Below are positions 1 to 64,000 of a stretch of 64,000 bases of DNA, in pieces. The DNA lies in the NCBI GenBank assembly GCA_029948255.1, contig JALIZF010001827.1, positions 718,001 to 782,000 on the forward strand. Direction: 5' to 3'. A program made the translations under genes and the position numbers. A model generated the notes under the pieces. That model searched no databases, was not told the DNA's origin, and worked only from the letters and a program-made list of their open reading frames with translations. The stretch is from Telmatactis stephensoni. Its lineage: Eukaryota; Cnidaria; Anthozoa; Actiniaria; Isophelliidae. The stretch's first letter is position 1; each line of letters begins with the position of its first letter.

Positions 1-200
1 TTGGCCGAGCGGTGAGAGCGCTTGCCATTCATTGCTGTGGTCCGGGTTCAACGCTCGGTCGTTGTATCATAAGTGAGCTGAGTTTGTTTGATGTGTTGTT
101 CTCTACCATGCCACGTGGGTTTTATCCCCGGATTCTCCGGTTTTTCCTCCCTCAACAAAAATCAGCATGTGAATTGAGTGATGTATGAAAAATACGTAAT
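1..200 (+). repeat. tRNA-headed SINE-like repeat, cut by window start
   Basis: The first 60 bases resemble a tRNA-type RNA polymerase III promoter. A box-A-like TTGGCCGAGCGG lies near the edge and a box-B-like GGGTTCAACGCTC about 45 bases later. The sequence then runs into a non-tRNA body around a CACGTGGGTTTT block. It lacks a credible 3' acceptor half, so a tRNA-derived SINE is more likely than a working tRNA. The left edge is outside the window. Confidence 0.4.
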
Positions 201-337
201 TTAGAGGCAGTGAGTGTGAGAGCAAAGACGGCCCAATGAAAAATTAGCGAAAGCCGGCCTAAATTGGCTTCCGTCTATCAATGAGTTTTTTTCATTCATT
301 TATTCATCCATCCATCCATCCATCCATCCATCATACA

Positions 338-445
338 GGCGCTAAGCTTTGGAATTCACTTCCTGATCCATTGAAAGAAGAACGTTCAATTGACAAATTT
401 AAAAAGCAGATAAAAAATCATAAGTTTTGTGTTGACAACAACTGA
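338..445 (+). pseudogene. 3' end of a non-LTR retrotransposon reverse transcriptase ORF
   Basis: One frame reads GAKLWNSLPDPLKEE and then FKKQIKNHK before a stop at 443-445. This is the usual C-terminal signature of CR1/L2-type reverse transcriptase ORFs (GA-lWN-LP followed by FK-lK). Only about 35 codons remain and no RT catalytic motif is present. A TCCA microsatellite (about 303-333) lies directly upstream, so the copy is 5'-truncated or recombined there. An AT-rich tract follows (475-520). Confidence 0.65.
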
Positions 446-534
446 TTTACAACTGTATTTTTAGATTTTTTAGAAATATATATATATATATATATTTTTT
501 TTTTTTTCCTTATATTATATACCTATAGATGTTA

Positions 535-706
535 GGGACCGTTCATTTTTTATCAGGGAGGGGGGGGCGGTGGAATTCCAGCAGGAGTCCATACAAGAAA
601 AACTAGCCCCCCCCTCTATAAGCCTGATTTTTTTTAATGACCCCCCTCTCCCCAAAAAAAATTTCCACCGCTCCCCTCCCTCCCTGATAAAAAATGAATG
701 ATCCCT
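535..706. mobile_element. Short inverted-repeat element (family A), copy 1
   Basis: The left end reads GGGACCGTTCATTTTTTATC and then G-rich sequence. The right end carries its inverse, GATAAAAAATGAATGATCCC. About 170 bp separate the ends and there is no ORF, so this is a non-autonomous MITE. A second, right-end copy lies at about 1187-1320 and a diverged one at 49570-49750. Confidence 0.6.
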
Positions 707-1186
707 AAAAGGATATCAAAAGTTTGTTGCAGTTGTATAAATGTTAGCAATCCATGTACTTTAATGTCAGATTATTTTGTTTTTCATGATCATTTACAGG
801 CCCGTAGGCTGCATTCTGAATGGGGATTCGTTTCGGAATCAGAGTGGATCAATTTTCTGTAAAGAATAAAGCTCTTGCTCTTCTGAGAGCAAGCAGAACA
901 TTTTCAGAAACCATTTACAATAACGACATTATGCGAGCGCGAAGCGCGAGCCGCTCGTCAAAGTAAGGCATGAAAGTAACTCAAAAGTACTACATTTCTG
1001 ATTCAGTAAATGAGTAGTTAGCACATATAACTAGTTTCGGATTTTGTAATATCAGTACATTTTAATTTGCGAGCGCGAAGCGCGAGCCGCTCAGCGATAG
1101 GCAGTAAAGCAGTAACTCAGAAATGTTCTATTCTGTTTCCCTTACTTAAAAATAACTGATAAAAGCTCATTGGTATGATGTTTTTG

Positions 1187-1320
1187 AATGGCCCCCCCTT
1201 TTGACATCGATTCTTCTACATGTGGCCCCCCCTCTATAGGCCTGATTTTTTTTAATGCCCCCCCCCCCCCCCCCATATTTCCACCGCCCCCCTCTCCCTG
1301 ATAAAAAATGAATGGTCCCT
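1187..1320. mobile_element. Family A inverted-repeat element, partial copy 2
   Basis: The right end (GATAAAAAATGAATGGTCCC, ending at 1320) is nearly identical to that of the copy at 535-706. The interior is C-rich, with a run of about 17 C at 1258-1274. The left TIR is not recognisable. Between the two copies (about 930-1100) a short GCGAGCGCGAAGCGCGAGCC block occurs twice, about 140 bp apart, in otherwise featureless AT-rich DNA. Confidence 0.5.
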
Positions 1321-1421
1321 TATATGTTCACTATTATTTGTATATGTACGGCCTCTAGGTAGAGCAACATTAAGTTTTTTTTATCTTGATATTGATAGAG
1401 TTACCGTGTTTTAAATAAAGA

Positions 1422-1422
<1 letters not shown>

Positions 1423-1501
<79 letters not shown>

Positions 1502-2125
1502 ATAATGGTTTATTTACAGCTTTCCAATTTTGGAATTGGCTCTTCATCTGTAAAACATTACACGTGGCAATACAAAGATATGTTATATACAACACTCATG
1601 GTCACACACTCTCATATTTACCGCATTATAGGCAATAGATGTTTACAAAATAATGATAAAATATATAAAGGTTATTAAATCAGTAGTTATATATATAATT
1701 TAAAAAAATGTTATGTATTTACATGTTCACATTGAGATACTACATTGCTTAGTATAAACGTTCTTTACTGGAAGTTCAGTTAATCAGCAACCTTCTTTTT
1801 GCCGAGTTTGTCAAGAACTTCTTGCACTGCCTCTTGAACTGATTTGTACTTGTGCAGTTCCTTAGATCTTTTGGTAATTTGTTGAAAGCAGTTGCACATG
1901 CATGTTGAAAGGTACCAGTTGTCAAAGGTACTTGTAGTTGTACTTCGTCTGATGACCGAAGTCTCATGGCTGGGATGTGGCGCTCAAGTGGTAGGTAGCT
2001 TGGCCATTCAGTATTGTAGAGTGCATTGTATGCCAAGTTTAACATGCTGAACTGGCGACGCTCCAGGATGGGAAGCCAGCCAAGGTTAATGATGTCTTCT
2101 TCTCTTGTGTATCTGTTCTATTATT
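1423..2125 (-). mobile_element. CR1/L2-like non-LTR retrotransposon, 5'-truncated, with microsatellite tail
   Basis: On the minus strand an open frame from about 2125 down to the stop at 1776 reads NLGWLPILERRQFSMLNLAY, then RLRSSDEVQLQVP and a final FKRQCKKFLTN. These are the standard last blocks of CR1/L2-type reverse transcriptase ORFs. The palm motifs are missing, so only the 3' end was inserted. About 270 bp of 3' UTR leads to an (AAT)n tail at about 1423-1501, the expected 3' tail for this class. Confidence 0.75.
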
Positions 2126-2127
2126 AT

Positions 2128-2242
2128 CCATCCATTCATCCATCCATTCATCCATCCATCCATTCATTCATTCATTCATTCATTCATTCATTCATTCATT
2201 CATTCATTCATTCATTCATTCATTCATTCATTCATTCATTTG
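2128..2242. repeat. (CATT)n microsatellite
   Basis: About 28 tandem copies of the tetramer CATT/TCCA type, directly beside the retrotransposon fragment. It opens a spurious frame of Ser-Phe-Ile-His repeats, which is not a gene. Confidence 0.95.
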
Positions 2243-2668
2243 TAACGCGTTGCTACACGTTTGGGTTCGATTCAAGAGCATCGAGCACGGTGACATCATC
2301 AGTTTCACAGACACACGAAATCTGCCTAGACAATGGAAGACACTCGAGGTCATGTAACTGAATGTTTTCAGTGAAAATGTGCATTAATGTTATTCTATAA
2401 CTGTGCCCAAGACAGTCATTAAACATTCTTGCCACTCGTAATGGAATCCTGGTTCTGCTTATAAAAGTTCACTTTTAAACAAAACTTGTTCCAAATTCTC
2501 TACGAGGACATCATAATATAGACTGGGTTCGAGTCAATATTTAACAACCGAAAATGCAAGCAACGTTAGTTGAAACATGATAATGTAAATTGATAAGCAA
2601 AAGAAGTGGAGTATATTCTAAGTGGAGAGTTGTTTCAAAGAACTATAGAAGACGACAATCAAACGAAA

Positions 2669-3401
2669 ATGAAGCTCATATGTGCAGGAATGTCAAAAAC
2701 TGGCACTAAATCTGTAGCATCAGCACTGAGAATTCTTGGCTACAATGTCCACGATATTCAAGAGCATTGGAGATATCATTTAGATGAATATCTTGATGCA
2801 ATGGAAAATAATCAAATACCTGATTTTGCAACCATGTATGCCAATGTTGACGCAATCACAGATATTCCCGCTTCTTCCGTTCTGGGAGGAAATGTTCACA
2901 GTTTTCCCTGACGCGAAAGTTCTGTTGATGGTTCGTGATAACGAACATGTATGGTCGGAAAGCTTCAAGAAAACTATTTCAGTTTATACATCGTCAGTAC
3001 TTTCGTCAGTGTGGGTGAGACTTGGGTATCTTTGTACACCAACTGGCCGCAAGTGGGGGAGACTTATCCCGGCTCTTCGAAATCATCTAGGTTTGAATTC
3101 CAACGCTGAATTTTATCATCCTGATCAGTACAGGAAATACAACGCGCGGGTCCAGTCCACTATCCCGCGGGATCAGCTGCTTGTTTACAACGTCAAGCAA
3201 GGATGGAAACCGCTGTGTGAGTTTCTTGGTGTTGAAGTTCCTGATGTACCATTTCCTCGTTTGAATGTCAACAGTGATATGATTGCAGATATTTGGTTGA
3301 AGTCCCAATTACAAGAACGAATGACTAAGGAACTGTCTTGGATTCTGGGTTTTACTGTGTTGATTTGTGCTCTCGTGTTCTGCTGGTTGATTTCTTTTTG
3401 A
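2669..3401 (+). pseudogene. Sulfotransferase-like gene (PAPS-dependent family), intronless, one frameshift
   Basis: The product resembles the small animal sulfotransferase-like family (Sulfotransfer_4 type), which would move sulfate from PAPS to an acceptor; the substrate is unknown. It begins MKLICAGMSKTGTKSVASAL, with TGTKS as the 5'-phosphosulfate loop. It continues through DIPASS, then in another frame FWEEMFTVFPDAKVLLMVRD, LLVYNVKQGWKPLCEFLGV and PFPRLN. A hydrophobic stretch near the C terminus (about 18 residues before the stop) looks like a tail anchor. The frames meet near 2876-2884, where one surplus base separates DIPASS from FWEEM. Otherwise the family is complete at about 244 aa. 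An in-frame upstream ATG at 2606 adds 21 residues. It could be a young pseudogene or a sequencing error. The lack of introns suggests a retrocopy or a naturally intronless family. Confidence 0.75.
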
Positions 3402-3765
3402 CTCTTGTTTATACTACATCTAGTTACTTGGCGGGCGTAGCAATTATAGTCTGGGATTTCTTCGTCTTCTTTTTCTTATTCGTTGTTGTCATCAATATGT
3501 AGACATTAAATTTAGTACTAAAAGGACAAAAAGAATATATGCAGAACATTTGTTTCAAAAGAGCTAGCTAGAAGGAAAATCAATGTAATTTACAGTTGTC
3601 ACATTCCATAAGAGCACTAGATAAAAGTGTTGGTTATATAACACGTAAATGATAGTTGGGGTCAAATAGTGAGAAGCATAACACAAAAACACTGAACATT
3701 GCTTGAATTTAAGCAACAGTTCGTAATCAAAATGTTTTCGTTTGCTTTATATTTAAACGTTTACT

Positions 3766-4176
3766 CCCGGGGGGGGACTCCTATATATAAGAGGACGGGG
3801 ATGCTCGTCGGAAATTTTAAAAATGACCCCTAAAAGGTACCAAAGTCATATCCGGGTGGGGCGTGGCAATACATGTTTTTACCCCTAAAAGGTACCAACT
3901 CAAAAACACTAAATTTAACATTTTGCATATTTTATTCAATCAAGCGATCAATTGTCTATTTATATACGAACAATTTGGTCGTGCAATCCGATCTTTGTTT
4001 CCAGTGTTTAATCGTTGATGGAGGAAAAAATCACCCTAAAAGGTACCAGCTAGGTCTCTAGTAGTCCACCAAAGTCTGGGATACCCTAAAAGGTACCAGA
4101 TCGCTGATTTTGACCCCTAAAAGGTACGACGAGCATCCCCGTCCATTTCCGATTCCCCCCCCCCCCCCCCCCCGGG
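3766..4176. mobile_element. 411-bp hAT-like MITE with 8-bp target duplication
   Basis: The ends are CCCGGGGGGG and CCCCCCCGGG, flanked on both sides by the exact 8-mer CGTTTACT (3758-3765 and 4177-4184). Subterminal blocks ACGGGGATGCTCGTCG and CGACGAGCATCCCCGT are inverted copies. CCTAAAAGGTACC occurs five times inside. The 8-bp duplication fits the hAT superfamily. A degraded relic of the same block is visible near 52648-52685. Confidence 0.75.
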
Positions 4177-4904
4177 CGTTTACTCTCGTGCTGATAGAGT
4201 ACAAACACTAAAGCCAGAATGACTTTGGACTTGCGACGATTTTTTTTTCTTGCTTGACAACAGCAATGTACAAGGTCCATTCAGAAAGGTTTTCACGTCC
4301 GAGTATCGAACAGCTCAACGGAGACGCAGGAGTTCCGGAATCAAATTTCCTTCAATCTCGTACCCAGAGCCCACGATACTCTCGGTCTGCCGTCAATCAC
4401 GTCGAGCATGCGCAGTAACATAATTTACCAATGTGCGAGTGAGTGAGTGAGTGACTCATTTGCATATTCGGCCCTACACTATTCCGGAACTCCTGTTAAA
4501 AATTACATTGAACGTCTGAGCTTCGGGTCGAGCTTGCAGAAAAAAATTAGGTAACCAAAAAATAGGCCCAGCTCATAACCATTTTACGTACTACCTGCAC
4601 GTCCTTGTATTGCACAAATACCTTTTTTGCTGGTTCTCTAAACCTTATCTTAGTAAATAAAGCGTTTTTATACGAAGGCCATGTAAAACGTAAAAAGCTC
4701 AAAAGTACCTTGTCAATATGTAGTTTTTTGCCACCACAGTGTCCAGAGTGCATGTCTCGATCCAAGTTGATATTTGAATAGACCTTCAGTATCTGTCAAC
4801 ACTTATGACGAAAGTCTGTGGAAGGGTCGAAAGTTTGTTTCTTCTTCTCACTTGTACGTGATTGGACTCCGAAATTTTGAACGGGGAAAGTTTGAACTCG
4901 CGGA

Positions 4905-5090
4905 AACTTTGAACTCAAAAATTTTGAACACGGAAATTTTGAACACGGAAATTTCGAACATAGAAATTTTGAACACGGAAATTTTGAACACGGAAATTTC
5001 GAACATAAAAATTTTGAACACGGAAATTTTGAACACGGAAATTTCGAACATAGAAATTTTGAACACGGAAATTTTGAAGACAGAAAAATG
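4905..5090. repeat. 15-bp minisatellite with 45-bp higher-order unit
   Basis: Tandem TTGAACACGGAAATT-type 15-mers are arranged mostly as two like copies followed by one variant (TTCGAACATAGAAAT), giving a 45-bp super-repeat repeated about four times. Because 15 is a multiple of three, several frames on both strands stay open here. None looks like a gene. Confidence 0.85.
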
Positions 5091-5269
5091 ATGAATGACA
5101 TTTCTGGGCTTTCGCATGCAAAATATGGCTTTGCAAAACGAAGATTATTTGCTATATTTTACGCCAACAGTACATTTGCCGGTATTTATACAATATATAA
5201 CAGCAAGAAATATGTTTAAATAAATCAAAGACCATAGCATAAAAATATAGCCATTTAAGATTTATATTT

Positions 5270-5368
5270 AACACTTATTGACTGGGACCGAGGGAAACAG
5301 TATGAAACATTGGCGGTCGAGGGACCACTAAACATACTGTTTTCCCGAGGTCCCAGTCAATAAGTGTT
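5270..5368. repeat. Short hairpin with about 27-bp arms
   Basis: AACACTTATTGACTGGGACC at 5270 has its inverse GGTCCCAGTCAATAAGTGTT ending at 5368. A smaller inverted CATACTGTTT motif lies between. It is a foldback or MITE-like unit with no ORF. Confidence 0.6.
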
Positions 5369-5370
5369 TT

Positions 5371-5822
5371 GTTATGCATACCAACGTAACTGTCAAAGAA
5401 CAAAATATAAAGCAAAACGTCGCTGCCTATAGTTTAGGTTTTAATCAAAATTCACACAAAACTGACCTTTTTTCACACATAGTTTTTCGGAGAATTGTTG
5501 CAGCTTTTTAAGTGACATTTCTGGTTGGTTATCATCTTTTTCTTGGAATAAATGTTGTATATTTGTCTTAAAAGTTTGATAATAAACACGAGTTTTGCCT
5601 CATGTATGTCCGAATGAATGAATTTATATTTGTCTTAAAAGTTTGATAATAAACACGAGTTTTGCCTCATGTATGTCCGAATGAATGAATTTGTAAACGC
5701 ACGCCGCCAAAAACGTGCCTTCAAAGCTCAATCAAAACAGCAAAATTTGTTGACGTTCCGGTGATGCGCTCTCGCCCAATCAGAGCACGGAAAAAATTGA
5801 CTTTGACAGTTGGTATATAACA
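5371..5822. mobile_element. Inverted-repeat element containing a 67-bp tandem duplication
   Basis: TTATGCATACCAAC followed by TGTCAAAG at the left has an inverse counterpart, CTTTGACAGTTGGTATATAA, at 5801-5820. Inside, a 67-bp unit is repeated head to tail, at 5558-5624 and 5625-5691, with virtually no differences, which suggests recent slippage. There is no coding potential. From 5823 to 6053 I see no feature. Confidence 0.45.
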
Positions 5823-6075
5823 ATTATATTTATTAATTCATTCATATATAGTAGGAATACGACACGAATAATTAATGAGCCGTTAAGTGCTCACTAGGTC
5901 ACAGACAAATTGAAGAATAATATTGATTTTCGTATGCCTTCATCTCGATCTTTGCCGTCTAGAGAACAGACTCTGAAAGGAGTTCTTCTTTCAGAAATAC
6001 ATGCAGAATGAATAGCGTGGTAAACAATAAACTGAGGTATCTATCTGAGTTATGCGGAAGTGCAGAGGAGGGTCC

Positions 6076-6099
6076 ACTACTATCCCACAATGCATTGCG
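6076..6099 (+). promoter_or_regulatory. ZNF143/STAF-like motif inside left TIR
   Basis: The inner part of the TIR reads ACTACTATCCCACAATGC and then ATTGCG. This resembles the animal ZNF143 (STAF) promoter motif as I remember it (ACTACAATTCCCAGAATGC, often followed by TTGCG). It lies 70 bp upstream of the ATG of the plus-strand transposon gene, in a promoter-like position. Binding is not shown. Confidence 0.5.
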
Positions 6100-6168
6100 T
6101 TTCATAATATATTATCATTTTGTGTGACGTCATCACTTCTTCGAAACCGGCCGCGGGTGAAGATCAAA

Positions 6169-7564
6169 ATGGCGGTGTTGAGATCGATCGCGGGTCATTC
6201 ATCAATAGTATTCAAGGACAGAGACCTCGTTTATGCCCACTGTGTGTCAAAAGACGAGTTTAAAGTGTATCTTCCAGGACTTGAAGGAGTAGAAGTCGTT
6301 TTTAGACTGATCCATTTGAGTTTTATCGAGGAATTGAGAGAGAGACGTGTTGCTCTTGTTCCTTGTACTACAAGTGACAACTGTTCGATCGATTCAAAAT
6401 TGAAAGACGTTCGAAGTCCAGTACTTATACGCCTAATTTCAAGCTCTTCTATAAAGGTAAGTTATGACGATATCTTTTTAGTTAAAAGACGCTGTTTTGA
6501 GTTATAAATTTATATATCTTTATCAGTTCTTCGATACTGAATTGGATGAAGAAGAAAGAGCAAATGGCGAAACTCAAAGCGCTACCGTAATTTGGAATTT
6601 TGATGTTATTCCCGGTCCATCGATCGATCAAGTTGCACCAAGAGACCCATCTCCAAGAGAGATAGACATGGAATTACCTCCATTAGATTTGGACTTTGTG
6701 GTTAGTTGCAACTGCTTTACAATTCAGATGCGTAATGAGTGCTTGTGCTCGTTCGAATTGCGGCAACTAGTTGAAGACATGTCTCTCGATGAACTACACC
6801 CTAGCACTTCTACTTCTTCGGCTACTATTCAAACAGCTAGCACTTCTACTTCTTCGGATACTGTTCAAGTACCTAGCACTTCTACTTCTTCGGATACCGT
6901 TCAAGAATCTAGCACGTCGACTTCTTCATCTACTGTTCAAGTCCCTAGCACATCTACTCCTTCAACTACTGTTCAAGTCCCTAGCACTTCTACATCTTCA
7001 AATACTGTTCAAATATCTAGCACTTCTACATCTTCAAATACTGTTCAAATACCTAGCACTTCTACATCTTCAAATACTGTTCAAGTACCTAGCACTTCTA
7101 CTTCTTCAAATACTGTTCAAGTACCTAGCACTTCTACTTCTTCAGATACTGTTCAAGAAGAAACAGTTGAATATTTTAAAATCAAAGGCTCCTTTTGGGA
7201 AAAAAGGTACCAAGATGCATTTCAAATGCTGTCTGATCAGTTGGTGGACAATATAATTCCCAGATTTAGAATTATCCCTGAACCAGACAACATAGAAGAC
7301 AAGAACGCTCAGAGGTTTGACATTTATAATCCTAACACAGATGTATGGATGCCATTAGGATATTGTCCTGTTCACAAAATACCCAAAATGATTCAAGCGC
7401 AGAGAAGAAATGAGATCACAAACATTAAACTTGCTGGGTACAAGAGACGGTACATCCCAAGGATATGTAATTTCAAGTTTGAAGGGGCACTGAACATTTC
7501 AAAGAGGGGAAAGTGGGGTAAAACTGATCCCAACAACACTTATAACTCTGTTATTCATGTGTAA
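6169..7564 (+). CDS. Transposon-encoded HIRAN-like protein with Ser/Thr repeats, 441 aa
   Basis: Two exons, 6169-6456 and 6527-7564, are joined in phase 0 across a 70-bp GTAAGT...CAG intron. The ATG at 6169 sits in AAAATGG context and starts MAVLRSIAGHSS. An upstream ATG in frame would read through the TIR and is less likely. Residues 1-190 are unrecognised. About 188-307 are ten 12-residue repeats of the PSTSTSSNTVQV type, encoded by a 36-bp DNA repeat (6800-7159). The C-terminal part (about 340-405) has EPDNIEDKNAQRFDIY, then LGYCPVHKIPKMIQ and ending KRRYIP. This resembles HIRAN domains (EP-N--D-NA ... iGyip), known from HLTF/Rad5-type helicases and thought to bind DNA ends. A role as a DNA-binding accessory factor in transposition is inference. 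The opposite-strand gene converges on it. Confidence 0.75.
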
Positions 7565-7566
7565 TA

Positions 7567-8024
7567 GAGTGAGTGCACTTAATCCGTAAAACACTTACTG
7601 AATGTTAGTGTGTAATAGTTCAATAGGCACAAAAGAAAACAATGAAAATAAGATCTACTAGTAATTAGTAGTCTACTATTTTATAGGTTAAGTGCGCTCA
7701 CTGTACATGAATCAATTTAGTAATATTGGACATTACAAGAGTAGAGTGGTTTCACTTAACCTGTGAAATAGATTAGACTAATAGTTGTAGCTCTTATTTC
7801 TACTGTTTTCTTTTGTTTCCATGTGACTATTAGGTACTCACTATTAGATTTTGTTTCATGGGTTAAGTGAAACCACTCTAACACACTTAATTTAGTGCAT
7901 CCACTCTAGAGTGGGCGCACTAATCTTAATCCGTAAAACACTAATTGAATGTTAGTGTGTGGAAATAAGATCTACTAGGAACTAGTAGTCTACTAACTAT
8001 TTCATGGGTTAAGTGCGCTAACTC
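7567..8024. repeat. Cluster of three related hairpins between the convergent transposon genes
   Basis: Three adjacent inverted-repeat units share a similar end plan. 7567-7703 has GAGTGAGTGCACTTAATCC ... GTTAAGTGCGCTCACT. 7745-7881 has AGAGTGGTTTCACTTAACC ... GGTTAAGTGAAACCACTCT. 7908-8024 has AGAGTGGGCGCACTAATC ... GGGTTAAGTGCGCTAACTC. The first and third share interior sequence (TCCGTAAAACACT, AATGTTAGTGTGT). They are either nested MITEs of one family or part of the transposon. The rest, 8025-8711, is AT-rich 3'-flank without a clear feature apart from small inverted CTACTAGTAG motifs near 8405-8440. Confidence 0.65.
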
Positions 8025-8711
8025 CAGTTTGTAAAATACAGTACTTAATAACTATTTCATATAAAAAAGATGTTTAATCTTCATTCAAGACAATATAATA
8101 GATAAAGTGAGGACACTCTAATTGGGCCTTCTTTAGATTAATTGATAATCAACCAATTATATTGAAGGTTTCTGCTCAAGATTGTTATTGTTATTGACTG
8201 CTGCTATCAGTTCTATCTCTGTCTGGTTTTACTGCTATTTCATCAGACAGTTTTGTCAAGTTGGTTGGGTTAGAGTATCCGCACTGTAATCTGTTCCATT
8301 TGACTAATAGTCACAAATTAAAAAAAATTCTAATTACTAACTAATTAGATTTTGGTATGAGCATTTTAATGGCCAATTACGAATTGTGCTTGCTGGTTGG
8401 CTGTCCTACTAGTAGTCTAATTGGTGACAGCCTACTAGTGGCGAAGTAACTGGAATTTTGAGCGAGCAAAATTCCAAATTCTGAATTGTAATAATTATTA
8501 TGTTTATACTAAAACAATTAGACCACAGGGTCCAGCGGACTACAAGTTGATAGCCCATGAGGCTGTATACAGTTATTTGTTTCTTTTACATAGTGTAAGC
8601 ACTCTATAAAAATTTAATTCTAAGTATGTTATCTTGAACAATTTTTTGCAAGAGTATTATCTTCTACATTAATATTTACATTGTTTTACATAAAAACATC
8701 AAATTCTTCAA

Positions 8712-11669
8712 TCAATTTGAATCATTTTGAGGGAGATTTGGGCAAGGTGGTAATTCAGCTAAGGGTCTAAATATTCTTTGTCTAATTGTGGTCTTGTTTC
8801 TGACTGGAAGAAAGGATCTTCCAGAAACAAATATAGATGAATCTTCCCTTCTGTTTAAAGTTAGTCTATGTAGGCGAAGTGGGTGGGTTTGTGGGTTGTG
8901 ATCATCATCATCATCATCATCACTGTCAGGATCTGTTTCATCGTTTGAATCTTCAGCATCTGTTTCATCGTTTGAATCTTCAGCATCAATTTCATCATCT
9001 TGGTGATGGTTGTCATTGACTGGGCGTTCATTGAATGATGGTAGCTCATCTTCTAAATCTCTGAATCGTTCGTTAATGGTCCAATAATAGAAGGGGAGGT
9101 CTGGGTCAACTCTCTTTGAGAACTCTCTGTCATAAATAAAATAATGATATAAGTCTTGTGACTGGTAAACCTGCATTATGTCAATAAACCTGTTATAAGC
9201 TCATACAAAAGTTGGTTCAAAGTTCTCAACAAATTTGGTGTCTGATAGAGTACAAACACATAAAGTGTGCAACATAAATAGTACTAATTACTGCTATTTT
9301 ATGCTAATTCTATTTTCTATTGATTTAGTACTAAATGGTACAAAGTATTGCACACTTTTAGTGTTAGCACTCTAAGATTTCATTACAAACTAAGAATTCA
9401 CAAGTATTAAAACAAAGCCCCCAAAAAGGCATTTGTATTACTAAAGTTATGATTCCAATTTAAGGAAAAAACACTACTTATTTGTATTTTTGTTGGTTTT
9501 TTTTTTGCTTAAATTAGTGCTTGTACTACCTACATGTATATCCCCAAGGGCGGATCCAGCCAAAACTACAGGGGGGGGACTTGACTGAAATTTCCAATAT
9601 ATGGGGGGGGGGGGCTTGAATGAAATTACTTGACTGAGGTTAACTTTTTATTTGTTTATTCAGTATTGTTGGCAAAAGAGGGGGGCTTCAGCCCCCCTTT
9701 GCCCCTCTGTGGATCCGCCCTTGATCCCCATGTTTGACAGTTCTATACACAATACTTACTAACCTCACAAGTTTTTGCCACGCATATTTGAACTCTTTGA
9801 GCGTAAAGATTTTCCCAAGGAACCTGTGTACTAAGGCAAAGAACGCTTCCACGTCATCTGTGGACCCAGCTCTAGGATGTTCTTGGTAGCCTATGGTCTC
9901 ATTCTGGCGCCTTCTAGACTCAAGACTCTCAATATTGGTGGTCACAGCTATTACTGTTTCCCGGGAAAACCCACATATTCCTTTGATTGGTCTGGAGAAA
10001 TTAAAAATTAAAATATATGCCCTTGTAATTGTCATCTGTACATCACTTTACTGTACTGCCACATATTGACAGTATAGCAACAACAGACAATATGTATATG
10101 ATATTTGATGATATTTCAGTTGTCGTTTCAAAATTTGTAAGAATCATATTGCTTGTACTGTATTTAGGAAATGAGATCAAATTGAAATAATAAGCAAATG
10201 AGATGTTCTTGGGTCAAGGGCACCTACAATTTGTGTTTTTTTTTCTCTCTTTCTCTCTCTCGTTCTCTTGTTGTGTGATTGGTTGTGCGATTAACAGTGT
10301 TATTGTAAAGCAAATACTAAGTAGATCTACAATTGATACCTGTTTATGTCAATGGTTGATAGGTCGTAATTATTTCTGTGCCAGGGGATCCAATCATCCA
10401 AAATCAAGTTTAGCATTTGGTAATTTTTCTTGCATCTGACCAAAAAGAAAATATCACTTCTACTATTATAACTTCTACTACTAAGTTGACAACAGATGAG
10501 CCACACTTACCACAGAAATAACAACAAAGATAACAATGATAAAAAAGAAATAAAAATGAAGGTTATTATTTCGAATGTAATAACGTTTACCTTTCAAGCT
10601 CCGAGAGTCCCCTTCCATCTGCTGCTTCATGCCATCCTGCAATGATGTCTACATACTTGGCTTCTTTGTCATATCCTCTTTCCCTAAGGAACCTAGATAC
10701 ATGGTAGGATAGAAGTCTCTCTGCATCCTGGACTGATTGCTTACGTTCTCCTGTTAGAGCTGCATGAGTTAGTCCAGTTCCAGGGTTTGTGAGGGCCTCG
10801 TCAAATCCATTCAGATTGAATCCCAATGGTCCACCTTCTCTCGTGTGTTTTGCAATCCTTTTCAAGATGTGGCAGTGGTCCTCGCGTTCATGGTACTCAT
10901 TTCCAGTTAAGGGATCGATTTCAGGAACATATAAATATTGCCTGAAATGGACTCCAGCAGCCTCATACTCATCCAGAATTCCTGTAAAAAGATGTATTAT
11001 AAACTCTAGCATGCATAATTCTACCAACATAAAAACTGCAGGCCACTGGAGTATCAGTGCATTAGGGATGAGTTAAAATTCAATTCCATGTAGTTTTACC
11101 TCTATAAACATAAGTTGCAACTAATGACCTCAATTTATGTAGAAAGGTCTCTGGAGTATTAGCAACAAAACTGTATGGAGTGTAACCAGGAGGGACTAGT
11201 CTTCCTCTCATGTATGTTATGGCATCCTCCAAAGTCATGTGCTGTTCATTAATCAAGGAATGTAGATTCAAAATTACATCATCAGGGATGTACTTGTTGG
11301 GTCTTTCCACCACAGGTTTTCCATTTGCATCTTCTAACAAAAAAAATTGAGTTTAGCTATAGGACATGTGTCCCAAAAAATACTACAAAATTATGATAAA
11401 TTTTCTTTGGAGGGATGTAAAAAACTTTCCTTTTCTATTTATTATTATTATCATCATCATCATTATTAAATGGTTAACATCTTCCCCCTATTAATAAAAG
11501 TTAATTATGGCTTCAAATTTTCTGTCTGTAAATCATGTCTGGAAATACGCAGTATCAAATATCTATTAACACTGAAAGATTTAATAAGTTTGTCACTGTC
11601 AAGTATTGTAATTATGTCTCTGACCTCTTGTAATTCAGTCATTCGACTGCAATGAGTGGGAATAAACAA

Positions 11670-11736
<67 letters not shown>

Positions 11737-14700
11737 TTCCCTTTCAAAGTCCTTGAGCTTTTACCTTGTATTGAAATTCATCTTACCTCCAATTTTAAGC
11801 AGCATGGATAATAATGTTGCTTCGCTCTGTCTGCTGACACTCTCTCGTGCATCTTTAATTACTTGTATAATATGGAGTGGCCTTGTCTCCCCCTGGGTTC
11901 TCAATGAACTAAATTCACCATCTGTCACTGTACCTTGGATAAAAAGTGATATTAACATATACCATATCTCTGAAAACGGAAATTATGGACATTAGAAAAG
12001 TCATACAATTTCCAACACTCACCTACAGGCTTTAGATCAAGTGCAATCATTGCTGCCTTCACTTTGTTTGTTACATCACGAATAAACTGGTCTCTAAAGG
12101 AGTGATATGGGATATACTGTACAGGTAAAGCATATGGCTTAGAAGATCTCTTTTCATCAGAAAGAAGGATGACCAGGACATGAGTTGCTGCTGGTTGTCT
12201 CTTTTTAACAAACACATTTCTCAAGTAAGTCAGTAAATCATATCTGAGGTTTGTGATGGAGGACACAACATCTGCAAGTCGTGGACAGTTTGGGTGCAGG
12301 TGAGGCAACAGGCTTTCCAACTTGCTCTTGAAGGAGTGTGCTTGAAGAAGGAGAGTGTTATACTCAACTCTCTCCCAACAAAGTGATTTTAGTAGTGCCT
12401 TTGAGGTATTCTGGCTGTCAAGTTTGCTTCGATACTCCTGATCAGCATCTCTCAGTCCTTCAGCAAGGAATGGTATGTCTTCTGCTGCTTTCTCAATCAA
12501 TTCAATCACCATTTTTTCAAGCTTGTCTCGGTTGGCAGGTGCTGGTAGTTTTGTCTGATTTCTTCTTCTAACGTACTCTTTGTAAAGATCTTCCGCTTTG
12601 CCATCCCCCAGATCAATATCCCCATTCCACTCGTTCCTCACAGACTCTTGTAAAGCTGGTTTCAGGTCACAGGCATCCACTTTCAGCCAGAAGCGCCCCT
12701 TGGGATGTGCTTTTTTCAAGCTTTTCAAAGCTTCAATCTAGATTTAGAAATGAATTGCCATCAAATTCCCAACATTTTGAACTTTTGTTAAGAGGCCTAA
12801 ATTGACAATGCAAACTGCTCCCTTATAAAATTTTTGAGAAAACAATTTTTAGGCTATGTGTTAACTGTCCTAGGAAATATATGATATGATGTGCAACAAA
12901 CCTGAATTTCAGGTTTTTTGCTGAATGTTGACTTTGCAGTCCTCTTCTGTACCCATTGTAAACTTGGTGCAGCAACATTCACTTTTGCCTAGAAATTGAA
13001 TAGTGACACTACATTAGACAGTGCGGTAACTTATTCATAACCTGATGAAAGGATTTTGACATGTTGATACTAATACAATATTTTTCTTATCATGCAGTGT
13101 AACACAATGTAGGTTGAATAATAGACTAACTAGTTGTTCCCTTACTGTTAAAGGGTCTTTGTGCTGTTCAACTGGTACGGAACTCCACATTGGCCCCCTG
13201 AACAAACGGTTAAAACGGGTAGGGAACTCTGCGCACATTGTTTCATGCCAAACAGCAAAATCATTGGGAACAGATATCTAGAATGCAAAAAATACAAAAA
13301 CACGTTACTTTAAATTATGTCACCCCGAAAGTCCCCCAAACTTAGAACTATAAACTTAACCTTATCTTTTATCATGTGTATACTCCAAAAAGGTTGTCAG
13401 AGATAAATTGTGATTTGCAAGGGCATGACTGAGGGTTTTTTTTTGACAAATAACATTGATTTGAAAGAAACAATATAATGCAAAATGTAAATCTCACAAC
13501 AAATAGGAAATTAGTCATAGCAGTGGATTTTATGATCATTAACATTTTATCTATCTTTTCATTTTTAGCATTTCACGAAGACTGTAGAAATGCATAAAAT
13601 CATGCATTATTGTAAGATTCACAATGTGTAGTTCCAAAAAATATCCATACCCCACCAAAGAGGGAATTTGTAATTTGTACCCTCTGGAACGAACCTTTTT
13701 CTTCCATACAAACTCTGTAATTTTGTTCCTTCTCTGACTCCCCTCCCCTCCAGAATTTCTAATTCCCTCCATGGTGGGATATGTATAATGAGTAATCATT
13801 GCACTAACCTGCATGATATTGGTACATGAAAAGAACATGATCTGGTACTGGATTAAGCCAAATGGCATCTGCTGCATTGGCAGAAGTGTATCAGTGCCGT
13901 CGGGTCTTTTTGTAGACAACAAGTAGACAAATCTGTAAACAAGATTTGGCTTTCCTTTTTCTTTTAAATTTTTCATTGCCTCCAATGATAGAGAGGCACA
14001 ATTTGAAGGGTTATCATCAATACCACTTGCAACAGCTAGATGCAAAAAGAGCCAGTCCAAGAACTTCAGTTTATTTGCATGACTGAGATTGAGAATTGAA
14101 GCCTGGATTTCATTAAATGTTGGATTCAGTGTAGGCTGTGGACCAACAGGAACAAACAAGGGCTCCTCTATTGTCTGCACCTTCTTATCAACTCCAGAAC
14201 TTTTCTTTTTAGATGAGGCAGTCGAGTCCAAGTTCAGATTGTCAAGATAATCTGCTAGTGTCAATCCAAAATGTTTTTCAGCTTCATCAACAGTTTTATA
14301 CTTCACTTTCAGGTTATTTATCAAACGACCACGAACACGTGTACCTTAAATAGACCAAAAAGGAAATAAGCACAAAAGTACAATGAATTGTGTAATTTTT
14401 AATTTAAAACTTTAAGAAGTAAAACTTTAATTTTCATATGTCATCTACACATACTCTTCTTAATATTACTTTATAGATTTCATCATTCTGTGAACAGTAC
14501 AATACTATTATGATTTGTAATGAGATAAGAAATACTGCAACTGTACTGGGGACTAATACTTACTTGTAAGAAGAAAATTTGATGATGTTGCCTCCCTAAT
14601 GTGTTTAGCTGCATCTTCCCATAGTTTATGACCTGGTTTAAATGCTGGCCATTCACTTAATTTCTCTGGCCATTCATAACTGGGATCTGTTTTGGCCAAG

Positions 14701-15352
14701 GCGATAAATTCTATGAGGGCACGGTCCTCATTAAATTGCCACTTGTGGTACCTGGCTGGTGAAGTTTTGAGAGATTGAAGTAGATTCTAAGAAACAAACA
14801 TTGTCCAGTTTAGGTTTACAAAATTGGTAGCATGATATCTCATATTTCAAAAGTAGAAAGTACAGAGTTAAAGTGGAAACTACTTCCTACTAATGATTAA
14901 CAACTATTACAAAGTTTCATAAGGAAATAGGCACCAGAGAATAAATATTGCATTTCTTTTAAACTAGTACATACTGCTATTCTATTTATATTGGTCTCAT
15001 TTCAATTCAATATTGTAAATACATTATGTAAATACATTATGGGTATATAAGGGGGCATAAACTTAATATTTTTATAGGCAGTTTAGATAGTCTACGTCGA
15101 TTAGCCAAACTTTTAAAAGCTAAATATCATTGCCACGTAAATAAAGTGTATTATGATTTACTTCTAAAACCAAATCATTTATAATCATTAAAATACCTTT
15201 TTCACTGGACTTTTTGATGGTGGTGTAGAAAAATGCAAAGGTTTTCTAGCAGTAGAGTTCGCTTTAGATAGCAATTGACGGCGTTTTGGTACTGGTTTGT
15301 TTGGCGTATCGCCAGTTGCAACACTGGGACGCTTTACACCAGCACCATCCAT
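8712..15352 (-). CDS. Candidate transposase, Myb/SANT-like plus DDE-like protein, 1,087 aa
   Basis: Eleven coding exons (minus): 15197-15352, 14564-14786, 13809-14344, 13146-13277, 12902-12988, 12023-12737, 11787-11933, 11100-11333, 10591-10981, 9764-9991, 8712-9126. All have GT-AG borders and matching phases, totalling 3,264 nt with no internal stop. Start MDGAGVKRPSV. Residues about 66-150 (WQFNEDRALIEFIALAK, LWEDAAKHIREAT, RLINNLKVKYKTVDEAE) look like a trihelix Myb/SANT-type DNA-binding domain. FWLKVDACDLK (D399, D402) and GDIDLGDG follow, then EREDHCHILKRI (D778), then EHPRAGSTDDVEAFFALVH (D919, D920, E922). These resemble the three acidic blocks of RNase H-fold transposases; the assignment is inference. 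The tail is Asp-rich. A 5' noncoding exon ending at a GTAAG donor near 15805 probably starts in the right TIR and contains a 22-codon upstream ORF (ATG at 15883). Confidence 0.85.
9243..9375. repeat. Hairpin in transposase intron 10, AGAGTAC/GCACTCT ends
   Basis: AGAGTACAAACACATAAAGT is matched by an inverse ACTTTTAGTGTTAGCACTCT. It resembles the hairpins at 7567-8024 in starting with AGAGT and having CACT about ten bases in. The left-end string GATAGAGTACAAACAC also occurs at about 4193, outside this transposon. Confidence 0.5.
9546..9723. mobile_element. MITE in transposase intron 10, AAGGGCGGATCC ends
   Basis: AAGGGCGGATCCAG at the left and GTGGATCCGCCCTT at the right are inverted, with G runs inside. 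The flanks TATCCCCA and GATCCCCA form a near-match 8-bp duplication, as expected for hAT-like MITEs. It entered the intron after the host transposon existed and does not disturb a splice site. Confidence 0.65.
11668..11735. repeat. (ATT)n microsatellite in transposase intron
   Basis: Perfect ATT/AAT tract of about 22 units, with a shorter ATT/ATC tract at 11438-11468. The bracketed 230 bp may be the 3' end of a small retroelement, but I see no diagnostic motif. Confidence 0.85.
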
Positions 15353-15898
15353 CTAAATCCTTAAAACAGAAGCAATAGAGGTTAGTTTAACATAAAACTC
15401 AGTCGTATATGATCAAAATTGCATTTTAAAAACTCTTAAAGACGTAAATCTACAATATATCGAACCTTATACGAATCACGTTTGTCCATTGCCGCCATTT
15501 TTCCCGCGAAAATACACCAAGTGTTTTGTACTTAAAAGACTGTAAATCGTGGGTCACTTTTGGTCATTTTTAATCTACGTTATTTTTAGATATCTGGACT
15601 TTTACTTGAAGTTATTAAAACTTAAAATACTCAAAAAAGTGGCTAGCAACAACCGTTGAGAAAACTATGTTTTAATTTGCCCTGTCACACCGAGCGGCCT
15701 ATAGGTGACAAGCGTTTGAAGCTCTATATTTGCGTTATTTTAAACAACTGATTATGCAAATTGTAACTATTGTTATTCATGAATCCATTTTGTAAGGGTC
15801 TTACCTTATTCAAGTCACGCAATTGCTTCCTCGGACAAAGAAAGAAACGCCTGAACACACATGGCTCTTGATCCAGACGCCATATTGGATTCCCAGTT

Positions 15899-15922
15899 CG
15901 CAATGCATTGTGGGATAGTAGT
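15899..15922 (-). promoter_or_regulatory. ZNF143/STAF-like motif inside right TIR
   Basis: Exact inverse copy of the motif at 6076-6099, facing into the transposon. It sits just upstream of the likely first, noncoding exon of the transposase gene. The same motif thus precedes both genes of the element. Confidence 0.5.
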
Positions 15923-15945
15923 GGACCCTCCTCTGGCGGAAGTGT

Positions 15946-16847
15946 ATTTGGGTGAGTTTCTTGATCAAAAATGTACCAAATGATAGTGCTCCAAACATAT
16001 CGTCAAAGCGACGGAAGTTTCTCAAGCATGAGGAAGTTTCTCAATATCTTGACAGGTTTTTGTTTGTATAAGACACAAATCGGTCTAAGAATTGTATTTT
16101 AGATCCTTAACTGTTTACGGTAAAAGTTATTGTAATCACGTGACTTATGACGTCATTGAATTGGAAAATAGAAAAAATTAAACTGGGTGGCGAGTGTAGT
16201 TTGTCTGTCCTTAAAAGTACCATGAATATACACATCATAATAAGTTTTATAAATTCACGTTTGGAATGGTTGGCTCTCGATTTTGATTAAGGAGATATTG
16301 AGTAAAAAGTGATTTGATCATCTGGTCACGTGACCTGTTTTATACTATATCTCCTTAATGAAGAACGTTAGTCATCCATTCCAAACGTGATTTTTTCATG
16401 CTTTCAAATTGGACTGTATTTAGGGTATCTGCTATTGTATATCAATATAACTAGCTACCTAGTATTTAAAAGACTGATTTGTTACATTTTCTACGACTAA
16501 CTGATCACGTGACCAGTCTTTCACAAATATTTTGAGTTAAGGCAATCAAGAAACACAAGTTCTATTGACGTGCCAAATTTCAAACTGTTTGAACATATCA
16601 TAGGCTGATACTAAAAATCATACTTTAGTTTAAGAATTTGGCTGCTGACCCAGGCCTTAATGTGCTTGAGAATTTTCTCACTCTGAATGATAAATAATAT
16701 ATTTGAACATTTTAATTTTTTTTCTTGAGATGAATATAAACAGCTTCCCGGTCATTTTTTTATAACTTGACTGATACCGAAAGTGCACCCAGGCGTTAAG
16801 TCCGTCAATATTTCTTAACAAATATTAGAGCATCAAATATAACTTGT
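15946..16847. other. Intergenic stretch with a degraded TTAA-type element copy
   Basis: From about 16130 to 16660 this resembles the element at 26968-27783. GTCACGTGAC-type palindromes occur at about 16135, 16324 and 16504, and the right end reads GCTGACCCAGGCCTTAA (TTAA at 16657-16660). The left end is not recognisable. A short inverted pair, ATTCACGTTTGGAATGG (16253) and CCATTCCAAACGTGATT (16376), lies inside. The last 190 bp, ahead of the Caspr-like ATG, should contain that gene's promoter, but I see no TATA box. Confidence 0.5.
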
Positions 16848-16850
16848 ATG

Positions 16851-19800
16851 ATGGCGGCTCGTGTCGTGGCCATAATCTTGCTGTTGTTGTGTTTTTTAGT
16901 ACAGGATTCTCTAGCAGGTAAGTCGATCTTTAATCCATGTATTTTATAGGTCGGTCATTTTAGGGGGTTATGAATGAGTTCCATTCAGTATATCAAATTA
17001 TTCGCCTGGACTATTACCTAAATTACGTTAACTAGATTACAGCTTGGCTAGGAATATTTCCATGGAAGCAAAACACACTCTATTTAAGTCTTGCCGGGAT
17101 ATCTTGAATGACATGGCTTATTTGGTTCGCCGTAAGGTTATCTTTTTAGTGGTTGTTGAGCATAATGATAATTGACTGTACAATACTTTTAAAAAGTGCG
17201 TAATTCTTGAATACTTCATTTCTGATATCATCAAAATTCGAGCTTCCTCGGAACAGAAGTATACATACTACATTTCATTGGCGATTATTACGCCAAAACT
17301 GTTGTGGATATTTGGAAGTCGAATAAACTGGATAAAAGAATTTCCACTTGATTTATTGCGTAGTTCAGTTCAGCCTTCCCTGCTTACTAACCAGAAATGA
17401 AGATACCAATTGGTAATCCAACAAAACCAATTAAATAACTTACTCGAATTAGGGAATAAACATTTGTGGAAGATGAAAATTTGTTGATACAGTAGCTCGT
17501 CCTGTTTTCCTACACTACCAAACTCACCCGAGTCGATTTCATACAGCACTAGTAATGCGGAATTCACATTTCAACTTTATTTGCCTGAATTATTAAGTTT
17601 AGGCTCAGCTGTCGATAGCGATCCGAGCGTGTATTCACGAATAAAGGTGCATATTTAATCAGTGGTTTTGTAGTAGTTTTCCTTTCTAGATGTGAAACTG
17701 TAACATGCATATGTGACATTTCGTGGTTGTAATAGTTACTTCCTGAAACAAGACTAATTGAGATTGTTCCTCTTATCTAAAGATGGCAAAATGAAGGTTG
17801 CTGAAACATGTTTGCCTAAAACCTCAAAGCTATCGATGTATTTCTCAAAATCTTGGTTCCTTTCAGATCGGGAGAAGTTGATCAACGATAATTCATCGGT
17901 GTATCCTTTTGTTTGCCTTCTTTTGAACATGATTGCTCAGTTACATCAAACTGGATTTCAGTTTAAGACGGAGGGGATTTTTTTTTCAAGTTCGAGCAGT
18001 GAACGACAAAAACGTCTGAGTTAACTGTTGTACAAAACTAAAATCATTTCTGTCAGAAAGTTTAAGTTGTTTGTAAGTAGTTTTGGCCGGTGAAAGTTGA
18101 ATCAAAGTGTTAATCCAAAGCGAAAATTTGGATCGAAAATGAGATTTAGGCCTTCATTAGTTTGCTAATTTGCTATGTTTTCTTTATATTCAGCTTGAAA
18201 AAGCTTAATACCGACACAACTTCAAGAAAAAGTATTTGTACAATTCAAAAATTCCGTTTTAAACAGGTATTTTATCTTTGTATCTTGGTGCATCAGTTTT
18301 TAACCGGTAGAAAAAAGATTTGAGTGTTAATCCAGAACGAAAATTTGGATTAAAACTCGCACGAAGGTCTAGTTTTTGGTGCTTTTGGCCATTATTGCTT
18401 GTCATTGAAAAAAGTCTCCTCTTAATATATATCAAATAAACAATAGAAACGGTTGAGTCAGTATTTTGCTGCAATTTGTCAGTTTCTCCGACAACTGCTG
18501 TCTTTCAGAACTAGAAAATTGTTACTACCTTTAAACGCAACTAGTCCTGTACTATATGATTTAGGATAAAGACTATCAACTAACTACATGGCTAAGCCAG
18601 GCTTTTGTTATGACCAATTGAGGGTTACAATATATAGACGTAGAACCCGCTAACTTTTCACCCATTTAAGACAGGTTAACTTCAAGTAATGTTGAGTAAA
18701 TACAGGCTAAACCTGTGTCTCCACTGTTACACGCTGAAACTTTTATTTGAAACTTATGTCGATCACCGATGCGAGACGAGTTTCAAAGGGAGTATTACAC
18801 GATGAAATTTCGTCCTGAAACTTGTTCGCGACACAAGTTTTTGCTGCAGGAGTAGAAAGCAGTTCTACTTTTCGTGAAACCATCTCGTGAAACCGACCCG
18901 GCGAAAGTTTCAGCTAAATGACTATGTTACACAATGCAGTGCGTCGTGAAACTTGTCTCGCAACAGCCATTGAGGCAAGTTTCAGCGTGTAACAGCGCCT
19001 TTAAGACACTTGCCAGAGTGCTTTTATTATACAATTGTGACGTAAATGTACCAAATAAGGTATCGTTTGAGGGCCAAGGCTAAAGGCTCGGCAAAATACA
19101 TACGCGACTCGTAAAATATCAGTCCGTAATACACAAGAAAACATCTAATAAGTGATATGTATTGCATCATAAAGAAACTATGCCAGACTACATTAACATA
19201 ATTCACCAAGACTGGCCATAATACTAAGAGAGCGAAACTCAGTATTGATGTTTGTGCGATGTTCGTGGCGGCTAAGGCTATTTTTAGTAACTTCGCCTTC
19301 GCGCGCAATTAAGGTAATTTCGTAGAAATAAAACCGAACATAGATTTTTAATGAAATTTCGTACAGTTACTAAATAAGCTTTACTGATTCCAAAAATCAA
19401 ATAAAAAATGGGGATCACCGTGTTTGTTTTTGGGCTACTGATGGCAAGCTTCCCTCCCTTATTATGCTGTCTTGGTTCTGGATGCACTTGGATAGTTGGG
19501 AGAGCACTCTGGTGGCTAGAGTTGCTCAATTGTCGTAAAAAATAGAGATATTTTCGGCACCAGTACATACCCTGATATTAGCTTGAAAACAGCTTTCTTC
19601 GGTAAGTATTTGAGAATATCTCGAAAACGGAATTAACATAGATTTTTGTTAAAATTGAAATATCTGATAGATTAGCTTACTCTTGTTGATTTGATGTAAT
19701 AAAAACAATAGGTCACCGTGTTCGTTTTTGCGCTACAGCACGCTAAAGTACGAATTTTGTCCTCAAGATATGCTTTGGCAGAGGGAAGACTAGGGCGAGT

Positions 19801-22800
19801 TTTCCCAAAAAGTCCTTTGTTAGTGTTTTTAGTCTTCATTTGATGTTTTCAGAGTTATTTGCCTGTAATTTTGAGCATTTTACATTTCAAAAATGGTGTT
19901 TATCATCTAAATGGCCGCCATCTTGAAAACTTGAAATTTCTCCGTGTGCACGAGCTCGCGCATGGTAGAATCGTGCGCAGTAGAGCGTGCGCAATGTAAA
20001 ACTAATTACCTTAACGTGCGCGCGGACGGGATCGTTTGCTTTCAGAATTTGAATTCTATTGTTTGAGAGCCTTGCGCGTGCGATGGCGAAGTTACTAAAA
20101 ATACCCTTAGTCGCCACGAACATCGCACAGGCATCAAAACTGAGTTTAGGGAATGATGCACGCAATCCTGCGTGCATCACCCGGTGGTCGACAACAACAA
20201 GCTCCTATTTTTCAAGTTGCTGGGCTCACCAAAGTTGTATTTCTTTTTTGTTTTCTTCTTCTTCTTCTTCTTTAGTTAGCCGATTCAGTAAAGGTCTTTA
20301 CTACTGTGCTGGTTGCACTACAGGCAACCAGTGTAACGCTTCGAGAAGCGTCTTGTTAAAAAGTTTATTAACGACAACATGTCAACCTGCTCTTACCCTA
20401 GCGGCAGCTTATGGAAAGGTCTTTTCTAAGCCGATATTTGTCTCGCTTTCGCACCTGGGCACGAGTGAACGCACGGGTGTGTCTAGTTAAATTTAAGGGC
20501 CAAAGAAACGACAAAAGACTAGTATTTATCTGATACACAGTAAAGGTTATTACTATTATTAATATTATTACTAGCCGTTTCTAATAGAAAGTGGAATGCT
20601 GCGAGCAAGAAAACAGTTGTATCCACGTTAGCAGAATTGTTTCCCTAAAACTCACGAACGAACACTGCTTTCTCTGACTATCAATTATTTTGTTTGCCCC
20701 TGTGCGTTGTATGACACTTCAGTTGACTTTCCAATATTGAGCTATTCATGAACAACATACACAAGTTTTAGAATTGTACAAGTATATTTTATCTAAATCT
20801 ATTGCTTCAGTTTAACAGTGTCTCTGTGTCTGGTATAGCTTGTTCTGCAAAGACCTTTAAGTACATAGCATCTTCTACTAGTATTAGATCGACTGTCTGA
20901 ATTGTGCACGGTGAAACAGGGCACGAGTTGGCACATAACAGAGCTGAAAGACTCATGTCTTCCCCTTGATACGTCGCTAAAGCGATCGTGACCTTGATGA
21001 ATACTTCCATTAACAATCAAATCAACATTTGACATTGTATTAAAACTTGTTTGAAATATACTTACCTCGAAATCTGGTCACAAAAATGGAATTTGACCAC
21101 AAAAATGGTCTTCAAAAACGTGCTCAGCCCAACGCATAATTTTAGAACAGTTTGCCGCTATCCAATGTATTTGCACATTCACAAAATCAAGTATTGCGAC
21201 ATCCTGACAACAATGGACAAACATCCTGACAAACCTTTGACAAACCTGAAAAGATCGACTTTCAAACCGCATAATATAGCGCCCAGACCCTCTCGGCGAA
21301 ATCGAAACAGGAAGTCCGTCAAGATTAGTGTCGCTGCTCGCTACACTCACAGCAGTAGGCCATTTGGATGATGGTGTCATATACTACAACTACCAGAATG
21401 CTTTGCCCACTTTCTTTTGTAAAATAATTAGTGCCAATTGTTTTGCTATTCTCAAAAGGGAATAAAAATATGAATAAGAAAGAAAATTCGTAGAGCATTC
21501 TGGTAGTTGTAGTAAAATGACGCCATCGTGCAAATGGCTTATCCTTATCCTTATCCTTATCCTTATCCTTATCCTTATCCTTATCCTTATCCTTATCCTT
21601 ATCCTTATCCTTATCCTTATCCTTATCCTTATCCTTATCCTTATTCTTATTCTTATTCTTATTCTTATTCTTATTATCCTTATCCTTATCCTTATTCTTA
21701 TTCTTATTCTTATTCTTATTCTTATTCTTATTCTTTATTTATTTTATCATTTATAACTAGTCCGTAACTACTCGACTTCTCGTACATTTGTGAGTGGACT
21801 ACTCAGTAGAGACTTTTTGGGCTGTTGTGATCACTTTTATTCTGCTCAACTCGAGTACAGATATAGCTCAAGAATCTAGTAGTAGTATATCTTTCACTTG
21901 TGCTAACTTAATATATAGGAGTAGAATTCATTAACGCAGAGACTGCTGTGTTTACTTGGGATAACAGTTTTTGATTGGTTAAAAGATAGTTCTTTGCAGT
22001 ATGAAAATAGCATGGAACAAATATATGACGTGTTGAGAAAGAACTGGGCCCGGTTGTTCGAAAGTGGATAAGAGTTAACCCAGGATTAACTCCAAATGTT
22101 TTCTTTAGAGTTAACCCCGGATTAGCGCTAATCGGCTTTCGAACAACCGGGCCCTGATTTTCAGGAGAATTATGGTTGCTAGAAAAAGATGATGACGTAC
22201 GTACTAAAACTTCCGTTCGATAGTTCAGAATGCTATTTTATGGTATAAATATTTATGGTATAAATATTTTGACGGAGCAGGACCTATATCTTGTTTTGTT
22301 GTTAAACGGATAGTACTAATTTTCTATACAAGGTATTCAAACATTTTGGATAGAATATGAATATGAAAAATGACGGAATTTGCAAAGTGCCTTTTACATC
22401 GATTTTATAAGCCACATTTCTTACTCTACAATAGTATTAGGTGTACTAGTTGCATATTTTTTCCGCAAAGATCATTCAACGTTAGTTTTGTGCTTTTATT
22501 GTCAGTTTCAACCACTGAAGGAGAATTTGATGGAAATGCTTATGCAGAATATCCGCTCCATAAGACACCAGTAAAGCAAAGCCAGAACACAATTACCCTG
22601 TCGTTCAAGACTATACAACCAAATGGATTGCTACTACATGGTGACAGTACTGGGGATGAGTTTGGAGATTATTTTACCATTGAGCTTATTGGTGGAAAAC
22701 TAAGGTAATTCAACTCAGAATTTTAGCGCTCACCAAAAATAGTTTTCCAATTCCACTACTTTGATTCCCAGAGCTTGAATATATACGTATTCATTGTATA

Positions 22801-25800
22801 TTGGCTATTGTACTGTACACATATAATCTATATCTGTGGACATCATACGGTTTGTAAAATGTTTCTTAAAAATGTTTCCTGAGAATCTGCTAAAACATTC
22901 AAATATTACGAGCATTTATATGAGCTAAAATAAACCATCCATATAGACCACACTTTTTGTAAGCAGTCAGTTTTCAAAAGACAATGCAAGAGGCATCTTT
23001 GGTGAACTTAAAATTGGACAAAAAACATCATTTGTATGGATAGCTGGCAGCTCACAATAGCCACATAAATATAAGCTAACTCAACAAAAGTAGAGTCAAT
23101 AGTTTTAACTATTAAAACTGCTCATTAGAAATGCATGCTTGTTGTTGTTACATCTATGTGAAAAAATGCAACACTAAGTCTATGTACATGTACTGTCAGC
23201 TGGAGTCTGGTTTACAATGTATGACAGGGAATGTTTTGCTTGTATTTTGTTTATGCTAATGTGAAGTGCATCTGATTTTGCTTTTTCCTCTTTAAGAGTT
23301 GCTCTGAGTCTGGGTAGATATCAAGGTATGGATGATGCCAAGAGTATTACCCTTGGTGATGAACTTGCAGACAATAGATTCCACCAAGTTGAAGTCAACC
23401 ACAATGGTCGTGTAACCTGGGTCATACTTGATAAATTCTCTACAGGGGAGAAGCGTCGTCGTATTGAAACACGTTACAAAGAGCTACATCTTGATGACTT
23501 TTTCTTTATTGGAGGTGCATCTGACTTTACCAGGCTAAGAGATATAATCTCGGGTTCAAATTTCGAAGGATGTTTAAAATGGATTGCATTCAACAAATGG
23601 AATCTCTTACAAGCCCGTGGTGGTGATGCAGCAACATTCAGAAAATACGGAGTAAAGGACTCGTGCTCTGTGGAGGTCAGATACGTTCCATTTACTCTTA
23701 ATGGCAAAAAGTCTAAGTTTACATTTTCAAATATCAGTACATCTGGAAATTCCCTCAAGGGATATTTCAAGTTTCGTACCTACAAGAAAAGTGGAACCAT
23801 CCTGAGCCAGCCTCTTCGAGATGGAAAAGCCTTTGAATTAAGGTACACTGCAAAGTCTGTGGAACTTGAAGTGAAATTCAAAAACAGTTTAACAACTGTT
23901 TATGCGAGACAAATTTTTAAGTTCAAAGGTGTTGATAAAGGCATGTGGCATGAGGTAGTATTTGAAATAAATACGCTGCGCATATCACTAACAGTGAATG
24001 GAATCAATAATTACCACAGATTAGGCAACGATCTCCCTCCCAATTTCTTTACTGGTAGGGTAGAGGTTGGTGGACAGAATTTCATTGGTTGTCTATGGGA
24101 TCTTACTCTTAATAATAGGAGGTTTGATACTAACAGTATCACTTCTGTCAACATTCAAGTTGGTGTTTGTAACATCACTGATTTCTGCTTCCCCAATTCA
24201 TGCAAGAATGGAGCAAAGTGTTCTCAGGATGGAAAGACCTTTGCTTGTGATTGTTACGGCACAGACTACAAGGGAACTGTCTGTCATCTGCGTAAGTAAT
24301 GTATATATTTATGACTAGCAGAAAAATATACACGTAGAACTGATAAAGTGAAATCCCGCTTACCTGCCTAAAGAGTATGGAAATGGAGTTTCTGGTTTTG
24401 TGTGAACCTTGACAGTTTTATATAGTTATTCTTTTTTCAGTGTATCGGCCAGTTCTTCTATACAGAGATCAACCTTGACAGTTTGAGATAAACCTTGGGG
24501 ATTAGTTGTAACACATTTGCTACTTAATAAGAAGAGCACTTGATTTGAGTATAACAAAAACTATTTGTGTTGTACTACATTTTTTTGGGATAGATGTTTG
24601 GTCGATACAATTTAAAAATAGTGACTTCATTCATAATTATCTCTCTATTTTGTTTACCCTTAATAGCAAAATACCCACGTACTTGTTATGACCTACGGCA
24701 AGAATACCCAGAGATGGAGACAGGCAACTACACCGTCGATCCTGATGGTCCTGGTCCCGAGAAACCTTATCAGACCATCTGCAACATCACAACAGAGCTA
24801 GACTGGTTTGGAGACGAAATCTCTCGTATTTGGACTGAAGTAAAAACCCAAGATGTGAATGTTTTACTGCAGAAATATCCACCAGAAGAGGCTAGTAAAC
24901 CCAATTCCGTCATCCGAGATATCATGTACATACCAACATTCTATTCAGCCCAAACGGTGGGCATGGCCAGTGAGTTCTGTCGCCAGTTTGTTGAATACCT
25001 GTGCACAAGCTCACGATTCCTGAATAAGCTCAAACCAGATTATGGTCACTGGGTCGGATCCCACGGAAAGCATCGTTACTATTGGGGTGGGTCTGGACCT
25101 GATTACCCTGGAAAATGCGCTTGTGGTGTGAGAGGCGACTGTATTCATGGCCTATGGTGCAACTGTGATGCTAGAAAAGACAGCCTTGAAAGTGATGAAG
25201 GTTACTTGTACGGATCAAATGGAAAAGTCCTCCCAGTTTCTCAGGTGCTGTTTGGGGATCTTAATATCGACCAAGACCACAGCGCTAACTACACTGTAGG
25301 AAGCCTGCAATGCTACGGTAAGTCTCAATTTGATTTTTACATTGGAATAATTTTATATATTTATGAGTTACGCAACACGTGCCATCAAGTAAACGCAACG
25401 TTTATTCTGCATTTTCATTCAACAATGCATGTTGATATACATGTGTAGTTCAAATAACGGTCTTTAGTTTCTACACTACCATCCCAACATCCTGTCTCAG
25501 TTCATCAAATACAAGAAGAAAAAATTTTGATTCAGGGACGGATGCAGAATTAGGCTCCTGGAGGGGGGTGCAGTATTATAGAAATCGGAAACCGTCCATA
25601 GGATCCTGGGAATATTTTAGAAAAGTATCAAGAATGAAGGCCAAAAGTCGTCTTAGGAGGGGTGGTTGTGCACCCCCTGAACTACTCACCTGAATCCGCC
25701 CCTGAGATTGATTTTGTGTGAAACACAGTCTAAACATCTCGGGTCAACAGTGTTGTTGGTCTAAACAAGTATACACAACATGTTAATTGATACGCAACAT

Positions 25801-28620
25801 TTTGGATCAGAATGAACAGTTATTCTTTGATTGTCACCCTACAGGACGTCCAAACAACACAGCAACATTCACCCGTGAAGATGGAATTATTGGTCTGACA
25901 TACAGAGAAGGCACCCTGGATGGTGACACTGGCTACATCTCCTTGTACTTCCGCACACCTTACGACAGGGGAATCCTCTTCCACCAAGGTGATAAGACCA
26001 AGAACACCAGGGACTTCATCAGGGTGGCCATCACCGGCAATGACTCTGTGACACTTTCTTTTGATATTGGGAACGGGCCCCAATCCATAACCGTTCAAGT
26101 CAAGGACAACGAATTCAACACCAACCGACTTTGGCATTCCGTTCATGTTTGGCATAACATCAAGGAGTTTGGTCTGCGAGTTGACGGGATTGAGAAGACC
26201 GTTTTGAATCCCTTGCAGTCAAGCAAGCAATTGGATGTTGTTGGGAAGTTGTACATCGGTGGCTACATGCGACAGCTCATGCAAGGATTTGTGGGCTGTA
26301 TCAGAGGATTGGTAAGACCGGCATTCTTAAGCTCTATCTATTGAAAGGCTGCATAATCTATACATAATTTTTCCTTTGTTCCAGACAATCAACGGGAAAG
26401 TGATAGATCTTGTCAAGCTCGCTGAATATGCTGACTACGTCAATCCAGGGTGGAAAGGAAGTTGCTTGGGAGAGAATTTGTGTAAGGGTGGAGGACGTTG
26501 TATCGACGATTACAACATATTTCGCTGCGACTGCCATTTGACACCGTACTATGGTTATTACTGCGAAAAAGGTAAATAAGACGTTTCAGGGTATCTCGTC
26601 GTCAAAGGTATATGAAAGGGATATATAAAAGTATTTGGTATATAAAAGGGCAAAGGATGGGCTCACAATTTTAGCTGTTGGAAGCTTGTCTTGTCTTGTC
26701 TTGTCTTGTCTTGTCTTGTCTTGTCTTGTCTTGTCTTGTCTTGTCTTGTCTTGTCTTGTCTTGTCTTGTCTTGTCGTGTCGTGTCGTGTCGTGTCGTGTC
26801 GTGTCGTGACCCAGCTGTTGTTATCATATCTGGTCTGGTCTGGTCTGGTCTGGTCTGGTCTGGTCTGGTCTGGTCTGGTCTGGTCTGGTCTCGTCTCGTC
26901 TCGTCTCGTCTCGTCTCGTCTCGTCTCGTCTCGTCTCGTCTCGTCTCGTCTCGTCTTCTCAAGCACGTTAAGGCCTGGGTCATTGGGCCGAACTAAAAAA
27001 ACCTAAAATTGCAATATCTCTACCAATATTAAATGTACTTAGATATAATTTTGGCCCATAGTCCTAATTAGGATCCTTAACATCTTTATTTGTGTATGGT
27101 CAGAATTCGGTGGTCACGTGACCTATAGGATGAAAAAATATCAATTTGAAAATGGGCCGGTGAAAATGCATTTAATGAAGACTGTTTTTGATGTGTCACT
27201 GTTAAGGACATCTAGGTAAGTTAGAAACTGCATGCCTGGAATGGATGACTTCATTTGAACAGCGAGGAGTAACATACAAATTTGTCACGTGACCTCTTTT
27301 ACCAAATATCTCCTTAACAATCAATGATGGATCACCATTGCAGGCAGTTTTGAAAGACAACCCCAAAAGTCATAAATTGGCATCTCTTTTATTATTTCAC
27401 TTTACGTCTCTATAGACCCTTTGCATAATACTACTTATCATATACAGATACATCCCTAGCCTCACTTTGACTCAGCTAAACAATGACACCACTGAATGGT
27501 GTCATTGTTATAGCTAAGTCAAAGTGAGGCTAGGGATGTATCTGCATATGATTAGTAGTATTATGCAAAGGGTCTATACGGCCCGTTTTCCATTGAATTT
27601 TTGTCATTTTCTATATTACGTGAATGGTCACGTGACCAAGCGTTCCCCATTTTGTCAATGAGAATTTTTCAAAATCGACAAATTCTAACACGTCTCCAAG
27701 TTAGAAAGCGAAATGTTCAATATTACTCTTGAATTGTAAAAAATACCATTTTGTGCTAAATTGGGGCCTGACCCGGGCCTTAACATGCTTGTCTTGTTTT
27801 CTGTTCTGTTCTGTTCTGTTCTGTTCTGTTCTGTTCTGTTCTGTTCTGTTCTGTTCTGTTCTGTTCTGTTCTGTTCTGTTCTGTTCTGTTCTGTTCTGTT
27901 TTTTTAAACAAATGCCAAACTACATTATTACAATGTTTTCTAGATTTGGGTGCAACATTCAGGAGGAACGTAAGCTATTTGATTTACAGATGGCCAACAA
28001 CTCAAGAAAAAGCCTTCCGAACGGACATCGCCGTTGGATTTGTGACCAAGCAGTGCTCTGGCATGATCATGAGAATGAATGGGAAAGACGGTGACCGGTT
28101 CGAGATTTCTATTGGCACGAAAAACACGCTCCAGTTTCACTACCAATTTTGGTATTCCATCACGAAATCAGTCGAAGGTCTTTTGACAATCAAGAACGAT
28201 TTGGCAGAGGGGAAGTCATTCTGTAATGGCAGGAGACACTCGTTTGCAATTGAACGTTTTCATCATAAAGTTGTATACAAGGTCGATGGTGGCAAGGAAA
28301 TCAGAATTGATGTCCCCAAAATGTTCATGCCTTTCAAGAAACCCAAGGAAGTGATCATCGGTTCTACTGGACGTGGCCCCTTTGAGGGATGTATTTCTGG
28401 TGTGAAGGTAACTAACTGGCCAACCAAGACAGTTAAAGGGACAACAGTGGAACCCATTAAATGGGCACTGTATGATTTCAAACACTCTGATGATTTGGTA
28501 GTCGTGGGTGTTGCTCGCCAGAAGTGCGGTCCCGAACCTAAAGTGCCTCCAATTCCCAGCCGTCCCATCGCAGGTCCTCATTATGGTGATCCAACTCCTC
28601 TCCTCTTGGAACATGACTGA
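16851..28620 (+). CDS. Caspr/neurexin-IV-like secreted protein, about 1,080 aa
   Basis: Exons 16851-16917, 22506-22704, 23297-24291, 24667-25317, 25845-26311, 26385-26571 and 27944-28620 join in consistent phase (3,243 nt). A second in-frame ATG sits at 16848. Exon 1 encodes a signal peptide (MAARVVAIILLLLCF). Domains in order: laminin G (about 28-211), laminin G (215-383), EGF (386-420, CKNGAKCSQDGKTFACDC), fibrinogen-like (421-637, PRTCYDLRQEYP, DPDGPGPEKP, YYWGGSGPDYPGKCACG), laminin G (640-820), EGF (822-855, CKGGGRCIDDYNIFRCDC) and laminin G (858-1050). This is the order of contactin-associated proteins, which act in cell-cell adhesion. The N-terminal discoidin domain and the transmembrane segment are not found. 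The stop (28618-28620) is followed by AATAAA at 28623 and 28655, so this is a real terminal exon. A discoidin exon hidden in the 5.6-kb intron 1, or an alternative membrane exon, cannot be excluded. Confidence 0.88.
18724..18995. mobile_element. MITE in intron 1, CTGTTACACGCTGAAAC ends
   Basis: CTGTTACACGCTGAAACT at the left and AGTTTCAGCGTGTAACAG at the right are exact inverses. Imperfect copies of the GTTTCA/TGAAAC motif recur inside. It is 272 bp with no ORF. The preceding 1.8 kb of the intron (16918-18723) shows no feature I can support. Confidence 0.7.
19232..20147. mobile_element. TTAA-ended element inside a longer inverted repeat
   Basis: The inner unit 19309-20014 begins TTAAGGTAATTTCG and ends CTAATTACCTTAA. 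Outside it, 19232-19308 and 20015-20147 are also inverted copies of each other (AAGTTACTAAAAATA and TCGCCACGAACATCGCAC in the right arm). Inside, a block around TCACCGTGTTTGTTTTTG (19414) recurs at about 19711. The arrangement suggests either long subterminal arms or a TTAA insertion into the middle of an older palindrome. There is no ORF. From 20150 to 21358 no further element is clear. Confidence 0.55.
21359..21538. mobile_element. MITE whose TIRs carry a ZNF143-like motif
   Basis: The left end reads GCCATTTGGATGATGGTGTC and then ACTACAACTACCAGAATGC (21383-21401). The right end carries the inverse (GCATTCTGGTAGTTGTAGT, 21495-21513, then AAATGACGCCATCGTGCAAA). Both arms hold a close match to the remembered ZNF143 motif, facing inward. 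It is 180 bp, directly abutting the hexamer repeat that follows. Confidence 0.7.
21539..21734. repeat. (CTTATC)n / (CTTATT)n hexanucleotide microsatellite
   Basis: About 17 copies of CTTATC give way to CTTATT, a short return to CTTATC, then CTTATT again. It starts exactly where the MITE ends. Frames through it give Leu-Ile or Tyr-Pro/Tyr-Ser dipeptide runs and are spurious. Confidence 0.95.
22046..22154. mobile_element. MITE with GGGCCCGGTTGTTCGAAAG ends
   Basis: GGGCCCGGTTGTTCGAAAG at the left and CTTTCGAACAACCGGGCCC at the right are exact inverses. The interior repeats TTAACCC/GGATTA motifs. It is 109 bp long, lying 350 bp before exon 2 of the Caspr-like gene. Confidence 0.75.
25533..25704. 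mobile_element. MITE in Caspr-like intron 4, CAGGGACGGATGCAG ends
   Basis: CAGGGACGGATGCAG and CTGAATCCGCCCCTG are near-inverse ends, with a GGAGGGGGGTGCA/TGCACCCCCT inner pair. This matches the widespread CAGGGGCGGA type of hAT-like MITE and resembles the one at 9546. I see no clear target duplication. Confidence 0.6.
26690..26957. repeat. Block-structured pentanucleotide array
   Basis: Uniform blocks of different pentamers follow each other. (CTTGT)n runs to about 26775 and (CGTGT)n to 26808. A 20-bp unique spacer follows, then (CTGGT)n to about 26888 and (CTCGT)n to 26957. All frames stay open on both strands, giving apparent proteins such as repeated DKTRQ or ETRRD. These are artefacts. 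Confidence 0.95.
26968..27783. mobile_element. TTAA-flanked element with GTCACGTGAC palindromes
   Basis: The left end is TTAAGGCCTGGGTC (26968) and the right end GACCCGGGCCTTAA (27783). Three GTCACGTGACC palindromes lie at about 27112, 27284 and 27626. The TTAA ends fit piggyBac- or Kolobok-type targets. Related copies are at about 16130-16660 and 39074-41017. A separate palindrome (27411-27578) is nested inside. There is no ORF. Confidence 0.7.
27411..27578. repeat. 168-bp near-perfect palindrome nested in the TTAA element
   Basis: Arms of about 80 bp begin TATAGACCCTTTGCATAATA and run inward to meet at AATGACACC-ACTGAAT-GGTGTCATT. They differ at only a few positions. The high arm identity suggests a recent foldback insertion or ongoing arm correction. 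Confidence 0.8.
27797..27902. repeat. (CTGTT)n pentanucleotide microsatellite
   Basis: About 21 near-perfect CTGTT units, ending 42 bp before the last exon of the Caspr-like gene, so the tract lies close to that exon's branch-point and pyrimidine region. Confidence 0.95.
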
Positions 28621-28660
28621 ACAATAAACATCAAGAAAAAAGGAAAAATTCAAAAATAAA

Positions 28661-31001
28661 GAACGAACGTTAACATTCGAAGTTAAAAACTCAAAAATGA
28701 AAATGTACAGGCGAAAATTAAACGAGGACAGAGAGAAAAACAAAGTTAATGGGAATAAAAAAAGGGAAACATAAAACAGCTTAACTAAAATATGAGGCTG
28801 CCATATGTAAATTTAAATCCAAGAACAAACTTTTTAAAAAATGCATTAGATGTTGCAGACCTCTGTGGAAAAGGACGTTTGTGAAGTTTTTAGATGCGCT
28901 TTCTGAAATTAAGTCTTATGACTGTGGTCTTACATTAACTAGACGCAAATGCTGAATTCACTCGGACTACTAAGAACCTTATTCAAACGTTAATGACAAC
29001 CAACTCGAAAGCTGTGCTGCTTTGGTTGCTATTCACTAACAAAATATTTTCTATCTAGTTACCGCATTATCAGCTTCTTTTTGTATTGATTTATATTTGT
29101 AAAACTATTTGTAAAGTGTAGATTAAAAAATTGGAATTGGAATTGGAAATTGGGAGAGGCACCCGTTACTGCTGTTTATACATAGGCGAGCTGTCCGTGG
29201 CAAGCAGCAGCTCTTTTGCTTTGATTTGAACAACTTGCGTTCATTTACAATATAAACAGGTTGTTTAAATCGTTTGTCAGTGTTATAAAATAGAAATGTT
29301 TTAACAGCTCTCTGGAATCTCTTCATGATCATATAAACTCTCTTGAAAACCGCGTGTTCTTGACTAACCCAACTGCACATGCACGGCCAGCAAGCAGCCC
29401 CAGTACACACTGAACTAGACGAAAAATGTTGCGTTCACTCAGGCTACCAGCAAAGTATAGCCTCTTTGTTGGTAACACCAGTGAACGCAACACCTTGGTT
29501 TTGCAAGCTGTCATCAAAAGTTTTGTTAGTACAATTTGAGCCAAACTGAAGAGAATAGACAACTGCTCCTGACCTAGATATTTAACAATGGAAATGAAAA
29601 ATCCTGAAGTTGTTTGTTCGCCTATCAAAGTTGCAATTCTTGGCTTTCACTTACGTCATCGAAAAATTTCCAGGGCCATGAGTGAAATCAAATGTCATTC
29701 ACTCAGAAGAGCACATAAAGCTATGTAACTCTGCAAAATTTTGAAGTGAAACGAGTTTTTGTTGCAAAGATATTGACATTTTAACTGGTCATTCTTTCAG
29801 TAAGAAATGTATGGCACCGCTTCGAAATTCGTGGTTGGTGTCACCAAAATATCAGCGCATTTCACATCCCTGTGTAAAATCAGTGTGAATTCAAAAGCTG
29901 AAAGCAAACTCGTTCCCGTCCGCACGCACGTTAAAAAATCAAATTATACTGTTTGGAGCCTTAAGACCCGGATACACCTGAACAAAAATAGAAAAATTTG
30001 GCCTCTCTTGGCCTCCCACTTTGAGCTCAATGAAGAAGAAGGGGAAAGCATAAACTCTAGAGCTAGAAAGTAGGGAGGCAAAACTCTTAATGTATATTAG
30101 GATCATCCTCAGGAACTTACAAACACAAGTAATGCGTACCAGATTCACTGATACCAACTGAGCTATAATGGCCAGCCCTAATTGGGAGCAGTGGTGAGTC
30201 AGCTCCAAGGTCATTCTAGGAATCTACATGGACTTATGTGTTCGTAATTTCCGAGCCTAGAAATAAGCGCGTTAGTGTGTTTAAGACAAACAATTCATTT
30301 GAAATAAAATTAATTTTATAAAATTCAGTGCAAAAACCTCATTAGATTATTGTTCTTTTAGCAACATATGCGGTGAGAAATTCGTGTTACTCTTTATCAG
30401 TTATAGAAAATTTCCAGTTGACATCCAGCAATTTGAGACGTGGAATGAACGTACTATACTCTAGTAAGAATTCGATACTTGGTCATAGTATTGGAGATCA
30501 AGTTCAAAATAACAGCCCATTCTGAATTGGAATTTACATTTTTTTTACTGCTCAAAGAGCCTAGTTTTGAAAGCCATTTTGTCAGTTGGCCGCCATCTTG
30601 AATTCTCCTACATCCTCACAATCACTTCGAAGAGTTCGCACAAGCTCTGACGTGACGCGACTCTCTAGTGCGTCGCGCTCAAAGATGAGATTGATGAATG
30701 AAGGGCATTGTTTTTATACGTCTCAGCCAATCATAACATACTACGCAAAGCATGTTGGGAACTATTGCGCAAATTTTCCGTTTTGCTTCAAAAAAAATAA
30801 AAAATAAAAATAAAAGAGACGCGCTGCAGAACTAGACTGGTCTAGACTGGTTTGCCATATATGGCTGCCTATTGACTATTGAGGAATTATATTGATGGTA
30901 TATTATACACTAACACCTTTACTTCAGTGATCTTTTAATTTAGTTCAAAACATGCATAATCCAAACTGAAATTTTCGTAGTTAGGTTATTTTAATCGGTA
31001 T
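28661..31001. other. Intergenic stretch with minor repeats
   Basis: Past the Caspr-like poly(A) signals I see no gene. Around 29125-29150 short GGAATT repeats look like a retroelement tail. A hairpin lies at 29429-29493 (TGTTGCGTTCACTCAG / CCAGTGAACGCAACA). At 30141-30172 the minus strand reads TAGCTCAGTTGGTATCAG, a tRNA box A, suggesting a SINE without a clear box B. A GGCCGCCATCTTG block at about 30588 is YY1-like, but no ORF of note follows. Confidence 0.35.
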
Positions 31002-31499
31002 TTAGACAAGGCGCATTTTCGAAAAATCAGATACCTGGAGGCATTTAGGGTAGAGGCTGGTAACATAACTATTCTAAACCGATGTTTCATGCTGAATGCG
31101 AATATGACTGTCGAAATTTGTTTGTATCTCTTGCATAACTGTAAGTGTTTTCATACAAAATTTCGTTTTTTTGAAAATTCGTATCTCCTTGATTTTTCAA
31201 CTGATATCCTTCAAACTCCACAGTTTTACTGATTTTGATATGCTCTTTCCAGCTATGGTCATTGTTTTTAAGTTTGGGAACTTTTGGAATTACATGAAAA
31301 AGCCGTTAGTATGAAATGACTGTAGCAATTCACAAAATACGTCATTTACACGTATAAGATTGCAGAATACGTCTTGGTAACAGTCGTATTCGGATTCAGC
31401 ATGAAACGTTAGTTTAGAATAGTTATGTTACCAGCCTCTGCCCCAAAATGCCTTCTGCACTTTTTGCGATCGACTTTTTCAGTTTTGCGCCTTGTCTAA
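31002..31499. mobile_element. Inverted-repeat element with TTAGACAAGGCGC ends
   Basis: TTAGACAAGGCGC at the left is matched by GCGCCTTGTCTAA at the right. A second, longer inverted block (GGTAACATAACTATTCTAAA; TTTAGAATAGTTATGTTACC) lies about 55 bp inside each end. It is 498 bp and non-coding. Confidence 0.65.
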
Positions 31500-31761
31500 T
31501 TAGTATTCACCAACATAAGGGCTATTACAAATCCTGCATTCTGATTGGCTCCCTAACTTCGGGCTATTGGTGATAGCCCGAGTTGAGAGGAAGCGCGAGT
31601 AATAATATCAATAAAACATTTTTCTCTCTTTGTTTTGTTTAGTCTCATTCACCTTTGGCCCAATATGCTGGTGAATACTAATACTATTAGACCTCTCGGC
31701 CTCATGGACTACGAGTTTGAATGGCTATTGACTCGTAGTCCATTCGGCCTCGAGGTCTAAT
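31499..31761. repeat. Two adjacent foldback units
   Basis: 31499-31682 is bounded by TTAGTATTCACCA and TGGTGAATACTAA. 31686-31761 is a tight hairpin with ATTAGACCTC..GACTACGAGT and ACTCGTAGTC..GAGGTCTAAT arms. Both are non-coding and lie back to back with the element ending at 31499. Confidence 0.6.
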
Positions 31762-32124
31762 TGTTAAATAGAAGGCTCGAAAACACATAGCAATATTCTA
31801 CAACCTTATCAGGCATGTTATCGAGTTACTGTATTTATATGTCGAGTTGGCCATAGGGACCATTTGGATTTTCTTAATCTTTACATTCGCAAACATTTCT
31901 CGTCATTAAAGGGACATATTTCAGTTATCAGTATTTTTCTGCAGTCAGTCTTAGGTTTATGTATAAAGAATTCTCATATAATGTTTATATAGGCTGAGTT
32001 CCAGACAATGTCGTTAGACGACATACTGTAAAACCTGGACCTCCGCCCCGGTCCGAAACTGAACAAAAAGGGAAAAAAGATTTCGAAAAAAATAAAGATT
32101 TCAAAAGAAAAAAGCCGGAGAGAA

Positions 32125-32735
<611 letters not shown>

Positions 32736-32833
32736 TGAATAGAGGGTGAATCTAATGAATATTAGATTTGATGATGTCGGAAATGTTGGGCAATCTAGGG
32801 TTATAGTCAAGAACCAGGGGAAACAAATCTATT

Positions 32834-33378
32834 ATGCCAGCTTATAGGAGAACGAAAAACCTTAAAGACATACTGGCACCATCAAAATTAAAATCGAATT
32901 GCACTGTTGAGAAAGCTGGGTGCTATAAATGTACGGCTAAAAAGTGCGATCTCTGTTCCAATTTCCTCATGGAGTCCGAGATTTTTTCTAGTACAGCTAC
33001 CGGACGGATTTATAAGATTAAAGAGGAACTTAGTTGCACTTCAAGCAATGTCATTTATATCGCTCAGTGTATTAAGTGCAGTTTACAATACGTTGGTTCT
33101 ACTTCAACGCAATTTAAGGTCAGGTTCCGGAACCATAAATCAGCAATGAAAACTAACAAAACTTCGTGCGAGGTTGCAGTACATTTCAATAGTGCTGATC
33201 ACTCATTGTCCGACTTCAAGACATCATTTGCATTGAAGCTTTAAGAGATGTGAATGAAGTCGACAAAAAGCTTTTAACCAGAAAGGCCTATTGGATGGCT
33301 CAGCTAAGCACGTTACACCCCCATGGGTTAAATAAAAGAGCAGAGTTTCGATCCAAAAATAGGATTAATTATAGCTAG
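32834..33378 (+). pseudogene. Penelope-like GIY-YIG endonuclease domain, frameshifted
   Basis: The frame reads AYRRTKNLKDILAPSKLKS, then cysteine pairs (CYKCTAKKCDLC) and VIYIAQCIKCSLQYVGSTST. This matches the GIY-YIG end of Penelope-like reverse transcriptases, with VIYIAQC...YVGST as the GIY-YIG core. The frame stops at 33242. In another frame the coding resumes with IEALRDVNEVDKKLLTRKAY and continues to a stop at 33376-33378, so one frameshift lies near 33225-33232. The N-terminal RT domain is absent. The protein is not functional as it stands. Confidence 0.75.
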
Positions 33379-33776
33379 ATTCTTAATGTATTTTTAGCTC
33401 CATAGCCCGTGCCATTTGTGCCCTTTTGGCTTACTTCCCCTATATATAGCTATTTCAATTAACGTTGTCGCTGAAAAAAAAGCTTAAAAGACTAAAGGCT
33501 TTCAACTATCTTTTGTTTACTAACAACTTCGCTGTAGGCTATCTAAGAAATCAAGGAATATGTGTCCAATTGTAGAATTTGCAAGCATACAGTGGAGTTC
33601 CGTTATTGTAATAATGTCACGGCGAAAAAATAAGATATTCATGATTCCAGCTCTCAAGAGCTTTCAGAGGGGCTTTCTTCAGCGACCAATTTAATTGAAT
33701 TAGCTATATATAGCCCATTCCAAACTTCATTTATTACATTTTTATCATTTTGTATTTAGTTTTATTTTTATTTTAT

Positions 33777-33801
33777 CTGAAGAAGACCGAAGGGTCGAAA
33801 C
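33777..33801 (+). ncRNA. Hammerhead-ribozyme-like core
   Basis: CTGAAGA is followed by a short stem-loop (AGACC-GAAG-GGTC) and then GAAAC. This matches the conserved CUGANGA / stem II / GAAA core. It sits in the 3' part of a Penelope-like element, the expected context. Stems I and III were not resolved by eye. Confidence 0.5.
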
Positions 33802-33914
33802 GTTATTAAAGTTTTTTATCTACATGGATTGCTAGAAGTTGCTTGGTTCACCTTCACCCTCTATTCAATTTATAAAGTTCTTGGTTCACTTTGAATCCTC
33901 ATTTGGATCCTTCT

Positions 33915-34290
33915 GAATGAATGAATGAATGAATGAACTTTATTTAAACACGGTGTCAAATCACTAACTTTACAAGTGCTCTCCCTTTGAGCCGTGTAAA
34001 AAATTGCTAAGGAAAATAAATACTAATTTGCTAATCTACTTATACTTAAATAAAAAACGATTTCCAAGATTAAAAATATATATAAAAATACATGTCTAAT
34101 GGTTACTGAAGATTATTGTTGAAGGAACTTAAAGTGGTGGCCTGTTTTGCTTTAGTAGGGAGACTGTTCCATAAGCAAGCTCCTCGATATACAAAGCTCT
34201 TTTTGAGCGCTTCAGTTTGAGGCCTTGGAATGAAAGGCTGCTGGGAGGCCTTCGTTGAAACACACGCCCCACTTCAATTCTACATAAATA
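33915..34290 (-). mobile_element. CR1/L2-like retrotransposon 3' end
   Basis: The minus strand reads KKSFVYRGACLWNSLPTKAK and then LSSFNNNLQ before a stop (34103-34105). This is the usual C-terminal block of CR1/L2 reverse transcriptases. A UTR of about 160 bp then leads to a (TTCA)n tail at about 33916-33944. An AAAT-type microsatellite (34284-34324) marks the truncated 5' side. This family differs from the copy at 1423-2125. Confidence 0.7.
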
Positions 34291-34643
34291 AATAAATAAA
34301 TATATAAATAAATAAATAAATAAAATTAATTAAAATTAAATGTACCGTTTATTGATGACCTGGTTTACTTTTCACTAAATACTTTTGAACAGTGCTAGCA
34401 AATTATTCAAAATGTTTGAGGACTTTGAGAACTGAGAATGTTTTAGAAAACATCTTGTAGAAAACACATGAAATTGTATTTCATCACAATGTTCTTAAAA
34501 TTTGAAAGTCAATTTAATGTGAAATTCTTAATCTTTATGTTAACATTTGATAGTATATGCACAGTCATTTACATCACATTGCATGATTTTTTTTGGTTCC
34601 CCCTCCCCCATCACTTTTAGGATGAACATGACATCGAGGCAAC

Positions 34644-34658
34644 ACTACCCACAATGCT
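34644..34658 (+). promoter_or_regulatory. ZNF143-like motif upstream of SF3A1
   Basis: ACTACCCACAATGCT, about 130 bp before the SF3A1 ATG, resembles the core of the ZNF143/STAF promoter motif. Housekeeping genes often carry this motif in animals. Assignment is by memory of the consensus. The stretch from 34325 to here is otherwise featureless AT-rich DNA. Confidence 0.35.
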
Positions 34659-34787
34659 CTAGTGATTTGAAACAAAATGTCGGAGGATTGACGTTGTCTG
34701 CAGCAATTAATCAAATTGTTCGGCTTTTTACTGAAATATCTCAAAATATAAGCGTCATTCTATTGAGATTTCGCCAGCATTTCAACA

Positions 34788-37700
34788 ATGCCTCCAGTGA
34801 CTTTAGCCGAGAACGAAAAGAAAGAAGAACAGGAGGTTTCTAACCCTACGATCGGCATTATTTATCCTCCACCAGAGGTCAGAAGTATCCGAACTTTATC
34901 GGCCATGTGGATGAGTTTGTTTGTCATTCAAGCACAAAGTTGATTCACTGGTAAAAATTTTTGATTTGAATAACACACAGTAATGGTAAACTGTTGTGTA
35001 TACAACTACTGTCGAAGTTTTTCCTTTCAGAATCTTCATTATGATGAAACGTTTGAAATGACAAAATTTCAAAAAGATTTATAATTTTTATTTGAAGTTT
35101 AGATTAATTGCAGTGATTCTTAGTAGCGAGACATTGAAACATGATTATTTTGAATGTATTTGTGAAGCACGATCATTGAATATTATTGTATTTTATCATG
35201 AAGTTACAAGAATATACACATGTTAGATCTTAACCAATGCAAACAGATATTGTAGACAAGACTGCAAGCTTTGTTGCAAGGAATGGTGAGTGATATGCAC
35301 AGATCTAGAGCAGAAAGAAGTTTTTGGAAGATTGAGCAAGTTAGATTAAAATCACACAGAGGTGTTCTTTTAGCAACTTTATTATTTCTTTGTAATTATT
35401 GTTTGTTTTTCATTTCGTAGCTGTGTAAAAATGTTAACCAAGATGTTTTGTTTATGTTGTAGTACAGTATGTGGTATGAAATATAGTCGAAACTCTTGTA
35501 AAGAACCACCTTGGGAATTCAAAACAGTGATCACAAATAGAGCAGGGTGGCAAAGGGTTTAGACGTGATGCGTGATAGCTTCAAAATTAGCTTTGTGATG
35601 ATTTCCAAATAAATGGACAATGGGTGATTGCATGTCGATCACAACTTTGTGTGATTATCCATGTTAGGAGCATATGATGCATGATTTACCAATCTTATTT
35701 TTGTGATTTGCAAAAGCTATTATATATTTTCCTATTTTTGTGATTGGCCAAAAAGCTCTCTGTGATGCGTGATGGGGACCCCCTTTGCCACTCTGCTAGA
35801 TCTGGTTACTTATGAGAATGCACTCTCATATAAGCAACCACACTATAGAACAATAGAGACTAGTTGTTTAGCAGAGCTTTTAGCGTGGGTTTAGGTTTAA
35901 GGTTGTAATTATTAGCCTTTACAGAAGAGGGCTACCAATATATACAGATATACCATCCTAAAGAAAAAGATTGGAATAAACTAAAAATCCATGTGATCAG
36001 AATGTACATTGCCACAAATTACTAAACTAATGGTCGTTTGTTTATTAAACAAAGCAAAAGATCAGCTAGTAATTCCAAATAGTTTTCTTGGTCACTTATG
36101 AGAGTGGTCCACTACAAGAGTTTTTCAATTTCTCCTGATGATAAATGTAGGTTGATATATGATCTAAATTTCCTGAAATTATAATGGAGAAACTAAAACA
36201 AACACCTCAATAGACTATTTTACAAATATATCTTGGTTAACCACTGCCTCAACTGCATGTAATATATTCTTTTCAGTTTGGTAACAGCTTGTAAAAAGGC
36301 AAGAAATGCACACAAATGAACCAGGGATCGAGGTGTAAACAAACAAAGCACAAACCCGTCAAAATCGAAAGTATTTGCTTTGTTCATTTACTTCTTCCTG
36401 TACATTCATTGCCTTTTCATGGGCTTTTACCAAACTCCAAAGAATATATTACATGCAGTCGAGGCTGTGATCGACCAAGATGTTACTGTAAAATGGTCTA
36501 TTAATGATGCTGTATTTATATATGTTAGGACCCGAGTTTGAATCCAGAATCAGACAAAATGAGATCAACAATCCCAAGTTTAATTTCTTGAACAATGGTG
36601 ATCCTTACAATGCATACTTCCAGCACAAAGTCAAGGAATTTAAAGAACAACTTGGCAAAGGTGAGCACTTAGTTGGAAAAGTATATGTTGTTTTGCTATA
36701 AGACAAAATTTTTGTGATGTAATTGTATGATGTAACAATAATTAATTAGTAAGACTGCTAGTCATGGAACTTGAGAGACACCAACGGGTATGTTGATATC
36801 ATTGTTATCTGAGGTTCATTTAAACCCCAGAGTTAATCTTGAACAATGGTAACATCATGTTTCTTTTGATATCTATGTATGTAGATTTTGAACATGTCTG
36901 TACAACTGATGCTAAAGTGTACTGAATAAACCATGTACAGTGTTTGAAACCCTGGCGACTTGTGACTAGCAGTATATATGTACCAAGTATAGAGTAACCA
37001 ATATGTTGTTCCAGAAAATATCTATACCCCCACCACAGAGGGTACTAGAAAATCCTGGGGGAAAACTGCTAAATTATAAGGGGATATTGAAATTTGTGTC
37101 TTGAATTTTTGGAAATTCCAGGAGGGTGGGGGTTAATATCATTTACAGTATACAAGACATCCAGATGTCAATGAGAGGAAGAAGTATATTTGGTAAATGA
37201 TTGTTCTTGTCCAGACATGTTTTGCCTGGTCTACATGAGTGATGGAAGTAGAACCAAAGCAAGATGTACAAGTCAATAATGCTCTGTCCATTGTATTCTC
37301 TCACAACAAGGTGTGAAATACTGCACTGAGTCTACATGAGTTGTTTCTGCATTGCTTGTAAAAACAAAGCCATAAGGATTTTTCTGTACCCATCATTCGG
37401 TTGAGGTCATCACAAGAAAGAGAGTTTTTGGACAGGCTTCTATCCCAGAAATTATTATAACTGTTCTACAGAAGTGCTTTGGATGATATTTCACTTCTGA
37501 AATCTCTGGGACTAGTTACTTTAACTGGACAGTGATTATAACTGACCAAATGACCAAAACAAATAGGAATAAATAAACAAAATTAAATTAATTGATTAAT
37601 TAATATTGTCCAGTAATTTAAAGATGGTAGCATGTAAAAGTATTCAACTTGCATGTAAAAGTATTTGACCTATAAACTTGTGCAATCTATGCAGAACTAA

Positions 37701-40700
37701 ATAACTGAAATAAACACAACATACATGTAGATAATACATGTAGACCATTTCATAGTTCTCATTATTCAACCTCAGCCTTGACAGCATGTAGTATATTCTT
37801 TAGAATTTGACTACAGCCCTGTGGAATTTTCAAGTGTTTTCATTGTTTAATTGATGTGTGCATTCCTTACATTACCATGGGTTGTAGTCAGTTTCTAAAG
37901 AATTTATTTCACACTATTGAGGCTGAGGTTGAACAATGAGAACTGTGAAATGATCTTAACTGGTAATCTGTCTATCAAAATTTTGAATTCTAAATTTCTT
38001 TTAATCTCCAGGTGCTGAACCAGCAATTACTCCTTTTCCTGCTCCACAAAAAGTCAGTACATATACATGGATTATGAATTTATTGTAATCAATTTTGTCC
38101 TTTAAAATTTTAAAGAAAATCCATTAAGAGAATTTATAATCTAATCAACCTTATTGATTAAGAGAAGAATTTTTTCATGTTCAAGCAATGGGCAACAAAA
38201 ACTATTCAGCTGAAGAAAAACTGTACAGTTGTACAAATTTGGTACATACGTCTCTGCAATATAATGGCCTGGACTTTGGGAGGGGTTACATCAGTAGGAA
38301 AATCACTGTTTTAAGAAAGATCCCTGTGAAGCTTTACTGTAGACATCACAAGTGGTGCTATGTACCAGAAATAGGCATAATATTCTGATGACATTTTTAA
38401 GTTTGAACCTTTTATTCGTAACTTAAAAATGTCATCACAGTCATCAGAAGACATCAAAAGGTTTTGTAAAATGTTTTTAATAGAGCTAGTAAAAGTTTAG
38501 CAGTTACTGTTTTTCATGCTTCATTATCAGTTTATGAAAACACTATGAAAACAGCTGCGTAGCTATTTTTTCAGCTATGAAGTAGATTTTGTATAACTAA
38601 AACAAGACAGAACTGTATGCCTGTAAGCCCTTCCACTTTCTTTGTGTCTGTCTGTCCATTAGCTAGATCCATACTAATTAGCTGTCTGTCTGTCCATCAG
38701 CTATCTATCCATACTGATTAGTTGTCTGTCTGTCCATCAGCTATCCATACTAATTAGTTGTCTGTCTTTCCATCAGCTATCCATACTAATTAATAATTAT
38801 TGTCTGTCTGACCATCAGCTATCCATACTACAGTTTAATTGATTGTCTGTCTGTCCATCAGTTGTCTATACTAATTAGTTGTCTGTCTGTCCATCAGCCC
38901 AAACCTCTTATGCAACAACAGATTACCATACCAGAATCAATAATTCCAAAAGAACCTCCACCAGAGTTTCAATTCATTGCTGAACCACCAAGTATTTCTG
39001 CACTGGACCTGTGAGTTGTGTTTGATTATGCATCCTTGTCATAATGTTTTGTGTAAATACATGCTCAAGTATGTTAAGGCCTGGTTCAAGCCTAAATACA
39101 AGAAAAAAAAAGAAGAGAAATCATAACCTTTCGTCCTTAAATTGTCATAATGAAACTTTGTGCAGCAAATGAGTTTTAGATCCTTAATTCATTTATGTAA
39201 AGGAAACACCAAAAAAGTGATCACATGACAACAGTATATTTTTAAAACTTAGCCTGCGTAGCAGCTCTTTGAGGGAAGAGGAAGGGGAGGGGAGGGGAGG
39301 GAGAAGGAAGGAAAGGGGAGGGGGAGGGGAACTGGGGAGGAGAGGAGGGAAGGGAGAGCCTGCAGCCAAACCCCTGGTTTTTCCGTTACTGCCCACTCGA
39401 GGGATCAAATTTCCTTGACCAAACAGAAATGACCGGAAGTGAAAGATGAGCTACTACTTGTCAAACTCACGTGTAGTTCTGGCGCTTTTGCCAAACCAAA
39501 ACAAATTCATAATTGATTAGACGGTTTTATGACATTTTTATGGTTATTTGTGTAATGCTTTAGTTTATTAATGCTTTCAACCCCTAAAAGCCTGCAGCTA
39601 GAGGACCAAAACCAAGATCTGAGAGTGTAAACGATTTTTGTCGAATTTGCAAACTAAATTTAAGGATTTCAAGAAGTTCTTTGGAGAATCGTTTCAAGCC
39701 GTCTGAGAGAAAGGAATGCAAAGGGCTGACCTCTCGACTACGGATAAAATACACATAGAAAACATATAAGTTTTTAACGTAGATTTATATGTAAGTTAAC
39801 TGTAAACTTAAGTTATTTAGGCTATAGTAAAATATTACAGTTCACTAGCTTTTGCTCGACCACGTTTCAATGGTGTGAGTTTCGTCAACAACAGTGCACG
39901 ATAGTCGCTTGTGAAGTTCACTGGTGTTCTTCTTTAACTCACTTGTAAACTCGCTTGCCAAAGCTTCCTCAGCAGAGCTATAGAGGATTTGAAATTTACA
40001 ATCCTTGATTTCATCAGCTTTTAAAGCAGAAAGTTCGACACTAGATATCCCCAAATTATTCAGATGTGAAATTTGGTCTTTAATGATGCTCGTCAAAGGA
40101 GCAATCCACGACAACAGCACTTTCCTTAATCTGTGCGAAGGCTTGATAAATCCTGCTTTTTCCGAAACCTGTAGGTAAAATCGCAAGGACGTCTTTACCA
40201 GCCAAGAGAGACTTCACAGCATGTTCTTGTTCTTGTTTAAGATCAAAATTTAAAAGCTTCATATTCTCCTCCACCGTCAACTCCGTCATCTTGAACTCTG
40301 ACTGTCCATCAAACATATCAACCTTTCAATGCTATCGATTTCGACCAATAGAAATACGCGGGCGCTGGTGCCTGCGAGTAACGGAAAAACCAGGGGTTTG
40401 GCTGCAGGCTCTCCCTTCCCTCCTCTCCTCCCCAGTCCCCCTCCCCCTCCCCTTTCCCTCCTTCCCCTTCCCCTCCTTCCCCTTCCCCTCCTTCCCCTTC
40501 CCCTCCCCTTCCCCCAAAGAGCCACTATGCAGGCTAAACTTAAATTGAAAATGCGGTCACCAGTTTAGCAGGAATATAAAAACAAATAGTTGTACATATA
40601 TTGTCATTGCTAGTACTCTACTGTGATTGGAAAAGTTTTCATTCATTTTTATTAAGAGAGATATTCATGAAAACAGGTCATGTGACTATTTTGTCAGAAT

Positions 40701-43700
40701 TGTCAATATTCTTCAATTGAAAACTAAAACTATGGGACAACTTTTCCAAGTGCTATCTTTTTTCAACAATTGTCCTTAGCACTGTAACGTAAGCACTTTT
40801 TCTTCATAAGTTAAACTCGTGACCGCCTTTGTAAAAAACTAATTTTCACAGCCAGAGGTCACGTGACTACTTGATGTCACTATTTTTAATGCTAAATCAT
40901 AATAAATCCTGAATACAAACTTATGCCTAAATATGAGAAACACAGTAAAGAACCCTAGTGAATAATGAAAATAAGTTAACATGATTTTCAGTAATGGCAT
41001 CTTGAACCAGGCCTTGACATACCTGTTTGAGTATAACTACATGTAATTGCACCAACATGGACCCTTTCAAAACCTAGAGCTGAGACTGCAATGAACACTT
41101 GGGAATCTGTTGATTAAATAATTAAAAAAAAAAGCAGGTGGATGTGGATGTTTCAAACAGCAACTGAGACAAATTCTTGGTATTCAAGATGTGTTTATTC
41201 AGCAGATTCATACAGTACGCGGTCATGATGCCCCATTGCCATGACGCCCCCTGTCAAATCTGTCATGACGCCCCAATATCTGGTCATGACGCCCCGCTGC
41301 ATAGTCATGACGCCGCATGCATCTTTTTTCTAAGTTAACAGGAGTGAATATGTCTTAGTGCAACTTACATGTAAGAAGCTCTGAAAAACTGTTGATAAAT
41401 TTCATATATCAAAATAAATGAAACTTTTACTCCAAAATCTTGATTCAGTATTGCCTACAAGGACTTTTCATTTAGCGTGAATAATCTCAAATTACGTTCG
41501 AATTTGTCAACTAAATCTACAACTAATTGTCTCGTCTGCTTTTGAAGTGGTTACATGTATTTCTCTGGAATGTGGTTATCTAACAAACTTCTTCGTAAAA
41601 CGACGTTCGTAAACTTCTTCGTTTCTTTCAAAATACTTTGAATATTGATCTAAAATCGACATTTACATTCAACTTGAAGCAAAATTAACTGTTTTGGCCG
41701 GGAAGTACGATACTGAACTTCGGAACATCGAACGAACTTCGGAAAAAATTGGCAAAAGTTATGTGAAACGCACTGTAACTAAAATAATTGTTTCAAAATG
41801 CCATCCAATTAACAGTAAGAAATACAAAATTTAGGATATTTTCAATGATTTCAATATTTCAAATACGCTTATCAGATCGTTTCACGACACAGATTTGACG
41901 ATCGTTCAATCAGTTGTTTACACTGATGTAACCCTCGGTGTTATTTGGCCGTTTATAAAGGTTTCGTTTAAAAGATTGCGCCTCGATTTATCTAATATAA
42001 GTATTCTTTGAGAGTTTTTCTTGGTGTAAACTTGGAAATAAGACATAGGTTATACACTATGGGGCGTCATGGTAGATTTGGGGGTGTCATGGCTATACAG
42101 TGGGGCGTCATGGATGGGGCGTCATGGCAAGGGGGCAGTCATGACCGTCATTCATTCATACTGACATGAAAATCCAATGATATATTACTAGTGTACCCAG
42201 GAGCCATTTCGGTCTAAGCTTCTAGGTTTGATGATTTTGAAAGGGTCAATGTTGGTGCAAATAGCTATACATGAAGTGCTAGGCAGGTCAAGTGAAGACA
42301 ATACAGGTATTAGACTACTTCACTGGCAACAAAATTGTGCAACATGTTTATGTGTCAAGGTAGAGAGTAAAGCCTGGTTTTCATTACGACGCAAGCACAA
42401 GTACAAACATAAGCCCAAGCACAAGGATCAAAACTTTTTGATATCTTGTGCTTGCACTTGTGCTTGCATTCGTGTTTTACTAGTGAAAACAGACAATCTT
42501 ATGCTTGCGCTTGTGCTTGTGTCGCTAGTGAAAACCAGGCTTAAATGTTGCTTGGGCATATTACTACCATGTGCAAAAATTTGCCCTCTCTACTCTATTG
42601 AAATGAGAAATTTGTTTCAACTGAAGAGGTACATGTAATACTGTACAAGCAATATTGCTGTGCAAAATTATTTTGTGCCAGTCATTCCAGATTAAAGGTG
42701 GCAAAATTGCTTCCTGCTATAATTTTATCTGTGATTTGTTATTTTCTATTTTTGTGTAACTAATTTTCAAATGTATTTTTATGGTAAAATAAAGAAGACG
42801 TTGTTGTTGTTATCAGAATATAATTCAATATATATTTTGTTTTGTTCTTAGTGACATTGTGAAACTCACTGCACAGTTTGTTGCTAGAAATGGACGACAA
42901 TTTTTAACAAATTTGATGTCAAGAGAACAGGTTTGATATATTTGTTTGTCTTGCTTAGGGCTGCTCAACCACATACAGATTTGGACAGCTCTTGTATGAG
43001 TGTGAAACAATTACAGCTGTTGTTCTACTCTAACCACAGGTCACTTGAATTTCGTCAAACTCTGATTATAGCAGTGACTATGTCAAAAGTTACTACTGAA
43101 ACATGTTTGTTTCAAAAGTTTGTAAGTGTGGTGTTTGTCCAGTCTAGAATATGAACTAATTAAGTCTATTGTTTTCAACTCATAATCTGATTGGTTAACA
43201 AATTCAAGTGACCACAGTTAGAGTAGAATGACATTAACCATGCCATGCACTGCCTATAATATGTGTCATGATATTTTTAAAACATTTCAAAATTTCTGCA
43301 GCAGCTGTACCATGATGTGTTCATCAGTTACACCAGGAATTTTGAGTTAATAGACATTATGGCACTGGCATGCATGGTCATGATACCGTGTGGTACATGG
43401 AAGTTTCCCACTCATACAAAAACTTCTCTGACTATCTAATAAAAAAACGTACAAAAGTCCTGCAGTACAAAAACTGTGCCATGCTGTTTTCACACTCATA
43501 TAAAATCTGCCCTTATGCACTTTCAGAATAGACTGACGTATGATTCACTAAACATTTGTAGAGCATTTGTTTAATATATATTATTCCAATTGATTTCTTG
43601 ATTGCTTTAAACAGAGAAATTACCAGTTTGATTTCCTGAGACCTCAACACAGCCTCTTCAATTATTTCACAAAACTTGTTGAACAGTATACTAAGGTACA

Positions 43701-46700
43701 GAAAAAAGATTTTGGACATTTTCAAAGAGTCTATCTAGACCATAAAATAATACTGCTACCAACTTCCTTAAAATAAGCCATTTTAATGGACCCACCTCCT
43801 CGATAACTGTTAATACCATAATGTTTGGAATAAGCACTTGGGGAACTTATTTAATTTTCATGTGCAGGGAAGAGGTGCTTATTGAGAGTGGATGCTTATT
43901 TCATTGTTTGAAAATACCACCTTTTAAGAACTGGATCATGTACCAGAACATTGACAAGAAGCTCAATTCCTTTTGCAAAATATTGTATTCACATGCTTGT
44001 ATTGTTGCAGTATCATTTACTCTACACATACTGTAGTACTGCCCCATGAGACAGAGGAGAGGGGGCATTTATTTGTGAGGGGTCACTTAATTGAGAGAGA
44101 ACACTTATTTGAAAGAGGACACTTATTTAAGTCATTACTGGTAATTATTATTAACAGTCATTGTACATTGTATTCAAATTTACATAGGTTCTAATTCCCC
44201 CAGGAAACATCAGACATAAACTTAGACAAGATGTCAATGACCCTCATCAGGTACTTGAAAAGTGTAAATGTAGATACTGACTGATTCATCAACTAAATAA
44301 TAATTGACAGATCTGGCTATAGACAGATGAAGTGACCGACTGTCAGACAGATCAAACTGCTGACAGACAGATCAAGTGACTGACAGACAGACAGATTAAA
44401 TGTTAGACTGACTGACAGACAGACAGATTGACTGACTGAGAGACAGACAGACAAATAAAATGACTGGCTGACAGGCAGATCAAGTGACTGACAGACAGAC
44501 AAATTAAATGACTGGCTGACAGACAGTTTAAGTGAATGACTGGATGAGACAGACATAAAATGACTGACTGACAGATCAATATTGATTGATCAACTGACAG
44601 ATATAAAATGATTGACTGACAGACAGAAAAATGATGATAGGGAGATTAAAATGATGACTGACAGACAGACAGACAGATTAAGTGACTAAAGCTGGTTGAC
44701 CTTGAAGCAACTGGTAAACCAAATTACAGAACTTTATGATGTAGTGAAATCCTTCTTGTAATAGATCCTTGACAGAGTCAAGTATAGAGTAGAGTGGCTC
44801 AAGCATCAAGAAAGAGAGAAACAAAAACTAGAAGATGAAAAGGAGAAAGAAAGAGTTGCATTTGCATCAGTTGATTGGCATGATTTTGTGGTTGTTGAAA
44901 CTGTAGAGTTCAAGGAAAATGAAGGCGGTAAGTTTTTCATCATCAGCTGGCAACTCTTAAAAAATGGAGATTTCCAAATCTTTTTAAATCATATACAATG
45001 TACATGTATATACCATGAACTATTATGTAAACAGTTTTTTGATATGCAAACTGTATTTGTTGCTTAGGTTCTTTGCCACCTCCAGTAACACAGGAGCAGC
45101 TTGGTGCAAGGATCTTAGCTCAGGAGCGTTATGAAAAACTAAAGGTCAGTAAAGTTTCCTGATAACCCACTTTACTCTGTAATGCGTTAGTGTTCCAGTC
45201 AGATAAAAGATGGTTGAACCTGATAGAGATACATGTAGCTAAATGACCCAGCAAATAAAATGGAAAATTTTACTAAACACTGCTGGGGTGCTTATTTAAA
45301 TTATATTGTGTTTGCATCTTAGATAATGGTTTTCTACTGTTTAGCATAGATAGTCTTCAGCTAAGGTTTAAACATCATTTACATAATCAACCCTGTGTCT
45401 TGCTCCACCCAACACACACTTTACATTATAAATATCTTCAAGAACCATTGATCAGTTCTTAGTTGTTTTGTTTGTTTTAATTGTTCCTTGTAGGGAGAAG
45501 GTCTTGCAGAAGACAATGAAATGAACATGGATGTAGAGATGGAAGTCGATGAACCCTCCAATGAACCACCTCTACCCCCTCCCCCTAGGGACCACTCAGT
45601 AAGTGAAATAAGTTGTTTTGTCACTTCCTCTTTATTTGCTTGTAATTGTAATGGTAATTGTATCTATAACAAAGAGGTGTGTCTGTTTTTGTAATTTGAT
45701 TAAAGTACATATATTTTTATTTAATATGTTTTCAGGATATGGATATTGATGGTCCACATCCTCCCAAACACTCAGAACCAATCATCAAACCCCCACCCCT
45801 ACCCCCATCAGGTCCTGGTGCCTATGCGCAAATTCGCCGTGACTATGATCCCAAGGCACCTAAACCTGCCCCACCCCCCATGGTGCCTGAGAAGTTCCTG
45901 ATCTCACCAATTACTGGTGAGCGTGTGCCAGCATCTCAAATGGCTGAACATATGAAGATCAACTTGCTGGATCCACGATGGAAGGAACAGAGAGACAGAG
46001 CTATGAATGAAAAGAAGACACAAGAGGAGGTGTATGCTGAAGGTGGGTAGACAATTGGACACATTTGGGCTATCTGTGACCAATGTACATAAAATGTTTT
46101 AGATCAAAAGTTTACAAACATGATACTCGAGTCCCAATAACTCACAGATTTCCAATAAACGACTTAGTTAAGAGTAGAATATGGCTTGTCATAGTGATGG
46201 TGATTGGCACTGCATCTTTCCTTTACATACTCTTCACCATAAATTATGCATGCTCAATATCCTTATGGGTTTGAAGTCCATTATGAGGTCACAGCATTCA
46301 TCACTACATTTGTAGGGCAGGGAACTGTAGAATTACTACCAAAAATTGCTTATTTGTATTCTCATTTCTAGAATTGCACCTTTGTGTGTATTTTATTCTC
46401 TCCAAAATTCATTGCATTACTGCCAATTCCATTGACAACACAGACTTCAACCATCATGGTAGTGTTTATTGAATAGACATCAATCAACATTGCCTAAAAA
46501 AATGTACATTTTGCAAGAAAAATTTATTGTCATCAATACAATACAATACAATAATTTAATTTTTATTTTGCATTTTCAAACAGATCGTTAAAAAATAATA
46601 AATACAAAAAGAAATTTTCCTTTTTTAAGTTACACTCATAAAAAATCTATTTTTTAATGCCTAGACCCTAAATAGCCATTACGTTTTCATGTAAGGGCCT

Positions 46701-49700
46701 AGCTATTATATGTTGACATCATGGAATAGAATTTCTTTAAAAATCTGGGGTTAAGAATAGTTTTTGTTTATAGAGAATGATCAGCATCCATCTTATGCAA
46801 AGAGCAAACATTAATATGAAAGTCTAGGTGTTCACACTTCATCAGAGTCACCAGAACTTTTTACAAGAACATAGATGTTGATATTAACATTTATATTCTA
46901 GGTGTTGCTATTGGGAGTAGTCTTAAACAGCTTGCTGAGAGACGTACTGATATCTTTGGTGCTGGTGATGAAGAAACAGGAATTGGACGAAAAATTGGTG
47001 AAGAAGAAGAGAAGAAACCAGAAAAAGTTACATGGGATGGTCATACAGGCTCCATGGCTGCTACATCAAGGAGGGCTCAAGCTGGTATTACTGTGGAACA
47101 ACAGATTGAAGCTATTCACAAGTCTAAAGGACTCATGTGAGTAAAATAATGTAGTGACCTTAAGATACCCAGGTTCTTGGCTGTATAACTATGTTGTATG
47201 ATATTTAAAAGATTTTCAAAGGTTTTTATTTTCCACACAAAAATAATTACAATGTACCTTCTACACAAAAATGAAAATATTATTTACAATAATGTTTACA
47301 AATAAAACTAAACAAAAAGTAGAAGGGTACAGAAGTACAGGCTAATGAAAACTGTGATTCTGATCATCATCATCATCAACAGTATTATCTACATCATCTT
47401 AGTAAACCACCACCATTTATTACAGCTATAAATTATGTCAATATTTGAACTACTGATAAATCTTTGTAATCACAATTGACCATCATCATTATTCCAATCA
47501 TCATCATCTTGCATGTTAAATCCTATATTTGTTTTCTTTTTATCATTGGAGTGACATCAATTATTTCCCATATGTAGATACTCCAGTGTGGTTTCACTGA
47601 TATTTTAAGTGCTTGTATTCTTTGACTTTTGACCACAGACCATCGGAAGACAGTGAAAAAATTGGTCCTAAAGTGCCAGAACATTCATCGGTTGCAGAAA
47701 TTATAAGAAGTTCTCCTGTTCAGCCTCCACCAGTAGCAATACAGCCACGTCCATCTCCTGTTAGCACCTCATCATCACTACCACCTCCCCCTCCAGGAAT
47801 CATGATGAATGCACCACCCCCACCCCCTCCATCTATGCCACCAACTGGACCACCCAACTATAGGGGTAGGTATATTGTAATATGTTGTTTTAGAGTAGTA
47901 TTCATATGAGTGTGCAATGGACTGTTGCATGTTGTAAGGGTGTCAGTGCTGTGCAACTTGTTTTGCAACAGCATCCATAACATTATTTCCCACAAAAAGC
48001 AGATTGGAGTAGCAGTGAAAGGTCTTACCTAAATCAACTTGAGTTCTCTGACATGCCACGAGGGTTTTCTCGGTGAGGTGTAATGATCATTCAAAAATTT
48101 TATTATTCATGATTATGACCATTCAAATTTTCAAGTCAATGCTTGTAAATTTGGATTTTCATTTGATTCCAAAGTAATGTAGACAAAACCGTGCTGAAAA
48201 TGTTTCTGCAAGTGTTTTGTGATAATTTCCCTTAAATATTAACAAGCTTGGGTGTTGCCACCATCTTGGAAATCAGGAAGCTGCTGACCATGTGATTTTC
48301 CTAGTTTGGATAAATGAGAGGTAGCAGGGGGAATTGTATTGTCAAGTGTGGATACGGAAAGAAAGTCAACCAGTTTCCAAACTCAGTGTGAGACAATGAC
48401 TCCCTATTCTCCCACATGCATAGCATTTCCCTCTTCTTTGAAATGCCCTCACCTTATAGGACCTTTCCAAGTTCTATTCTTCTTAGTTGAGGTCATGGTG
48501 AAAGCTTATCAAGAGTCAAGTGTTATAGATAATTGATCTGTAAATTGATGAATAAAATTGATCTGTACAAGGTGTAATGCTGAAAAACTAAACTGATACT
48601 AACAATGATTGTTGTAGCAATGAGTTTGTGCAATGAATGATATCCGCTACACACTCTAATGGTTTGTGCAACTTGTTTTAAAACAACATTCCACTTGCAA
48701 AAAACATTGTCCCATATAACAGTGCCTTGAAAGTTTGTGTAATTGACTATTCTCTCAAATTTTCCATTCTCTTTCAGCTATGCCCCCACCTCCACCAGGA
48801 AGCCACCCGATGCCACCGCCACAGTTTATGAATATGCCACCAGCTCCACCCCCTATGCCAATGCATCCTCCTCCCTCCAACAAGCGAGAACATGAGCCTG
48901 ATGATGTGTCAGCCAAGAAAAGTAGACTTGAAGGCACAGAGGCAAATCTTATTCCAGAGGATCAGTTTGTTAAGATCAACCCCAACCCAGTCATATTCAC
49001 TGTGCAAATACCTGATTTACCAGACAAGGGTGAATGGAAGCTGGATGGTAAACCAATCAGCCTAACCCTACCCCTGACAGACCAGGTATGGCTTCAGATT
49101 TTGCTGGTTAGGGTGGTGAGGGTTGGGATTACTTTTTTAATCTTTACTTTATTTCCTTTTGGAGGATACATTTCTCTTGCAATAACTCTTCTTATTGCTA
49201 AGGATAAAATGTCTTTACTCAGTTCAATTTATTTAGTGTATTTATAAAAACACATTCTTTCATCGAACATCAAATATACATTACTTTGAGTAGGCGTCAC
49301 TAGAAATCTGGTATTTGTACATTTTCTGTCTTATAGACTTAAAAATAGCCACTAAAAACAAACTTAAATTTCCATTCATTTGGCATATTTTCAAAGCAGA
49401 AGGCTAGAAACTATTTTTTGTTGACATTTCTTTTTTTTCTCTTCCTTCCTTCCTTCCTTCCTTCCTTCCTTCCTTCCTTCCTTTTCTTTTTCCTTTACAA
49501 AAGTACACCAGTTTAGCAGAACCTATCTTCCTGATTGGGCCTCCTGCAAAATAAATAAGTAAAAAACATGGGGGGGGGGGGGGGGAGGGCTGGTGGAAAT
49601 GAGAAATGTGATGCACAATTTTTGATGGCCCCACCCCCCTTTCCACATACATTCTCTTATAACAATAATGCAGCGTGTGCATGAAAAATGATGCCCCCCC

Positions 49701-51523
49701 CATATTTCCACCAGCTCCCCCCCCCTCCCTGTAAATAATGACTGGTCCCTTAAGATTCATTCATCCCTTCTTTCTTTCTTTTTGACACTAAAATAGATGT
49801 TTTTTAGCAGTGAAATCAAAGCACTTGATCAGTGATTAAATGATTATAGCACAGCTGTGTACATTTGTGGTCATACCAACTCACTGTGATTCATTGTAAA
49901 AACAATACAACTTGAGTACAATAACCACACACAAGAAACAGCGTCGAAGCGGTCAAGATTAAAATCGATGGAAACAATTATTAGATAAAAGCACTTCACA
50001 ACCTGGGAAGACTCGTCATTCTACTGTACGTTGATGAAGATGTCAATGAAATCAAAATGTGCCGTAAATTAAGAATTTTGGCAATTTTGACATTTCTAAC
50101 AGTTGGAAAATTGATTATAGAAATATGCTAAAGAGTCTAAAGATTGTAACGTGTTAAAAATGGTTAGAAATTATTAGTGGCATTGGATAGTCAACATATT
50201 ACGTCTATTGTATTAATAACTGATCAATTAATTCTATGTCCAGGTATCTGTGATCAAAGCCAAGATACATGACATCACTGGTATGCCGGCAGGAAAACAA
50301 AAGCTTCAACTTGGGGTACGTGATATTTTTTATTACTTATTCCTTTTTATAAACCTTTTTTCACTGACGGGCTATTGACAGTCTAACAACAACAACGACA
50401 ACAGCTTTTATTTTATACCAAATACGGCTCATATCATGAATGAAGAAAATTCCAACATACGGTAGAACTAACTGTAAAGCTAATCGACCTGCAGGTAGTT
50501 AAGCGATTTAGTTATTTTCTAAGATGTGAAGTATATGAGAAACACAAGTACAAACAGAATCCTTAGATGTAAAACCTGACTAAAACGAAAAACAAAGTAT
50601 TCATCATTCTTTGAATTTTGATTTCTTTGAATCTTTTTAACTCGACGATTTTTTGGAAATTTGCTCTTGTTCGCGCTAAAATATTGCAATTATTTTGAAT
50701 TTGTGGCCCGTCATCATTGATATAAGTGTGCTTTGAAGTGAGGCTATCCACGCAAAACATGACAAAAAGGGCTGTAGGGCATATAGGGGCGTAAATAGCA
50801 CGTACATGGCAGGAGTTGCAGATGCTTTTATGACACACGGCAGGGCCGTAACCAGGAAATTTACCGGGAGGGTGCACATCAAATAAATACGGACCTATGG
50901 TCGGTTTTTAGTGGCCGTTTTTTATAAGCAACTGTCATGTTTTTCGCATGCACTGATCTTATTATTGACTGTCTTAACTTATTCATATCAAGTGATCATA
51001 ATTGCGGCACCTCGACTTGCCAGAAAGATAAATATCAATAAATTTGCTAGTCCCCCATCTTGAGTGAGATCACAGGTAATCCAACACGTTGAATAAAAAA
51101 AGATCATCCTGACTGACCATTTAATTAAATTCGGCAAAATAATAGTTTTGTTCTCTTGCTTAAACAAAAAATTTTTTTTCATGCAATAAGCAAATGGTGA
51201 TGTATGAGCGGACCTTTTGCTTTTATGGGGGGGGGGGGGGTGCACGTGCACCCTGTGCTCCCCCCTTGGTTACGGCCCTGCACGGTCTGTCAAAATGTCT
51301 ACTGTCTCTGTCCACTGTCGCAGCCCGCATGCATAACCAGTGTAGCCCGCATTTTGGGGCCTAAAGTCAAACGTTGAATATCGGCAGACCTACTAACTTT
51401 CGTATATTTTTTTCTCTTCAGGGTATTTTCATCAAAGATTCCAACTCCCTCGCTTACTACAACTTTTCGCCAAGCAGCGTAGTACAACTGCAACTCAAAG
51501 AGCGTGGTGGCCGAAAGAAATAA
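34788..51523 (+). CDS. SF3A1: Splicing factor 3A subunit 1 (U2 snRNP), 746 aa
   Basis: SF3A1 helps assemble the active 17S U2 snRNP at the branch site. Seventeen coding exons: 34788-34884, 35247-35285, 36529-36660, 38012-38052, 38898-39010, 42852-42930, 43615-43695, 44188-44250, 44765-44927, 45068-45144, 45494-45598, 45736-46042, 46902-47136, 47639-47865, 48778-49085, 50244-50315, 51422-51523. All phases match. Seen in order: GIIYPPPEVRNIVDKTASFV (first SURP module), LDIVKLTAQFVARNGRQF (second SURP), ERVAFASVDWHDFVVVETVE, SPITGERVPASQMAEHMKI, LKQLAERRTDIFG, VTWDGHTGSM, proline-rich runs, then a ubiquitin-like end (GEWKLDGKPISLTLPLTDQ ... KERGGRKK). Human SF3A1 is 793 aa; the difference falls mostly in the proline-rich part. 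The first exon's donor follows GTCAGAA. AATAAA occurs at about 51652. Introns hold many MITEs, but every exon is intact. Confidence 0.96.
36211..36500. mobile_element. MITE in SF3A1 intron 2, ending 28 bp before exon 3
   Basis: Long inverted arms: TAGACTATTTTACAAATATA and ACTGCATGTAATATATTCTTT at the left, AAAGAATATATTACATGCAG and TGTAAAATGGTCTA at the right. A relative lies at 37741-37956. The right end is so close to exon 3 (36529) that it must lie next to or within the branch-point region. Confidence 0.7.
37741..37956. mobile_element. MITE in SF3A1 intron 3, related to the intron 2 copy
   Basis: TAGACCATTTCATAGTTCTC, CAACCTCAGCCTTGACAGCA at the left; inverse GAGGCTGAGGTTGAACAATG, GAGAACTGTGAAATGATC at the right. 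An inner pair (GTAGTATATTCTTTAGAA) resembles the intron 2 MITE's arm. Confidence 0.65.
38640..38897. repeat. Minisatellite of CTGTCTGTCCATCAGCTATCC type in SF3A1 intron 4
   Basis: About six imperfect units of 40-55 bp, each containing GTCTGTCTGTCCATCAGC and ATACTAATTAG. The last copy ends in CCATCAG, which is the 3' splice site of exon 5 (38898), so the repeat supplies that exon's acceptor. Confidence 0.8.
39251..40535. mobile_element. Foldback element with long TIRs, captured helicase piece, 6-bp target duplication
   Basis: Ends AGCCTGCGTAGCAGCTCTTT and AAAGAGCCACTATGCAGGCT are inverted. Purine/pyrimidine-rich arms then include an inner inverted block (CTGCAGCCAAACCCCTGG and its inverse), so the arms are about 150 bp or more. 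AAACTT flanks both ends (39245-39250 and 40536-40541). Inside, on the minus strand, is a broken RecQ-like helicase start. Confidence 0.75.
39845..40316 (-). pseudogene. N-terminal fragment of a RecQ-type helicase, frameshifted
   Basis: The first frame (from 40316) reads LNFDLKQEQEHAVKSLLAGK and DVLAILPTGFGKSRIYQAF, with Walker A GFGKS. After one frameshift near 40090-40105 the second frame reads APLTSIIKDQISHLNNLGIS (motif Ia), then ILYSSAEEAL and VVDETHTIETW (motif II, DETH for DEAH). It stops just after motif II, so motifs III-VI, the RQC region and any HRDC region are missing. It lies wholly between the TIRs of the foldback element and is therefore captured or a deletion relic. RecQ enzymes unwind DNA; this piece could not. 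Confidence 0.8.
41038..42272. mobile_element. Inverted-repeat element (TTGCACCAACAT ends) hosting another element
   Basis: ATTGCACCAACATGGACCCT and TTTCAAAACCTAGA at the left are matched by TCTAGGTTTGATGATTTTGA and AAGGGTCAATGTTGGTGCAA at the right. The 41219-42150 unit sits inside, a likely nested insertion. Both lie in SF3A1 intron 5. Confidence 0.6.
41219..42150. mobile_element. Element with tandem CATGACGCCCC blocks at both ends
   Basis: The left end (41219-41320) has five spaced copies of CATGA(C/T)GCCC(C), starting GGTCATGATGCCCCATTGCC. The right end (42059-42150) carries the inverse GGGGCGTCATGG motif about five times and ends CAGTCATGACCG. The interior is non-coding. The repeated sites look like binding arrays for a transposase. 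Confidence 0.65.
42370..42542. mobile_element. MITE with AAGCCTGGTTTTCA ends, GCAAGCACAAG repeats
   Basis: AAGCCTGGTTTTCATTACGA and CTAGTGAAAACCAGGCTT are inverted ends. The interior consists of AAGCACAAG repeats and their inverse. A relative lies at 61400-61581. Downstream, 42750-42816 ends in AATAAAGAAGACGTTGTTGTTG, which looks like a separate SINE/LINE tail. Confidence 0.65.
43021..43231. mobile_element. MITE in SF3A1 intron 6
   Basis: GTTCTACTCTAACCACAGGT and CACTTGAATTTCG at the left are matched by CAAATTCAAGTGACCACAGT and TAGAGTAGAATGAC at the right. It has no ORF and starts about 90 bp after exon 6. Confidence 0.6.
44313..44690. repeat. Degenerate GACTGACAGACAGA repeat in SF3A1 intron 8
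   Basis: About 380 bp of imperfect GACTGACAGACAGATTAAATG-like units. On the sense strand it is rich in ACAG, the complement of the CTGT-rich repeat in intron 4. A second short array, of GGACACTTATTTGA type, is at about 44050-44130 in intron 7. Confidence 0.8.
49440..49750. repeat. (CTTC)n microsatellite and family A element copy 3
   Basis: CTTC repeats run at about 49441-49487. From about 49570 to 49750 lies a diverged copy of the inverted-repeat family at 535-706: a long G run at the left, and CCATATTTCCACCAGC with CTGGTCCCTTA at the right. Both are in SF3A1 intron 15. Confidence 0.6.
50841..51280. mobile_element. MITE in last SF3A1 intron, CAGGGCCGTAACCAGG ends
   Basis: CAGGGCCGTAACCAGG and CCTTGGTTACGGCCCTG are inverted. 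GGGTGCAC and GTGCACCC blocks form an inner pair. CACGG abuts both ends (50836-50840 and 51281-51285), a possible 5-bp duplication. About 440 bp, no ORF. Confidence 0.7.
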
Positions 51524-51663
51524 GTTGGACTGTCTCAACACTATATTGAACTCTGATACCCAGGGTACTCAAAAGTTTGCTTCAAGCACGTACTATCGTC
51601 CTACATGCATTTCTGTAGTTTTGTACTCAGAATTTAACTATCTGCGAAAATAATAAATAAACT

Positions 51664-53003
51664 GATAATCTTCTTTGTTCTCATTCTCATTTCTATTTTT
51701 TAACCTGGCACCAAAATGGGCATGGTTCAAGTCATTTTTATCCCTTGAAGGTACCATTAGAGAGAAAAGTTTTCAACTTTCGTTGTTTCTATTTAAATTA
51801 AAAAGTAGAAGCGGAAACTAGCGAGTAGATTAGTTTGAGCTGCGTATATAGTGTATGAAAATGTATTCGCCTTCCAGAGTTCCCAGAATTCTTTACGATT
51901 TTGCGCGCGCAGGCGAGGTATTCATTGGAAACTTGCATAGATTTACATGAGAAACTTGATTATGATATTTCAGAAGTAGTAGAAACTTTTGAGAACTTCC
52001 TAACGCCATTCTTATGAGCTTTTATTGGAATTTGAAGGTACCACGTGCACTTGGTTTTTAATTTCTCCCCGATCTCGCTTGCGCACGCTGAATCGTAATG
52101 AATTCCAGGAAACTCCGGGAATTAAGTGAATGATGGAAATCTGTTGGAACACCGTATAACAAGAGAACTTTAAGGCCCGATAATACGAGCAACAAAATCG
52201 TGCAACTTGTCGCGCAACATTGTTGCGTTGCAAGTTGCAGAGCAAATGTTGCTCGCATTACCACTCCGCGTGCAACAAATTTTCTTTGTTGCACGAAGTA
52301 GAAGCACTGTCTACTTTTTGCAACAAAGAAAATTTGTTGCGCGCGGGGTGGTAATACGAGCAACATTTGCTCTGCAACTTGCAACGCAACAATGTTGCAC
52401 GACAAGTTGCACGATTTTGTTGCTCGTATTACCGGGCCTTTAGTTATTGACGTTTAGACAAATTTTCCCACGAAGGACTTTTCTTTTTATACAGTCTACA
52501 GATTACTAGTCTGTTCATAGTTATTATTAAGACTTAACTATGGTCTGTTAGAGCCGTGCGATGACCATGCATTCGAAATTCCTTGTCAGCAACCAAATCG
52601 TGCCGTTTTCACAATCATACCGAAGAGCAAAACCCGTTATTTTGACATCTAAAAGGTACGACTATCATCCAGGAGTCCCCGTCCTCTCCTCCCGCCTCTT
52701 ACCGTTCCATGGGCTGTGGTCTCGTAGCTATTCAAGAGAAGTCGCTCGGCGATTTTGTAAATATGGCCACTTTGATTTGCATGCTTGCTTCTCCACTTCG
52801 AAGCTTCAAACGCCCCTAAACTCGCACACAATTTTTTATCTTGCCTGTTTCAGTCACTGACGCGCGTCGGTCATTTTGATCCCTCGCTAGATACAAACGA
52901 GGTAGTCGTGACCTTTAGATAACATCGCGTGAACTGTGCGTGAAACAACGTGCGACCACTCACGTACCGCAAGGGACTAGTACTAGTCTGCTAAGAAAGA
53001 AAG
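51664..53003. other. Intergenic region between SF3A1 and PPP1R2
   Basis: Contains a ZNF143-like site at 51876-51897 (AGAGTTCCCAGAATTCTTTA) beside a GCGCGCGC patch, the palindromic element 52171-52442, and a relic of the CTAAAAGGTACGA element at about 52648-52685. The last 130 bp, with TTTCAGTCACTGACGCGCGT upstream, should be the PPP1R2 promoter; no TATA box was seen. No gene is visible. Confidence 0.45.
52171..52442. mobile_element. 272-bp near-palindromic MITE
   Basis: TAAGGCCCGATAATACGAGC at the left and GCTCGTATTACCGGGCCTTT at the right begin arms of about 125 bp. The arms consist of GCAAC/GTTGC-rich sequence and meet at a short CTTCG-TAGAAGCACTGTCTACTT centre. Only a few mismatches separate the arms. 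Confidence 0.8.
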
Positions 53004-56000
53004 ATGGCGACCACAGAGAAGGAAAAAGAAGAACACAACCAGGTTGAAATGAGGAAGGGAATCCTCAAAAACAGAACAGACGATAAGCATCAGTAAGTTT
53101 ACACCTTTTAGGAAATTCAAGCTGTTTATTTCGAGGTTAAGTGGAGGTCTTTGAGGTTTGGGCGCATAAATTTGGCCAACATTTGAGTTGTGAAGTAACA
53201 GAAAGTTGTTCTGGGGTGTCGTGATTTTTGAAATAATTTTAGAGCAACAAGACATCCCTTTTATTTCTTACAGTAATTTGAATAAGATTTTCCAGTAAGT
53301 GATTTCAATGTATGAAGCTCCCTGTGAAAGATTATTCAGCCGATGAGCTGTAATTCGCTAATTTGCAAACAAATTTGTTTACCATTTTGGAGACTAATTT
53401 TTGTTCTGTTTGCGAGATCGTACATCTACATCTACAGAGTGGAACGGATATTATACAGTTGTTCTTAAAAAAGCCCTTTAAACCTGGTTAAACGCAATAA
53501 CAATTTTTTCAAGATTCAATAAATTCTCGAATAATTCACGGGTAGCAACAAAAATTCGTCAAAAATGGATCTCACTTTACACTACTTGGAAAGTTATAAG
53601 CTTAGTTTACACAGGTTGAGGATTCGAGTCTACTTTTTTACAATTTTAATATAAACTAAAGATCTCAAAATATTTGACACAGAAATGTGAAATGTTAGTA
53701 TCGCCATTTTGTGTTATTTTCAACTTGAGTTCAGCCTCACACTTCAACTCCATTTGCAAAGAAAAACCAAGGCAAGAATGACTTGAAAACTACTGCACGA
53801 TGTTTTGTCCACGATGGCTTTTCTGTGATCGCAAAACAAGGATCACGATCTAATTAAGCCTTTGTTGTAATTGTTGAGGTTACTTGGCGAGGTGATGAAG
53901 CTAAAGAAAAATTTGTACAAAACACCCATTCATAATCAACCGCTAATAAGCTTCCATAATTGAACTAACAATCTCTTTCATACAGTACAGAAAATAATTC
54001 AAAAGAAATTCGCTCATTGCCAAAGATTTTAATTCATTTTCTCAATATTGTTTTGAATATATTTTGTCCTTTGTGGTTTTCATGATTTTAAAATTCTCGC
54101 CCAGGTGAAATCCATTTTAGGAGATGATATAATTCATGCTCAAATATCAAGTCATTAAAAAACAAAAATATTTTGGTTCAGCATTTATCAAAAATTTAAT
54201 TAGATTGTAAAATTATGATGTTGAGCAACCTCACCATTCTTTAAATAATTTTAACAGTTTCATTAATTGAAAATTAAAAGAGAGAAAATTCAGAATAAAA
54301 ATGTTCTGAAAATCATTTTCCCTAAAGTCTATGAAAACACTGTCTACTTTTTTGTTACAGTGCTGCTTGTAAATTATTGAGTAATTCAAAGTTAAAACAA
54401 AGACATCTTTTGTACTAGTTAAATATTTTCAAGCAATATTATTGTCAATGTTATTTGCTTAGAAGTTGTCTATAGACTGTGCACATATAAAACCTGATGA
54501 AACATCCCCAGTTTGATTACATTATTTTTATAGTTTCATGTTATGAGTGTTTAAATAACAAACAAATGAAGTCCTGTGTATGTTCAGAATTAAAAATTGG
54601 AGAAAAATGGGAAGTGAAAATGAAAAAGGGAGAGAAAAGTAAATTAAAACAAAAATGAAAAAAATGGAACTTTGTACTAGTAAGTAAAATGTGTTTGACC
54701 ATTGCATTGCTCAAGATTAAAAAAACTCATTAGCTAACTAACTCATATATAAGTGAAAATTAAAATTACAAAAGAACACACATGATTATCCCTGCAACTC
54801 TGAGTTTCGTGCGTATAGCACTCATCAGGCAGATTTAATGGAGAACAATCCCAACGGTCAGTTTCTTAAGTACATCTATATACAAATGGTATAAAATTAC
54901 ACTAGGCGGTTGTAAAGTGATATTTACAATGGTTACAATAGAGGAAACTAATAATTGTTCTTTAGGTAAAATTTATTTTCGTGTCGACATTTGGATATTA
55001 GTTCAGATCGTTTGTTCAGTAAGTTGATGCTGCTGTGTTTGATGATCATCAGTTTTTCTGTAAGACAAAGATCGCATCGCTTACTGGAGTTATTGTACGG
55101 GCTCGCTCTTTCTTTTCTTAAACTTATTTCTAAACACTTTCCCCGAAATCACAAATATCACAGTTTATTCAACAAGAATAACGTTAAAGTTAGCTACAGT
55201 TGTACAGAGAATATGAAATCTATTATTAGCAGTCATAACAAGAAAGTACTATCTACCACTAGCAATACCACCAACAACAGCAATGATAACCTTTGTAACT
55301 GCAGGTCTAAGGATGATTGCCCACTTGACAACAATTGCCTGACATCCAGCCTTATTTATAACGCTCAAGTTTCGTCTACAAAAGATAACAACACCATTAC
55401 GAAGAACTACATCGGCTTAACAGAAGGAACTTTCAAACAGAGGTATACGCAACACAAACTAACTTTCCGACACAGAAAATACACTAATAGCACTGAGCTC
55501 TCTAAATATATTTGGCACCTAAAGGACAACAATATAAACTTTTCAATTAAATGGTCAATCATGGCAAGAGCGAGCCCGTACAATAACTCCAGTAAGCGAT
55601 GCGATCTTTGTCTTACAGAAAAACTGATGATCATCAAACACAGCAGCATCAACTTACTGAACAAACGATCTGAACTAATATCCAAATGTCGACACGAAAA
55701 TAAATTTTACCTAAAGAACAATTATTAGTTTCCTCTATTGTAACCATTGTAAATATCACTTTACAACCGCCTAGTGTAATTTTATACCATTTGTATATAG
55801 ATGTACTTAAGAAACTGACCGTTGGGATTGTTCTTCATTAAATCTGCCTGATGAGTGCTATACGCACGAAACTCAGAGTTGCAGGGATAATCATGTGTGT
55901 TCTTTTGTAATTTTAATTTTCACTTTGAACATCGCTCTACGCAATTATGTGTATCGAGCACTTTTTAACTGCGTTAGCTACTATTCCTTAATATTACTAA

Positions 56001-59000
56001 CTCATATATATATATATATAGATATATATATAAAACACAATAAACTGGATTTTGTTTACTCTGCCAAATTTTCGACTTTATTATAAAAGCCTTCATCAGG
56101 GCATCTGATGAAGCCAAACAAAACCGTTACATTTGTTTTCCCTCGTGCGAATATAGAATAATATATATATATATAGAATTGTTATATGACAAAAATCGTA
56201 GTCTATATTTAATGCTTACTTTGCCATTCTTCCTACTATGAAAATTATTAAATTATTTCTATCACATAATAATTGTAGAATTATTGGCAGTTATTTCCTG
56301 TGCATCCTACACACAATATTACTACCCACTTGATGAGATCAATCCTGTCTAGTTTGTAGAAGAAAATAATGAAAATCTGAATAAATAAGAGACTTGAGTA
56401 ATGTTCTTGAAATCAGAGTCTCAAAAATGAAGCCATCCATACCCCACCAAGGAAATTTGAAATTTGATCATCCTCCTTTCCTTAGTAGGGTTAATGGGTA
56501 TAGAACCACAGTTTGTGTGAAATTTATAAGAAATTATCATATTCTTAAAACTATTTTAATTAATTATCTCAGCATGTCTCAGTTAAATTTCATTGCTTTG
56601 AGTTATTTTGTATTTTTCAAAAGGGATCTTTTTGTTGTGTCTCAAATTAGCAGCAATGCTAAATATTTCTTGACACATTAGTAAATGGTTTATTGTATTG
56701 TATTATTGTATTGTATTATATTGTATTTTATTATATACATATCATACATATGAGATTTACTCATTAACATTCCATTTAGTAAATTTTCGTTTGTTCATTG
56801 CTCTCAGCCAATCAGAATGTGTGTATCATTTTCTTCATACGTGAGAAAAATGATGTCCAATCAGAAGCTGCATATCGCTGTTTTCGCGGCTGGCAGTTTC
56901 AGAGTCACTGAATGGAAATTTAGTCCAATTGAGCTCTTTCAACAAAAGCTTGGAGAAAAAAAAAACACTCGATAAATCAAGTTCAAGATGATTGCTGATC
57001 TTTGCTGGTTTTGTAAACAAACACCTGTCAGTGAGCAAAAAGTCCAAGTTACACTGAAAAGAATTATAATTTTATACTGTAATTCACTTTAGATACAAAT
57101 GTTGTATACATATTAGATTTCTTTTGATTTCACATCTTTTTGTTATTTAAATTTTGTTTTCTAGAGTCTTGACTGTGGAAAAGCAATCCATTTTCACAAC
57201 AAAACGACCAAAATTTATAGAAATCTCGATTTGTATAAATTTGCTCCTTCCTTGCTCATTTGTTTTTATGATACGTCACAACTCGTGAATAAAAACTGTA
57301 CGCGCACACTTTCTATGAAGTATTCTCTATGTATTGTATTGTATTCTGTATTGTATTGTGTTCTTGTATTCTATTGTGTACTTCTTGTATTGTATTGTGC
57401 TGTATTGTATTGTATTTCATTTTTCACTATCTTATAAATAGTTTAAATATCAATCAAAATTTAGTTATGTCAGTGTCATATTTTTTTATAAGTACACAGT
57501 CAGGTAGCCATGCCCTTCTATATGTAAATGAGACTATTTCCAGTCAGCTGTTAAAAATGTTTAATTCTTCTGATGACTTAACAGTTGGTAAAGGCCTGAT
57601 TGGGGCTAATCCAAAGTAAAGGCTTAATTAAGTAAAGCATTCATTTCAACTTTCAATTAAGGTATCAGGGTACCCCAAAGTTTCTCAAAAGGGTAGATTT
57701 TTACTTTTTTACATTTTCTGATAGAATACACAATAAGCTATGATTTAGTGAAAAAAATATTTCACTAGCAATTTTTGATATGGAGTTATAAGCGAAAAAC
57801 TTTTTTTCCGGCTTACCGTAATCCCTGTGAATTATCTGTTGATATCACTTGTCAATTGACCTGTCATCAAGAGAGATTGTCGGTGAAGAATATATTTCTC
57901 TAGCTATCGAAACCTTTGTAAAAAGATTTTTCAACAAGAGCCAAAGTTCAATGGGATCAAATTGCCTTGACTTCCCACCATTTGTGTGGGAAACGTAACA
58001 AGATTTTGGTTTCCCTTTACTTCAGTTGTCATCGGGCAAGATTATGAGGTGTTATAATCCCCTTGTATCAACAAACCCGCTTCTTGGCTCCAAAACACAT
58101 TTTTGCGTTTTTCTTGGAAGTGAATTTACGTTCAATTAGCCGTGTATTTTGAGTTCCCGGTCAAAGGGATTTTAATGGATTCATCTGAAATTTGGCAGAG
58201 GTCGTCTTCGATAGTTGTTCTTTAAAAGTGTGTCTCCGATTTTCAATTTTTTGCTCCATTCCAAAGTTATCATTTGTCTTGCATCGGATACAGCTATTTT
58301 GGCGGTGTTGTAACTTTAGGAACATATAACAGAACAACGGGGCAACTAATCAAAAATCTGAGACACACTTTTGACAAGTAATATCTTGTGATCTCAGAAA
58401 GATAGTAAACATTGTTTTCGGATCAATATTGATTGACTGGGAACTCCGCAAAGATACCTCAATGAAAATTTGAATAATTCGCTCTAACCTAAAAGGAAAA
58501 AATTATTTTACGATAAAAATAATAGAAATAGTTTCTACATTTATTCAGCTTTCTAAAAATGTATACTTTAATGGGGTTTAGACTAAACGTTTTGGCGCAA
58601 TATAGAGTTGAACGCACACTGGTCGCTAGGGGTACCCTGATACCTTAAGACGTCTAATATACAGTCATGTACTATTCTTCTAGGCCCCGGCTGAGAAATT
58701 GAAACTGAAACTGGAAATTAATTTTCTTGAAAACATGCATTCTATTTCATTTATGAATATACTTTCATAACAAGACAATATATAATGTTGTTTTTTTCAA
58801 ACACAGAATCACATTTTCCACACAAGCAAAGTCTCTATGACATGTTATGTTTTTGACAAAGATTTTTTACTCATAAAATTTTATATGCAAATTCATTTGA
58901 TTTTTGCCATATGAAATTTGTTCACGTAGATGGGAAAAATCCATTTGTTATCTAGAAAATTTGTTATAAAAATGTGCTTGTCTGGAAAGGCCTTATAGTA

Positions 59001-62000
59001 TTGTTGGAATAAATATTACTCTGGGGCCAGCTGCTTGAAAGTGCTATAACCCACCTTCAAGCAACTGGAGGTATTTGGTCACAACTTGATATAATATTAT
59101 AATTGCTATTTAAAAACATGCCAGATTGCCAGTCATTTGTGCCTTTTGAAGATCCTACCACTCTCAAAATGTTATTGTCATGTACATGTAACATAGCTGC
59201 CAACCCCCAAGGCTTTCGTATCTGGAGATCAACATTTTTTCCTTAGAATTGGGTCGATTTTCACGCTCAGTGGGGGGGGGGGGGGGGGGGGGGGGAGACG
59301 ATTTTTCAAGAAGGATAGACGATATTTCAGTTAAAATGGCCGCGATTTTAGGGTTCGAGCGATTATCCGGGAGATTTAGGTCTTTATCCGGGAGACCGGG
59401 AGACGAGGCCCAAAATCTGGAGACTCCCGGATTATCCGGGAGGGTTGGCAGCTATGATGTAAACCAATTTTCCTGAACACAACTGTAAAATATTTCCCCT
59501 GCCCCTCCCTCTTCAGAATTTCCAATTGCCTTCATGGTAGGATTTTGATTGTTCTGATACTACCCAATTAATGAAAGTCCTTATTAAGGTTGGTGCCTAC
59601 TATTGTCCGCGCGCACTGCTTTCTGCGCATGCAAAAACACTGAATTTTTGTCGGTAAAGCAATCGTAAAAGCAAGGCCTTTTTACGACTTTTTGAAAAAA
59701 TAAACTTACAGAATTAAAGGAAAACCATTTAGCCTCTCCTGTGTTTGAATGAAATTCACAGTTGAAAAATAGAACCTGAGTTACAACGCCTGTTTTGACT
59801 ATCATTTCTACCAGAAACGATCTGTTTTCGCCGCCATCTTGAAAATTTCCCACAATGCATTGTAATTCGCTCTACTTTCCAGGGAGGGCTAGGGAATTTT
59901 TGATCATTTTCGCGAATTCTGATCAGTTTTCGCGCGTTTATCGGCAAATAACTTTCTAAATCGCACGGATACCCCTATTTTTTATTTTTGTAAATTGTAA
60001 AGTGGAGATTAACCTACTATTTTAAAATACTTTTATGAATTTAAAATTGAAACTTGATTGCAAAAATTGGACTTTTCATATGGCGGTCATGAACCAAAAC
60101 AGGTCTAAAACTAGTAAAAAGTCATTGAAAAAAATTGTTATTCTGGTTTTTCATATTTCGTATGGCATTGACAAGTAAGAGAATTGTGTTGTAAACGTTT
60201 TAGTAAAAAAAGTTTGATATTTTTTCAAAATATGGGGTATTTATGATTTTTTCTTTGGGCCTCAAGATTAGGCAGATTTTGCAACATTTGATGGCGTGTA
60301 ACTCATTAATATGCACGGTGACCCCCAATTTTTTCCTTGGATTCTAGCTCCCTATGATGAGTTCTTTGATACCCATGTGGTTTTTGGCCAAAAAAATTAC
60401 CTTCCCATTAGTAGGCACCAACCTTAATTGTTTTGTTGATAAATGTCTTTCCATTTCATAGCTCTGGTGTCCAGTGGGATGAAATGAACATACTAATGAC
60501 ATACCATCCCGCCGACAAAGATTATGGACATATGAAAATCAACGAACCACCAACACCCTACAGCAAGCTAAAAGACCCTGATGGAGAAGGCAACAGTGTT
60601 GATCCTGTTTCTGATGATGAGGGTCAAGAGCTGGACCCTGAAAATCTCTCTCAAAGGTATAATTGTAGACAACATTATAATACTATATGCTATTATTGTC
60701 AGTAGTTACATGTATTAGTGATAAATCAATCTGTTTTCTATTTCTCACATAAAGTACTTGCAGTGTGCGAGCAATAGACTCATTGTGCAATTATATCCTG
60801 TGTCACTTCAGACATCTGGTAAATCAGTTTTTCAACACTGACTCTTCACTATGACACCAACTACCTTTATTTTCAGATCAGCACAATTTCTTGTTTATGT
60901 GAGGGGTAAAAAATTGTTGGAAATTTTAACCCTTTGAGACCTATTAAAAAAAAGGAAATATAATTTTCTAGATATTAGGCAGCATAATTCAGGCCTTTCT
61001 GTTTGCTTACCTAACAAACAGTCAAGAATTAGACAAGCATCGATGGAAAAGTGAGCTTTTAGTATTGCAAGACAACAAATGTTTCCTTGACATCTCCTTA
61101 TATGGACTCAATAATTTTCAAAAAAAATTTGTCTTAAAACTGGCAACAATTTCCCAAAACAATCAAAATGCAACTTACGTGGTTTTTTGGGGGGGGAGGT
61201 GGACAAAATTGAGCCTTTAAGTTTGTAAGCTATAACATCAAGAAGTTTAATTCTAAATTAACACTAGTAATTTTTTTCAGGGTTTCAGATGCTCCAAGAA
61301 GACGAAGTCTGGAGGATTTGCAAGGTGATTTTGAAGAGGAAGATGATTCAGAATTAACAGAGGAAGAAAAAGGTAACATCACTGTCTCATGTACAAATTA
61401 AGCCTGGTTTTCATGAGCAACAGAAGCAGTGCTAGCAACATACATGTAACTATGTACTCTGACTCAGTGTTGCATTTCTCACCTAGGTGTGAGAGAAGAC
61501 ACCAGTAGACAATGCATCACTGAGTCTGGGTATGTTGCTCCCGCTTCTGCTTCCGTTGATCATGAAATTAACTGGGCTTTAGGCTTTAGATGATTTTGTA
61601 ATGGTAGTCAAGGACTGTTCATTTCAGAGTTTGCATAATGAAAATAAATTAATTGTGATGGACAATGGTCGATGAATAAAAAGAGTTAACAAAACGTTGT
61701 GGGTGTTTACAAGTCATTGTTGCACCAGACCATGTAATTTTTAAATTAAACGTGCACTATGCTAACATTTGCACTCATTTTTTTTTTTTTCAAGATCAAA
61801 TAAGCACTCATTTCATATAATACTGACATTAATTTTTAATTAAGCCTTTTTCTTTTAGAGAAAAGGAAGGAGTTTAAAAAGCATAGGAAACAACATTATA
61901 ATGAATTTTCACAAGTACAACTTGCAAGGAAACTAATAGAAGAAGAATTGAAAGCTTTAGAAGATGAAGATGAAGTAAATACATCAGCAGATAAACCTGT

Positions 62001-63624
62001 GAGTAAAGATCTATAATTATTAATTAATAGTACTTTGAGAATCTTTACTGACATAATCACAGGTAGCCCAAGTTTACTATGAGAGATGATTTACTAGAGA
62101 ATATAGGGTGACTTTTGAACGTACGATTTTTTGCCTTAAATCTTAATAAAATTTATCAAAATACTGACAGTGGTTTCTTGTTGTTCTCGATGACCTCCTG
62201 AGTGAGTTTCAGCAATTTTCGTTGGGTTTAGCTGACTTTCACTGACCACATATTGAAATATTATTTTTAGGAAAGGTCTGCAACTCATGCCACCAAACTT
62301 TTTTGACTGCTCTCACTAAAAACAGTTATATCTCCATGATTATGAAGAGTACAGAAATACTTCTCCTGTTATAGACTTTTTCAAACAAATTCTCTTTGAA
62401 ATGAACTTTCATTCAAGATGTTTGGTCCTTAGATTTTTGAGAAATAATTTTTTGCAGTTGGTCTAGTGTGCTAAAAGGTCGCAATGACCATCTGCAGATG
62501 TCTGCTATGCAACCAAAAACCTGACTCAAGGGGTAGGGGAGATACATGCCATAACTAGCCTGAGTAACCATATTTTCATCACATTTCTGGCGTTGTATGA
62601 AAATTCAAAGACTTAATTGAGAATCCATGACATCACAGTCTACTGATGCTAAGTTTGGGCTACCTGTGGGCTGGGTGGCAACTCTTGCAATACAGTTGTA
62701 CATTCTTTGTAAAGTCTGCGATTTTCAAAGTCTTGTTACAGTAACTTCAATACTACTTATAAGTAATACCATGACCCTGAGGGATATTAGTGATTAAATG
62801 TCCCCGAAGCCGAGGGAGGTTTTGTGGAATTCCCGAAGCCGTAGGCCGAGGGACTTTTACTAAACCTCCCGAGGCTGAGGGGACATTTAATCACTAATAT
62901 CCCGAAGAAGTCATGGTATTACTTTGTAATACCATGATCACAGAGGAAATACGAAAATATGCTTCGCTGTTTGTTCATCCAAAACTTGAAAATATCATAC
63001 AATTCTTTTACCAATTGTACGTAACCCTGTTCTCTGGGGACTTTTGAAAATAGCTTTCTTTGTTATATACTTACAATGGACAAGTATTTATAGGTTGTTA
63101 ATCAATGCGAAAGCTAAATTGTTTTTATAATGTTTTCTTTGCTTCTCTATGCTCATGCGCAAAATAGAATGCATAGATCCCACACGCATAGGAGTGTGCA
63201 GTGGTAAGAGGTATCGGTGCGTTAGAAAATTATAGAGTTTCGGAACAGCATGCAAAGTTGTCCCGATCGTCCCGATGATTGCGTTAAATGAGGGACAACC
63301 ACTCATGAATAACATGAGGGACGATTAGTTCTAATCATCCCTCATTCATAATTAATGAGGGAATATTAGAACTAATTTTCCCTCTTTCTATTCATGAGGG
63401 AGGGATGTTAGCGATTAAACGTCCCTCCAAAAACAATAGATCCCGAGGTGATCATGGTATTATTATAATAAGATATCATTTTCAAATTTTTAGGTTTCAC
63501 TAATATGAAATTATCTTTATTATTTCAAATAATATAATTTGTTCTGTTTGTTTGTTTTTCTTGTTGTAAATTGTTTTTTGTTTTGTTTTTGTAGATGTGT
63601 AAAGTTCAATTTCCAATATTTTAA
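53004..63624 (+). CDS. PPP1R2: Protein phosphatase 1 inhibitor 2 (I-2), about 175-181 aa
   Basis: I-2 binds and inhibits the PP1 catalytic subunit and is released by GSK3 phosphorylation. Exons: 53004-53092, 60462-60656, 61281-61372, 61859-61998 and a probable terminal exon 63595-63624. Phases match. Seen: KGILKN (PP1 contact), QWDEMNILMTYHPADKDYG (most conserved block), INEPPTPYSKL with the TP site expected for GSK3, RRRSLEDLQ, then KQHYNEFSQVQLARKLIEEE, the C-terminal PP1-inhibiting helix. Human PPP1R2 is 205 aa. The first four exons give 172 codons ending DKP. The last exon candidate (after TTTTTGTAG) adds MCKVQFPIF and a stop that overlaps the TTAA end of a transposable element. That last exon is the weak point. 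A different terminal exon may lie beyond the window. Confidence 0.92.
55110..55728 (+). pseudogene. GIY-YIG endonuclease end of a Penelope-like ORF, 5'-truncated
   Basis: About 205 codons are open: HFPRNHKYHSLFNKNNVKVS, SYSCTENMKSIISSHNKKVL, CNCRSKDDCPLDNNCL (a CCCC cluster), YNAQVSS, NYIGLTEGTFKQRYTQHKLT (YIG core), RCDLCLTEKLMI and a final KCRHENKFYLKNN. It resembles the C-terminal endonuclease region of anthozoan Penelope-like reverse transcriptases as I remember them. The RT region is absent. Its family differs from the copy at 32834. The frame itself is undamaged. Because the arms are inverted copies, part of this ORF also reads on the opposite strand at the left arm. Confidence 0.7.
55848..55872 (+). 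ncRNA. Hammerhead-ribozyme-like core in Penelope-like 3' region
   Basis: CTGATGA, then GTGC-TATAC-GCAC as a four-pair stem II, then GAAAC. It fits the conserved hammerhead core exactly. An inverse copy lies in the left arm (54804-54828). Stems I and III need folding software. Confidence 0.6.
56070..56099 (-). ncRNA. Second hammerhead-like core on the opposite strand
   Basis: On the minus strand CTGATGAAGGCTTT, a short loop, AAAGTC and GAAA follow the hammerhead core layout with a six-pair stem II (one G-T). It lies 60 bp past the Penelope-like element and may be the leftover end of another one. TATA-rich microsatellites surround it (56004-56030, 56160-56176). Confidence 0.4.
57329..57420. 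repeat. (TATTG)n-type imperfect microsatellite
   Basis: GTATTGTATTG units with interruptions. A shorter similar tract is at 56690-56738. Both look like retroelement tails, but no coding remnant is attached. From 56180 to 57328 I see no other feature. Confidence 0.7.
57656..58648. mobile_element. TTAA-flanked element, GGTATCAGGGTACCCC ends
   Basis: TTAAGGTATCAGGGTACCCC at the left and GGGGTACCCTGATACCTTAA at the right are exact 20-bp inverses with TTAA outermost. It is 993 bp with no ORF. The interior has a few weak inverted stretches (ATCAAAAATCTGAGACACAC against GTGTGTCTCCGATTTTCAAT). It lies in PPP1R2 intron 1. Confidence 0.8.
59249..59480. repeat. Poly-G tract and CCGGGAGA-type short repeats
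   Basis: A run of about 24 G (59271-59294) is followed by repeated TTATCCGGGAGA and GGGAGAC motifs to about 59445. CAACCCCCAAGGC (59202) and GGGAGGGTTGG (59438) suggest a small inverted-repeat element of about 250 bp. Weakly supported. Confidence 0.4.
59584..60427. mobile_element. TTAA-flanked element, GGTTGGTGCCTACTA ends
   Basis: TTAAGGTTGGTGCCTACTA and TAGTAGGCACCAACCTTAA are exact inverses with TTAA outermost. Inside is a CGCCGCCATCTTGAAAATTT patch and then CCCACAATGCATTG (59849), matching part of the ZNF143-like motif in the big transposon's TIRs. The right end lies 34 bp before PPP1R2 exon 2. Confidence 0.8.
61400..61581. mobile_element. MITE in PPP1R2 intron 3, relative of 42370-42542
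   Basis: TAAGCCTGGTTTTCATGAGC at the left and GATCATGAAATTAACTGGGC at the right, with inner AGAAGCAG/CTTCTGCTTC pairs and a CTCTGACTCAG / CTGAGTCTGGG pair. It lies 27 bp after exon 3. Confidence 0.55.
62761..63464. mobile_element. Two back-to-back inverted-repeat units with AATACCATGA ends
   Basis: 62761-62924: GTAATACCATGACCCTGAGG ... CGAAGAAGTCATGGTATTAC, with TAGTGATTAAATGTCCC inverted inside. 62928-63464: AATACCATGATCAC ... GTGATCATGGTATT, with GCGATTAAACGTCCCTCC near its right end. The shared motifs show one family. Both are in PPP1R2 intron 4. Confidence 0.6.
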
Positions 63625-64000
63625 GGTGGCCCGTACCTATTGATTTGTTTGTTGGGCATGAATTTCAATCGCGTCCTTTTACATCAAAACCTTGTCCGAT
63701 TTCTGAGAAATGTGCAGCCATTTGTCTACAAGCCTTGAAATTTGTACCGGTAATTATTTTTCTGCGAATTAGATCAAGTAATTCGAGATATCAGATGATT
63801 TTTAAAAATGGCTTTTTGAAAAAACTTGGTCATAAATCCAAAATTCCAAGGTGAATTTTTTTCCTATTTCGTCAATCAAGTATAAAGGCATAGAGGACTA
63901 CATACAACATGTACCGTGCCAATTGGTGCCTTGGAAGTTGCGATACAAAATTTGTGCTGCCTGTTACGACGCAAAATTATGTAGTCAAAACTACCGCCAA
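63621..64000. mobile_element. Left end of a TTAA-type element, cut by window end
   Basis: TTAAGGTGGCCCGTACCTAT opens like the ends of the elements at 57656 and 59584 (TTAAGG plus a short TIR). The right end is outside the window, so the assignment rests on the family resemblance only. A short frame from 63645 shows no recognisable protein. Confidence 0.45.

Follow-up and report, generated by a model that had tools for sequence, protein, structure and literature searches.

P elements form a structurally odd branch of DNA transposons that is GTP-dependent and bears a THAP domain. PIF/Harbinger elements carry two genes per element, as does the element described here, and include a Myb-like domain in their system, as ours may, but they make 3-bp duplications, unlike the 9-bp ones found in our case. 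For P elements of fly and zebrafish, PMC7776569 gives 8-bp duplications. Maize MuDR, according to PMC3276141, makes 9-bp duplications, has promoters in its terminal inverted repeats (TIRs) and possesses two convergently transcribed genes. Our element, located in a 64-kb stretch of Telmatactis stephensoni DNA (the window), resembles the P superfamily (Drosophila P, zebrafish THAP9/P-like) in its transposase fold, short TIRs and non-autonomous copies, and the likely DDE residues would be common to both. It differs in the length of the duplications (9 bp at all 14 duplicated sites, against the 8 bp of P), in the THAP domain, which was not found here, in an extra helical bundle predicted within the RNase H fold, and in a second, convergent gene, and there is little detectable sequence similarity between the two. 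With MuDR and Mutator-like elements, as described in PMC3276141, it shares the 9-bp duplications and a pair of genes that are read from the termini towards the interior; yet, the TIRs there are about 220 bp long, compared to 37 bp here, and the present transposase is P-like in fold. No paper was recognized, by its title or the start of its abstract, as describing this family; an entry in Repbase or Dfam alone may exist.

The element spans 9,873 bp (6063–15935) and is flanked by two identical, unstranded copies of the 9-bp target site duplication GCGGAAGTG (left, 6054–6062; right, 15936–15944). Its 37-bp TIRs, situated at 6063–6099 (+) and 15899–15935 (−), are perfect inverses of each other (37/37 bp), which confirms what the sequence-only reading had claimed for both the repeats and the duplication. 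Elsewhere in the window, no third TIR match with up to 13 mismatches was detected. The same TIRs with 9-bp duplications occur at other sites of the genome, which argues against a chance structure. To the left of the insertion, we noted two perfect 67-bp tandem copies (5558–5691).

Gene 1, on the plus strand, consists of two exons with predicted splice sites and forms an open frame of 441 aa. Exon 1 (6169–6456, +; 96 aa) is kept in homologous elements, while exon 2, including the stop codon (6527–7564, +), holds a minisatellite and a HIRAN-like C-terminal domain (7166–7561, +). Gene 2 lies on the minus strand and was earlier read as 11 exons encoding 1,087 aa in an open frame. The aligned homologues have an extra block at a gap in this model; thus, an exon missed at 10435–10340 was added, yielding 12 exons and 1,119 aa with all introns of the GT-AG type (splice sites predicted). 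The claim of two open, spliced genes therefore holds, but not the count of 13 exons, the total being 14 (2 + 12).

The exons of gene 2, all on the minus strand, are: exon 1 (15197–15352, with the start codon at 15352); exon 2 (14564–14786), which aligns with a stretch of homologue P0003 matching a Myb/SANT-like domain; exons 3 (13809–14344), 4 (13146–13277) and 5 (12902–12988); exon 6 (12023–12737), with the candidate catalytic D399 in KVDACD and, to judge from the model of the homologue P0004, a helical insertion within the same range; exon 7 (11787–11933), with the candidate D621 in VTDGEF; exons 8 (11100–11333) and 9 (10591–10981); the added exon 10 (10340–10435), placed by homologue alignment; exon 11 (9764–9991), with the candidate E954 in STDDVEAFF, a role assigned by motif reading; and exon 12 with the stop codon (8712–9126). 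Judged by eye, the last intron contains a small repeat-like insert at about 9545–9725, which has runs of G and is bounded by inverted ends containing GGATCC. The lineage has relatives in cnidarians, amphioxus, an echinoderm, molluscs and a nemertean. In an environmental homologue, P0012, whose cluster has eight member sequences, the second of the proposed catalytic D residues is replaced by N, so that its branch is perhaps domesticated or inactive.

A search with the left 77 bases against the 483.5-Mb genome gave 40 matches, including the two ends in the window (40 of 55 candidates scored). Non-autonomous copies of about 1.5 kb were sampled at 19 loci (3 + 16), ten of which were extended. Both ends fell within the fetched range at 11 of them, all 11 with perfect 9-bp duplications representing nine distinct sites, as two sites were each found on two contigs and read as allelic. 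Only one end was in range at the remaining eight (8/19); C200, C427/C385 and C282/C434 (513–523 kb and 30–32 kb) likewise showed one end only, and a pairing at C22 that lacked a duplication and had 13 mismatches in one end was dropped as chance. In the first fetch, nine copies were covered at both ends; what they have in common with the full-length element is limited to some 73–76 bases at one end plus the TIR. One of the nine, L017, is 90.1–99.9% identical to the other eight.

A search with exon 6 returned 48 matching pieces, many of them free of stops. The window copy of subfamily A is intact. Two more copies of this subfamily with a transposase were found, both incomplete through truncation or fragmentation: C724 ends at element coordinate 4762 and is devoid of gene 1 and the last exons, and C283 has no right end and carries two inserts of 6–7 kb. 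In subfamily C, whose exon 6 is about 52% identical, there are full-length copies; three have perfect 9-bp duplications (C499, 9,142 bp, GTGTCAGCG; C95, 9,143 bp, GAATGTTAC; C282, 9,330 bp, CTATTAAGA) and a fourth has none (C426, 9,136 bp); the exon 6 matches of all four are equal in score. Family E (about 42% identical) includes C4 (9,109 bp, duplication CTCAGCGGG) and C346 (without duplication), which are 99.97% and 100% identical over two compared parts of 3.6 kb and 1 kb. Together with the window, perfect 9-bp duplications are found at 14 distinct sites; inverted repeats with fixed-length duplications at several sites are the hallmark of class II elements. The view of the sequence-only reading, an autonomous-looking, recently mobile DNA transposon, is upheld. 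In the parts compared, full-length copies from different sites have the same or almost the same sequence, which suggests that these elements may still be active. The dN/dS values, 0.75 for gene 2 when set against the truncated copy C724 and 0.45–0.57 for gene 1 against a damaged copy (C427), are uninformative.

Neither protein has a Pfam match reaching the cut-off. The structure model of homologue P0004 matches P, Transib, RAG1 and Hermes, with the P transposase as the best fold match (the aligned span, 130–569 of 6p5a as judged from its first and last residue, should take in the region of PF21788), and displays the RNase H fold of the P superfamily. A signal of PF21787 (P-type RNase H) was obtained in 14 of 20 homologues, below the cut-off where scores were seen, and not in the window protein itself; PF21788 is absent from the 22 families matched by the 20 homologues. 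Comparison by hhalign with P-type transposases of the same genome was negative over the whole length and positive for the core only. Sequence searches of the PDB yielded nothing meaningful, and no match was found in viral contigs. The superfamily had previously been called unrecognized, which is right insofar as no Pfam cut-off was reached; the P-transposase fold of the homologue and the recurrent sub-threshold PF21787 signal point instead to gene 2 as a divergent P relative and not a member of an unrelated superfamily. Judging from the model, its product would be a DDE/D transposase with an RNase H fold, in which the catalytic residues are candidates. The same genome also contains five P-type transposase loci (L073–L077, on C212, C182, C197, C230 and C564) with open frames of 1,010–1,015 aa and near-equal scores, which possibly represent a separate, young P family. 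The translations of L073 and L074, cut by the locus end, appear by eye to contain C2H2 zinc fingers, and L073 additionally matches the P-type GTP-binding domain.

Combining a presumably P-like catalysis with a MuDR-like layout, yet without the 8-bp duplication, a THAP or a MULE domain, the element is filed by us as a P-related sister lineage, and we consider it probable that this is a cut-and-paste DNA transposon, intact and mobile in recent times, whose lineage is sister to the P-element superfamily. Its 9-bp duplications and its two genes, which start close to the TIRs and converge, would also suit a Mutator-like (MULE) element with TIR promoters, given the similarity to MuDR in layout and duplication length (PMC3276141), but this is very improbable: the MULE domain PF10551 was found neither in the window protein nor among the 22 families of the 20 homologues, on which basis MULE membership was rejected, and one further hit that has it, P0016, seems on visual inspection to be a fusion gene model; moreover, the modelled fold is closest to the P transposase. 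That the genes are spliced and intact could fit a host gene pair framed by unrelated inverted repeats; however, the same ends, duplications and genes recur at unlinked sites, and these multi-copy data refute the idea, which retains practically no likelihood.

An ordinary membership in the P superfamily, with the 9-bp duplications and the missing THAP domain as minor variation, accounts for the modelled fold and the PF21787 signal in the homologues, and is unlikely rather than far-fetched. It is at odds with the 8-bp duplications of fly and zebrafish P elements (PMC7776569), with the conserved second gene and with the THAP domain, which was detected neither in the window protein nor in the 22 families found across the 20 homologues, several of which are short at the N-terminus. 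PF21787 scores likewise separate the two, reaching 67.9–98.1 bits in the ten best P-type transposases of the same genome against less than 24.6 bits in the homologues seen. If a divergent sister lineage of P has a footprint length, an insertion and a partner protein of its own, it would reveal which features of the P machinery are ancestral.

As for that partner, the C-terminal domain of gene 1 is alike in sequence pattern to the HIRAN domain of HLTF/Rad5 and may resemble its fold weakly. It differs in scoring below the Pfam cut-off, in the absence of a visible helicase or RING and in belonging to a transposon accessory protein. PF08797 (HIRAN) gave 13.8–15.7 bits in three subfamilies (cut-off, 24.7) and no match in two further ones, and NCBIfam had no match to either of the two gene 1 domains submitted. 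A search with the gene 1 protein returned nothing at E ≤ 0.001 among the 8,000 scored candidates; the low-complexity repeat probably swamped it. Gene 1 could instead carry another small nucleic-acid-binding fold, possibly with a role in regulation or repression of transposition, an alternative to be taken seriously although we do not favor it: HIRAN was proposed first, and the later scan of three other subfamilies gave HIRAN in all, albeit below the cut-off, and all five aligned gene 1 versions keep a P-x-N-x2-D-x-N-A motif and a G-Y pair unchanged. The minisatellite of gene 1 (6763–7229; 36-bp unit, nine registers) encodes an STSTSS...TVQ repeat, and the gene 1 homologue of C499 lacks it.

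Under the sister-lineage reading, the gene 2 protein, whose N-terminus may provide a Myb/SANT-like domain by alignment with one homologue, would have D399, D621 and E954 in an RNase H core whose fold is interrupted early by a helical bundle, with a further insertion region ahead of the last catalytic helix. It would bind and excise both ends and join the 3′-OH ends to target DNA with a spacing of 9 bp between the joining points, i.e., a P-like catalysis of the cut-and-paste type. HIRAN of HLTF binds 3′ DNA ends (PMC7214843); gene 1 would supply the accessory protein, whose HIRAN-like domain may bind such ends when exposed during excision, integration or repair, offering a testable route for transposon handling of 3′ ends. 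More tentatively, the lineage might rank as a new animal cut-and-paste superfamily, sister to P, that pairs a P-fold transposase bearing the helical-bundle insertion with a HIRAN-like partner capturing 3′ ends, and whose termini serve both as transposase sites and as ZNF143-type promoter mimics firing both genes inward.

The convergent organization, with gene 1 at the end opposite to gene 2, was found in all five subfamilies compared (A, B, C, D and E; subfamily F, C202, was left out). It had been described as unusual but resembles that of MuDR (PMC3276141), even if Pfam gives no sign of a MULE-like transposase here. The start of gene 1 lies 70 bp inward of the left TIR, whose inner block ATCCCACAATGCATTGCG (6082–6099, +; repeated in the right TIR at 15899–15916) agrees at 17 of 18 positions with the STAF/ZNF143 consensus YWCCCRNMATSCMYYRCR, as given in PMC5006282. 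Across A, C and E, the TIRs vary mid-repeat but all have GGAGG near the tip and the inner block, which fits this consensus at 16–17 of 18 positions; at least 16 were reached in 58 of 20,000 random 37-mers of the right part of the window. As both genes start near TIRs with this ZNF143-like block, the ends may double as host-driven promoters. By sequence, the block is thus a possible promoter site for a host factor of the ZNF143 type, though a role in transposase binding accounts equally well for its conservation. Two further 17/18 matches to the consensus are located in the window at 30744–30761 (−) and 59847–59864 (+). The latter adjoins GCCGCCATCTTG, which suggests that the host may use promoters of this type.
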